This document shows, one piece after another, positions 1-64,000 of a stretch of DNA of 64,000 nucleotides. This DNA comes from Lyophyllum atratum. Taxonomy: Eukaryota > Basidiomycota > Agaricomycetes > Agaricales > Lyophyllaceae. Location: contig JACGCN010000001.1 of NCBI GenBank assembly GCA_014905825.1, forward strand, positions 930,001 through 994,000. Reading direction: 5' to 3'. Below the pieces are notes generated by a model. That model had not been told where the DNA came from. It searched no databases and saw nothing but the letters and a program-made list of their open reading frames with translations. How positions within the stretch are numbered: position 1 is the first letter of the stretch; each line of letters starts with the position of its first letter. Made by a program: the position numbers and the translations under genes.

Positions 1-1514
1 AGGCTGAGGCAAAGTCAGAAGAGAACGAAATGGTAACCAGAAGACGTGACGAATTGGAAGCGAGGGTCGCCGCACTGGAGACCGAGTACGAGAACTCCTG
101 GGTAAGCATGCGTTCTTGGAATTGTTTTTACGGATCACTCATGCCTCGCGGTTTTCTCCTTTCTTTCACGATGCAGAGAAGACAATCAATGACGAGGAGA
201 CTAGCGACGTTGACCTGGCTGAGTCAATGGCGGACCTCAAGGTTTGACTTTACTTCCTACAGCGGGGATTACTTGCCTCCGTTGGAACGCACTAACTGAT
301 GTTTCTTGCAAGGCTAAGCTCGAAGCTCAATACGCCGCAAAGCGTGACGCACATCTCAGCGAAGCCGCAGACCTCAAGCAACAGCTTGAACTGAAAGCCA
401 ACGAAGTTCGCAGTTTAAACGCCTCGATCGATAGCCTCAAGAGTGTGAACGAGGAACTGAAGGTGCGCTTAATCGGTTTCACAGAGATCAATAACGGTAA
501 ACTGACATCGGCTTTTTCAGCGCGCCTTTGCGGTGACATCAGCCGGTATCGAGGGTGGTAAGAACTTGGCGGAAAGCGCGCAGGATCTTGAGCGGACAAG
601 GAAGGCCATCAACGTACAACTAGCGGAGTTCGATGGAGTCAAGAAGTCTCTTATGCGTGATTTGCAGAACCGTTGCGAGAAGGTCTGTCGTTTATACTTT
701 CACTCGAGACCCAGGGCTCATGTTTTCTCCCTACTTGCAGGTTGTAGAACTAGAGATTCAGCTCGACGAAATCAAGAGCAGTATAACAATGTGATTCGCA
801 ACAGCAACAGCAAAGCCCAGCAGAAGAAGATGGCATTCCTAGAGCGGAAACCTGGAGCAGCTAACGCTGGTTCAGAAACAGGTCAGGACCAAAGTTTTGT
901 ATGCTCGCTTATCTATTCTTGCTAACTCGGTGTTGTCGGGAAGCTTGTGGACCAGAACTCGAGCTTGAAGAAGGAGGCTGGGATTGCGGAACGGAAGCTA
1001 CTTGCTCGAAACGAGCGGATACAAAATTTGGAAGCTCTGCTTCAGGATGCTGACCGCCGGCTGTCGATTCAGAACCAGAAATTCGAGGCTCAATTGCAAG
1101 CAGTCAAGGAGCGCCTCGATCAGGCTCGAGGTAAGGGTTGATTTATTTTGTATTCATTCGACATGTTTGGTTTATCCCCTCCTTAGCGCAAAAAGCGGCC
1201 ACTGCGTCACCGCTTACCTTTGGCCGGATCGCGAAGCCGTTGCGAGGCGGGGGTGGGGCAGCGCCGCCTGCTGGGCCGATGCCCAGCAGCCATTGGTGGA
1301 GGAGTCGGGACGGCCAATCCGCTGGCGAGATTGCAGAACGAGGAGGGAGGGTGAGTGCTTCTTAATTGGATGTACCCTGAACGTGGATCTGACTTGACGG
1401 ATCTTTTTTTCATGGGCAGATCTTGTAAGTGTTTAGTTTGGAGGTATCATATGTGCTGACTTTGGGCGACTTTGTGCAGCGAAACGGGCATCGTGGTTCT
1501 TCAACTCTCGGTGA
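1..1514 (+). CDS. Conventional kinesin (kinesin-1) heavy chain, C-terminal part (5' end outside window)
   Basis: This is the tail half of a fungal kinesin-1 heavy chain, the plus-end-directed microtubule motor that carries vesicles along hyphae. The motor domain lies left of the window. Several exons between 1 and about 1131 encode continuous heptad-rich coiled coil (for example the blocks at about 312-462, 520-682 and 940-1131). At 1219-1254 the reading is FGRIAKPLRGGG, which contains the IAK autoinhibitory tail motif. The last exon (from 1480) ends KRASWFFNSR-stop, the C-terminal signature I know from fungal conventional kinesins. Joining the last exons in frame needs a 5-nt exon at 1420-1424. 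The frame also shifts between GGGGAAPP and GVGTANPLARLQNEEG (about 1254-1300), explained either by a short intron or by an indel. Identity is firm; the exon joins near the end are inferred. Confidence 0.9.
1420..1424 (+). other. Five-nucleotide micro-exon in the kinesin tail
   Basis: The exon ending at 1350 (reading NPLARLQNEEG plus two bases of the next codon) is followed by a clear donor GTGAGT. The final KRASWFFNSR exon after the acceptor at 1477-1479 needs one base before its leading CG. A five-base exon ATCTT, flanked by an acceptor (GGGCAG at 1414-1419) and a donor (GTAAGT at 1425), restores the frame and reads G-S-S-K-R-A-S-W. Both flanking introns (69 and 55 nt) contain CTGAC-type branch sequences. 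No transcript evidence is available here. Confidence 0.6.
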
Positions 1515-2160
1515 GGAGGATGTGTGTGCTGTGTTCTGTTTTTGCAATACGTGTATCTCTCGCATATCTAGTAGTCGCAATGGCATAATTTCTCGGAAGA
1601 CAAGCGGGAGGGCCTTACGTCATGAGGGCGGGGACCTGGATGGGCAACAAAGCCAAACAATGACTAGGCCAAATTAGGCGCAATTGATCGGGCTGAAACA
1701 CGGGAGAATAAATCTTGGGTATTGTCGTGGAGAAAATATTGCCTCCGTTCGAGCCAACGGTCAGGTTATTCGATGGGCGCCAACGCCTTGGTCCACGCGC
1801 GGTAGCCACCCACCGCCTCAATCCCAGCCCTGTCCCCGACCCCTTCCTGTCTTTCACAAGTCCTGCTCCAGTTCGGTACCCCCCTCAACATACACGCTAA
1901 CCTTGTATGTCGCGTCCTCTAATTTTTTATTTTTTATTTTTTCAATTCCAACATTACCCCTTCTGTTCTTAACCACGTCTTTGCTGGTCGAGCTCTTCTT
2001 TGGCTTCCTTCCTCGTCGTTGCCTGACTTCTTTCTGTCTCTAGCTTTAATACCCTTGCCGCCTGCTACTCTCCTGCATAATTCTCTCATCCAGTCAGTCT
2101 TCGCCATACCGCACTTCCGTCTTTCCAAACTGACTCGCTGCAGCATATAATTAGCTTCAT
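1515..2160. promoter_or_regulatory. Intergenic region: kinesin 3' end and PUF gene promoter
   Basis: No coding signal that I trust. Pyrimidine-rich stretches and a T-rich run with three TTTTTTA-like units (about 1923-1945) precede the PUF start, as expected of a fungal promoter and 5' leader. Short open frames here have the composition of non-coding sequence. Confidence 0.4.
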
Positions 2161-5100
2161 ATGTCCGGAAATTCCTCGCGCAAGCCCTCAGGTTCATCGA
2201 CACATTCTGCAGCACACTCGCCGCTAGGCTCCCCCAGCCACGTACTATCCTTCCCCATGACGTCTTTGCGTTTCTCTGTCCTCATTGTTCTGTTCTTTTT
2301 AGGGTTTGAGAAATCTGAACCCCGTTACTGCAGCAAATATGTATAGCCTTGGCGTAGGCAGCGCGAACGGCCGCAAAGGACTTAATTCTGGCTGGCAGGT
2401 CCGTATCACGCGGCGTTCGTGTCCTTACTGTCCTAGAAGTAACCTTTTGCCTTTAGGTTTGGAACTCTGCCGCGCCATCATCCAGAAACGCGTCCGTCTC
2501 CTCCGCTCCCAGTGTCAACGATCTCCCCGACATGAACTATCGTGCCAACTATAACGAAGGATGGGTGGGGTCAGCGTCGCGCTCAACGAGTGGCACTTGG
2601 TCCGAGGCCAATGACGGGCAGCAGCAGAAGGAACACTCACCCGTGGTATGTGTTTACGTGCTCATTCGGTCAAGTATACTAACTCTTATTCAGGATGTTA
2701 ACTCCCAATTAGGTTTGCATCACGCAAGGCCACATGCGAGGCAGGCCACAGCTCTGGAAGACCCCAAAACAGCCAGTATTCTCCTCAACGTTATGATGGT
2801 GGACTTGGACAGGATAGCGGCCCACGCTTTCCGTCTGCCTCTTCACCAACGCGGCCTTTTGCAGCACCAGCGTACTCGGAACCTCAGAACGTCAACTCAA
2901 TGGCGCGGTCGGTCCCTATGGCACTCTTCAGGTTCCCAGTGCGGTAAATGACGAGTTATCACTTGCTCTACGCGGTATGGTCGTCGAAGACGAATACTAT
3001 CAGAATCGACAGCCGCCACCTGTCTCTCAAACCAGTCCTCATATTCGTGGCCCTCCCCAGCCTCGTCCCTTTAACGGATATCCGCCTCCGGAGTATAATC
3101 CATACTACATGGCTCCACCACGTGAATCCTTCGTCGATTATCATCAGTACGGGTATGGACACACTGACCCTTCCATGTACGGTTCTCCGGCTATGAACAA
3201 CGCATCACCCGCTGGTCTTTATCCTGGCATGCCAACACCACAGATGTCACATCCAAACAGCGTTCCTGTCCCTGATGTACATCGTCCACATCCGGGAATG
3301 TTCTACGAATATGGAGCGGGCCATATGCCATCACAGTACTACTTCGCGAACCCTCAGGCCGTCGTATACTCTCAGCCGCCGCCACCGCCACCGCCAAACC
3401 ACTCACCGATGATGGCAGCTCAGGTCCCCGCAACGCTCATGGAAAAAAAGAGTGAACTACAGGTACTATCAATCGAACATCGTTATCATTCTCTGCTAAC
3501 ATATTCCTGGCAGTATAATGTACACCAGCAATTGGCCTCACAGACCTTAATGTATAGCGCGATGAGATCAACACCATCCCCGCATCGGCAGGGCTACGGG
3601 GACTATACTCAGTTCCCTATTGTACTAACGGGGCCGCTGGGAATCTATGGTAACCATCCTGCCTGCCTATATGTACCCCAACATGCGTGGAGGGCGTCGG
3701 GGGCACGTCCCCGACGAGGCTGCAGTTGCCCTGCGCAGCCCTATTCTGGATGAGTTCCGTGGAAACAAGACGCGCAAATGGGAACTCAGGGTACGTTTTA
3801 TGGTGAAACACATTGCGAATATGTGCCTGAATGATATATTGACCTTTTAGGATATTTTCGGATACGTTGTCGAGTTTAGCGGCGACCAGCACGGGTCACG
3901 CTTCATCCAGCAGAAATTGGAAAGCGCGACGACTGAGGAGAAACAAGCAATTTTTGATGAGATTGTGCCTGCCAACACGCTTCAGCTGATTTCCGACGTG
4001 TTTGGGAACTATGTAAGTCTCTGGAGATTCCTTTGATATTGAGACTGACTGCTCACGCGCCACTGGTAGGTTATCCAGAAATTGTTTGAGCATGGAACAC
4101 AAATACAGAAGACTCGTCTGGCGAATAGTATGGAAGGACGCATACTCGTCCTATCATGCCAAATGTATGGTTGTCGTGTGGTACAAAAGGTAAATTCAAG
4201 TCTCTTCTCATTCACATACCTCTCACAACTCTTATAAAAGGCCATCGAGTATGTTCTCCCAGAGCAGCAAGCGTCCTTCGTGAAGGAGCTCGAACCGCAC
4301 GTTCTAAGATGCGTCAAAGATGCCAACGGCAACCATGTATGTTTTCTTCCTGGGACGAAGCTCTATAGCACTGACGTGCGTGCGATGTCAGGTAATCCAG
4401 AAGCTCATCGAACGAGTATCGCCTGACCGTCTGGGCTTCGTACATATTTTCCGAGGCAACGTCTTCGATCTCGCCGCTCATCCATACGGCTGTAGAGTCC
4501 TGCAGCGGTGCCTCGAGCATCTTCCAGAAGAGAACACTCGGCCACTTATGGATGAGCTTCACAAGTATATGTCGAATCTGATGCTGGACCAGTTCGGGGT
4601 AAGCTCAATTCCCTTGCCTCTCCTTCACTTGTCCTTATTTGTTCCCTGAAGAACTACGTCGTTCAATATGTCCTTGAGCATGGGAAGCCCCACGACAGGG
4701 CTCTTATAATTTCGAAGCTCCATGGGCAGATCCTGCCGTTGGCGCGACATAAATTTGCCTCAAATGTTTGCGAGAAGGCGCTGGTCTGCGCTGACGCTGA
4801 GACTAGGCGGAAGCTCATCGAAGAAATCATTACTGTGAGGCCTGATGGTGTTAGTCCAATCACTGGCATGATGAAGGATCAGTACGCCAGTACGCACTTT
4901 TTATCGAAAATTATGTCCGTATCCGAGTGACTGAGCTTTCATCGTACAGACTATGTCCTTCAACGCGCAATGGTCGTTGCGGTCGGAGAGCAAAAGGAGA
5001 TGCTCTTCAGTAAAGTCAAACCTCAGCTCATCAGCATGCGCAGATATTCTAGTGCTTACATCAAACATCTTGCCGCTAGTTCGTTCTCTATCCGTAACAT

Positions 5101-5178
5101 TGCTCGACATGTTGACTGACCACGCTTTGTCCAGTTGACCGACTTATCGAAAAGCATTCCCCTACACCAAAAACTTAA
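2161..5178 (+). CDS. Pumilio/PUF-family RNA-binding protein (Puf3/PUM1-like)
   Basis: A translational repressor and mRNA-decay factor that binds UGUA-containing 3'UTRs in the cytoplasm. The N-terminal half (2161 to about 3700) is low-complexity and rich in Pro, Tyr, Gln and Ser. The C-terminal half (about 3745-5120) is a complete Pumilio homology domain with eight repeats. The base-recognition triplets read SRFIQ, NYVIQ, CRVVQ, NHVIQ, CRVLQ, NYVVQ, SNVCE and NYVLQ. These match the residues of human PUM1 position by position and so predict UGUANAUA as target. The start ATG at 2161 opens MSGNSSRK; the protein ends [10 protein letters not shown] at 5178. About ten introns interrupt the gene. Frame continuity at about 2893-2934 and 3650-3693 needs introns of only 42-44 nt. 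Family assignment is secure; which yeast Puf it corresponds to is inferred from the recognition code. Confidence 0.93.
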
Positions 5179-5775
5179 TCATGCATTTCTCAACTAATAC
5201 GTCTGACCTCAGACAACCTCACTCGTTGATTCAACACTCGTCGTTCGTTCCCTACCTTTCATTCCACATTGCACCTCCACATCCTGGACTGCATCCATAT
5301 TCATACCCTGCATGCTCTTATAATTCTGCAATAACTCATCATTCTCGCTGCATCGCATTGTTACGCACATGCACTTCGTCGAACACTATAATCGCACCAC
5401 TGTCAATAGCTTCACTTTTCGTACATAGTTCATGGTTGGATAGTTGGACATTATCTTTTGTTGTGCTGACCCCTCTTGTCATGATACACGTCCTATAATG
5501 GTTTGCTACCGCTACAGCATTTCGTACCAGCTTATCCCGACCATCCCTAGCCACATATACCGTCGTCTATAATCATTAGGACTCTGATTAGTCTTCCGAC
5601 CAGTGTGAACCTGTGAAAGTCTTGCCATTTGATTGCTGGAACGAAAGTGACGTGTCGAAAGCAAAGTCGGCCAAATAGCGGAGCAATACTGCAACAGTAC
5701 TACCCCAAGTACCACTCCTTGCACCAATCCTCCTGGCCGCCTTGGACATCACTGACAACCCTTTAGTGGCACCAA
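5179..5775. promoter_or_regulatory. Intergenic region: PUF 3' end and SEC16 promoter
   Basis: No supported gene. The open frames here are short and AT/TC-rich without recognisable protein features. The stretch probably holds the PUF 3'UTR and the promoter and leader of the Sec16 gene. Confidence 0.4.
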
Positions 5776-8700
5776 ATGAACGGCGTAGAGGCCGCAGCCT
5801 CGCTTTTTGGCTCTGACGAGCCAGCTTCCGACCCCTTTGCTACCCTCGGAGAAGACACAGCGCCTCGGTCTTCCGCTGAAGACTTATTCAACGAAGGCGG
5901 CGTGTCCAGCAATTCAAATTCCCTATTCGATCCTCAAGGCGGTGACCTATTCGCTGCTGGGGACAGCACAGCGCAGGACACATCACAATTTTATACCCAA
6001 CCCGAGTCGACTTCTGGCTATTCCACGGCTGGCACATACACCCACTCGGGCGCCGACAGCACCAGTCAACAGGGTTGGTACGACCAACAAGGGCAATGGC
6101 AGAACTTCGAACAGCAGCAGAGTGCAGAACCGAGCTTCACATCACGTACCTATCCCTACTTTCTTCATTTCGCATGAATTCAAGGGTTGACCTGTACATT
6201 TTCTTGCAGCGTCGCCAGAGACCTACACTCCTCAGCAACAACAACATAAGGCGACCACAAATGTATACGGATCTTATGCAGTGCAGAATGCATATACCCC
6301 GCCGGTCAATGCTGTAGCTCAGCTGCAGTCACCTTATGATCCCTACACGCCGCCCCAACCAACGAGTACTTATTTTCCATCGCAACCCGCCGCTCCAGCC
6401 ACTTCGACGTATACGCCCTATGCTTATACACCCTCCACTGGTCAACAAGGCCCCACTTCTCAATACACCCCTTCATACGCCGGAGGCAGTCAAACATCTT
6501 ATACGGCAGCACCGACTGAACATGTAGCCCTGCCAACGCCGTCATCATCGATTTCGGTTCCTCCTCCTGTGCCGGTTGCAGCAGCTACGATCACTCGACC
6601 CAAGGTCTCTAACGCATATGACCCACCATTCCCGACTACTGCCAAGGCCAATCGAAGGATTGCACGGACAGGATCTGGTCAACAAATCTATGGATATAAC
6701 GCTTATGAAACTATGTCGCCCCCGGTAGGAGCTTACGCTCACCCGTCGCAGACTTCACCATATGTTTCACATACGCCTCCTCCTCCGCAAGGGACACCAC
6801 CTCAACGACTCGCGCCGCCGCCGCCGCCTCCTACAGAATCTCGAATCCCTTCTCAGTCCATTACCTCCGCCTCCAGTGCGTAGTCCTGCGCTCCCTGTGC
6901 GATCTCCTTACATTCCAGGCGGCGGTTATGAGGCTCGTAACGTACCCGCGTCAGTTAATGACTACGGTGGTGGTGTGACAGGTATCACGTCCCCCGAAAC
7001 CGGGCCTTTGAAGAGTCTTCTACGCAAAGCAAACGTCAAGATGTCACTTCTTGGACCCCTCATGAGGCGCGACCGGTGCTGGCTTCCACTGGCGTCTCGG
7101 AGACACCGTTCGATAACTATGCCTCATCCCAGTATACAGACCCTGAAACAGTACACCCAGACCTTGCCAAGGAATCCTCGAGCCATTACAATCCCTATTC
7201 CATCCCTTCGCAGGGTGTGGACGAGACCCCGCCACCCCAAAAGGTTTCTTTTGCACCCAGCCTAGGTTCTCCTCTGTCTTTAGCGTCCTCGTTACGAGCA
7301 AGTAGCCCTCATCAGTATGCCCTTCCTCCATCTCCAACCTCGAGTCAGCAATATGGCCGTTCAAGTCCATTCTTGGACTCCGCCATCGTCACTGCAAAAA
7401 GGAGCGCGTCACCAAGGTCCTTCATGGAACCTCCGAGGGAGAAAACACCAGATATCGATGCCCACGCTCCGTTGAAGGACACCACTCAGGCCGCTGCTGT
7501 CCGCTCACCCCAGCAGATGTTGAGTTCCCCACTACGCAGCTCGTCCCCTGCCTCGGTCCATGGTAATGGAGTGTGGACCCCGCCCGTAGGAGTGGCAAAT
7601 CCCTATCTTCCAAAATCGGTTGCCGGAAGCCAGGGGAATGCATCAACTGCAAACTTACCGAATGGACAACCCGGTATAGCGCCCGATCCCTACGCACCCA
7701 AATCACACACTAATGGTTATAATGGGGAGCGAACCGCTTCTCCGAGCTCGTTTGTTGCACGGTCTGCAACTGGAGGCGTGCCTGCTCCGAAGAACTACCC
7801 TTTGACGAACCCTTATGCACCTCCCAAAGCAGACATCCTTCGTAACCGGTCCATGTCGAATAGTTCTATGCTATCATCTACATCCACGAGCCCGGAGGAT
7901 CCCTATGCGCCGTCTCAGCACAGTAAACGCATTCCTAGCGAAGCTGATTATGGGAATTATTCATCAAGATACAATTACCCGAATGGCCAAGAGGCTAAGC
8001 CATCCTTCCTTGCAACCCGAGTATCCCGTGCAAGAATTACCGGTGAAGCCGTTCCAGACCCCTTACGCTCCTTCTCCTTCGCTCTTGGGAGCCAACGATC
8101 CGCTGGGACGCACGTCGGCTCGCGTGCCAGTTTTTAGTTTTGGCTTCGGCGGTAAACTTATAACATGCTTCCATGGTGCCGAATCCTTGAGCACTGGTTT
8201 CGATGTTGCGTTGTCATCTCGCAACTCGACAGGCGTCCACATTCGTGTTCTGAAAACACTCATACCAGAATCAGCCTTAGATACATCCACTGCTGCATTC
8301 CCGGGGCCTCTGTTCGGCGACCCTGGGACATCGACTACATCTCTTGTTCGTACTGGTGCTACCACACAGACGAAGACCAAGAAAGCAAAGGTGACGAAGT
8401 ATCTCTCCGAACGGATAGATGAACTAGCTCTGGGTCTTCGTTACCTGAAGCCGGACAGTCTCGAGAGCTCACGAGCAGAAGGCAAACTCGTTCTCATCAA
8501 GCTGTTGCAATTGATGGTGGAACATGATGGTCGTCTGACTGGGACGTAGGTGCATAGAATTTTGACCCAGACCTTGTGAGCTCACCGTCTCTGCAGGTCG
8601 GAGTTGGATACCGCTGTTCGGCTTGCCCTTGTCCCCAGATTGGAAGGCACTTTCGGTGCCAATAATGGCTTTACCGCTGTCGCCGATACGCAGGGATCCG

Positions 8701-11326
8701 CACCAGCATCAGCATACTCGGCTCTTCCAGGCTTTTCGAGTGATTCTCATGAGAGCGCCATCTCTGTTACGACCCTTCGACCATCCACTCTTGACAAAAT
8801 ACAAGGCTTCCTCCTCCGCGGTGAGCGCAGGCAGGCCTACCACTACGCCTTAGACGAGAAACTGTGGGCACATGCGATGGTTATCGCTAGTAGCATTGAT
8901 AAGGAGGCTTGGAAAGAAGTTGTCGGCGAGTTTCTTAGGACAGAGCTTGGAACGGCTACAGCTCCTCAGAATCCCATTGACCAATCTTTACCACCTTCCA
9001 ACGGTCGAGAAAGTCTACGGGCAGCATACAGTCTTTTCTCTGGTCAGGGGGCTGCTGCAGGTAATACCCCTTCATGTTCTGCTTCTAGGTAGCTGATCTT
9101 TTTTCTAGTTCAAGAGCTAGTACCACAGACCCTTCTTGTACGAACGAATGGTCGCCTCCAGCCTCAGGTTGCCTCTCATCCAACCCCGAGGACGCCAAAT
9201 TTTACCTCTACACCTACTCAACTGGCCAACGTACCTCTAGAAAGCCTTTCGAAGTGGGCAGAAACAGTCGCTATGATGCTCTCTAGTCCTCTTTCGCAGG
9301 AGACCTCTGCTGCGCTGACTGCTTTAGGAGATCATCTGGCCGCAAACCAGTTATTTGAGGCAGCACATGTATGGTAATTATTCCAGATATCTGCTTCCTC
9401 TTCAGGACGTAGCGCTGAACCATCTTATTAGCTATCTGTTGGCACCTCTGACCTCCCCCCTAGGAGGAGTCGGTCACCCCTCTGCACGTATTGTACTTGT
9501 CGGTTCTCGAAATCCTCAAAATTGGCCGAGCTTCGCGAGAGATCAAGATCCATTGATCTTTTCCGAAACTGTGGAATTTGCTCTTTCGCTCGTAACCCCT
9601 GTGAAAGGACAAGATGCGTTTTCTGGTATCGCACATTTACAAGCATACCGGTTCATAAGAGCCATGGCTTTGGCTGAAATTGGTGATATCCAGCAGGCTA
9701 ATAGGTCAGTACCGCACCTAGCTTCTGCATTATTCTTTGTAACCCTATAAGCAGGTATTGCGAGGCTATAACGGCAACAGTTGTTCGTGGATCACCCTAT
9801 TCTACGCCTGCTCTCTTGGAACAATTAAAAGGCCTATCCGATCGAATTGCTGGTGTTACGCAAGTCGACAAATCGTTCTGGACGGGCGCCAAGTTGAGCA
9901 AGCCCAGTCTCGATACCATAGGGGGCTGGCTTGAAGGCAGATTCACAAAATTGGTCACTGGTGACGCTGATATGGAGAAGACGCCAGAAGAGGATATCAT
10001 CAAACCCGACAACCATGGATTTTCGGGCCCGTTCTCCCATTACAGTACAATATCATCCACGACGCCTTCTGCGAGATCTTCACCTCAGCCTACAGTGGTG
10101 AATCTGAATGTCCTGCCGCCCGCTCGGAGTGGTTCTGCCATGGCGTCTTCTTCGCCGTATGCTCACCCACAGATCGATAGAGCTTCCTCGGCAATGGAAT
10201 ATGTGAGACGCAAACCTTCACCAGGACCCCGTATCGTCTCTGCGCATGCCTCCTACAACATCCTTTGCAAGCGCTCCATCTTTCGGCCAAGCTCTCAATG
10301 GCCAACACAACGGCTATAGTCCTACTGATGATCTCGTCACTCCACGACCATCGCTTACTGCCGACGAAAGCGAAAGCACCGCTCAAGACGCGACTTGGTG
10401 GGGTGGGACTGCATATGCAGAAGGACCTGCTACACAGACCCCAACCGCTTCTAGCTTCCTGCGGGTTGAAGAGAACGCTTTGCAGGCGTCCACATCCTCC
10501 GGACGGCTTTGTTTCCCTTATGGACACCGCATCCTACTCGGTGGGACCTCATGGACCCGTGAAGTCTGCTGCATATGCCTCGACTCATCAAGATGAGGAA
10601 GATGAAGATCTCGGTTTCGGAAACTCCAAGCGAGAGATGCGAGAAAAGGCGAGCGTTGTAAGTGAACAGACCAAATCCTCCCCCAGTCCCGAGGCAGTCA
10701 AACCTCTGGCACCGCCCGAACCAGGTAAGCCTTGTTTCGTGCTCTCAGAGATAGCAAGGCTCATACAAAGTGTATCTTTAGAAGCTACGCCTGCACCAGC
10801 AACAAGCGGTTGGCTTAGTCGATGGTGGAAGAAGAGCGACGCAATGCCTGGACCAGTCAAAGCCAGTCTTGGTGATGAGTCAGCCTTCTATTACGACAAA
10901 GACTTGAAACGCTGGGTGAATAAGAAGGTTTGTCGTCGTCTTACCTCTCATCAAGATAATTGTCCTGACAATCTCTCGAAGGCTGGTGCTGCTGAATCCG
11001 CTAAAGCAGCTACTCCCCCTCCACCACCCTCCAGAGCTCAAACGGCATCACCAGCCATGAGTGGTCCCCGGCTTCCAGCTGCCTCTGAATCTCCACCACC
11101 GAATCGTTCAGCATCTGCCATTGATCTCAGCACATCACCCCCAAGTAGAACAACTATGCGGGTGCGATCGAACTTGGTCCCTACACTGGATTCTGCGCCC
11201 AGCACACCCACGGGAACGAGGTTGGCGCCACCTGGACCGCCACCAGGTCGTCCCAAGTCACAGGCATCCAAACGAAATATACGCAGCCGTTATGTGGATG
11301 TATTTCAGCAGGAAGGTGGTGCATAG
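5776..11326 (+). CDS. SEC16: COPII coat assembly protein Sec16
   Basis: Large scaffold that organises ER exit sites and binds the COPII coat (Sec23/24, Sec13/31) and Sar1. The N-terminal part (5776 to about 8100) is long, disordered and rich in Pro, Ser, Tyr and Gln. The central conserved domain begins at about 8130 with PVFSFGFGGKLITCFHG, the hallmark opening of the Sec16 central domain, and continues as the helical ACE1 region to about 9770. Near the C-terminus (about 10795-10928) WLSRWWKKS and YYDKDLKRWVNKK form the conserved C-terminal block. The start ATG at 5776 reads MNGVEAAASLFGSDEP; the stop is at 11324. An apparent stop at 6881 falls inside an intron (donor GTGCGT at about 6875, acceptor about 6918). 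Further introns at about 6982-7040 and 8022-8058 keep the frame; the latter would be only about 37 nt. The gene appears intact. Confidence 0.94.
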
Positions 11327-11582
11327 ATAGCGTGTCTAAACAATACTTACAATTTAATGAGCTCAACCTGCATATTTACATGTTTCTGTCGTGTGCAAGC
11401 ATATTCATAATTTCAGTCTGTGGAACATCTCCTTTTCACCCAGTGTATCTTATGTTATGATCGAATTCACTCCAGTTGGTATGATGTTCTGCAGAGACTT
11501 TGGGATTCAATACTCGAGTACGAAAGAGAAAGCTTTTAGACTTTTATAAGAATAACTTAAAAGGATAACCTAGGTTGGAAAG

Positions 11583-12764
11583 TCAGGAAGCCGGGTCTAC
11601 TGAGTTGACAGATCGTGACGCACCCCGGTTTTTGACTCTGAACAACGACACTAGTACAGAGTATACGATGACGAATACCCCTGACCATAGGTATATCTGG
11701 ACTCTCTGGCGGGCAGGTGAAGTTTGGTAAGGAACAACTAGAATGAGCATCAAGAAAGACATCGCTAAAAGTCCGTCTGGAGGATGAGGTGTCAGTAAGG
11801 GCCTGGTGGCGCACAGAAATGGAATGGTACTTACAAATGCCAGCTACAACGGATACTTCCTGGCCGAACTGGTTCTGGAAGCCGCTAGCAATCCAATTAC
11901 CACCGCCTCCAGTATGAGGCGACCCTCTGATACGGGTGAACATGTAGCCAGAAGTCATGACGAGAGAAACCGCAATGGTGACCAGAGCCCACGTCCAGCG
12001 GCTCTGGAGGATGGGTGCAATAAATCGAAGGGTCACAAGGAGGCAAAGGACAGCAGTGGCCATGGTAAAGTAGCGGGCCCAATCAATAGGATCACTGTAT
12101 GGAATTGGGATGGGAGTGTGCTTTGAGAGATTCTCCGCCAGTGGTTTCGCGTCAAATCCGCTAAATATTCGATCAATAACTACCGCAACGGCTCAAGGTA
12201 GTCATTCTTACTTTGAGAAATCATATTTGATAGGAGACACCTTTCCGTTTGTCGGTGCACGAGGACCTTGGGCAGCGGGGTATACATAGACAACTGGCGC
12301 CGATTGCAGTCCAAGCTAATATGGGATATCAATGGTGTCACCCAAGGACAGCAGCCAGATGACCGACCTTTTGGAACGTAGCTTGTCCGTCGTCAAAGTC
12401 CAGAGTGGCGAAGAAATGCTCATTGCGGTGTTCCTTGGGAACTGTGGCCCAAGCTTCGGCCACAGCATTCCACGATGGGTCGAACTCCCTAGTAGTGAAC
12501 TGATCGAAACAGGGTCTGCAATATAGAAGATGTTCATACATACTTGCATGGCCCACATTTTCGTCTCTTGTCCAAGGCCGTTAGTTGGACTGAAACGGAC
12601 CACGTACGCTTGGGCGAAGTCAGCAGATCGAAAGTATTGCTGTCGAGTTTGATGAGGCCATTCCCAGCTTTAGCGAGCTCGGTAAGTCGCTGATAAGGGT
12701 CCTGGGCGGCTGCTAGATAGAAAGGAAGAGATAAAAGAGCGAGGAGGGATTTTGAGTATTTCAT
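11583..12764 (-). CDS. OST3: Oligosaccharyltransferase subunit Ost3/Ost6 (thioredoxin-like)
   Basis: Subunit of the ER oligosaccharyltransferase that transfers the N-glycan to Asn. It acts as an oxidoreductase which captures substrate cysteines to allow efficient glycosylation. The protein starts MKYSKSLLALLSLPFYLAAA (signal peptide), followed by a lumenal thioredoxin-like domain with the CxxC site KCGPCK and the segment FDPSWNAVAEAW. Four membrane segments follow: ATAVLCLLVTLRFIAPIL, WALVTIAVSLVMTSGYMF, a third segment split by an intron at about 11803, and IYLWSGVFVIVYSVLVSLF. The conserved FQNQFGQE and VVPYQTSPARQR are present. After the last intron I chose the frame that gives LMLILVVPYQ and ends VKNRGASRSVNSVDPAS. 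The ATG lies 94 bp from the divergent PIK1 start, so the two probably share a promoter. Confidence 0.93.
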
Positions 12765-12858
12765 GGTGTCGACGTGTAAGTCGAAGTACGCGACGATGTC
12801 CAAATGGGGAATCGCAGTTGGAGGTCAAGATTTTGTGTGCTCGTCTGGTATGGCCACC

Positions 12859-16683
<3,825 letters not shown>

Positions 16684-16875
16684 TTGCATTCTCCGGCGGT
16701 GTTGCATTTTTTAGTTTAGATGCAAAGGACAATTTGGAACAACATATTAGGTATCAATTCTCATTGATCGATTTCGTGCGGCTCTAATACGCAAGACGGG
16801 ATATCTGATCGTGAGTCCTGGTTCACAGCAAGGTTGCAGATGCGTAGCGAAATGTGTAGTATATACATGAGTAGT

Positions 16876-18795
16876 CTATGAGAACATCGAGTCGTATCTC
16901 TTCAAGCAAGAGTACCACTCGTAATCTATAAATGCGTAAGTAGTAGGGCACAACCAACATTATCTCAAGGGAACTAACCAAAATTCTGCGTCTCGTCGCA
17001 CCAGCACTTTCCTCTCGTATGGGAGTCTCCTTGTGGACAATGTTGAAAAGGTTCATGCCGGTATCCTGTGGAACATTTCAAATCCAGAACGTAGGTTTAC
17101 AGGGAGACGAAGTTTACCTATGTCGTTGAAGAAGTGCTGCATGAGAGTGAGAGTGAGTGATCATCAGAGCCCGACATAAATGGCCGACTTACGATTTGCT
17201 CTTTCTTCGCAAAAAGCGCCGCACCGATACTATGCACTGGGGCATCTCCCCAACGCTGTGAAAATGTTACATCAGATGGCAAAGGTGAGCACACGTAGCA
17301 CCTACTTCGTAGTAAAACCCGCCTTTGCTATCAAGGTGATCGAAGAATTTATTGTACGCTTCTCCACGCCATAAATCCAGGTCGGCAATCTCAAAGTTGC
17401 TCCAGACTAGGAATCGATTAATGGATGGAAAGTAACGAGGGAAACAGGCTTAGCTCACAGTGGCAGCGATTATAGGTTGCACCACCATCGTCCGAAAGGA
17501 ACGACATAGCGTTATCAGGCGAGACTAAGTGAGGGTTTTCGGCAGGTGAAGTCTGGGAATGACTTCAATATAGGCAGCACTTTGACCAATTCAGCAAACA
17601 CGTACTTTTGACGGCATCCCACAGGGTTGGTATAGTTGCCTCGTACTCATAGAGCGACACAGTGAAGCCTAGGGGCTCAGACTAAGCATCTTGTTCGATA
17701 TGAGAGTGGTTCAACGAACCGTAGACCTTATTTTGATCCTGCATGATCAAGAATGGATCGTAGTCGAGGTCACAGAAAAACTTGACATCAGGTCTTGGGC
17801 AAGCCTTAGTATATGGGCGCGGAATATATATGATGCCACCTACTCGACTCTAGAACAGACACGTAAGGCGACTGGTTGACTGTCATACGGAGAAAAGAAC
17901 ATACCTCCAATAATATTTATACGGTTTCAGGAGTTCGTGTTTGTAGAAGAACTGTGGATGTATTGATAAGAATGACAGAGAGCCACGATGTGAAACGCAC
18001 TCCGGAATTGAAACGACACATATTACGATATCTGGGATAGGTTAGCTCACATATGATGTATCTCAGAACACACTCACGGAACACTGCCTGAAATCCGAGA
18101 GCGTTAGTTTATCGAAAGAGAGCTTCAGACTATTCCATACCTCCATAAATAACGCCATTTTTAGACATGGTTTCACGAGCCGCTGACGCTTTGGTCTCAT
18201 CTATGGAGTCAGGCTGGATCCAGTGTTCCTTCGGTATGAGCCCAAACTCGACTTTCGCGTCGGTCAACTTCGACACCCGTCTGGATATAGAGAAATTAGG
18301 AGCATGTCGTAAACTTAGAGAGAGATGCGTCACTTCTTGAACCCTTCATCAAACTCTTCTTCATTGAGGAAGACGTAGGGGTACTGGAATTTTTTGTTGA
18401 ACCGGTCTTCCATCTGCTTCATACTGCTGACGACCCCGTTCAAGTCAGAGTTACGTGCTAAGGTTGCATAGGTTAGAGCGCAATGGATACCAATTTGATG
18501 TAACACACCGAGTAAAACAAAGACAGCATTGGCTTTGCGCGGCGGTGGTGTGGTCGCATTCGTCTTGATATAGTACTCTTCGGGGATGGGGACTTTGTAT
18601 GGTGGCTGCTTGTTGCCGACGATCTTGTCTTTAATATGGGAGATGGAGGTAACTTGGCCATAGTTCTCGTTGGAGAAGCTGAGAATGTAATGCAAGCTGA
18701 TCTGCGGGGCGCTGAGCTAGGTGTTCATGAAGGCAGGCAAATAAACACACGATTACACCCAGCACCAGGAGCGCGTAGCGCATTTGGGCCATCAT
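16876..18795 (-). CDS. Alpha-1,2-mannosyltransferase, GT15 (KRE2/KTR family), copy 1
   Basis: Type II Golgi enzyme that adds alpha-1,2-mannose from GDP-mannose to O- and N-linked glycans. It starts MMAQMRYALLVLGVIVCLFA, a short cytosolic tail and membrane anchor. The lumenal domain reads NAVFVLLARNSDLNGVVSSM, QMEDRFNKKFQYPYVFLNEE, FGLIPKEHW, PYRNMCRFNSG, then YYWRVEPDVKFFCDLDYDPF, all conserved GT15 blocks. The WRVEP motif is assembled through a 6-nt exon at 17844-17849. The end reads FQHCPQGDSHTRGKC then FDYEWYSCLKRYDSMFS across the last intron, giving the stop at 16876. It sits head-to-tail with a second GT15 gene 196 bp upstream of its ATG. The two share intron positions, so they arose by tandem duplication. 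Confidence 0.93.
17844..17849 (-). other. Six-nucleotide micro-exon in GT15 copy 1
   Basis: On the minus strand the exon ending TATTGGAG is followed by donor GTATGT (intron 17850-17904). Then acceptor TCTAG, the six bases AGTCGA, donor GTAGGT (intron 17794-17843), acceptor CCCAAG and ACCTGATGTC. Joined, the codons read W-R-V-E-P-D-V, the invariant GT15 motif. Without the six bases the Val and the Glu codon are lost. Confidence 0.85.
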
Positions 18796-18990
18796 CTTGG
18801 CGGTGGAAAATGAGGGAAAGCAATGTGAGTGAATGTGTGTACCCGTCACTGTGCGCAGCTTGTTGCTAACTAGCCACGTGCTCTACTTATCGACCTCGGG
18901 TTTAAGGTTAGGGTTCGTCATCATACATCACTTGCCATCTCGAGATCTCATCCATCATTCGACACTTAAATTCCTACAATCGGTTCATAG

Positions 18991-20816
18991 TTATACAAAT
19001 AGATTCTCGTATCGCTTTATACATGAATTTGGAGCGTAATCTACCGGGCATGTTTAGATTGCGTTACCGAGAACAACAGGTCCACTCACCAAAACTGTCA
19101 TTTGGGTCGCAAGAACACCGTCCTTCAGACCAACTATCGCCTGATGGGCAATGTTGGAAGGGATCGTGTCGGTATCCAATGTCTCGGAAGAAATGGACCT
19201 GCTCTCTTCGTGCAAAAAGTGACGCCGCGATGCTGTGAACAGGAGCATCACCCCAACGCTGCGACGGCATATGAGTGACACGTCAATCAACATGAGCATT
19301 GTCATCACATGCCTCGTAATAGAATCCGCCCTTGGACTCTAGGTAATCGAAAAACGTTTGATAGGCCTCACCTCGCCAGAAATCCATATCAGCGATTTCG
19401 AAATTACTCCAGTCTGCTCCTGCGTCAGTCGTACAGTTTAGGAGTCATAGATGCCGTTCACGCACAATGGCATAAGTTGTAAGTCTCGCCGTCATTATCT
19501 GACAGAAAATTCATCGAGTTGTTCGGCTGTACATATTGGGGGTATTCGGCGATGAATTCTAGGAAATAGGGTATTAGTCAAAGGAACCAATTCGAAGCGA
19601 TCATTCGGACCTTTCACCGTGGACCACAGAGTGGGTATAGTAGCTTCCCACTCGATGAGAGATATGGTGAAGCCTTGTAATGAAAAGGTTAGATCGATTG
19701 TCAGATAATGCTACCCGGGAGACAACGTACCGTAGACCTTATTGCCATCCTCCATGTAGAGGAAGGGGTCGTACGTAACATCACAGAAAAATTTCACGTC
19801 GGGTCTGTGAGTTTACATACGTTCAGAAGTTGCGCAGCGACGAAATGAATCAAAAGTCAAACTCACTCGACTCTGAGTGAGCACGGTTTAATAGATGACA
19901 TAGCGCGGTTAGAGTTCAGGAACTAGAGACTGACCTCCAATAATAGCGATACGGTTTCAATAGCTCGTGGTGGAAGAAGAACTTCATAAGTAGCTCCCGT
20001 GAACACACTGATCCACATGTTAAAAATAGACGGACTCACACCAGAATTGAAACGGCACATATTACGATATCTGCTTGGGAAATGAGCCATCCTTATCACC
20101 ATATGCAAGTGGAGAAGAACGTACGGAACACTTCCTGTGAACACAAGACTTTAGTGACTGTTCGTTCGAGAAAAATTGCATGCTCACCTGCGTATATGAT
20201 ACCCTGCCACATCATTCTTCGGCGCCCGTCCGCAGCTTTACTCTCGTCAATCCAGTCCGGCTGGAACCATTGTTCTCTTGGTATCAACCCGAAGAATATG
20301 GGGGCGTCCGTCAGCACGGAGACTCGCCTACACATCTTCTCAGTTCAGTGTTAAATTTTCGGATTGGAATGAAAACACCTTTTGAACTCCTCTGTGAAAG
20401 GCTCTTCGTTGAGTAGCACCCATGGGTAGTTGTGGCGCCTGTTGAACCGATCCTCCATCTGCTGTATACTGGAGACCACGCCCGCTAGGTCGCTGTTCCT
20501 ACAAAGAAGAACGAATGTCGCATTTGCTTGTCGCTGGTATGAAAAGTCTGTACTGTTCCGCTTCGGTTCTCGTAAACCGACGACACTCGTATCGATCACC
20601 AGTTCGGTGGCATTGGATAAGATATCTAAAGGTTGCCCAGGTGTCCAAAATTGTTCAGAGATGCTTGAACTGAGCCTCTCGTAGTCAAGACCGAGAAAAA
20701 AATGTAAGCTCAACTAATTAGCACGTGGCACGATTAGCGTAGTTCACGCGACGAGATAGAGAAAATCTAACCACGACAACTAGTACGACAGTGATGAATC
20801 GTCTAGGTGTGAGCAT
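18991..20816 (-). CDS. Alpha-1,2-mannosyltransferase, GT15 (KRE2/KTR family), copy 2
   Basis: Tandem paralogue of the neighbouring GT15 gene, with the same predicted reaction and Golgi location. It starts MLTPRRFITVVLVVVV (membrane anchor), then FLGLDYERL. The conserved blocks are ATFVLLCRNSDLAGVVSSIQ, QMEDRFNRRHNYPWVLLNEE, FGLIPREQW, PYRNMCRFNSG and WRVEPDVKFFCDVTYDPF, and further on WSNFEIADMDFWRGEAY and ESKGGFYYE. It ends RCSCDPNDSF, intron, DYAPNSCIKRYENLFV-stop (18991). It contains the same 6-nt exon (19867-19872) as copy 1. The ATG at 20816 was chosen because it directly precedes the hydrophobic anchor. Sequence differences are spread along the protein, so the duplication is not recent. 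Confidence 0.92.
19867..19872 (-). other. Six-nucleotide micro-exon in GT15 copy 2
   Basis: Minus-strand order: ...TTGGAG, donor GTCAGT (intron 19873-19934, 62 nt), acceptor ACTCAG, exon AGTCGA, donor GTGAGT (intron 19805-19866, 62 nt), acceptor CTCACAG, ACCCGACGTG. The join reads W-R-V-E-P-D-V. The six bases are identical to the copy 1 micro-exon although the flanking introns have diverged. Confidence 0.85.
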
Positions 20817-21700
20817 GAGAGCTTGCAGCTAGGTGTATATGCTGATGGTATCAATTGCGTACCACGAGTGAATGTGGAAGTGCTCTTTATATGCAGTCAT
20901 CCGCAGTTGTGCGAATCAAAAAAGTCGCGTCCTAAGATAGCCGTTGGAGTGCGAGTCTCGGAGTCGGAGAGGCCAGGTGGGCCGTTGTAAACAGATCTAG
21001 CAACGATCAGGATGAGATTAAAAATAGTCACTCCAAAGCACGACCTAATAATGTACATACTGCGGCAACATACCACGTACTAAATATTGTCGCAGATGTC
21101 TCGCCGTGCAGGAATTCGGACAACGTCTCGTCTACTCAGCCTATAGTTTGTTTCCGAAGCTACCTTGTGTTACCATTATCTCTCTTGATGTCTCCTCGGC
21201 GCTGTGGTGCCTTCCACGCGTGCAGCCGTGACGTCAGGAATCCGACAACCCTTCGGAAAATTTTGGGGTGACAACGGGGATGGTTTGCGATCTGCCAATG
21301 GTCTATCAGTCGTGACGAGACTGATGCGCCACCTTGTGAATCGAGGGTCAACTGTGTAGTGGATTCCAGGAAAACCGAGTACACTCCACTTCTTGGCGGA
21401 ACCTAAGTATAAGCATCTGTGGTTGAATGAGTGAGAAACGCGAATGTAGAGGCGTCCTCGAGTTCGGTTCGCGTTCCACAAAGTTCAGGTCCAAAGATGT
21501 TAACAGGGAGCGCGTACAACACGCCGTACTTACGCAACGCGGGTTTCCCGACAGAGCGCACCGAGTGACCTGGGCTCCAAGTGCATCGCCACCAATGCCA
21601 CGTGTCTGAGCTGATCGCGTGACGAGTTGGTTACACATGTTTGGTCGCCTTTTTTCCTTGATTTGCCAACGGAGTGACACGGACAAGTTGTTGCCTGGTC
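20817..21700. promoter_or_regulatory. Divergent intergenic region between GT15 copy 2 and TOM40
   Basis: About 0.9 kb with no open frame that resembles a protein. Because the flanking genes point outward, it should hold both promoters. I see no repeat, RNA gene or transposon remnant in it. Confidence 0.4.
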
Positions 21701-22982
21701 ATGGCTTCCACCTCACAATTCGAGAAGGTCGGGACCCCCGACCTCTACGCCCCGGAACCCACTATTCCTTCGAAGACATCGTACTTCAACCCCATATCAC
21801 CCTTCGCTGATGTTTATGACCGTTTCAACCAATGGCGAACAGACCTGGGCTTGCCCCACCCTGGAACAGTCGAAAATCTTCAGAAAGAAGTTAAAGGTGA
21901 TATACCGACGTGTTCTATGGAGACGGCTTAGACTCATTCATCCGCCCTCTCTAGCAACCCATCTTTCGAACTACATCTTCGATGGTGCTCGCGCCGATTT
22001 GACTAAGAGTCTGTCAGCGAACCCTCTCTTCCAAGTCACGCACTCGTTTGCCCTGGGGTCGCAAACACTTCCCTCCTCTTATAACTTCGGCGCAATCTTT
22101 GCCAACCAACAGGTACTTTGCTGTCAAGTTTTGTTATGACGCGTGTCTAACCTCCGCCATCCAGGTCTTCCTCCAAGGTGGTGTTGATCATGAAGGCAAT
22201 GTAAATGCTCGTCTCAACCAAGGATGGACACCAAACCACATAACCAAAGTACAAGCTCAGGTATGGCAGTCGGTCTCTGTTCTGCTTGCTTGTGAATGAC
22301 GTGTCTTCTATTTCCGCAACGTAGTTCTCCTCACAGGCCACTCAGAATATGATTCAGGTCGAGCATGACTACCAGGGCCAGGACTTTAGTATCAATGCGA
22401 AGGCAATCAATCCATGGCCGGCAGACCTTACGGGCATCTTCGTCGGCAGTTACCTGCAGTCCTTCACCAAAAATATTGCTTTCGGCGTTGAAACACTGTT
22501 CCAAAGGCCTTCACCTGACCTCGCTGAACTCACCACATCATACCTAGCAAAATTCACCGGGACTGACAAGAATTGGATCGCCACCGCTCAACTGCAGACT
22601 GCTGGGGCCTTGCAGGCCACATACTGGCAGAAGCTCAGCGAGAAGGTCGAAGTGGCAGCGGACTTGCAACTTATTGCTGCACCCAATCGAAGGGACGCGC
22701 TCGCGACTCTGGGCGCTAAATACGATCTGCGGCTGGCAACTTTCCGGGCGCAAGTGGATTCAACTGGAAAAGTTTCGGCATTGCTGGAACAACGCTTCAC
22801 CCCCGCTTTCGCATTCTTGGTTTCGGGAGAGATCGACCACTTCAAGGTATGTACAGTTCTTGATTACGCCCAAGTTCTGTATTGATCCCAGAATTCAGAA
22901 CGCAGCGAAAGTCGGTGTGGGTGTGATGATCGAGAGTACCAGTTTGACACCCGAGGAGATGGGCATGCCTCCTCAAATATAA
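21701..22982 (+). CDS. TOM40: Mitochondrial import receptor Tom40
   Basis: Beta-barrel channel of the TOM complex in the mitochondrial outer membrane, through which nearly all precursors enter. ATG 21701 opens MASTSQFEKVG; a short N-terminal segment rich in Pro precedes the barrel. Diagnostic Tom40 sequences are LGLPHPGTVENLQKEVK, YIFDGARADLTKSLSANP, FQVTHSFALGS, NFGAIFANQQVFLQGGVDH and, at the end, FLVSGEIDHFK and KVGVGVMIE, the last being the C-terminal beta-signal region. Length (about 350 residues) and domain order fit the family. Four introns are inferred, near 21894, 22112, 22260 and 22845. I distinguished it from VDAC porin by the conserved GARADLTK and SFALGS segments. Confidence 0.95.
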
Positions 22983-23419
22983 TTACCCCTCTATTTAATA
23001 TATCTTAAAACCATGCTCATGACTATTTGCATACGTGATGTCGTGGTACTATCTAAAGCAAGTGCATTGGTGAGTTCGTTCGTCAAGGATTGGCTGTAAT
23101 ACCATGACACATCAAGGTGAAGTTGACGGGAAAGTGAGTAGCGTCAAGTATCAGCAACATACTCTGGCCCTTTCTCGGTGCATGATGGAATTGGTTGATC
23201 TCAATCCTAGGACTGACTGGCGGTACGTTGAAAAAGTCGCGCTGCCATACCTTGGGGTAGCGTCAGCCCATAGTGCATCCTGCACTCACTGGTCGCTGGT
23301 GCATGTAGTCAAGACGGTCGTACCGTATGCAGTTGTTCTTGCCCCAGGGCCCAAAGTTCAAACATATCCGGGAAATGCAGCTTACTTCGTACTCTCGTAT
23401 GGAGGTGGCGATGCAAAAA
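22983..23419. promoter_or_regulatory. Intergenic region between TOM40 and the tRNA gene
   Basis: No gene supported. The open frame running through it on the plus strand crosses the tRNA and has no protein-like features, so I treat it as chance. Confidence 0.35.
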
Positions 23420-23514
23420 TGCCCATGCCGAGATTCGAACTCGAGACCCTTGCATATCACAAACTGGCCAGTTATCCTCATAAGTACAATGCTCTACCGC
23501 TGAGCTACACGGGC
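23420..23514 (-). tRNA. tRNA-Ile (anticodon UAU) with a 23-nt intron
   Basis: The minus strand from 23514 folds as a full cloverleaf. Acceptor stem GCCCGTG pairs with CATGGGC, D arm GCTC-AGCGGTA-GAGC, anticodon stem TTGTA pairs with TGCAA, T arm TCGAG-TTCGAAT-CTCGG, discriminator A, followed at once by a TTTTT pol III terminator. The 30-nt anticodon loop is explained by a 7-nt loop plus an intron of 23 nt (23456-23478) at the canonical site after position 37. The loop CTTATG+A gives anticodon TAT (Ile, AUA codons). Position 37 would be G, whereas ANN-decoding tRNAs normally have A37, so the isotype carries some doubt even though the tRNA itself is clear. Confidence 0.85.
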
Positions 23515-23671
23515 TGTGTGCTTCCCCCGTCTTAGACCTCCCTGTGGTGGCAGACCAAGGGTAAGAAATACAAGAGAATCATCCTAGCATACTGTAGGGA
23601 TAGAAATACATAAAAGATACCAATGGACTAGAGTTTCCTATAGGAATCAAAGCAGAATACAAATGTGAATG

Positions 23672-25670
23672 TCAGGAAGCCACCGCTCGAACTTTCGCGC
23701 CGGTCTGTTCCGCTCGTTCAATCCGCTGGGATATTGTCTCGACCATCCGCAGGGTGAGTGAGAGTTTACTCCACAGCGTCTTGTACATTTCCTGGTTCTG
23801 GCAGTTCAACATCTTCTGAACCTGGTCGCGGAGCGTCTCAATCAGGGGTCGGACCGTCGCGCGGACGATGTCGACCAGGGGCTCCTGCATGCGGACGACC
23901 AGCTGATCATGTGTCAAACTCGGAACGGCATTGGAGGGAGGATGGTTCATGTATGCCTGGAGCGTTGCTTCGAGGGCGTTCACTGTTTTGCGGTCCTGTT
24001 CCCTGCTGTCCGTATAGCTTTGGAACTGCTGTTGCATCTGCCACTAACGCGTAAGCATGGGGGTGAAGCAAGGTAGGGTTGCAGAATACCTGAGCGACCA
24101 CGGTGTTTGCGGCTTCAATACGATGTTTGACGGCCTCGATCTCTTTGTACTGCGCGTCCGACTGAAGTACCAGATGACTGACCCCCTCTGCTAATTCTGC
24201 CACCTGGTTCCCAGTTGTGTCGATGTTTTCCCTCACGTCGTTGTACACACCCGGTGGTTCCGTGGGTGCTGCGGGCAAAGACTGAGAAAACTCCAAGAGT
24301 TTCATGTCCATCTCTGCTTTGAATCCGTCTAGCATGTCTGAGTCGTGTGCGATCATATCGTTTTGAAAATCCGAGTACCGCGCCTCGAGATCTGCAAATT
24401 TCTCTTGCATCGCCTCGATGTCCGCATTGGTTGGGCCAGGACTATATTCAGGTCGGCCAGAGTCGGAGAGGCGTCGCCGCTTCAGAGGTCGACCTGAACT
24501 GTCCTGTTGGGGATCGACGTCCATCGATGTTGTGGCGTCTCCGCCCAACTCCAATGCCTTCCGCTCTCGCAGCTCAATCAAGAGGGCGTTCATTTCTGTC
24601 GCGGTCTCTTCGAGTCCTGTGACATATTTGAGCATCTCTTCATGCCTTGCCAACTCTCCCTCCTCAGCTTCTGAAATTGGAGCGGCGGGCCAACTGTTCA
24701 ACTTGATGAGCTGGGTGATGCCCTCGTCACGTTTCTTCTTGAGTCTTTCGCGGTCAGCCTCTAATTTAGTGAGCTCGTCCTGCAGACGTTGCTTGCCGTC
24801 GTCGGGGAGGCCGGGAAAGCGCAAGGTCAGCATTAACTGACGAGCATTGGATATATCGTTCTCCACTTTCCCGAACTGTTGGCGATTACCAACACACTCC
24901 GCCAGAATCCTAACTTGAGGGTCAGATGCGCGGGGGAGGTTTTGTGAAAGGACTCACCTGATTCTTTCAGCCCATATCGTACGGAGTTCGTCAGGAGTTA
25001 ATTGCGGCGTCGCAGAAGGTTTTCTTGATAAGAAAGCGGGTGGGGTGGGGATGAGGGGCAGCGGGGGTTGAATTTGTTCGATTGGCGGAGGGAACGTGCT
25101 CAAGGGCGTGGATGGAGGGGGAGGCATGAAAGTCGAGGGTAGGATTGGCGGGGGCAACGAAGTTGATGAAGAAGGTGGGGGAGACAGCGTGGCTGTTGAC
25201 GGGGGCGGCAATGTGGAGCCAGAGGTAGGCGGGGGAATGCGCCTTTGTCTGTTGGATAGATCTGAAACCTGGGAGCTGGAGCGCGAGTGGATGCGGGTGT
25301 CTTCGTGGGTGTAGTAGTCACCGCTTGGACGGCTAGATCGTTCAGCGCTGCGGTTGTATGATCGTGGAGGAGAAGGAGAACGGTGGCGACGAGGCGGGGA
25401 TCTGTCGCGGGGGAACGGGGGTTTTCGGTCGTACGGGGGCGGAGAACGGCGTCCGGCAAAGAAAGGCGGGTTACTGTCGACGGCGTCTGTCCAGCCCGAA
25501 TCGGAGGGATGGGTGAACAGGCAGAGTGAGCCTTTGCGGCAGCCTCCGCGTCGTTTGGACCCGTCGGAATTGAAAAACTAACAGGAGGTTCATGCAATGT
25601 TCATGACCCTGGCAGGTGTGAGAATTTGGAAGGGACGTACATGGCATCGTTTGGGTATTCTGGGAGCCAT
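23672..25670 (-). CDS. CCCH zinc-finger protein with Ser/Arg/Pro-rich linker and long coiled coil
   Basis: I do not recognise a named orthologue. A short first exon, MAPRIPKRCH, splices to FFNSDGSKRRGGCRKGSLC and LFTHP. Together they form a CCCH-type finger (C-x13-C-x5-C-x3-H), suggesting RNA binding. An SR-like stretch (RDRSPPRRHRSPSPPRS, about 25370) and a long proline-rich linker follow. The C-terminal half (about 23672-24990) is mostly coiled coil, with KLEADRERLKKKRDEG and a basic patch PLKRRRLSD that may act as a nuclear signal. An intron at about 24055-24085 joins the two coiled-coil parts, and the end reads RAEQTGAKVRAVAS. RNA-linked nuclear function is inference from composition only. 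Confidence 0.7.
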
Positions 25671-25739
25671 GTTAGTCAATTTAGCTTTAAATTTTAGTAT
25701 CGTCCAGAACAAAGATTGTGGCTGTGCTATCTATCTACT

Positions 25740-27105
25740 CTAGTCCTCCCAAATGTTCACAATCTCCGACTCGTGCGTCATCACCGCTACATCCTTGCGA
25801 ATTGGGTTAACTCGCGGGTATACAAACTGTCCCGGACATCAGTACCATCCTCGTCCCACCACAATGAAACACTTACCCCTTGGTTGTATTCGCTCATCAC
25901 CTCCGCCGCGATAATGTCCTTGTCCTTCAACAGCGCCGTGTACGAGTATGTCATTGCATGCAACTACCATCCACCGGTTAGCATCTCCCTTAGCAACAAA
26001 CATAGCACATTACCTGCACCCCTACCAGCCCCATGACTATCAGCATCGAAATCCAATTTGATGACCCCAGAGCCATCCATAGAAATGCGTGCGCAGGCGA
26101 GTACACGCAGAACAACACAATTTCAAACTGTCCTGGTGCCCATACATCCAGTTGCTGCACACGGGACGTCCTTCCTGGCAGCTGACCGGGCCGTGTCGGC
26201 GCTTTCATGCCCAGCAACCACCGCCATGAGTACGAAAACCCATACCATGTTCCAGCCATGATGCGCGACGGAAGGGAAGGTGGTTCCAAAGGCTCAAAGT
26301 CCAAATGAGCGGAAACGAAGCGTGCATTTGGAGATGACACGGGATCTGCTCGATGGTGGAGGCGGTATAATTTTATACGCGTAAAGAGGTAGATGGCGTT
26401 AAGGAACGAGGCAGCTATCAGGAGAAACGATACAGGAATCGTCTTACACGAAGCATGAGCTCTACAGAAGTCGATATCAAAGAGGAACCCACTAACCCAG
26501 TCAAACCACGAGGTTCCTTCACCTTCACGGTACATGTCTTCCCATCCCAAATCGGAATCAGGTACTTTGCGTATCTGATTCACACGGACACAAAGATGTA
26601 GGAAGTGAAGTGCCCCACCCAAAAGACGACCTGATGTTTGCGGGGATGGGAGAGGAACGTTATGAGGAAACAAAGCAATTTCAAATGCTATGGTCGATGG
26701 GATGGACGTTACTCTAACACGTCCATGTCAGCAATCAATGACGAGTCCGTAGGAGAATGGCTATTACCTTTCGACTATGCCCTTCTTGCGGACCACTCTT
26801 TTTGCTGGAGTTCCTGCCGAGTTGCCAACGCCTAAGCTCTTACGCCCTTTGTTCTGAAGTGGCGTGCCGTAAGGGGGAGGCTTCCGTGACCGAGCCGCGT
26901 TCCAGTCGAAAGGAATTGACGAGGAAATAGAAGGCGTCGAAGCTGGAGAGCGATAGGTGCCCATGGATACACGATTGCGCGGCGTCGAAGGCAATGTCCC
27001 ATTGGCCGACGACGCAAGGGGAGATGCAGAGGACGAATTTGAGTCTGGGCTTCTGGGCGAGGCGGTTGTCGCGTTGTTTGCCTGTGCCAGACGTCGGAGG
27101 GACAT
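25740..27105 (-). CDS. Nur1/Mug154-like nuclear envelope membrane protein (DUF2418 type)
   Basis: Probable inner nuclear membrane or perinuclear protein. The N-terminus MSLRRLAQANN is followed by a Ser/Pro-rich basic region. After an intron at about 26710-26768 comes the membrane part with FLLIAASFLNAIYLFTRIKL, SPNARFVSAHLDFEP, WYGFSYSWRWLLGM, VWAPGQFEIVLFCVYSPAHA and SNWISMLIVMGLVGVQ. It ends after further introns in MSEYNQGFVYPRVNPIRKDV and NIWED (stop at 25740). The order (hydrophobic pair, SPNAR, W-P-F..LFC.YSP) is what I recall of the Nur1/Mug154 family, which anchors heterochromatin to the nuclear rim in yeasts. Without a search this stays a moderate call. ATG 27105 was chosen because the upstream in-frame codon is TTG. 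Confidence 0.6.
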
Positions 27106-27493
27106 TGTGGGCCGCAAAGAGAGGTCAGCGATGTGTAGGACACGATAACAGGTCTGCTGTGGTGGTCAATGCTCGAGCCTTGAATTGAAAGAGCGTAGAG
27201 GAAGCACGTGGTGACAATTAGACCCAAAAGTCAAACACGTGTCGAACACGTGGTGGTTGAACAATGAAAATGGTAAAAAAAAGGCAGGCGTAATTGTTGC
27301 GTTACCTTCTTAACCCCCATCTCCCTTCTCTCGAGTCCCCCACTTGAGTTCTCCGCTGCGCTACCTGTTGTACAAATCCCCTCCCATCCTTCATCATAAC
27401 TTCCAAAACGTCTATCCTACGTCCTCCGCCCACTGCCACGTCCTTGTCGCCTAGTTCATCAATTAGCGGTAGGTCCACTTTCAAGCGCTTGTC
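27106..27493. promoter_or_regulatory. Divergent promoter region with three CACGTG boxes
   Basis: Between the Nur1-like gene and the coiled-coil membrane protein. CACGTG palindromes lie at 27205-27210, 27236-27241 and 27247-27252, three within 48 bp. CACGTG is the classical core bound by bHLH factors of the Cbf1/Pho4 type. An A-rich run follows at about 27270-27280. The rest holds no coding signal. Confidence 0.5.
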
Positions 27494-28886
27494 ATGTTCT
27501 CTCAACCCTCATCAGGCCCCAAAGTCAGGATGGCCCAACCCTCTTCCTCTCACCATGGCGAACGCCACCACCGCAGCGAGCGTGAGCGCGAACGTGATCG
27601 CGAACGATCCCATCATCATCACCGAACCATCTCTTCAACCACCCTCCTCATAGTTTTGTCCCTCATGCTCGCAGTTCTGGCGGTCATGCTCTCCCTGCCT
27701 TCCGCCCAGTCCGCAACCGCTGGTGAGGCCACACCGACCGGTGTCCTCAGCTACCTCACTCCAAAACGGACCCAGGCTCTCATCCAACGCGAGAGAGATG
27801 TTGCTATTCGCGAGGCTGAGGTTGCCCGTCGTGAGGCGGAGTTGCTGGCTGGTGCACCTGGTGGCGTCGTGCCTACTCCCGCCGTTTGCCCCCCGTGCCT
27901 GGCCTCCACCACCGTGGAGACTGTCACTGGCCCTATTCAGACTATCATCAAAGAGGTCGTCAAGGAGGATTCCCTCACACCCCCTGGATGGGTCGGTACT
28001 CGAGCGGAGGAAATCCTAGACCGTGAACTTAAAATTGCTGAACGCGAACGCGACATCAGCAAGCGTGAGGAGTCTGTGAATCGTAGGGAACACGATGCTT
28101 CTAGACGCGAGAGCTGGATAATGGAGCAACTCCAGTAAGCTTACATTGCAGTCATTCGACGCGCCCTTGCTGATGTTTCGTGTCAGCTCTCTCGGCAACG
28201 ACAATCCTCAACATGTTGAAGATGAATATGTTTACGAACCCGTTGGAGCAAAGCGAAAAGCCAAGGTACCGCCGCCCTCCCCGCGCCGCTCCGAGCTTTG
28301 AGACGAAGGAGGACATTACTTAACTTTATACCATCGAGTCCGTATGCATCCCGTCCACGCCCCCTCACTCCTTCGTCCGGGCTTGGGGGACTACGGTGCT
28401 TTTCCTCGTCCCCCTCGTCCTCTCCGTAGACCGCTGACCAGTTGATGATATATGTGTTGTCCTTTTCCGTTGACGCGTCGCGATCGATCGATCACAACGC
28501 GCTCCACGTGATACATGCTTTTTTACTTCCGGCTGGTCTTCGGTCTACAACTCATTCTTGATGTCAGGCGGATTTACTGACGCCATCTCATTCTCTAGTA
28601 TCATGAACTCCCCCCTCTTATCGTTTCTGAGACCGCATACGAGACCGAAACCAAAACCGTTGTACAAACCGTCACCGTCCCTCCTCCTGCCAACACCCGC
28701 CTTGCTGCACATCCCAAGCCCGAGGGAGTCACCTCTCCATCGACAGCCGGTAGCCCAAGAACGACTGCCGTGGAGATTGTCACTGAAGAAGACGACGACG
28801 ATGTTGACGATCGCCGTACTAGAACGGTCGTTCGCGGACCCCGTGCAACAAGGCGGCCTCCCTCGAGGTGGTTTGGTGGCTGGTAA
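27494..28886 (+). CDS. Unrecognised membrane-anchored coiled-coil protein
   Basis: Not a family I recognise. The N-terminus (ATG 27494; a second in-frame ATG at 27530) is very basic and His/Arg/Glu-rich (RSERERERDRERSHHHH), followed by one membrane segment, TLLIVLSLMLAVLAVMLSL, so probably a single-pass type II protein. The luminal or extracellular part has two Arg/Glu-rich coiled coils with repeated E-R-E-R/R-R-E patterns (about 27780-27850 and 28010-28130). After an intron at 28134-28187 and an unusually long one at 28266-28598, the last exon reads TETKTVVQTVTVPPPANTR and ends RRPPSRWFGGW. Splicing of the long intron is inferred. If it is retained the protein ends at about 28301 after PPPSPRRSEL. 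Confidence 0.6.
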
Positions 28887-29243
28887 ATGGTGGTCTAACT
28901 GTGCTTGTATTTCTAAACTCCGGATCCCGCTCGCTCCCTCGTACCCTACCTACCTCTTGCTACCTTGTCTGACCTACTTACATCGTCCCATTTTCCTCTC
29001 TTTTACTTACGCTCTGCCCATACCCTTGATTATATTGATGGATGGATGGACTCACGCTCCCCTCGACGACCTTACACGATGCTTGTCGCCTCTACAATAA
29101 TTAGTAGATAGTGTAGACTAGCGTTCAAATACGATGCCGCATTTCTTGATGTCAACTTGAACAAACACATAAATTTCTCGAAAAGTACCTTCACAGTCGA
29201 GTCCGAACTCCACGCGGATCACTACGCTGCTGAACCTGGTTGC
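28887..29243. promoter_or_regulatory. Intergenic region upstream of mitochondrial PheRS
   Basis: No gene seen. It contains a short GATG repeat (about 29037-29049) and probably the 3'UTR of the upstream gene plus the PheRS promoter. The PheRS frame is open from 29157 but only from a TTG codon. Confidence 0.35.
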
Positions 29244-30737
29244 ATGTTGCAGACCGCGAGGATTCTTTCCTTGCGCTTCTCCGTCAAAGCTCATGTGCCG
29301 GGTGTACGTCGGCTGATTTCTGGCGTATCCTCAGGTCTTCCTGATCATATCGAAATTCTTGGGGCGCGGTACCCGACCGATACCATTACGAATGTAACTC
29401 CGGCCATTCTATCAAAACTCCCTCTGCGCCTGCACACGCAGCCCTCGCACCCACTGAATACACTCCGTTCCATAATCGAGGCGCACTACCCTGACTTTAC
29501 CCATCTGTCGTCGTTGTCGCCGCTGGTCACTCCGTACAAAAACTTCGATGAGCTTTCCTTCCCGAAGGACCACCCAGGGCGCGCAGTGACGGACAGCTAC
29601 TACGTGAACAAGGACTTGATGCTCCGTACGCATACCTCCGCGCATGAAGTCGAAGTCTTCCGCCAGGGCGAAACGAAATGGCTGTTGACCGCCGACGTAT
29701 ATCGACGCGACGAAATTGACGGCTCGCATTACCCTGTGTTTCACCAGATGGAGGGCGCACGCATCTTCGATGCCGACGCGTCGGGCATGAAGGAAGTCGA
29801 GGAAGACAATGCGCGTCTCTCGCAGCAATTGGCGCGGTCGAATATCGTCATAGAGGACGTTCCGCACATTTCACCGACCAACCCAGTACAGCCATCACAC
29901 GACGCCCAATATTCCGAACTCATCGCCAAGAACCTGAAGCTGTCGCTGAACACTTTGATGTTTACGTTGTTCGGCGGGGTGGCAGGATCGAGCAGCCAGA
30001 ACCCTTTGAGGGTGCGGTGGATAGAGGCTTATTTTCCGTTCACGAGTCCCAGCTTCGAGGTGGAGGTATTCTTCCAAGGAAAATGGCTAGAAATATTGGG
30101 GTGCGGCGTGGTAAGGCAAGCCACGTTAGATACTGCTGGTGCGTCTTTTTATGTTGGCGATGTCTCGGCGACGGCTCACTCATGTTGTGCATAGACGTTT
30201 CAAACAAAATTGGGTGGGCTTTCGGCCTTGGACTGGAGAGAATAGCCATGATACTCTATTCGATCCCTGATATTCGGCTCTTCTGGTCAAACGATCCTCG
30301 GTTCTTGTCGCAATTCGAGCATGGAAAGGTCACCACCTTCCGTCCTTACTCCAAATATCCCTCGTGCTTCAAAGATGTCAGTTTCTGGTCACCGAAGGAT
30401 AAACCGTTGCACGAGAACGACTTCTGTGATCTCGTACGTGACGTCGCAGGTGATCTGGTGGAAGACGTCCAAAAGGTATGCACTATTGCCAATGTGGATC
30501 CCAGTAATTAACAGGTTCTCTAGATTGATAACTTCGTCCACCCAAAAACCGGACGCACAAGTATGTGCTTCAGAATCAACTATCGCTCGATGGACCGGTG
30601 AGCTCATTCATGGCCCTCGAAGTAAATTTCCTCACACCCTCCTCCCTCCTAGGTCACTGTCTAACGAAGAGGTGAATGGGATTCAATCTCAGGTTGTGTA
30701 TCGGTTAAGGGACCAGCTGGGAGTTGAGATACGTTGA
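29244..30737 (+). CDS. MSF1: Mitochondrial phenylalanyl-tRNA synthetase
   Basis: Charges mitochondrial tRNA-Phe; monomeric enzyme of the FARS2/Msf1 type. ATG 29244 opens [20 protein letters not shown], a basic amphipathic presequence typical of matrix import. The class II catalytic core includes [60 protein letters not shown] and [18 protein letters not shown] (motif 3). The C-terminal FDX-ACB anticodon-binding domain starts at [12 protein letters not shown] and ends [14 protein letters not shown]. Introns lie at about 30140-30194, 30476-30524 and 30560-30650. The region upstream is open to 29157 but has no ATG. The stop is 92 bp from the convergent MGE1 end. Confidence 0.94.
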
Positions 30738-30828
30738 TTATAAAATTATAGAATAATGCGCTGGTCCATTAAATCTACCTCCTCTAATACCATGACCATA
30801 ATAGGGTCGACTCTATATGTACCGAACG

Positions 30829-31628
30829 TTATGACGTGTCCTGTGCCACACCAACCTGCGCCGCCCTCAGCACACGGTCTTTGATAGTATATCCAATCTT
30901 TTGACAGTCGATCACGGTTCCTGGCTCTTTCCCGGGTATCGGAGCCTGGTACAATGCTTCATGGAAGTTAGGATCAAAGGCGTCTCCTGTGGGGTCGAAT
31001 GGTTTGACGTGATATTTGAACAGCGTCTGGAGGAGCTGACGCTGGGTGATTTCGACACCCTGGTGCAGGTCCTGCAGGAGTTGTAGAGCGGTTTTTTTCA
31101 GGGACCTTGTCGGAGGAGGGTTCTGAAGGTTCCGACGAGGAGGGTCCGGCAGGTGTGAGGGCGGATGGTGGCACGGATTTGAGGGCCATTGCGAGGACAT
31201 CTGCTGTCTCCAGCAAGTCGCCTGCGAAACGGGTGATGGCGAAATCTCGCGTCTGCTCCTTTTCTCGCGCAGCGTTGCGCTGCAGATTGAGGAAATCTGC
31301 TTGGAGATACCGAAGGCGGGCCTGGGACAAAGAAAGTGTGATGAGCCATTGCAACTATAATTTCTCGGAATACACGTACAGTCAAATCAACGACTTCCGC
31401 CTCTTTTTCCTGGAGCTTCAGTTGTTCAGGCGTCGAGGGTGCTTCGCCAGCCTTTCCAGCGTCGTTCGCCTCCTCTTTTTTCTCTTCCGTCTTCTCTTCG
31501 GAGTAGTGACGTCGACCCAATACGGACAGACGCGTCGGACGGCTGACAGCTGCGCGAGTGAAAGTCCTGGACGACAGTGAAGCCGTGGCGGAACGTAACG
31601 TTTGTAGAGCGTGGGCTGCGGTGGCCAT
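30829..31628 (-). CDS. MGE1: Mitochondrial GrpE, nucleotide exchange factor for matrix Hsp70
   Basis: Releases ADP from mitochondrial Hsp70 during import and folding. ATG 31628 opens MATAAHALQTLRSATASLSS, a presequence ending near RRHYSEE. The GrpE coiled coil reads RLRYLQADFLNLQRNAAREK, then RDFAITRFAGDLLETADVLA. The beta domain reads FDPTGDAFDPNFHEALYQAP, GKEPGTVIDCQKIGYTIKDR and VLRAAQVGV. One intron lies at about 31322-31378. Between MALKS and TALQLLQDLHQG the frame changes. A 52-nt GT-AG intron restores it, but it removes VPPSAL, a segment that looks homologous to GrpE sequence. A one-base difference in the run of seven A at 31092-31098 would also restore it. The gene is divergent from the C1-THF synthase gene. 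Confidence 0.92.
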
Positions 31629-31963
31629 CGTCGTCGCTGTGTGAGTAATGGACGGAGTATATGGTGTTGGGAGGTTGTGTGCCGTATATTTCCGCCAAAA
31701 ACTTTTGGGAGCTGGCAATTTCTAACGTGGGAAAGCGAAAAGTCCGGCATTTCGCCTCTGCAGTATGACAACATCGGACAAACACGCAGGAAATTTTGAG
31801 TTAAGCCTGGACCTTGTCGATTCCAGTGTGACTCGGTTTCTCCAGGACTACAACAAGGTGCAGGTACACCTCTATTTAAGCCTTGTGTTCTCCCCGCTTC
31901 CTGGGATTTCATCTCCCCCGGCTTTTTTTCTGCGGTTTCGCTTAATCAAACCAGCGTAAACAA
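31629..31963. promoter_or_regulatory. Divergent promoter between MGE1 and C1-THF synthase
   Basis: 335 bp between two outward-facing genes for proteins of mitochondrial metabolism or biogenesis. Pyrimidine-rich tracts precede the C1-THF synthase start. No coding signal and no repeat seen. Confidence 0.4.
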
Positions 31964-34900
31964 ATGCGGGTGTCTATTTACCGGAACTTGCTCAATCTGC
32001 CTCGCTTGTTATCCGTTTATCATCTGCGTACGATGGCAACTCAAGCTGAGGGTGGTGCAAAGATCATTAATGGGACTGCACTTGCAAAGTAAGCTGCTCG
32101 ACCCTTTGATTCAATATCAAGCACACATTGACACATACATCGCCTAGATCGGTCCGGGAAGGCGTTGCGGAACGAATCAAGTCATTGCAGGCTACATACC
32201 CTCGTTTCCGACCCACCCTCGCCATTGTTCAAGCTGGCGATCGCCCTGACTCGACCGTGTATGTTCGGATGAAAGCTAAGGCGGCTGAGGAAGTTGGAAT
32301 CACGTTCAAACACATCGCACTCCCCGCAGACACAACCGCCGAGGACGTAGTGGAAACAGTCAGGAAGCTTAATGACGATGAGCAGATCAGTGGTATCCTT
32401 GTCCAACTTCCTTTAGGGGAACATGTTACTTCAGAAGGCGAGCGACTCGTGACTGAGGCGGTAAGCCCTGAGAAGGATGTGGATGGGTGAGTAACGTCGT
32501 CGTCTTCTATCTATTTATAAATCCTCATCCCACCCTTAGATTCCACGCGTACAACATTGGACATCTCTCGTCGCGTGCATCTCTTCCGTTGTTCGCGCCT
32601 TGCACCCCATCCGCTGTCGTTCGACTTCTGGAGTCCACAGGGGTACCTATTTCTGGAGCTAATGCTGTAGTGCTTGGCCGCAGCGACATCGTCGGTAGCC
32701 CAGTTGCTTCTATGCTGAGAAATCGCGACGCTACAGTGACACAATGTCATAGCCGTACCAGAAATATTCAGGATATTGTACGTATAGGGGTCACCTCCGA
32801 CTTCTACTTGTATATAATTATCTGCCTAGGTCAAAAACGCGGACATAGTCGTTGCTGCTATCGGGAAGCCTGAACTTGTTAAAGGAGATTGGATTAAACC
32901 TGGTGCAGTTGTCATCGATGTGGGAATCAGTTATGTTCCTGGTAAGATGATCGTGCATTCATCATCGTTGGCAGTCGCTCATCCTTCTCCAGATGCCACA
33001 AAGAAGACCGGTCAACGCCTCGTCGGGGATGTCGAATACTCTTCCGTGTCTGCAGTAGCTTCGCATATCACACCCGTGCCGGGAGGAGTTGGACCAATGA
33101 CTGTGGCTATGCTCATGGAAAATACTCTGCAATCCGCCGAACGCATTTGGAATAAAACCCGGGAACGCAAGGTCAAACCTCTCAAGTTAAATCTTCTAGA
33201 GAAGGTGCCCAGTGACCTCGACATCGCCCGGGCTCAAACACCCAAGCCTGTCACCCAACTTGCTCATGAAATTGGACTTCTCCCAGATGAACTTGAAAGC
33301 TATGGCAAATATAAAGCCAAAGTTGATCTCAGCGTCTTAGACCGTCTGTCTCACCGCAAGGATGGGAAGTACATCGTTATTGCGGGGTAAGTCGGTATAT
33401 CAAACTTACATCGTTCTCCCTCTGATACACGGTGGCAGCATAACCCCGACTCCTCTGGGTGAAGGCAAATCTACAACAACCATTGGCCTTGCCCAAGCAC
33501 TTGGAGCGGAACTCGGTCGGCCTGCATTTGCCTGCGTGAGACAACCCAGTCAAGGTCCAACCTTCGGTATCAAGGGAGGAGCTGCTGGTGGAGGTTACAG
33601 TCAGGTCATACCCATGGACGAGGTATGTCTTCCTCGCGGTCCTGCAGTGCGGAAGCAAGAGTTGAACATCCGGCTAGTTCAATTTGCACTTGACGGGTGA
33701 TATTCATGCTGTGACAGCTGCAAACAATCTGCTAGGTAGAGAGAACTTTGCATGTCGCGTATATACTCTGACCGAGTCCTTTCCAGCGGCTGCTCTTGAC
33801 GCTCGAATGTTCCACGAGGCCACTCAGAGCGACAAGGTAGGCTTTATATCTTCTTCCCCTCGTTCAGTTATCCATTCCACTCCTCCTTAGGCTTTATACA
33901 ACCGTCTCGTTCCTAGCAAGAAGGGAAAGCGTGAATTTGCCCCTCTCATGTTTAAGCGACTCCAGAAACTGGGTATCAACAAAACTAACCCAGACGACCT
34001 CACACCCGAAGAAATCACGCGTTTTGCACGTCTTGATGTTGACGCGGACACCATCACTTGGAACCGCGTATTGGACACTAACGATCGGTTCTTGCGGAAG
34101 ATCATGATCGGGCGCAATTCTACAGAACAGGGACATGAACGCGAAACTGGATTTGACATTGCTGTCGCTAGTGAATGCATGGCTGTCCTGGCTTTGACAA
34201 CCGGTCTCGAAGACATGAAAACGCGTTTGGGCGCTATGGTAGTGGCGACGAGCAAACAGGGAGATCCTATCACTGCTGACGATATCGGTGTCTCCGGTGC
34301 ACTGGCTGTCCTGATGAAGGACGCCATCAAGCCCAACCTGATGCAAACTCTGGAGGTAAATTTCTCCTTCGTTTGGCAATTCAGAAGCTTACCAGACCCA
34401 AGGGTACTCCTGTGTTTGTGCATGCGGGCCCCTTTGCCAACATCGCCCATGGCAATTCATCCATCCTTGCTGATAGAGTAGCACTCAAGCTAGCTGGTAC
34501 AGAAGAAGGCGACTCTTCTGACCGCGTGGGCTATGTCCTGACAGAAAGTGGTTTCGGAGCGGACATGGGCATGGAGAAGTTCTGCAACATCAAATGCCGT
34601 GTCAGTGGACTCACTCCGGATGCAACTGTCATTGTTGCCACCACTCGTGCACTTAAGATGCATGGCGGAGGTCCTGACGTTACTCCCGGCAAACCGTTAC
34701 ATGAAACATACACTTCCGAAGATCTCATCACTCTCCAGAAAGGATGCAACAACCTGGTCAGGCACATTCAAAACTCGAAGAAGTTTGGAATCAAAGTCGT
34801 CGTTGCTATCAATCAGTTTGCGTGCGTAATCAAACTCTTCGTTCGGGGCAAAGGCGTTGACGCTACTTCAGTTCTGATACTGCGGCTGAGCTTGACCTTG

Positions 34901-35560
34901 TCCGTCAAGAGGCCTTGGCCGGTGGAGCTGACGCTGCCGTTGTCAGCAACCACTGGGCTGAGGGTGGTGCAGGTGCGCGAGCCCTGGCTGAGGCTGTGAT
35001 CGCAACATGCGAAGGTCCTTCGGACTTCAAGTTCCTTTACGATCTTGATCGCACAATTGAAGAGAAGATCTCCATTATTGCGAAAGAGATCTATGGTGCA
35101 GACGGCGTTGAGCTCAGCGAGCTCGCGCGCAAACAGGTGGAAACTTACACTCGCCAGGGATACAATAATCTGCCCAGTAAGTAGCTTTATATCTCTTTTC
35201 GTTCATGTTTTGGCTCACACCTCTTTAGTCTGCATGGCGAAAACGCAATATTCGTTCTCTCATGATGCCAAGCTCAAGGGTGTTCCAACAGGTCATTTAC
35301 TCTCCACTCGTGAAAAGCACAGGATATTAACAAATTGCTCAGGGTTTACGGTTCCTATCCGTACTGTTCGTCTTTCTGCAGGCGCAGGTTTCTTGTATCC
35401 CATTGTGGGCGACATGCAAACCATGCCTGGCCTAGGGACACGTCCAGGTCCGTTTGTTGAATTGTACTCATTTTATATTCAACCCGATCCTGATATTCTT
35501 CTAGGCTTTTGGGAAGTCGGTCTTGACCCTGAATCAGGGAGAGTTATGGGGCTCTTCTAG
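31964..35560 (+). CDS. C1-tetrahydrofolate synthase, trifunctional (dehydrogenase/cyclohydrolase/formyl-THF synthetase)
   Basis: Interconverts one-carbon units on THF for purine, thymidylate and formyl-Met synthesis. The N-terminal dehydrogenase/cyclohydrolase domain (about 32050-33240) shows [14 protein letters not shown], with the catalytic Lys region, [41 protein letters not shown] and [20 protein letters not shown]. The synthetase domain (about 33390-35560) shows the P-loop [50 protein letters not shown] and ALKMHGGG, and ends [19 protein letters not shown]. Two in-frame ATGs exist. 31964 adds [20 protein letters not shown] (presequence-like); 32033 gives [10 protein letters not shown] in a stronger start context. 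One gene may therefore serve both the mitochondrial and cytosolic pools. Introns are short; the gene is intact. Confidence 0.95.
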
Positions 35561-35779
35561 ACTTTAGAGGTTCATGAGCTACCTTCCGACGTCAGAGTTC
35601 TCAACGAATTGGGCAAGCTATCTTCATCAGATGGCTTTAAGCATATATCATTGTTGTAACATGGTGTTTGGTGCTGTTCAACACAGGCAGTTGTACCAAT
35701 ACCACGCCAAATCGCTTATAGGAATTGGAGAATCATAATGGGCATTTTTACCAGCTGAAGAGAAACACGAATCGCGTTC

Positions 35780-36412
35780 TACACACCGATGGTCTCAGAC
35801 GTCCACGGGGCAATCTGTCGTCCAACAAGAGTATGAATGTTCCAGGCTTTGCGAAGACTGGCGTATAACGTGTAACGTCCTTAACGTAGGTCCAGACAAT
35901 GCCATCACCCCGAGTCGGTTCCGATGTGGACGTTCGCCAGACTTGCCCAGATTTACTACTTTCAAGATTTTGGAAGGTAAATATTCCTAAACGGTCGAAC
36001 TGGGTCCCATTTGAAGTTACTGTAAAAAAAAATGCAGTCATTAATAGTTAGTCTCTCCTAGACAGACACAATCAGTCGTTCCTCCGCTCTTTAGTCATGA
36101 GTCCACATATAGCGAACTTGAATTGCACAACTTCTGCACTATGGGATATTCAGTTGATGCGTGTTTCTGTATACTTAGTGAACATCCAATGTACCTGCCA
36201 AAGGAGAATGCAAAATCGCGCCTCAGAGATGAGTCGACCGTCAAAACGTTTCACAAGCCTAGATCTTTTAGAGGGATTTACTGAATACTTGGGATAGTAC
36301 ACTGTCAGTGGGCCTCTTGAGGGACGGAAGGAGGTTGAGCGACTTGAAAATCCACTAGAACAGCACTGCGAGTAAAGCTGAAAAGAGAGAACAGCAGAAA
36401 GGATATGAGCAT
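35780..36412 (-). pseudogene. Decayed, truncated copy of a PNGase A-type gene
   Basis: On the minus strand it starts MLISFLLFSLFSFTRSAVLV, a signal peptide matching the position and style of the intact gene upstream, then DFQVAQPPSVPQEAH followed by an in-frame TGA before QCTI. Further blocks match the intact gene at 36647-38984: RRDFAFSFGR with a donor at the same place, SAEVVQF, and TSNGTQFDRLGIFTFQNLE, VWRTSTSEPTRGDGIVWTYV and GTFILLLD. The exon matching CGPLGSWAAITLN is not found, and homology stops at about 35790, so most of the domain is missing. It lies directly downstream of the intact copy, head to tail, as expected for a tandem duplicate that decayed. Confidence 0.8.
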
Positions 36413-36646
36413 GCTCGGATGTCCTGAAGATGTTCTTCAAAGAAAGAAATGTGACTGTATCAGGGCTTCATGGGAGAGGTGAATACTTAGAGGACTCGGA
36501 GTGCGAACCGAGAGTACCATGTGAACGACTACTGGAAAATCACCCACGCGAACCAGCCGATGAGATAGATCTTGAGAGGCGAAGAAGGTATATTCAAGTA
36601 ACGCCGCAATGTTAAGAGCTGGCCAGTTGCGGTCTCATTCCCAACA

Positions 36647-38984
36647 TCATAGACTTTTACTCCCAGGCAGCCTCGCACCGCCATAAACAGGATCGAGTGG
36701 GACTTCGAATACCCCTGGAGAGTCATTTGCCAGCTCACTGGGCGCCAGGCTACCACCTTCCCGGTTCAAGGTGATAACGTTAAGAGCTGCATTGACTTCG
36801 CGGGTGTAGGTGTTGCCCGCGAGATCGACGTAAGCAAAAGTGTTGTTGCTCGTCCCGTTGCCAAAATTACCACCAGTTGCAAGCTGGAAAAATCCATCTT
36901 GAAGAAAAAAATATTGGTCATACACGTTGTCAGGAGTACTTGCCCGAAGGCTTCTTACCAGTGATTTGACGCTCTTTTATTGTTGAGCCAACAATCAGGG
37001 GGCTTGGAAGCACGACTCGCTCGTATGAGTGGTCGATTCGTGTTGTCCCTATATAGAAACTAATGTCAACAAACGAACGATAGAACGTCGAACTAGCATG
37101 ACAACGTACAGCTTCGTAGGTCTGGAGATTGGAACGCAAAATCGACATTCAGAGGATACGAGAAAACATCTACAACGGATGGAACTCCGTTGTGCGAAGA
37201 AAAGGTGCGTCCAGTGGCCGTTTGGCGAAGGACCTTGCGAGCTCGTCAGAACAAGTAATCACCAAGCTAAATGTGAGAACCAAACATGCCTGGAATTTCG
37301 CATCCTCCGTGTAAGTCTGGCGATTGGAATAGGATAGTTCTTGAGTCCAGACTGCATGAGTAGACTTTCCACTGCCACTTAAAATGGTGGCTTCGACATG
37401 AAGCTTGCGCGTCGCCTTCACAGTTATGTCGGCCGTCCCAGTTCCAATAGTGCCCGTGTTCGTTGTTTGGGCAAACAGAGGTGCATCGTATACGGTCATG
37501 TTTCCAGTCGTCGGCTTCGAGGAGGAATCTGTAACGACCTGTAAAAGCCCAGAAACATACCAGTTTTGTAAAATGGTATGATCAGCTTCGGCTGAAACAA
37601 CGTCGATAGTAAATTGGTGGGGTTTCCCGTCCGCCAAAAGCGGGACAAATGGTGTCACATCTAGGAAGTAAGTTGGTAGCTCAATGGCACCATAGGCCGC
37701 AATGGGTCTATAGAACGAGTTTAAAGCTGATACATCACCTCCTGAATGGGTACCCTCACCTCCAAAGGCTTGGAACAAAGCCACCCGTGAAGATGACAGG
37801 ATATGGCAAGACAGCGCCTGCAAGTTTTCCATCAATGAGCAATCGAACCTCCCGGAACGGCCCTTGACCAAAGGTCGTCCCTTCGGGGAGGTTTGGCAAG
37901 AATTCATTGGCAGCGTTGAAATACTGCCACGAATTCAGAAGTCGAGTTGTCTTTTAGCTTGTGGAGAGGGACTAACCCAAAATTCTTCTTGTCCGTTACC
38001 TGACGCGAAGAGTTCTGCATAGACTTGAACAGTATTCGTTGGTAATGTGACGTTTCGCTATGATCGAATAAGCAATACATCTCCAAAGCGATGCGGACTG
38101 GTAACATACAGAAAAACTCGGGGGTACAGATGCCTGATTACCGGTGTTATTTGCGAGGGTTGAGAGCGGGATGATGAGATCAGCCTTCTTTACGGCTGGA
38201 TGTCTAGTCGAGGAGGCATAAAACGTTGCGTGTACCGTGGCTTCAATCCCGCCGAATCAGCGGCAAATTCCTCCTCTAACCTGAAAGCCGCTCACTTGAG
38301 TATATACCGTCCAGACCGGTTTGAATCAGATTATCCAGCTGCAGTATAAAAGTGCCTGACTTCGCAAACAGTGGCGAGTACTGCGACACATCTTTGACAT
38401 AAGTCCAAATGATCCCATCCCCGCGTGTGGGTTCCGGTGTTGACGTCCGCCAGACTTATGCCAGCGTTAGGCTAACCAGGAAAGCAAGGGAAAGTCATGC
38501 CAGGGTCGACTCACTTTCTACGTTCTGGAACGTAAAATGTGCTAAGCGATCAAACTGGGTACCATTCGAAGTCATTGTCAAGTTAAGCGTGATGGCAGCC
38601 CATGAGCCAAGTGGGCCACAGTCGGTTGGTGGTCTGCGCAACCCAGCAGTGAATAAGCACCCTGTCAAAGTAAAATAACTTGAGAACGTACACCAGCTGC
38701 ACTACTTCGGCGCTGTTTATTTTTCTTGAGGAAAATGAACGGGATAATGGGCAAACAATTCACCTCCCAAATGAAAAAGCAAAATCTCGTCTAACAACGA
38801 CATCAGTTCACTGTCTGGGAACGAAACGCAGCAGAGAAACGGACTGGAGAACTTTGATGGTGCACTGCTTGGCGTCATGAGGAACAACCGCTGGTTGGGC
38901 AACCTGAAAGTTTCTTAGAACAGCCCCACGAGTTGTACAGACATGTAGCAAGCAAACAGCGAGTAGCCAGAAAAGTGGGAGCAT
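36647..38984 (-). CDS. Secreted peptide-N4-(N-acetyl-beta-glucosaminyl)asparagine amidase A (PNGase A family)
   Basis: Removes N-glycans from glycopeptides, leaving Asp. ATG 38984 opens MLPLFWLLAVCLLHVCTTRG (signal peptide), then NFQVAQPAVVPHDAKQCTI. The N-terminal domain reads RDFAFSFG, CGPLGSWAAITLNLTMTSNG, FDRLAHFTFQNVE, GDGIIWTYVKDVSQYSP and TFYASSTRHPAVKKADLIIP. The core reads YFNAANEFLPNLPEGTTFGQ, SGGDVSALNSFYRPIAAYGA, FTIDVVSAEADHTILQNWYV and SGLLQVVTD. The C-terminal part has GNGTSNNTFAYVDLAGNTYT and ends GGARLPGSKSL (stop at 36647). Many short introns; exons assembled by frame and homology. The size (roughly 600 residues) fits the family. A reading frame overlapping the 3' end (36529-36756) could extend the C-terminus if an extra intron is used. 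I could not verify the catalytic residues. Confidence 0.85.
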
Positions 38985-39326
38985 GGTGCGCTGGCTCCGA
39001 GATAGTCGAAGAGCCTCCAGTTCTTAAGAGAAGCATCCATCAAGCGAGGGCTGACAATGCGGTGTTATCAACATCTTTGAGATACATATGGTTCAGAGTG
39101 CATATGGCTGTGGGAAGCGATTCATGACCATCGAAGCTCGAAATTATGGAGGGATCAAGTGATTCGCAAACCATGTTGCCAAATCAAGTTAAAATATGAA
39201 AATCATACACACCATGTACATTCTGCCTACATGTTGCGCGCACACGTATTTCAGCGTCCCGTACCAGAATAGAACTGAAACGGATGCCCACTACATACCA
39301 CACCTCGGATTCAAAAATCTTCCACC
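38985..39326. promoter_or_regulatory. Intergenic region: PNGase A promoter and Pmp3-like 3' end
   Basis: 342 bp of non-coding-looking sequence between two minus-strand genes. Nothing else recognised. Confidence 0.35.
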
Positions 39327-40305
39327 TCAGAATTGATGATTAAAGACCTCTTCCCCCGTACCGCTCTTTCCTTGCGGTTCATTCGTTCTCGCAGGTCCAT
39401 TGCCGTACAGCCCACCCTCTGCGTCCTCGGGGAAATCGGTAGTTGAATCACGGGACTGGATGCTGTCGCCCGCCATCGAAGACTTACTATCCTTCTTCTT
39501 CTTCTTCCTCGACTTCTTTTTTGGACTCTGCTCCTCCGACATGGAATATGCATCCTCTGTCCTCGCCCACCGATCTTTTTTCACCTTCTTATCTTTCTTG
39601 CGTTTGGGAACGGCAGCATCCTCGAAATTAGCGGGGTAATGCCACCGGGCAGACGACCCCGAGTTATTGTCAGTATTGTAATAGGACTCGTCCTCTGGAC
39701 GCCAGAGATCGCCATTTGGCTGACGTGGAGGCCTAGCTTCGGTGGATGGTAGATCGACGCTGGAGGCCTGCTCTTGTCCTTCGGCATATGGCTGGCCCTC
39801 GAGCGTCGAATTTGGGAGACGATCATTGTAGCGATTAGCCCACTGCGACCTGCGCTGGTGGCGCTCGATGGTTGAGGTGTCAACGAGACCGTAGCGCTGG
39901 GCCCACTTGGGGGTGCGGGCATTGTTCTTATTATTCCTTATGTTCTGTAGGGAGTGATGGGTCAACGATGTTTGACACGTAGATAAAAGATGTGTACCTG
40001 AATGTAGAAGTTGTGGCCATGACCTTGAAGAAGAGCTTCGTGAATGACAGTGCTGGGAGGCAGAATAGCAGGCGTACCAGGTATATAACCGCAAATGGTT
40101 AGAAGAAGATTGAGCCAGAAGTCCTTTCCTATTCCGAATCTTGCGGCGACAGCTGGAAGAGATATGAGTGGGAGAATCAGGGGTCGGGAATGAATTTAAG
40201 CAGACCAAGTGGGGGGAACAGCGTGCCCATGATGAAGAGCATAACGGCATAGCCATGGTGTCGCTTGGGGGTGAGGTCGATCTTGGTAGGAACGTAGGAG
40301 GCCAT
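39327..40305 (-). CDS. Pmp3/SNA-type small membrane domain with long charged tail
   Basis: The N-terminal third is a Pmp3 (UPF0057, stress-responsive RCI peptide) domain, a two-helix membrane unit. It starts MASYVPTKIDLTPKRHHGYA and has VMLFIMGTLFPPLAVAARFG, then GKDFWLNLLLTICGYIPGHG, HNFYIQNIRNNKNN. Three short introns (about 40150-40205, 40060-40110, 39946-40000) were needed to recover this. The C-terminal two thirds is hydrophilic, with Asn/Asp/Ser stretches and strong Lys clusters (PKRKKDKKVKKDR, PKKKSRKKKKKDSK), ending EEVFNHQF. Fungal SNA2/3/4 proteins have such extended tails; Sna3 and Sna4 reach the vacuole in yeast. Membrane location is firm, exact function is not. Divergent from the C2H2 gene (123 bp between ATGs). 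Confidence 0.85.
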
Positions 40306-40428
40306 AGATGTACTAGGTCATGAATGAAGGCCGCTGGAGGGCAGAGATGCGGACACCCGGTGAACTCCAAGCCCTGTGATCGACACCCTGGGTATCTCCT
40401 GCCAAATCCGGCCTCTCCCCCCACCACC

Positions 40429-42430
40429 ATGGACCACGACGACCACCTCCTCAATCTCTCCGATGTCGTCCATGACGAGACAATAGACGACGACCCCGGC
40501 CTCGATTCCAGCCCCAGTCCCCATCATGACCACGACCAGTCCCCCTCATCGCCCGCTTTCGACTCAAACCTCCATGAGCCCTATTCTGGTTCAGCCCACT
40601 CATCACACCTTCCATCCTCAGAGAACTTCTCTGTCGAGATGCTTGAGCGCGAAATCGCGAGCCTTCTCAGTCAGAACGCCTCCGCTGCCTCTGCTGCTCT
40701 ACTCAGTGCCGCCGCTCAGCAACGGCAAACCAATATGGGCACCAATGGCGGTGTAGGAATCGATCCCCATGCACCAGGTGACAGCATCGCGGGGCTTGGC
40801 TTAAATCTCAGTGGCCTCGCGGCCGTGTTACAGGTCGCCCATGCACAGGCTGCAGAGAACGAACGCGTGGCCGAGGAGCTTGCCGCAAAGGATCCCGAGT
40901 ACGCGCGGCAGCGCGAGGCTGCTATATCTGGCAAGGAGCAGAAAACGACGAGAACCGCTCCCGCTTTCCACTCACTGACTGCTGGAGAGGCTTCCGGATT
41001 GCCTCACCGAAAGAGAAGGAGAGGGGAAGCAAGGAGCGGATCAGAAGGCTCCGATTACCTGTTTACGGATCGCGACAGTGAAAGCGACCGTGAAGATCTC
41101 ACTATCAACGGGGACGGAGAAACACATATATCTCCCCCACGGGCGCGACCAGGCACGCCGCCCGGAGGTTCTCCTCCTGGACATGGGGAGTTTTCTGACA
41201 TCAACGACATCTTGAATCAACTATCCGCTCAATTTGAACCTGGTCCCGAGCATGGCCATGCACACGGAATTTCGACACCAGACTCCTCGCCTGTGGTATC
41301 TCATGTGCGTCCTGAGGTTGCGGACTCCGAGACGCACCTAACTGAAGCAACAATGCCCAACTTGGCATCCTTAAATCGTGCCACAGGGTCGCAACCTGTT
41401 GCTTCGACCTCCGCTATACCTAGCTCGGCGAATGGATCACCAAAGAAGATCCTGAAGAAACCAAAGGACAAAGACAAAGGCCCTCATGTCCACGTCTGCG
41501 AACAAGATCAGTGTCACAAGTCATTTACCCGTCGGAGCGACCTCGCTCGTCATATGCGAATACATACTGGCGAACGACCGTTCACATGCGAGTACCACGG
41601 TTGTGGCAAGACATTTATTCAGGTAATGCGTGGCCCCTCGATAATCTATCACGCTCACCTTCATTCCAGCGATCAGCGCTTCAGGTCCATGCACGGGTGC
41701 ATACGGGCGAAAAGCCACACTGTTGCGAATATCCGGGATGTGGCAAGACGTTTGGTGACTCCAGCAGCTTGGCACGACACAGACGGACACATACAGGGAA
41801 GCGCCCTTACAAATGCGAGGACCCTACCTGCGAGAAGACTTTTACCAGGCGGACAACACTAACCACACATATGCGAACACACGACCCATCATGGGAGCCG
41901 GATCCGAATATGTAAGTTGCCTCTTTCCTTAACCCCTCGTCGACCCGCTGACGCTTTTTCGCAGAAAATATAACTTTAAAGGGAAGAAGCGGAAAATGAA
42001 CGAGGACGAAGATGACGACCAGGAACTGGCAGAATCGGTGCGAACTATATCTGCACTTTTCCAGGCTGGAGGGAACTCCATGCTCCCAACATCTGGCAGT
42101 GTGCTCCAGAATGAGCCTTTGGGAGTACGGGTGGCCAGCATCAGTGCAGAAATTGCAGCTGCCATTGCACAAGCACAGTCGCGCGTCTATGACGACGAGG
42201 ACGAGGACGAAGATGAGCAATCCGGCTCCGGGCAGGAGATGGACGGCCCTGAGATGATTGGACCCAATACGAGCGGAATTCGAGGTTTGGGAATAGGAGA
42301 CACCCGGACCGTAGAGAAGGATGGGCGACGATTGGTGGATGAGGACGACGACAGCGATGCCTTCCCAGTGCCTCTACGGACGCGGAGAGGCAAGGACTCA
42401 CCTGTCGCTGGTGCAAAACGAAAGCGATGA
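40429..42430 (+). CDS. C2H2 zinc-finger transcription factor (four fingers)
   Basis: Four consecutive C2H2 fingers with classical TGE/TGK linkers: [32 protein letters not shown] joined to [31 protein letters not shown] and [20 protein letters not shown] (about 41500-41880). An intron at 41622-41670 sits inside finger 2; another at 41911-41965 follows the finger block. The N-terminus is acidic and Ser/His-rich with an Ala/Gln-rich helix (about 40690-40900). The C-terminus has an acidic tract (DDEDEDEDE) and ends AGAKRKR, a nuclear signal-like tail. ATG 40429 lies in the good context CACCATGG; an in-frame ATG at 40324 overlaps the divergent promoter and is less likely. The target genes cannot be read from sequence. 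Confidence 0.9.
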
Positions 42431-42689
42431 ATATAATCATTATCTAATTCTGTATCTACTTTGCTTTCCGTGCTTTCTTCGCGCTCAGGAATTTCGTTGG
42501 ATCCCGACGGCGGGCCGTGAGTGCCGTGAGTGATAAGATTGGAAGATCCGGATGTGCACGTGAAAAGACCCGTTTCGACGAAGATGGGACATCTGCGGGA
42601 GATCTACATTCCGTGTACCGTCCGACTCAATCCGTTGTCCCGTATACCTTTCATAATTAACATCTTACCTCTTACCACGTCAACCAGAC

Positions 42690-44040
42690 ATGTCTGCAGT
42701 CGCAGAGGAAACCCCTAACGTCGATTTGATCACTCTTACTCGGTATGTTTCATTGCGTTCTGCAGCACCCAATTAACATCGCCTTCCCAGCCATGTACTC
42801 TCTGATCAGTTTAGATTAGGCGCAACTGCCACAGGAGATTTGACGCTACTCTTGACCGCTATCCAAGTTACCTCCAAATTCATCGCCACTAATGTCCGGA
42901 AAGCACGCCTGATTAACCTGTGAGTCGATCCTGACGAACGTCAATCGCGGGATCTGAATACAAATTCGCGAGCCAGTGTTGGTCTTGCCGGGGAGACGAA
43001 CGTACAGGGAGAGGAACAGAAAAAGCTGGATGTTCTGTCTAACGACATCATGGTGAATGCCCTTCGTGCGTCAGGAAAGACCGCTGTGCTTGTTTCAGAG
43101 GAACTCGAAGACGCTATCATCATCGAGGAACGAAACAGGGGCGCTTATTGTGTTGTTTTCGATCCTCTGGATGGTAGTAGTAACATTGATGCTGGTGTCA
43201 ACATCGGTACCATCTTCGGGATATACAAAGTGGTGCGCGTCTCCTATACATATAGACTTGGGATACGCAGGCTGATGACTTGCCAGAGACCTGACTCTAA
43301 CGGAAGTGTGGAGGACGTCCTACGACCTGGCAGCGAAATGGTTGCAGCTGGATACACCATGTAAGTATTCCAATGTATGTTCCAATACCCCTCACCTGTA
43401 GCTGGTGATGAAGGTACGGATCATCCGCAAATCTGGTGCTATCCACAGGTCGAGGCGTCAACGGATATACACTCGATGCTGCCCTTGGGGAATTCATCCT
43501 CACCCATCCTAACGTACGCGACTTTCCACCCTTGAAGCCTTCCATGCTTTAACTTTGTCTCGCCATAAAGATCGTGATACCCCCGCGTGGCAAGATCTAC
43601 TCCTTCAACGAAGGGAACTCTATGTACTTCCATCCACCAGTCACCGCCTACCTGAAATCTATCAAGTACCCGTCGCCACCGAAAACCCCATATAGCGCCC
43701 GTTATATCGGATCCATGGTGGCCGATGTTCATCGCACGCTTCTGTATGGCGGAATTTTCGGATACCCGGGTGACAAGAAGAGTAAGAGCGGAAAACTGAG
43801 GTTGTTGTATGAAGCTTTCCCTATGGCTTTCTTGATTGAGCAGGTGCGATCTATGCCATTGATTACAAGCTTCCAACTGATCTTCCATTCAAGGCGGGAG
43901 GCATCGCGACAACGGGCACGAAACGGATCCTGGATATTGTTCCCAAGAGCATCCACGAACGGTGCCCAGTATTCCTTGGAAGCCGGGACGATGTACAGGA
44001 CCTGATGAAGTTCTATAAGGAGGTTCCCTCTGATGCTTAA
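42690..44040 (+). CDS. FBP1: Fructose-1,6-bisphosphatase
   Basis: Gluconeogenic hydrolysis of fructose-1,6-bisphosphate in the cytosol. ATG 42690 opens [20 protein letters not shown]. The metal and substrate sites are clear: [83 protein letters not shown] and [20 protein letters not shown]. The end reads [16 protein letters not shown]. Five or six introns of about 50 nt. The short 3' region carries two PUF-type sites (see 44056 and 44073). In yeasts this enzyme is glucose-repressed at several levels; nothing in the promoter here was strong enough for me to call a regulator. Confidence 0.96.
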
Positions 44041-44055
44041 ATGAATTCACGTATT

Positions 44056-44063
44056 TGTACATA
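44056..44063 (+). promoter_or_regulatory. Candidate PUF binding site UGUACAUA in the FBP1 3' region
   Basis: TGTACATA, 16 bases after the FBP1 stop, is an exact match to UGUANAUA, the motif predicted from the recognition residues of the PUF protein in this window. Confidence 0.45.
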
Positions 44064-44072
44064 TTGCGTCAC

Positions 44073-44080
44073 TGTATATC
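44073..44080 (+). promoter_or_regulatory. Second candidate PUF site UGUAUAUC in the FBP1 3' region
   Basis: TGTATATC, 33 bases after the FBP1 stop, matches the UGUANAU core with C at the last, less constrained position. Confidence 0.35.
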
Positions 44081-44127
44081 ACATCTCCCTGTAGCAAACA
44101 AACCAACCTTTGGCGGCGACCTCGATC

Positions 44128-45580
44128 ATGTCTCTTCGTATCAAACTCCCTGCGAAAGCCGTTTCGGTGGACCCAAATCCGCAGGTACCCCATAATGTGG
44201 AAAGTCGTCTCGGTGGTGCACGCGACTTATCATTTTATACCAGTCATCAACGTCTGAGCCTTCATCTCGGCGTCGCAAGACCGCCAAGCGCCTAATATAC
44301 TCGGACGATGAAGACGACGACCTTCACCAGACCCAATCTAATGCTGCTCGGAGCTCTCCAATAGGTACACCCAGCGTTCGGGGACGGTCTCACACAGTCG
44401 AGGGAGACTCTGAATACGAGTCTGAGCATGCCACGCCCGAACCACCGCATTCCTCACACACCACCGAACCATCTTCCTCTACCACCTCTTACTTGGAGAA
44501 ACATAAGGCCAGAAGAACTGGCGATGGACCTCCGCCCGCCAAGAAGAAACGTGTCAAAGCCGACTTTACTTCTGATGATGAGGATTATCATATGGGAGCA
44601 GCTTCAGAACACGACGAGGAACATCTCATAGTCGAGACCAAACGTCAGCCGAAACCAACAGCCAAGGCGAAAGCAAATGTAGCGAAAGGCAAACCTTCTG
44701 TGGACCGAGATGCGTCGACAAAGGAGGAACGTAGGGCTCGTCATGGAAAGCTAAAGCCTGATTCTGAAGCAACCCACGGGACGAAACGACCGCGAGCAGG
44801 CCTTCAAGTAGAGGACGAAATGATTGATATTCTTGGTGACGTGGATGATAGGCCGCACACAAGAAGCCCTTCACAACCCAAAGAACCGTCCGAACCTCCA
44901 CCCAAAAAACGCAAACTTCCAACCATCAAGAAGAACAAAGGTGCAACCACAGCGTCTGGTTCGACTCTGACTGCCAAGGCTTCTGCAACCGCGGCCGTTG
45001 GTAGACCTCCAGCGCCCAAACTACCTGAACGTGCCATACCTGTTGCCCCCGGAGCAAGAAAGACTCCTGCGACAATAAACAGCGCAGATTTTGATCTGAG
45101 GAATCAAAGTGTGTACAACGAGCTCTTCAAATCGGTGTGTTATATAGTATGTGTACACCGCAATTGCTGACACGTCTAGCAGGCCGGCGGAGGCACGCCA
45201 CGCTCAGGATTGAGTAGAAGGGAGAAAGATGAGGAGAGACGGAAGGAGCTCGATAAGATGAGGGATGAAGCGAGGGCGAAGCGGCTAGCTGATACGGTCA
45301 ATTGGCAACTGTCGACGTGCTCTAGCTTTTCTGACATCAGTTTTCTCAGACATCATCATTTGACCTACAGGCACAAACAGACAAGATTATCCGGTTCGAG
45401 GAAAGACTCAAGAAGGATCACAGCTCTGCGCTTTACCCGAACTTCCTTGCCGCCAAATGGAGAGAACTCTGGGAACGTGAGAGAAGAAAGGCCAAGGAGC
45501 AGGGGTGGACAGAAGGCAGGTATGGGGCTGAGGCTGGAGAGAGAGAAGAGGGTGAGATGAATGATCATCCTGGAACGTGA
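44128..45580 (+). CDS. Basic, Ser/Lys-rich protein of unknown function, probably nuclear
   Basis: Not a family I recognise. ATG 44128 opens MSLRIKLPAKAVSVDPNPQ; a first intron at 44184-44249 leads into SSRRRKTAKRLIYSDDEDDD. Low-complexity acidic and basic stretches alternate, with several nuclear-signal-like patches (PPAKKKRVKADF at about 44540, PPPKKRKLPTIKKNK at about 44900). The C-terminal part has higher complexity: NSADFDLRNQSVYNELFK, then a charged helix REKDEERRKELDKMRDEA, and after an intron DKIIRFEERLKKDHSSALYP, NFLAAKWRELWERERRKAK. It ends GEMNDHPGT. The helical C-terminus looks like a conserved module; chromatin or RNA roles are guesses from composition. Confidence 0.65.
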
Positions 45581-46149
45581 CATGTGCGTTTGGTGTTCGA
45601 TATCTCTATGCATCGGAATCTGTCGTGGATCATGGTAATATACCCCAGATCATGTCTATCTCGATCCCACGTGTTACGTGTAGAGCGCGTAGAAACGACG
45701 GCGCCATTGACAGTTTTTGTCTGATACATTTCCTAAATCCTGAGGACATTTTTTCGGCGAAATGTCGAATATTGACAGCATCAACATGGACGACGCACAA
45801 GGATCAACTGCTCGCATGTCGCTCGATGATTCATACTCACTGCCAGAGTCTCGAGGATGCATGATACATAGTACAGTACCGATAAGCCGAATCTCGACAG
45901 ACGCGGTGTGCGTTCTGATCTCTGGCGTACAGATGTTCCAGAAAACTCAGATCGAAAATGGCGAAGGTACGCTCCGGGCACTCTTCCGGGTCGCCTTTGA
46001 GTGGGTCGCAGGCAGGGTCAGGAAGTGAACAGAACTTCCACCGGGAATTTCAATTAGGCATTCGGCGAAAGGCCAGCCATATCCCGCCCGCAAGTGTAAA
46101 GGGCTAGACTTTATGCAGACTGAGGCCCAGCAAGCTTCAAATGGAAAAC
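45581..46149. other. Region without a firm gene; one 88-codon open frame
   Basis: An ATG-initiated frame at 45762-46028 (plus strand; MSNIDSINMDDAQGS...) is the best open frame, but it has no recognisable domain, no supporting homologue known to me and no clear intron signals. I treat it as possible but unsupported. The rest is probably 3'UTR sequence. Confidence 0.25.
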
Positions 46150-46400
46150 TCACTCGGAATATCCCTCATTTCCATGTGCAATCTATGTGATATTTCACAG
46201 GTAACAGTGGTGTAGAGTGTAACTGGTCCCCCCATAATGGCATGTACTTGGCATGCATAAAGCATCGACTCCACGGTCACAAGGGCGACAGCAGCTCGAA
46301 GATCCACTCCACCCGAAGATGATGTTTTTGATAGGACCTGTCGAGGGTCGACGTCGGTGGCCGCCGATACAGCATGCGAGTGTATTTCTGGAGAAGACAT
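46150..46400 (-). CDS. Possible small two-exon gene of unknown function (about 60 residues)
   Basis: ATG 46400 opens MSSPEIHSHAVSAATDVDPR and continues to VDLRAAVALVTVESMLYACQ. A good donor GTACAT and acceptor ACATAG define a 65-nt intron, after which IAHGNEGYSE-stop follows. The segment VALVTVESMLYACQIAHG looks protein-like (amphipathic helix). A further intron near 46096-46141 could give a longer end with YTCGRDMAGL. Its start is only 51 bp from the stop of the next minus-strand gene, which is tight for fungi, so it may instead be transcript tail. Confidence 0.3.
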
Positions 46401-46450
46401 GTCGTCAAGGTCCGATGATACCCTGGGTGACGTGTGTCAAGACATTGCGG

Positions 46451-47652
46451 TCATCCATCTGTATTTAGTGTAGATTTCAGGGTATCCACGGCCTTTCGTA
46501 TCTGGATAAAACAGGCTTCGAACCATTTCTTGGGATCTTTCTGGGATACACCGGTGCTCTTCAGGCTCATCGCCTCCATCTGTTCTGCTAGAGTGGGCTC
46601 TTGAAGGAGCACGAGAACAGTTGCACGCAAATTGTCGATGATTTCAATAAATGAATCCAGCTCGGTGGATATATCAGAAGGATCTTGAGGGGTGTATAAC
46701 GTGGAAACCAGGTCGTCCGAAGCGACGAGAAGTGCTGAGGAGTGCGGGGGAAGGGAGTCCATATGTTGCACGAAATGGGGTGACAGCTTGAGAGGAGAAT
46801 GGGATGGAGGCAACAGAATATCTGTAATGATACGCTTGTGCAAAAGAGTTGACATGCGAAGGATCGCGTGGATCTGAGCTTCCGCGTTAAGGAAGCAAAA
46901 CCACGCTGGAAGCAAACAAAATACCTTCTTCGTTCGTTCAAGCTCGTCACTGTCCATACGCTTCTTAGAATCCACGCCAAGTTCTCCCCATCCGTCATCT
47001 TCCCAATCATCTACAGACCCCTGGTCGTTGGTCATCTCGTCAACCTCTTGCAGCCCATCCTCCAATGAATCGTGGTCTTGGGCCAGCTTTTTTTGCACCG
47101 AGGCAACATTGTTCTTGGATAGGCCAGACCGCGCATTGTTGATGGTTTCGTGTACGGCCCCGATCCTTACCATATAGTCATCGCCGGCCTGACCAGTGCT
47201 TGTGCGGCTGCCACTTGCATCGATATCGAGAAAGGTCTGAAGAAGGGATCTCACAGATAGAATGACATCTCTCGCGACCGAGGCGATCTCTTGAACCCAA
47301 GTGATTCCGTGCTTGTGCTCAAAGAGGCATGCGCAGTGGGACAGTGCCGAGATCTGATCACATATGTCCTTTAGAGGTTGCAGAGAAGCAGAGTGGGTCG
47401 GAGAAGATGGCTTGAGCGCAAGGGACAGTTTTGTGGTAGATCCGTAGAGTAGAGAGAGTATAGACATGAAGTCGGTGTGCAAGATAGCGACGTCTGCGCC
47501 ATCTGTGTCGCGGGCGGTGGTAGAGATCGAATCGAGTGCAGCAGTGCAGGTCTCCACTGCAACGTTGAGAGACGCGATAGCTAGAGAAAGAAATGAAGAC
47601 GAGGAAGGCGGGGAGACGAGGGGTGCTCACCGAGTTGTTTTGGCGCGGGCAT
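46451..47652 (-). CDS. Probable GCIP/cyclin-D1-binding-protein-like protein
   Basis: Predicted all-helical soluble protein. ATG 47652 opens MPAPKQL on a 22-nt first coding exon, spliced (intron about 47581-47630) to AIASLNVAVETCTAALDSIS. Helical segments include LHTDFMSILSLLYGSTTKLS, LKDICDQISALSHCACLFEH, EIASVARDVILSVRSLLQTF and the acidic Trp-rich stretch DDWEDDGWGELG. The end reads FIQIRKAVDTLKSTLNTDG. The pattern (paired N-terminal helices, acidic W-rich linker, helical C-terminus) resembles the GCIP family as I recall it, but no single residue is decisive. A 51-nt GT-AG stretch after ERTKK may be an in-frame intron. Divergent from YME1, 61 bp between ATGs. Confidence 0.5.
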
Positions 47653-47713
47653 GGTGGAGTTGAGATCTAGAAGGAAGCACGTGCTGCCACGGCTTGACCA
47701 GAATTTCTTCGGG
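47653..47713. promoter_or_regulatory. Very short divergent start region GCIP-like / YME1, with CACGTG
   Basis: Only 61 bp separate the two ATGs, so the 5' leaders must overlap or be extremely short. A CACGTG palindrome lies at 47678-47683, near the centre. Confidence 0.45.
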
Positions 47714-50700
47714 ATGCTGGTGGTAAGTGCCTCAAAGTGCACGCAGCCGATAACTGACCAGCATTCTCCAGTTTCTCGAGGCGTTGCGGTTCGCAGCGCG
47801 TCCAGCTGCCCGAACCACACATTTCCTGGCTTTCCGCCACCTTTCTACGGCCACTTTCCCTCCTTTCCCCCGTCAACGGACACCGTCTTCCATCCTCTCT
47901 CTTGCACCCTACTCTCGGCGTACACTCAGCCTAGGCTCAATCTTCTCTCGTTCACAGCCGCAGCAGACACCTTCACCTCTCGTTGTCGCGCACATTACTC
48001 GCCTTGAAGCGGAAGCCAACGTCAACCCCCATGATGTCTCCAAGCAGCTCGCATTGTTCCAGGCCCTGGCGGATACCAAGCTTAAATCCTCATACGATCT
48101 CATCATAAGCCGTTGGGAGCGAATGTGCGAATTCGTACGTTACAGTCCATCCTTACATGTCCGCTCGACTCATTCAGGTTAATGCAGGATAACACCTCCC
48201 CAGTACTTCATTCCCCAACCGCATTCCAGCTATATCTCACCTCGCTCATTCACACCGGTCAAAAATCGTCCATAAACCCTGCCGTTCGCCGGCGGGACAG
48301 CCTTCTTGCCTCGTCACCCGTCATAGCGCCTGCCACAAACGAGTCTTCAACAGCTTCATCACCCCGCGCGTCCGAAGCCACCCAGACACCCTCGGAATCC
48401 TCTGATGCTGCCGCCACTGGCGAATCAACTACCTCGCCGCCACCGACGTCTAGTCAACAAATCGCTGAAGTTGTTCTGCAAAGTAACGGTGAACCTGCCG
48501 CAACGCAAGCTGGAGCATCGACCCCTGGTATTTCAAAACTGCAAGCGGCTTTTGAATCAGGGGGCTCGTCAGCTCCGATACAAGTATCTATAGTGGAACG
48601 TATGTGCTTAGAAAAACCCATTCCCTCAAACATGCGTGACAAAGGTTTTTCTTACAGGCAAAGGCTCGTGGATCCCTCGAATCATTCGATTTGTAGCCTT
48701 GATCCTTGTCAGCTCCTTTTGTATGTCCTTTCCTTATCTCAAATTCAATCATTCTGACCACAATAACCAGTCTTCCTCGTGATACTCTCCGTGTTCTTCG
48801 AAAATACGGGCTTCATGAAAGCAGGGCCCAAGCAATCCCAGTTTGAACCCGCTGAAGGGAAAACGGTCAAATTTTCTGATGTCCATGGTGTTGACGAGGC
48901 CAAAGAAGTGTGTAATTTCTATGACTTTGCGTGGTCCCTATCACAAAACATCATCACTCCAGGAACTGCAAGACGTCGTACAATTCCTCAAGGACCCGAC
49001 GGCATTTGCCAATTTGGGTGGTAAATTACCTAAGGGAGTGCTACTGACTGGGTCAGTCCAAACGACTAAATCACCTTTTCAAAATTTGAACTTCTCTACA
49101 GGCCACCAGGAACCGGTAAAACCATGTTGGCCCGTGCAGTCGCGGGAGAAGCAGGAGTTCCATTTTTCTTCGCTTCTGGGTACGTGATGCCTAAAAAACC
49201 CTGTCCGGTTTGTCTAACTCGTTGGTAGATCTGACTTCGAGGAGATGTTTGTTGGCGTCGGTGCCAAACGTGTACGAGAATTGTTCTCTGCTGCTCGCAA
49301 GAAGGAACCAGCCATCATTTTCATCGATGAACTTGACGCTGTTGGTGGGAAGCGTAGCAGCCGTGACCAGCAATATATGAAGCAAACTCTCAATCAGCTC
49401 TTGGTTGAGATGGATGGCTTCCAGCAGAATGAAGGTGTCATTGTAATTGCTGCTACCAATTTCCCGGAGAGTCTGGACCAGTAAGTCAATGTGGAGCCCA
49501 TCATGTCCTGGATGTTTTCTTATTTTACCCTCAGGGCACTCGTGCGGCCTGGCCGCTTTGATAGGATTATAGCTGTTCCTCTGCCTGACGTCCGTGGTCG
49601 TGTACAGATTCTGAAACACCACATGCAAGGTGTCGTCACCAGCGGTGGTAAGGACCTTATACACCTCCTGTCATGATGTTCCCTAACGACAACGGGTGGC
49701 GTCTTCTTTGTTGTTGTCAGACGTTGATCCTAAAGTTCTTGCGAGAGGAACACCAGGGTTTTCAGGTGCGGATCTACAGAACATGGTAAAGTAAGTCTGT
49801 TTCCAGACTGCTACGCTTTAATGGTAGACTTACTCCTCCCAGTCAAGCAGCCATCCAGGCATCCAAGGAACACGCCAGAGAGGTGACATTGAGACATTTT
49901 GAATGGGCAAAGGTATAAACGATGTCGACAACCTCCTTCTCATGTACTGACTTGATATAGGATCGGATCCTAATGGGAGCTGAACGCAAAAGCCACTACA
50001 TTGCACATGAAGCCAAGCTCGCGACGGCGTACCATGAGGTGCGGGCTTTATGAACCTCCCTTCCTAGAATATACTGATTTCGCGTTATTCAGGGAGGACA
50101 TGCTCTGGTTGCATTATACACGGATGGAGCGATGCCTTTGCATAAAGTCACTTGCGTCCCACGCGGTCACGCTCTGGGTTATGTGCGTCATTCAGACATC
50201 CCGTATGAATTGGATACTAATTATGAGATCATAGACATCTTTGCTTCCCGAGGACGATCGCAATTCTGTCAGCCTGAAGGAATACCTTGCCGGCATTGAT
50301 GTCTCCATGGGGGGACGTGTCGCCGAGGAATTGAGTGAGTAAGATCAATGTTATTATACCTCGACACTTATTTATCACGACTTCTTTCCTAGTCTATGGC
50401 GCTGAAAATGTTACCAGTGGGGCAAGTTCGGACATCAGGAGTGCTACTCGAACGGCAAGATCTATGGTGAAGGTATGCCATCCCACATAAAGTATTATGG
50501 CCATTACTCATCATATCAACCAGCAATGGGGATTTTCCAAACTGGGACCCGTATTCTACGATGATCGGGACGAGAACCTGAGTCCTCAGAGAAAAGAAGA
50601 AATAGAGGAGGAAGTCACAAAGTAAGCGCTTATATTTCTGTGGACTTGGCGTGCATAGGCTAGGTCGCTTGACGGATATTGATTGATGGATTACAGAATT

Positions 50701-50971
50701 GTACGGGGTGGTGAGGCTCGTGCAATGGCCCTCCTGACAGAAAGACTAGAAGAGCTTCATCGGGTAAGCATATAACACATCATCTTTATTCTCCGAGATA
50801 GTCTGAGTCAGACCGAACTTTGAACAGCTCGCGCGCGCCCTCGTGGAGCATGAGACCTTGGATTCTGAGGAAGTCAAGAAAGTCATCAAAGGAGAACAAA
50901 TACGGAATATCACAGAGGTGCTGGACGAAGAGCTTTCTAATTTAGAATCTAGGAAAGAACAAAATCCATGA
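47714..50971 (+). CDS. YME1: Mitochondrial i-AAA protease Yme1
   Basis: ATP-dependent zinc protease of the inner membrane, facing the intermembrane space; degrades misfolded and unassembled proteins. The start is ATG 47714 with only nine coding bases (M-L-V) before a 49-nt intron. The next exon continues [20 protein letters not shown], a presequence. The long frame from 47784 has no ATG of its own, which decides this start. A Ser/Thr/Pro-rich region (48280-48580) precedes the membrane segment [22 protein letters not shown] module: [14 protein letters not shown], Walker A GPPGTGKT (split by an intron), Walker [17 protein letters not shown], second region of homology [20 protein letters not shown]. 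Protease: zinc motif HEGGH in [18 protein letters not shown]. Ends ESRKEQNP. Complete and intact by frame. Confidence 0.95.
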
Positions 50972-53305
50972 GCACATAGAATGGTTGCGTTCATTGGATA
51001 TACTGGGCAATTTCAAATTGGATTTTGGATGAGCGACACTGGGTCGAAAGGAGAGGAGCAACACTGGGTCGAAAGGAGAGACCGACCTCGCCAGGCTCAC
51101 CGAGGCTATTTTGTCAGTGCCACTCAGAAGCCTTCGACTCGGGAGGGTTCTTACAGTTAATGTGTATCGGTCTCACTTTTGTCTTATCTAAACCACTAAT
51201 GATACATGGACACCCAATCATATAGAACACATTATTATCGTACCTTCATCATCCTTCTCAGCGGAAGGCTCCGAGACCGTCCTTGAAGAATGGTTATTTG
51301 AGTTCTTTTGATCTGATGGAAGTATGGACGTACATTGACAAGTTGTCCCAGTGAAAGGGTAAGGCTTCATATGGCCGCATTTGCGTCATGTAACCCTGAT
51401 ATTCGCATGTGCTCAATACTGCACACTGCACGAGTATGACGATGACGACATCCGTGCAAGGTGGTTTCCAGCTTTGTGTGACTTCAAACCCACAAAATCA
51501 GCGCAGTAAAATACAGTGTATGCCTGCCCTTTGCAGATACGCACGCGAACGCTGACGCCAGATATAGGACCGTGAAGCTTAAGAGGCTACCGGCTAAGCC
51601 CGACCTTCTCTAAAGTTATGAAAATCAGACGCCACAAGGCTCGAAGCCCGATTTCTGAGAAGCACATCGGGTGATTAAACAAACATTGTATCGATCAGGG
51701 TCCAGAACATATTTTTGCACATCGTTTGGTCCCGAAATCCTCCAGCAGCGAACTGGTGGCTTGCAATCTACATGCACCTGAGAAGATCGTTCCTTCTACG
51801 GTAATGTCTAATTCCTTAAGGCTTAGCGGCGGGAACTGTCCGACCTACTGGCAGGTTTCTTGCTGACTCTTCTACGACACATGTTCTATACGAGCGGCAA
51901 ACCTCGAGAATCGTACTTAACCACACGCCAATAAGGTAACCTTTTTCTGGTCTATGGTGAGCTCCGTCTTGCCCAACAATATCATGTTCACTGGCAGCAT
52001 GTTGTGCTTATTTCTGTCCCCTTGCAGCGGGACTAAAGCAAAGATCGTCCGATGGTCACACCGAACTCGAGCTACTTAACTAATCAAGTTGTTGTTCTCC
52101 AGCATTGCGTAAAGTGCGAGCAGGGCCCGTCAGACGATGACGACGTGTTGCAACCACGTCGATAAATTACTGAATAATACCATAAATTTACAGATCGTCG
52201 CACAAGCACATGTGCTCTCACTAAATCCCCTACCCACAAGAAGCATTCAAAACATCTTGACGCAATGTGCTTCCGAATGGGAGTGTTTACTGCCCCAGAT
52301 TTTGGACGCCGGCTGAAATCGACACATGTGCCTTGGAAACATTTGCGGTAATTTTTTACGTATGTATCCAATTGGAGAGACCTTTCTGTTCATCTGATTC
52401 TAATCTGATCAATGGAACTTAAAATTCGACCCTGTTCGACCGTGCGCTCTATCCCTTTACCGACGAATCTCGATTTTCTGACAGTTCTCGATAGAAACCC
52501 GACCTACGGCTACGACGCAAATGGGCGTTCTGCATATGTATGTCGAAGGACCCATCCAAAGTCCTGGTTGACACGATCCGGATGGCATCCCTGGGTAGGC
52601 TACACATATTGGTCCCCAGTCGGGCCGTGGCCTCGGTTCTTTCAATGCTATCTGGGACTTAAAAAGGCGCCTAAATATTCGTGAGCCTCCCGTGAAATTA
52701 CCCATACCCCCCACTTCTGCCCTATCTCGAGCGTTTGCCCTGTGAGGAATGCTGAAGCTTCGACTTCATCGGAAAATCACTGATATGCTTTTAACCATTC
52801 CACTAGATCGAATCCGAAAGCACGGTTGGCGATCACTACTGGATCTCTTTTTACCTCCGCCGACCCACAAACTTGACCTGAACGGTAAAGAGAATTCATT
52901 TTCGACCAAGTCCGCGACGCATTGAATAGAGATTTCATCTGTCACAGATACCAATGTGCCATAGACGACTCAAATTTCTCAAGTCGAAGGGTTGCGGACA
53001 CTTGACGTTTACTGGGGATTCGAAAATCGACTGCAACGACACTCAATGCTATTTGAGCAGTTCCCATCCCTCAAATTGCGTAACAGCGGCCTCCCCATGT
53101 TCATGCCGCCGGTATTATGGACAACCAGAAAGAGTTGTGACCGCCGAGGTTCGTCGAAAGAGGATTATTTCAACCTTCATTGAATACTGATGATCATCTC
53201 ACAGGTCCCAGGAAAATGTTCTCAATGTCCACAATAACATTACGCTATTCGATGAAATGACTATTATGACTATCTGTTGTACACTAGTATTACAAAATTC
53301 AATAT
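50972..53305. other. Gene-poor gap of about 2.3 kb
   Basis: No intact gene recognised. Beyond the YME1 3' end the sequence has many stops in all frames. The longest open stretches (for example 52412-52684 plus; 52750-52926 plus, opening MLKLRLHRKITDMLLTI) match nothing I know. They could be worn fragments of a mobile or duplicated gene. A small direct repeat lies at 51036-51080. The right end probably holds the XPD 3'UTR. Confidence 0.4.
51036..51080. repeat. Short direct repeat, 20 bp copies with 25 bp period
   Basis: ACACTGGGTCGAAAGGAGAG occurs at 51036-51055 and again at 51061-51080, separated by GAGCA. Two copies only. Confidence 0.8.
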
Positions 53306-56300
53306 TTAAACATCCAAGTCGAATCCAACCAGCATTTGATCATCGATGCCTCCGTCTCCGTATTCGTCATCATCGTCGCTATCTCTATGCTGTTGCTCTG
53401 CCTCTAGAGCTAAAGCTCTCTGTTTCGCCTGAGCCTTCTCAACGTCCTCCATGGTCCAAAGGGATATCCCGGTCTGGTTTTCATTAGGATTCTGTGATAT
53501 CGACCGCATGAACAGCTTGGAAAGCGTAAGCGCCATATCGGTCGAGAGATTTGAAGCTGTCTCCGTGATATACTGGTTTATCCAACGAGGGAGCTTGGCG
53601 CGTTTATCAGCACGCGCGAAGCGCTAGACAGACAACATATTTAGATGCTTATGGATTGTTGCTTTTCCTACGCACCTTGTCTGCGAAGACCATCAAACCC
53701 CAGTCCGTTTTACCTCTCAATACACGGCCGACACATTGGGCGGCGTTTCGCATTGCGTCAAACCCAAGAAATTCAGACTCACGTATCCGGTACGCGTCTC
53801 GAAGATATTCCAGCCGAGCTTTTAGTATCCGGCTTTCTGTATACTGATAAGGAACCCTAACCTACGAATTAGTTATAACAGGAGAAACAAAGCCGGGCAA
53901 CACACCCAAACATGATCACAGCTCGCCCATAGTTATGATCAAAATCGATTCCTTCGGACACTTTCCCTCGAGCGACTGAGAGAAGGACAGCGCCACGACC
54001 ATTGTCACAGGCCTGGAGACTCATTCATGAAATGTATTCGGAGGAGATATACGAACTCACTCTGCGATAGTTTTCCAACGCAATACTGGTCTCGTTTGCA
54101 TCCGGCGTTTCGACGAAAATGAGTTTATTCTTCCACACTTCGTTTAGAATTCCCTAACGCTGGTCTTCAGGGCAGCCTTGAACGGAAGTGTTAAATCAGT
54201 ACCCACCATGTCGTTCCACGCGGCGACAATTGATTCCATATAGAGGTAACTCGGGAAGAAGGCGACAATTCCGTCTGGGACAATCTTGCTGTATTCGATC
54301 AGGATGCTGCCGAAATTTCGGACTACAGCAGGATCATTCCTGACTTCGAACCGGGAGCTAATAGCTACTTGGTCACTTCCCCGAGTGATGACCTGCGTGC
54401 GTTAGATGGCTAGCAGGGAACAAAGTGACAAAAGCCTACCAGTGGCAGAAAAGCGTTTCGCGTCAACGTCATAGGATAGGTTTCTTGAACAACGGGGGTA
54501 AACTGCAGCATCTTGGGATACATATCTAGTGGCGAGATTGTGCCAGAGGTTATGACCACACTGCTGAAACGTTCGAATACCGGTTTAATAGCCAGCGACG
54601 GGTCAAGACAGCTGAATTTTGCGGATCACTAAGGATGATTAACAGAGACATGCAACATGGTCGAACGGACGTGAAGTGAAACACTGGATTAGGGACCGTC
54701 GCGTTGTCGGTCTCGAACGGTTCCAAGATAAGTAAGAAGCCTGTTGTTAAACATTATTTGCCGTAAGAGAAGAGCTTGTAAATGGAGAACGACCTTTCTC
54801 GTAGGTTGCTACTAGCGTCGCGAAACTGGCAACCTTCTGCAGGGCCGAATACTCATCCAACCTGCTTATCTGCAGGGTACGGATTAATGACTGTAGTCGT
54901 TCGGCGCAGAATCTAGGTTACGCTAGTTAGGTATCCACAAACCAAACAGACGTGGAAACCTACCTCAAGGGCCGCCGTTCGATATACGTTATGTCTTTGA
55001 GATGCTGAAGGAACGACAAAGGTGTTTCCGCAACAACATGGAGTACACGCATTCGGGTCTTCGTTGCAGAGAGTGAGCGCAGCTTCTGTATTGTTTTATT
55101 TGAAAAAAGCAAGAACCTTCAAGTACTCCACAAAACGCTTGAGGAATGCCACGAAATGTTCTGCTTTGCGAATATTTCCGGGAATAGCTTCGTTGAGGAG
55201 ATCATCGGGAAGAACTAAGAACAAGAATCAGCTTTTCTAGATGCAAAGCATCCTTATTGACCGTACGAGGGTTGGCCATGAAGCCGTCGGTATCCGCAAC
55301 GGCATCCTGTAGTCCTTCAACAAGCTTTGCATACTCATCTTGTAGTTTTGCGACATCTGTAGTTTTGATCCTATGTGGAAAATGTAGGCAGATGCTATTT
55401 CATCATCAGGTGCAGACTTACTCATCGATCTTTTCTCCTAGTTTGCCGACACTTCGGGCCGCGGAGTCCAACATAGGGCGCGTCAAGTCGATACTTAGCG
55501 ACTCTATGCATACATTGTCTTGACATGTAGCATGGTTAGCTGCGCCGTACTCAAGATTATAAGACATACCAATATTGTGAGCCTCGTCGAATACTACGAT
55601 GGCATCCTTTGACATTTCTTTGGAGACTTGTTCAGCGACTTTAGGATCTAACAAATAGTGGAAAGAATAGATGATAATGTCTACAAAGGGCATCTGAGAA
55701 CTATGAGCATCCCAGCCGTTGATACGGGAAGTACCTTACCATTCGGCGAACAGTGAAATATGGGCAAATTCCCTTGTCCCGCCCATACTGCAGTACGTCC
55801 GCTAATGTCCATACTCCAGGTGGTATCAGGTTGCCAGGCTCAAGTTTCCCAAGATTCTAAAGATTGGTGAGTTAGAAAAATATGCTTGTCTAAACAGAAC
55901 TACCTCATGCCACTCGCAAAGCTCTACTGAGCCAGGGTCTGCCCTTCCCTTTTCAACAACAGCAGAGTTTGTGAGGTCGCGGCATCGGGCATCCACGACT
56001 TTGCCCTTCTTCTCCTTAGAAACCTGAAACCATGGTTTAGTCGTAGTGCAGATGATTAGCGTATAGCATAAGCACCTCAGGATGCACGCAAAGATTCTTT
56101 CGACTTGTTAGGCCCAGTCCTGTATAGCTTCTTTCCTTCTCCTTCTCCTCTTCAGTCTCAGCTTGGGAAATTCGGTAGGCCATTAATCGTTTAAGTTCCG
56201 CAAGCGCCTTCTCGATTTCAGGAACAGTTCGTGAACAGTATATGAGCTTCCGCCGCGTAGGATAGAACTACTTGAGGTAAGTACGGAGGTGCAAATTTCA

Positions 56301-56647
56301 AAATGCGAGATACACACTTGTTGGTATGAAACAATCAAAGAGAGCAAAGACACCGTCTTCCCGGTCCCGGATGGCATTTCCAACACACAATGTCCCTATT
56401 CAGAGTTAGGCGCATGTTCGATGTGTCCAGTAGAAATGGGAATATACAGTAGCATCCAGTGTCCTCTTTAGATCACACATGTACGCATATTGCTCTGTGG
56501 ACAGGATGAGAATGAGATACATTGGTCTTGCTCCTCTTACCAGGATAAATTCGGTCGTAAGGAAAGATTATCTATGCGCTGTTGGTCAAATTTTCCAAAG
56601 TAGAAATCCTTCCTACGTACAGGAAGATTGTCGATGAAGAATTTCAT
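53306..56647 (-). CDS. RAD3: TFIIH/NER DNA helicase Rad3/XPD
   Basis: 5'-3' superfamily 2 Fe-S helicase of TFIIH, required for nucleotide excision repair and transcription initiation. It starts MKFFIDNLP and continues after an intron [20 protein letters not shown]. Walker A is [17 protein letters not shown]. The four Fe-S cysteines occur in [25 protein letters not shown] and KGICPYF. The DEAH box is VVFDEAHNI. Helicase domain 2 contains [73 protein letters not shown] and [15 protein letters not shown]. The acidic tail ends VGFDLDV at 53306. More than ten introns. All motifs I checked are intact. Confidence 0.96.
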
Positions 56648-57109
56648 GCTCTGTCCTTCACGATAGTATTAGTTGGGAGGCTGGTGTAGGCTGGAACTTG
56701 GAAGCCCAAACTTGGATGCACGTATAGTGACGCGTTACGTTTATCACGTGACAAGTGTCACTCCAGCACCAGAGGTTCAAAATTAACTTTCAGGCCCCAG
56801 GGTCGAACTTTGAAGTGAAAATGCGCCAGACTATCATCAGAGGACGCATGGGGGTTCCGCGATTCTGTTCAGATACGGGGTCGCAGCAATGGATATTTTA
56901 GTAAACGTCCTATGTAGTAAGTACTACGATTCCTAAGAAAATTGTTTGTGTAGAGAATTAATGAACAAGACAAGAAAATGACAACCTAGGGGCTTAAAAA
57001 AGTACGGCGGTTAGGCATTGTCGGGACCAAATCCTTGTGAAGCCACCGAAATGGTTTGCAAAGCATCCTTTTGCCTGGTGGGTGTGAGTCCATGGTTCAA
57101 AGTAGAGGA
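56648..57109. promoter_or_regulatory. XPD promoter and GH5-like 3' region
   Basis: No coding signal. CACGTG at 56745-56750 lies about 100 bp upstream of the XPD ATG. Confidence 0.4.
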
Positions 57110-59402
57110 TTATATTTTAGCCCACCCTGTGCCCAGAAGCCCGTATCCGTCGTTAGGAGATTGTCCCGAGGTATCCGTTAGGGGGGTCTGACCACTCTCA
57201 TCCGTGGTTGGGGAGATCGGAGATCCTTGAAGTGATGTAAGGTTGGTCTGCGACCACTACACAAGATTATCAGATTGAATGTCAAAGGAAGGGAAAGCAG
57301 GGAACTTTACCTGATACTGCATGATGCCCTGCAGACCACCAGCGATACCAGCTGTAATAAGTTCAGCAAGGAACGAAATTTTAACAAGAAAGTGTATCAC
57401 CTTGTATCCATTGCTGGTAAGCCTCGTCGCGTTCCGCGTCAGTGACGCCAAATGGTTGCGTGACATTTGTAGGAGGTACTGATGAACCAGAAAAAGTGAG
57501 GAACAGGTGATGATGGAGAAGTTGTTTGAAACTACCTTGATCAGGGCCGAAAGGCGCTATACTGGAGTTAAAGGGAACAAAGAAAGGCGCGTTGTCCCTC
57601 GTCACCAAACCAAATCCAGTGAGCGATACTGGTTTGCCGAACCTACATTTCACGAAACCATTAGATAAGATTCCACACGACTATAAGAAGGTTCACTACA
57701 GTTTGCCGGCTGCGGCGTGGGCGCGAATCCAATCTAAGCCGATCTGAAGTGTTTGATTGAAAGGAGGAAGACTGGTGTCGAGTGAACCTGTCGCATAGTC
57801 GAACTGATCGGGGAACAGTTGGAACGAGCCGAAACCAATCTGAGGGATGTTGATGATGTCCTCGCTGTCGACGCCATGGCTACCGTCAAAGGCTGGTCCA
57901 CTACTAGTAAGATCTGACTGGCGTTTTGCGTCTGCCAAAGCGATCAATTGGAGCGAAATACCGATAGAAAAAAAGCCATACGAGATGCTGTCCAGCGTCC
58001 TCTGATTTTAACACCAGCCGGCAGTTCTCCAGCTCGCTTCTGGCGTTCTCTCTCCCTCTTCCAAGCAGCTTTTCGCTCCTTCAAGAGTTTGGACTTGCTC
58101 ACGGGTTCCGGTAGGGTTCTCCGACGCACTCCTGGCGCGGGCGATGTCTGTGGTGGCGGAGGCGTTGGTGGGACTTGTCTGGGGAACAGTTTCGGGCAGT
58201 CAACGCAGAAGTATCCTTGGTTTCTGGTAGTCGGGCATTGCGGTTTATATCGACACACAGCATCTTGAGAAGTTCTGCTCACCCAGAGGATACGAGATGA
58301 TTGGGATCAACTGTGGCCACATGCTTAGCTAGCGTCGAATGCCATCGAGTGACATCTTGGGCTTGACACGCCACAGAGTTTGGTATTGAAGAATTGCATC
58401 TTTGTTATCATATCAGCGAGAGGGCGAATGTAAAACCGCACAATAAGTCACCGAGGATCGTTTGCCAATTCCCTGCATGATAAGTTAGTGGCAACTACTT
58501 CGACTTCCCCTCTATTAAGAATACACACCAGGCAAAGACGTTCGAATGGTTGGCGTATCGAGATGCAATCTGGGTCGTATAGTTCATAAAGGCGTTAATA
58601 AACGTTTGGTTTACGTAGAATTGATCATGCTCTTGGCTTCCACCAAAATTTCGGACGTAAGTATCCATTCCACCTAGGGGTCCAAGTTAAAGATGCTCAA
58701 CTCTCAATACATGAACAACAGACGCTGACTGACCGTAACCACTACTAAGCGCGTTTCGTGGCAGTGTCGTGTTGGCTCCATTCGCCCCTTGTAGCTGCCT
58801 GACCTGGATCGGGTTAAAACCGGGAGGTAGAGGTTGGTCGACGCCTGGGATTGGGCTCCAGTTGTTTGTCAAAGACAGCAAGACATAAAGCCCGTGTTTC
58901 TGAGCTAGTTCGACAACCTTGTCCAGCTTCTGAAGTCCGTTCGGCCCGTCATTGATCATAAGTGTACCGTTGGAGATGTGCTGGAACCATGTCCCATTCT
59001 CAGGTATAGTGTCAACGTCTGATCCGCAATCATGGTTTCAGCGACGGCTACATGAGAAGTAGCTGGATCAAACCATTAAAAGCCCAAGTTCTGACCACTG
59101 TGAAATTGGCAGCACGAATAGCAGCGAGGGTGTTGTCAATGTCCTCTTCAGTGTTCAAGGCATGAAGCCAATAAGCATTGGTTCCTACAAACTGGAATGC
59201 ACTTGGAATGACAGTTAGCCTGGCGATTAAAAGATGTATATATCATGACGGACCTCCCATTAACGAAGAACTGGCCATCCCGACTCGTGACAAAGGGCGA
59301 TACAGGGACGTTGTTTCTTCTCGCCACCTGGACGGTCTGCGTAGGGCTGGCTGCAGACACCGCGAGCGCAGCAAGGAACAGCTGCCACATACTGAGAAAC
59401 AT
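57110..59402 (-). CDS. Secreted GH5_7 (endo-beta-1,4-mannanase)-like protein, predicted catalytically dead
   Basis: ATG 59402 opens MFLSMWQLFLAALAVSAASP (signal peptide). The fold is that of fungal GH5_7 mannanases: VGTNAYWLHALNTEEDI, NFTVVRTWAFNG (conserved Arg), NNWSPIPGVDQ, GGMDTYVRNFGG, YANHSNVFAWELANDPRCNS, DPNHLVSSGNQGYFCVDC, HGVDSEDIINIPQIGFGSFQ, GLDWIRAHAAAGKLFGKPVS and the Trp strand LQGIMQYQWSQTN. Active-site positions are changed. The acid/base NEP is NDP (Asp codon 58457-58459), the nucleophile E-F-G is G-F-G (57615-57617), and FHLYP is FQLFP (57813-57821). A Pro then Lys/Arg-rich insertion (about 57976-58183) follows CVDCPKLF. A 21-nt exon (58452-58472) carries ELANDP. The C-terminus ends near YGLLGTGWAKI. 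Roles such as glycan binding are inference. Confidence 0.85.
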
Positions 59403-59798
59403 TGCAGTGGCGTATACGTCCGAAGGGGCGGGACCCTAGGCAAGTTTTGCGAGGACTTCGGTATAAGTACATCGGGCGTATTATGTCCGTGTTCTACACG
59501 TGTTTAGATTATCGAATTGACGGTTCAGACGGTCCATCGTGGCAATAGCAGGCTGAATAAAGATCAGATATGGATCACGCAGTTCTGCATCACTTGGAAG
59601 CGCTTGGGCTATGTCGGATTAGGATAGAGACACCCGGAATGTCAAAGGATGAATGGACTAAGTACTAAGAATGGACGAAGGGCAATGCCGCAATGCCTTT
59701 GTATTGCTCTGTATTGCCGCTGATGGGCCGATCATGATCGCGTAAGTTCGGACAGGCTTCTGAGGTCGAACCTCCAACTCGACAATTTTGCTAAATCC
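59403..59798. promoter_or_regulatory. Divergent intergenic region GH5-like / TPR protein
   Basis: 396 bp between outward-facing genes. No coding signal, RNA gene or repeat recognised. Confidence 0.35.
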
Positions 59799-61355
59799 AT
59801 GCTGAAAAGATTCTTTGGAAACCAGCTGCATAGTGTTACTCGGTCTACCCCATCTCTTCCACTCCACAGATGTCAGTCTAGCGGTCGCACTCCTTGGCGG
59901 AAAGACACCACGCCGGATCCATCCGTCTTCGTGGAAGAGAACTTCGCAAAACATACCCTTTTCGTTCTTGATGTTGGGAAACGCGCCATCAAGTTCTCCC
60001 TAATCGGCTTATTCGTTCTTGGGACCACAGCGGCTGCAGCCTACGAAGGTGTACATCAGTGGGTGGAATTCGTAGAGCTCGCTCCGGAACACGACGTCGA
60101 GGTGAAACGGTGGGGATGGGACGATGAGAGGGAGAAATGGTCAGGGGATACGGTCAAGGGCGGAACTGATCCCGGATTAGGTTCCAAAGGTCGGCATACT
60201 GTGCGCGCGGCTTGGATGGCGTACAACTGGGGAGTGGGTTATAGCACGGCCGTTATCGGAACTGATACAGCAGGCCGGGAGGGTCTAGCAGGGCCAGGAG
60301 GTATGCGGGTCATGGACGCGAGCATTCAGAGAACGGAAGATTTCCTCAGCACTGCCATCTCGATAGCAGAAAGCCGAAGGTCTCGTGGGCGTCTACACCC
60401 TCAAACTATCACGCAGCTTGTGGCTCGACATGCGACTGTTCTGGAACGTTTGGGCGCGCAATCTCTTCATCATTCTAAAGGCGAATATGAGCGCGCATGG
60501 GCTGGCTTTTCCGGACAAGGCCTAGAGGCTGCGCGCGTCGCCGTGAAGCTCGGAGACATCAATTCGCGATTAGGTCAGGCGAGTGATGCCCTTGCATGGT
60601 GGGCCAAAGCCATTCAACTCATTTGCGGCGAGGTCCCGGATGTATTCGAGAAGCTACCCACAGTCCTAGGATCTGCCCCTGCCTCCCCTTATGCTCAACG
60701 AGTTCTATCTACCACACTTGTATCACTCTCTGCCTTCTATGGCAAGTCAGGGCAGTTACAGCAAGCACGGAGCATCCAAGAAGCCGCTCTTGACATGCTT
60801 CGCTCCGTCCCATCTCCCGCATCGTTGGCGTCAGCTTCCCCACCCCACGCGCTTCATGCTCTCTATCTACTCCAGCGATCCTCTCTATTATCTATACACC
60901 TTGCCGAAGTGCTATATGCTCAACGCCAACCCGTCACTTCCATTCAGTACTTGACTTCCGCAGCTGAATCGTCGGAGAGGGTCGCACGGGCTCTTACAGG
61001 TCTTTCCTTGACTTCTGCCGAACGTATTCCCAGCAGTATGACTCCGCAACAAGATATCTCGCCATTATCGGTATACACATCTTCACGCTCGATGAGGAAG
61101 CCGGCCAACGCCCTTCTTCGAGATGCCCGTCGAACTTCCGCAGAAGCCTGGAATTTGATCGGTATCTTGAATGAAACCCAGGACAAAAATCTTCCGGTTG
61201 CACTTCAATGTTATGAGCGTGCTGTACACTGGGCTGGGACCTTCGATGGAAAGTCACAGACAATGCAGCCGAGCGAGGGGACCTTGGAATCAGACTGGGT
61301 CGTTTTTTGGGGTAACTATGCACGCGCCAAACGTTTGGTCGAACAGAAAACATGA
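59799..61355 (+). CDS. Intronless TPR-type protein, probably mitochondrial inner membrane
   Basis: A single 518-codon exon, unusual beside the intron-rich neighbours. ATG 59799 opens MLKRFFGNQLHSVTRSTPSL, a basic presequence. One membrane segment, FSLIGLFVLGTTAAAAYEGV, lies near residues 68-87. The rest is helical with TPR-like pairs, for example ARVAVKLGDINSRLGQASDA, LALWWAKAIQ-type repeats around 60540-60620, and LIGILNETQDKNLPVALQCY, ERAVHWAG at the end; the last residues are NYARAKRLVEQKT. The topology (presequence, one membrane helix, TPRs) resembles Mgr3, the yeast adaptor of the i-AAA protease, which is a guess based on architecture only. Yme1 itself lies 9 kb to the left. Confidence 0.75.
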   Translation: MLKRFFGNQLHSVTRSTPSLPLHRCQSSGRTPWRKDTTPDPSVFVEENFAKHTLFVLDVGKRAIKFSLIGLFVLGTTAAAAYEGVHQWVEFVELAPEHDVEVKRWGWDDEREKWSGDTVKGGTDPGLGSKGRHTVRAAWMAYNWGVGYSTAVIGTDTAGREGLAGPGGMRVMDASIQRTEDFLSTAISIAESRRSRGRLHPQTITQLVARHATVLERLGAQSLHHSKGEYERAWAGFSGQGLEAARVAVKLGDINSRLGQASDALAWWAKAIQLICGEVPDVFEKLPTVLGSAPASPYAQRVLSTTLVSLSAFYGKSGQLQQARSIQEAALDMLRSVPSPASLASASPPHALHALYLLQRSSLLSIHLAEVLYAQRQPVTSIQYLTSAAESSERVARALTGLSLTSAERIPSSMTPQQDISPLSVYTSSRSMRKPANALLRDARRTSAEAWNLIGILNETQDKNLPVALQCYERAVHWAGTFDGKSQTMQPSEGTLESDWVVFWGNYARAKRLVEQKT

Positions 61356-61645
61356 AGGCGCTTATAGCATCCTTCCAGTCTCATGTCCGTCGTTTCCTGG
61401 AGTCGCAACAGGCAAGCCTTCGTGATCGCAGGCGTAATACTCCACATGGGTATTGTCCATATGATAGCTCAATGCTATGTCTCCCACAGATTACTGAATC
61501 GCAAACTTACCCGTAAATGCTAGATGCGGCAGACACCAGGCTCCGATGCATATAAACATGTGAGTATTAGTGATCTCCACGGGTATTCCACTAAGTGATA
61601 CACTATGATACATATGAAAGACATAAATGGATCAGTCGTCTGGGT

Positions 61646-63052
61646 TCATCTGTTTCCCAAGCCGCTGAGATTCCATGCAACCTGCCTTCTCACGAGAGGA
61701 ATTATAAATATCAGTCTGAGCAGCCAGTAGTTAATGTCGAGGAACTTCGCGGCTCCCAAGACACCAGCGATGGACATGATTTTTTTAGTCAACCGAATGG
61801 TCGCAAGGGCTCGATTATGACGGGTCGAAACATGGTCGTCCAATAACTTATTCTTCTCAGGGAGTGATTCATTGGTGCATGCAGCGTGCGCTGCAAGAAC
61901 TGGGCCGAGACTGATGGCGTCGCGAATGCCCAGGTTCATCCCGAGCCCTCCAGCAGGTGAATGAATGTGGGCAGCGTCACCTACGAGGAGCACGATGCCC
62001 CTTCCGTGTTCTCCATGTGTCCCCGCAGACCCCATCCGAATTAAGAACTTATCAGCAATAGCGGCATGGGTTCTGAACCGTGTTGCCCAGATAGTCTTTG
62101 ATATATGAATGGGGTTTGGGTTGACAGATATATCCGAGGACAGATGTAGAGGCCCTTGTTCGTCAATATATTGCTGAAGATAGGAGGTAGATGGATTGGA
62201 AGGCGGTGGGCCAGCAGCTAGCGGGACATTGAACCCAATTCGATATATGGGGTCTGAGTCGGGTGATCTGGGCAGCGGGATGGTGAGGAAGAATTTTCCT
62301 CCTGAGGCCGTTGCGTGAACATTATCAGTGGGAAGATTTGGGTTACTGGAGGAGAAGGTAACGTCTGCAAGTATCATCTGTGCAAGGCGTTCATCCATCG
62401 GCAGGCCGTCCGGGTCGGCGAAACCAACACCGGCCAGTTGACGAATCTCAAGGCCAGGTCAGTGAGGCGGCTTTGCATCTTCAAATTGAGATCAGGCATA
62501 CCACAGATTTTGCACCATCAGCACCGATAACATATTGAGCCGTGATTACCTTGCCAGATTCGAAGGACACATCTAATCCACCTTGACCATTTTGTTGAAG
62601 ACCTAAAGCCCTCTCTGGTCGCAAGATTTCAACGTTCAACTCTCTGAGATGTGCCTCAAGCACTCGTTCCGTGATAGATTGAGGAATGAGAAGGACGAAA
62701 GGAAACCTGGTGTAGGGTGCAAGTGACGAAAATTCGGCCCCCATTAATAAAGGGGCATTTCTGTCGCCGATCTGCATACCGCTTCCTTTGATTCCAATTT
62801 CAACAAGAGGTTCAGCACAACCGATGGTGTCAAGAGCCTATGACAGGTTATCTTGATTATAGCTCAGCTTCTGGAAGATTTTACCTCCAAGGTTGCGGCA
62901 TGAATAGTCATCGCACGCGATGCTTCCCCTTTGGTGGCGCTTTCTTCAACAATGAGGAGGTCATGAAAGCCTTGCTTGACAAGAGAAATTGCAGCGGCGA
63001 GTCCAGTCGGGCCCGCGCCGACGATGAGTATAGTTGTTCTTTGTGTTGACAT
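61646..63052 (-). CDS. FAD-dependent aromatic-type monooxygenase (PheA/TfdB/UbiH superfamily)
   Basis: Class A flavoprotein monooxygenase using FAD and NAD(P)H; substrate unknown. ATG 63052 opens MSTQRTT, followed by the dinucleotide-binding motif ILIVGAGPTGLAAAISLVKQ. The middle carries YVIGADGAKSVV, the DG motif that contacts both cofactors. The third motif is LLVGDAAHIHSPAGGLGMNL with GIRDA, which binds the FAD phosphate and ribityl. It ends VRRQVAWNLSGLGNR. Length (roughly 430 residues) means the C-terminal thioredoxin-like domain of phenol hydroxylases is absent. Introns lie at about 62837-62885 (61-91 nt depending on site) and 62410-62500. The start lies 85 bp from the divergent DPP III start. 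A salicylate-, phenol- or polyketide-type substrate are all possible. Confidence 0.88.
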
Positions 63053-63137
63053 GCAGTGGTCGTTCAAAGTCAAGGGTGTTTGAAGTTTGGCTTCTATTCC
63101 AGTTCTGACATAATCTTGTCCGTCTGCCAAAAACGCG

Positions 63138-64000
63138 ATGTTCCGTGCCGGTCACAAGTTGCTTCGACGGCAGTATGCAATAGGACCTAATCTGACTAAC
63201 AGATTATCATCGAGGTCAAATCATAGACCTCATCCAACCCAGTTTAAGAACTTTGCGACCATGATCGACGCTCAAGCAGCAGCAGAACGATTTCTAGCGG
63301 ACCGCGCTGCTCCAATATGTAGCATGGATATTGCCAAATCGTTTGGGCAGCTGAGGTACTGTCAATCGAGTTCTCTGACATGGCTGCGTCGACTCTGATC
63401 AACCATTTAGTTCTCAGGAGAAGAAATATGCCCATTACCTGACTATCGCGTCATGGGCAGGAGCGCGGATCATTCAAGGTTCGTATGACATGCGCATTAC
63501 TAGATCACCATCTTCACCTTGAGGTGCCACTAGCACAATGGACTCCCCAGGCCACAGCTCTCTATGATCTCTTGATCCTGACATTCAGTACGCCGAACGG
63601 CACCCTTGCCGACCTTGCAGCTCTCCAGCAGCAAGCCAGTATCTCATCCAGCGAATGGGAGGACTTGTTACAATACACGACGCAGGTCAGTCCAGGAACT
63701 TACTTCAGAGTCATCGTGTGTCTAAGCTCGCAAGTTCAGACGTTGAGTAACCTTGTCAATTACAAGACCTTTGGTTTTACCAAAATATTACCTCGAGTCT
63801 CAGCGGACAAGTTCGAGGCTGTTGTCAAGCACTCAGCGAACTCTGAGAAGGCTTTGGCTCTGTGGAATGACGTGAGTGACTCACAGCGGGTGAAAAGAAC
63901 ACGCACTCACCTCAGGCAAGTTGAAAGAGCACATTTACGCATTGACTCCGGAGTCTAGCCTCTTCATTGGCAAGCGAAATCTAGGTCACGTCTCCAACTA
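63138..64000 (+). CDS. Dipeptidyl peptidase III, N-terminal part (3' end outside window)
   Basis: Zinc exopeptidase (family M49) that removes dipeptides from short peptides. Visible conserved blocks: AAPICSMDIAKSFGQL, KKYAHYLTIASWAGARIIQ, LYDLLILTFSTPNGTLADLA, SSEWEDLLQYTTQV, LSNLVNYKTFGFTKILPRVS, then after an intron HIYALTPESSLFIGKRNLGH. The last bases give VSNY, where the gene is cut. The HELLGH zinc motif lies beyond the window. Two in-frame ATGs: 63138 adds MFRAGHKLLRRQYAIGPNLT, a basic presequence-like leader; 63261 gives MIDAQAAAERFLADRAAP, the usual cytosolic start, in a better context (ACCATG). Confidence 0.93.

What the first reader, a model, noticed from the sequence alone, without database searches (positions are those of the whole stretch)
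17794..19934. A 6-nt micro-exon, identical in two tandem GT15 genes, supplies the R-V-E of the WRVEP motif
Seen: in both mannosyltransferases the conserved W-R-V-E-P-D-V can be read only if six bases AGTCGA (17844-17849 and 19867-19872) are spliced as a separate exon between two introns of 50-62 nt. The micro-exon and both splice phases are the same in both copies, while the flanking introns have diverged. The motif is invariant in GT15 and contains an active-site Glu, so skipping this exon would remove two residues of the active site without shifting frame. That makes it a possible on/off switch for enzyme activity. The conservation argues that the micro-exon predates the duplication.
Basis: partly seen in the sequence, partly recalled or inferred. 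Interest (0 to 1): 0.8.

Follow-up and report, generated by a model that had tools for sequence, protein, structure and literature searches.

The report
Ancient six-base exon in mushroom mannosyltransferases
Two neighbouring mushroom enzyme genes each carry a real six-base exon that completes the metal-binding site of the enzyme; it looks old and routinely spliced in, but automatic gene models often seem to drop it, so public protein records of several mushrooms appear to lack a catalytic residue, and nothing found here shows that the fungus itself uses it as a switch.

Summary
Confirmed: both tandem GT15 genes (minus strand) need AGTCGA (17844-17849, 19867-19872) as a separate 6-nt exon. No single GT-AG intron restores WR[VIL]EP; exactly one two-intron solution exists in each copy, and shuffled introns give a 6-nt rescue in 3 and 4 of 4000 trials. 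The exon gives the last base of Arg, all of Val and two bases of the Glu aligned with the Mn2+ ligand of Ktr4. Both genes also have a 10-nt exon, not in the finding. Two further paralogs keep only the downstream intron: here the micro-exon is a 53-nt exon split by one extra intron. The public Lyophyllum atratum record is this same gene minus exactly V-E, with intron left in beside the 10-nt exon. Of 281 relatives seen, 26 lack exactly two residues here and 2 more are garbled; all 28 are among 124 Agaricales genome models, 0 of 85 short-contig (cDNA-like) proteins and 0 of 72 models of other orders. They lie on both sides of the copy-1/copy-2 split. Best reading: an old, constitutively included micro-exon that annotation misses. 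The on/off switch is unsupported, not excluded. Fungal micro-exons down to 1 nt are published.

The parts
17844..17849 (-). 6-nt micro-exon AGTCGA of copy 1 (exon 8 of 16)
19867..19872 (-). 6-nt micro-exon AGTCGA of copy 2 (exon 7 of 13)
17850..17904 (-). intron upstream of the micro-exon, copy 1 (55 nt, GTATGT...CTAG); absent from paralogs C35/C73
17794..17843 (-). intron downstream of the micro-exon, copy 1 (50 nt, GTAGGT...AAG); same position and phase as an intron in C35/C73
19873..19934 (-). intron upstream of the micro-exon, copy 2 (62 nt, GTCAGT...CAG)
19805..19866 (-). intron downstream of the micro-exon, copy 2 (62 nt, GTGAGT...CAG)
17905..17951 (-). 47-nt exon before the micro-exon, copy 1, ends in Trp plus AG of the Arg codon
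19935..19981 (-). 47-nt exon before the micro-exon, copy 2
17720..17793 (-). 74-nt exon after the micro-exon, copy 1 (last base of Glu codon, then PDVKFFCD)
19731..19804 (-). 74-nt exon after the micro-exon, copy 2
18078..18087 (-). 10-nt micro-exon GCAGTGTTCC of copy 1 (G-S-V-P), not in the finding
20125..20134 (-). 10-nt micro-exon GAAGTGTTCC of copy 2 (G-S-V-P), not in the finding
17118..17136 (-). 19-nt exon of copy 1, without counterpart in copy 2
16876..18795 (-). copy 1, GT15 mannosyltransferase gene, 16 exons; one single-base frameshift in exon 11 in this assembly
18991..20816 (-). copy 2, GT15 mannosyltransferase gene, 13 exons, 387 aa, open throughout

Best explanation
A constitutively spliced micro-exon of old origin in intron-dense Agaricales GT15 (Kre2/Mnt1-type) mannosyltransferase genes. 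An intron in the Glu codon (GA|R, phase 2) is shared with the paralogs C35/C73; a second intron 6 bases upstream in the Arg codon (AG|A, phase 2) is present in copies 1 and 2 but not in C35/C73, and cuts a 53-nt exon into 47 + 6. Both small introns (50-62 nt) carry their own splice signals and are, I infer, recognised by intron definition and removed one after the other, so the 6-nt exon needs no exon recognition of its own. The mature mRNA then encodes the full Mn2+-binding W-R-V-E-P-D. Shown: anatomy, paralog comparison, presence of the residues in all cDNA-like relatives seen, exact two-residue loss confined to genome models among the proteins seen. Inferred: order of splicing, constitutive inclusion in this species, annotation error as cause of the loss.
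For: Unique two-intron solution in both copies and low chance; recovery by spliced alignment; C35 and C73 carry TGGAGGATAGA inside one 53-nt exon with the same downstream intron and phase; P0004 (88% identical to copy 2; contig of 1495 nt, 337 nt left over after the CDS, too little for 12 introns) and P0098 (nearest row to copy 1 by path) contain WRVEP; 85 of 85 short-contig proteins have WR[VILMF]EP, 28 of 124 Agaricales models lack or garble it, 0 of 72 models of other orders; 26 of 26 losses are exactly two residues, V-E in 25 and I-E in 1, against the nearest complete relative; P0128 (Armillaria nabsnona, lacking V-E) is 99% identical to P0153 (A. solidipes, with V-E); P0003 equals copy 2 but for the V-E loss and an 18-residue piece of unspliced intron after the 10-nt exon.
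Against: No RNA reads of this genome could be examined. The protein collection is clustered at 90% identity, so a minor skipped isoform would hide inside a cluster whose representative includes V-E. That short-contig proteins are cDNA is inferred from length: 55 of 85 leave under 600 nt for introns, 30 leave more. Copy 1 intron 8 has a weak donor and acceptor (ranks 41 and 45 of 47). In the second version of gene 1 on contig C6 the aligner did not place a 6-nt exon, joining the neighbours over a 107-nt intron amid five frameshifts; the hexamer AGTGGA there was read by eye. Genomic DNA of other fungi was not available, so the micro-exon in other species is inferred from protein gaps.
Confidence: 0.88

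Rival explanations
1. Regulated skipping: the exon is left out under some condition, giving an in-frame W-R-P-D protein without the Mn2+ ligand, an enzyme off-switch or a catalytically dead isoform.
For: Skipping is frame-neutral in both copies and a single GT-AG pair would do it; 26 public models have exactly that kind of sequence; a microexon switch is reported for Xlr2 in Trichoderma (PMC11121469, passages); 12 of 193 alternative splicing events in an Ustilago maydis EST study were exon skipping (PMC2219887, passages).
Against: 0 of 85 short-contig proteins lack V-E; models lacking or garbling V-E are also often odd at the 10-nt exon (12 of 28 against 6 of 96); flanking splice sites of copy 2 are mid-range; exon skipping is described as very rare in fungi (PMC5006051, passages).
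Confidence: 0.06
2. The public W-R-P-D proteins are true genomic variants: in those species the six bases are deleted.
For: The gap is clean and exactly two residues in 26 of 26.
Against: P0003 is this very gene, and its genomic DNA has the six bases between splice sites. Rows with and without the residues are well-supported sisters on the tree, for example P0128/P0156 (100/100), P0124/P0147 (100/98) and P0074/P0018 (100/92), and P0128 and P0153 are 99% identical.
Confidence: 0.02
3. Chance: the hexamer is an accident and the true junction lies elsewhere, or both genes are non-functional.
For: Copy 1 has a one-base frameshift in exon 11 in this assembly.
Against: No alternative junction among those enumerated gives the motif; chance about 1 in 1000 per copy, and both copies have it at the homologous place; copy 2 is open over 387 codons.
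Confidence: 0.02

Closest known systems
One-nucleotide exon of CYP621A in Fusarium (PMC12940212; part 1 of 3 of the text read)
   Same: Fungal micro-exon inside a conserved motif, between introns, needed to assemble the protein and hard for automatic annotation; supported there by an intronless relative and by SRA reads
   Different: 1 nt and frame-breaking if lost, in an ascomycete P450; here 6 nt, frame-neutral, metal-binding motif of a GT15 enzyme in Agaricales, no reads examined
Micro-exons (2-10 aa; shortest exon 6 bp) of Phanerochaete chrysosporium P450 genes (PMC1184071; passages read)
   Same: Same size, basidiomycete, frequent introns of 45-55 bp
   Different: Not tied there, in the passages read, to a catalytic motif or to conservation across species
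Xlr2 switch-like microexon of Trichoderma virens (PMC11121469; passages read)
   Same: Tiny fungal exon inside an essential motif, missed by the JGI model, conserved in the genus
   Different: 20 nt, glucose-dependent inclusion reported from RNA-seq; no such evidence here
Kre2/Mnt1 and Ktr4 (GT15; PDB 1s4n, 5a07)
   Same: Copy 2 aligns over 306 of its residues with Kre2 (E 1.6e-114) with WRVEPD in register; Ktr4 Glu262 of EPN binds Mn2+ (PMC4546622, passages)
   Different: Here the codon of this Glu is split between a 6-nt exon and the next exon

Membership tests
Micro-exon (internal exon of about 30 nt or less) | very short internal exon between canonical splice sites | tested here: met
   AG|AGTCGA|GT in both copies, GT-AG introns of 50-62 nt
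Micro-exon (internal exon of about 30 nt or less) | included in mature mRNA | tested here: inconclusive
   no reads of this genome; 85 of 85 cDNA-like relatives include the residues
Switch-like (regulated) microexon | condition-dependent inclusion and skipping | not testable with these tools
   needs RNA-seq or RT-PCR; the annotation pattern argues against it
Switch-like (regulated) microexon | skipping keeps the reading frame | tested here: met
   skip junction gives W-R-P-D-V in frame in both copies
GT15 (PF01793, Kre2/Mnt1) | profile match over the curated cut-off | tested here: met
   exons of both copies match singly, up to 89.9 bits, cut-off 25
GT15 (PF01793, Kre2/Mnt1) | E-P-D/N motif with Mn2+-binding Glu | tested here: met
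   motif of copy 2 in register with Kre2 and Ktr4; metal role from PMC4546622, not tested for these proteins
GT15 (PF01793, Kre2/Mnt1) | alpha-mannosyltransferase activity | not testable with these tools
   no assay

The most novel reading that the evidence does not exclude
Skipping of the 6-nt exon is a conserved, regulated event in Agaricales that turns both Kre2-type enzymes into folded but metal-less, catalytically dead isoforms, tuning cell-wall mannosylation; some of the W-R-P-D models in public records would then be true transcripts.
Probability: 0.05. Interest if true: 0.75.

Novelty: new member of a known kind. Interest (0 to 1): 0.36.

Why it matters
It is a clean test case of an exon near the lower size limit inside a catalytic motif, in two paralogous gene lines, with paralogs that show the unsplit state. 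Its practical weight is the likely annotation effect: 26 of the 281 public proteins seen lack exactly the residue pair that holds the metal ligand, so such proteins could be misread as dead enzymes, and the same fault may hit other short exons of Agaricales. If skipping were real and regulated, it would be a one-step switch of enzyme activity.

Tried and rejected
Single-intron readings of the motif: none in either copy. A longer alternative exon in copy 1, AGTCGAGTAG with a downstream donor, would put TAG in frame (sequence). Identity of the hexamer as an argument for special conservation: rejected. My first hand-made joins were out of frame: copy 2 exon 5 and the first two exons of copy 1; they were replaced, and the spliced alignment settles both. 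Paper search for micro-exon with Cryptococcus and intron gave 0 papers; in the listed parts of searches (20, 12 and 8 papers) I saw no GT15 micro-exon. No structure prediction was run: the Kre2/Ktr4 structures already place the residue.

Counting rules: class 'incl' needs W[RK][VILMAF][EADQ][PSGT] anywhere, 'skip' needs [FYVW]W[RK]P.[VIA]. So P0010 (WRVAP) counts as included, and the long or fused models P0001, P0002 and P0006 count once each. A strict count of WR[VILMF]EP gives 85 of 85 short-contig, 70 of 72 other-order (the two others WRMDP and WRLDP) and 93 of 124 Agaricales proteins. The first count (120 proteins) was 103 incl, 15 skip, 2 other. Only 281 of several thousand hits were seen, since each search lists 120. 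'Odd' at the 10-nt exon is a pattern test; some of the 6 odd complete models look like natural variants, for example P0030 and P0116. The short-contig and order groups were sorted by me from the tables; orders are recalled, except Lyophyllum and Schizophyllum. The tree holds 78 rows of my choice, with all 26 skip and both 'other' rows; its root is a midpoint. Its count of 7 label changes for 'skip' leaves out 21 ungrouped rows and is not used here.
Full report
Anatomy. Both genes lie on the minus strand. Copy 2 (20816-18991) assembles into 13 exons and 387 codons without interruption; copy 1 (from 18795 to the stop ending at 16876) into 16 exons with a single-base frameshift in exon 11 of this assembly. 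Exon lengths of copy 2 are 45, 335, 140, 10, 31, 47, 6, 74, 63, 93, 101, 169 and 50 nt; copy 1 has 140, 10, 31, 47, 6, 74 and 63 in the same place. All introns of the two genes are 46-62 nt. An aligner that scores protein similarity and simple splice signals, run against cDNA-like relatives (P0004 for copy 2, P0162 for copy 1), finds the 10-nt and 6-nt exons in both copies unprompted.

Is it more than chance? Among the GT-AG introns of 35-150 nt between the two neighbouring exons no single intron yields WR[VIL]EP in either copy. Two introns do so in exactly one way, with AGTCGA, in each copy. With dinucleotide-shuffled interiors a 6-nt rescue occurs in 3 of 4000 and 4 of 4000 trials. Leaving the exon out gives W-R-P-D-V in frame, again in exactly one way.

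What the exon encodes. It gives the last base of Arg, Val, and two bases of Glu. In copy 2 this Glu aligns with the Glu of the EPD motif of Kre2 (1s4n) and the EPN motif of Ktr4. In Ktr4, Glu262 binds the Mn2+ ion, and five of the yeast Kre2 family enzymes have EPD while the rest vary (PMC4546622, passages). A protein without V-E should therefore be unable to hold the metal; that is inference.

Origin. The genome holds further GT15 loci. On contigs C35 and C73 the sequence TGGAGGATAGA is unbroken in a 53-nt exon, and the following intron has the same position and phase as the intron after the micro-exon; the 10-nt exon is there as well. So the micro-exon is a 53-nt exon cut by one extra upstream intron, gained in the line of copies 1 and 2 or lost in C35/C73; the tree does not place C35 firmly. 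C75 and C80 are a distant branch with WRLDTD and no intron there. Contig C6 carries a second version of the tandem pair, 93-95% identical. Its gene 2 shows the same 6-nt exon; its gene 1 has five frameshifts, the aligner placed no 6-nt exon in it, and the hexamer AGTGGA at the expected place was read by eye.

Age. Over the 232 aligned residues compared, copies 1 and 2 agree at only 18 of 57 fourfold sites, and none of eight paired introns aligns better than the 95th percentile of shuffles. Identity of the six bases is thus what the amino acids and the splice sites demand, plus one Val codon (6 of 13 shared Val codons agree). The age argument rests on position and phase, and on other species.

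Other species, through protein gaps. Three searches gave 281 different proteins (each lists 120 of its hits). One, P0003 from Lyophyllum atratum, is copy 2 itself: it differs by the loss of V-E and by 18 residues of unspliced intron after the 10-nt exon, so the window is from that species or one hardly distinguishable. In all, 26 proteins lack exactly two residues at this site (25 V-E, one I-E, against the nearest complete relative), and 2 more are garbled there. All 28 are among the 124 genome models from Agaricales; 0 of 72 models from other orders and 0 of 85 short-contig proteins lack the residues (Fisher p 9e-7 and 1.3e-7; the rows are related, so these p values are too small). These records fall on both sides of the supported split (97/99) that parts copy 1 from copy 2: 8 on the copy 1 side and 20 on the other, counting the 2 garbled ones. 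I conclude that the micro-exon exists in both gene lines across Agaricales and predates their split. Whether other orders lack the upstream intron or are only better annotated is open.

Artefact or isoform? The Agaricales models that lack or garble V-E are also odd at the 10-nt exon in 12 of 28 cases, against 6 of 96 for the complete ones; 0 of 85 short-contig proteins are odd there. A failure at two tiny exons together is what a gene predictor would do; 16 of the 28 are regular at the 10-nt exon, so this is a tendency. Armillaria nabsnona P0128 and A. solidipes P0153 are 99% identical and differ in having V-E. Of the 85 short contigs, 55 leave under 600 nt beyond the coding sequence, less than about 12 introns of 50 nt would need, and all 55 have WR[VILMF]EP; the other 30 leave more room, and all have it too. 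Two limits remain: the collection is clustered at 90% identity, which would hide a minor isoform, and no reads were seen.

Mechanism. Fungi are thought to use intron definition (PMC2219887, passages), intron retention is their commonest alternative event and exon skipping very rare (PMC5006051, passages). Two 50-62-nt introns with mostly ordinary sites can each be recognised as a unit: among 47 introns of four GT15 genes, copy 2 donors rank 23 and 34 and acceptors 17 and 23; copy 1 upstream intron ranks 8 and 19, downstream intron 41 and 45. The weak downstream intron of copy 1 would by this logic favour retention, which brings an in-frame stop at once, rather than skipping. Since machinery on both sides of a 6-nt exon would collide, I expect one intron to leave first; which one is unknown. 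This paragraph is inference beyond the cited facts.

Known kinds. A 1-nt exon in Fusarium CYP621A, with read support and the same annotation trouble, is published (PMC12940212, part 1 of 3 read). Exons of 6 bp occur in Phanerochaete P450 genes (PMC1184071, passages). A regulated 20-nt microexon is reported in Trichoderma Xlr2 (PMC11121469, passages). The present case is a further member, with a telling place in the enzyme and a wide trace in public records. I found no report of a GT15 micro-exon in searches (open-access library; capped listings of titles and abstract starts only).

Noticed in passing
18078-18087 and 20125-20134: A second, 10-nt micro-exon (G-S-V-P) in both copies, also in paralogs C35 and C73 and so apparently older than the 6-nt one; garbled in a number of public models.
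   Followed up: yes
17459-17552 (copy 1, exon 11): One-base frameshift against relatives; the second version on contig C6 is not shifted at that place but has five frameshifts elsewhere, so pseudogene, allele or assembly error cannot be told apart.
   Followed up: partly
L009 (contig C6, 57 kb), L010/L011, L012/L013: GT15 loci come in close pairs on different contigs (93-95% for C1/C6 and C35/C73; C75/C80 not measured), as if both haplotypes of a dikaryon were assembled in part.
   Followed up: partly
19312 (copy 2, intron 11 donor): Apparent GC-AG intron (GCATGT) in this copy; the C6 version has GTATGT at the same place.
   Followed up: no
18458-18508; 17066-17117 and 17137-17192: Three introns of copy 1 have no counterpart in copy 2, so intron gain or loss continued after the duplication.
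   Followed up: partly
   Followed up: partly
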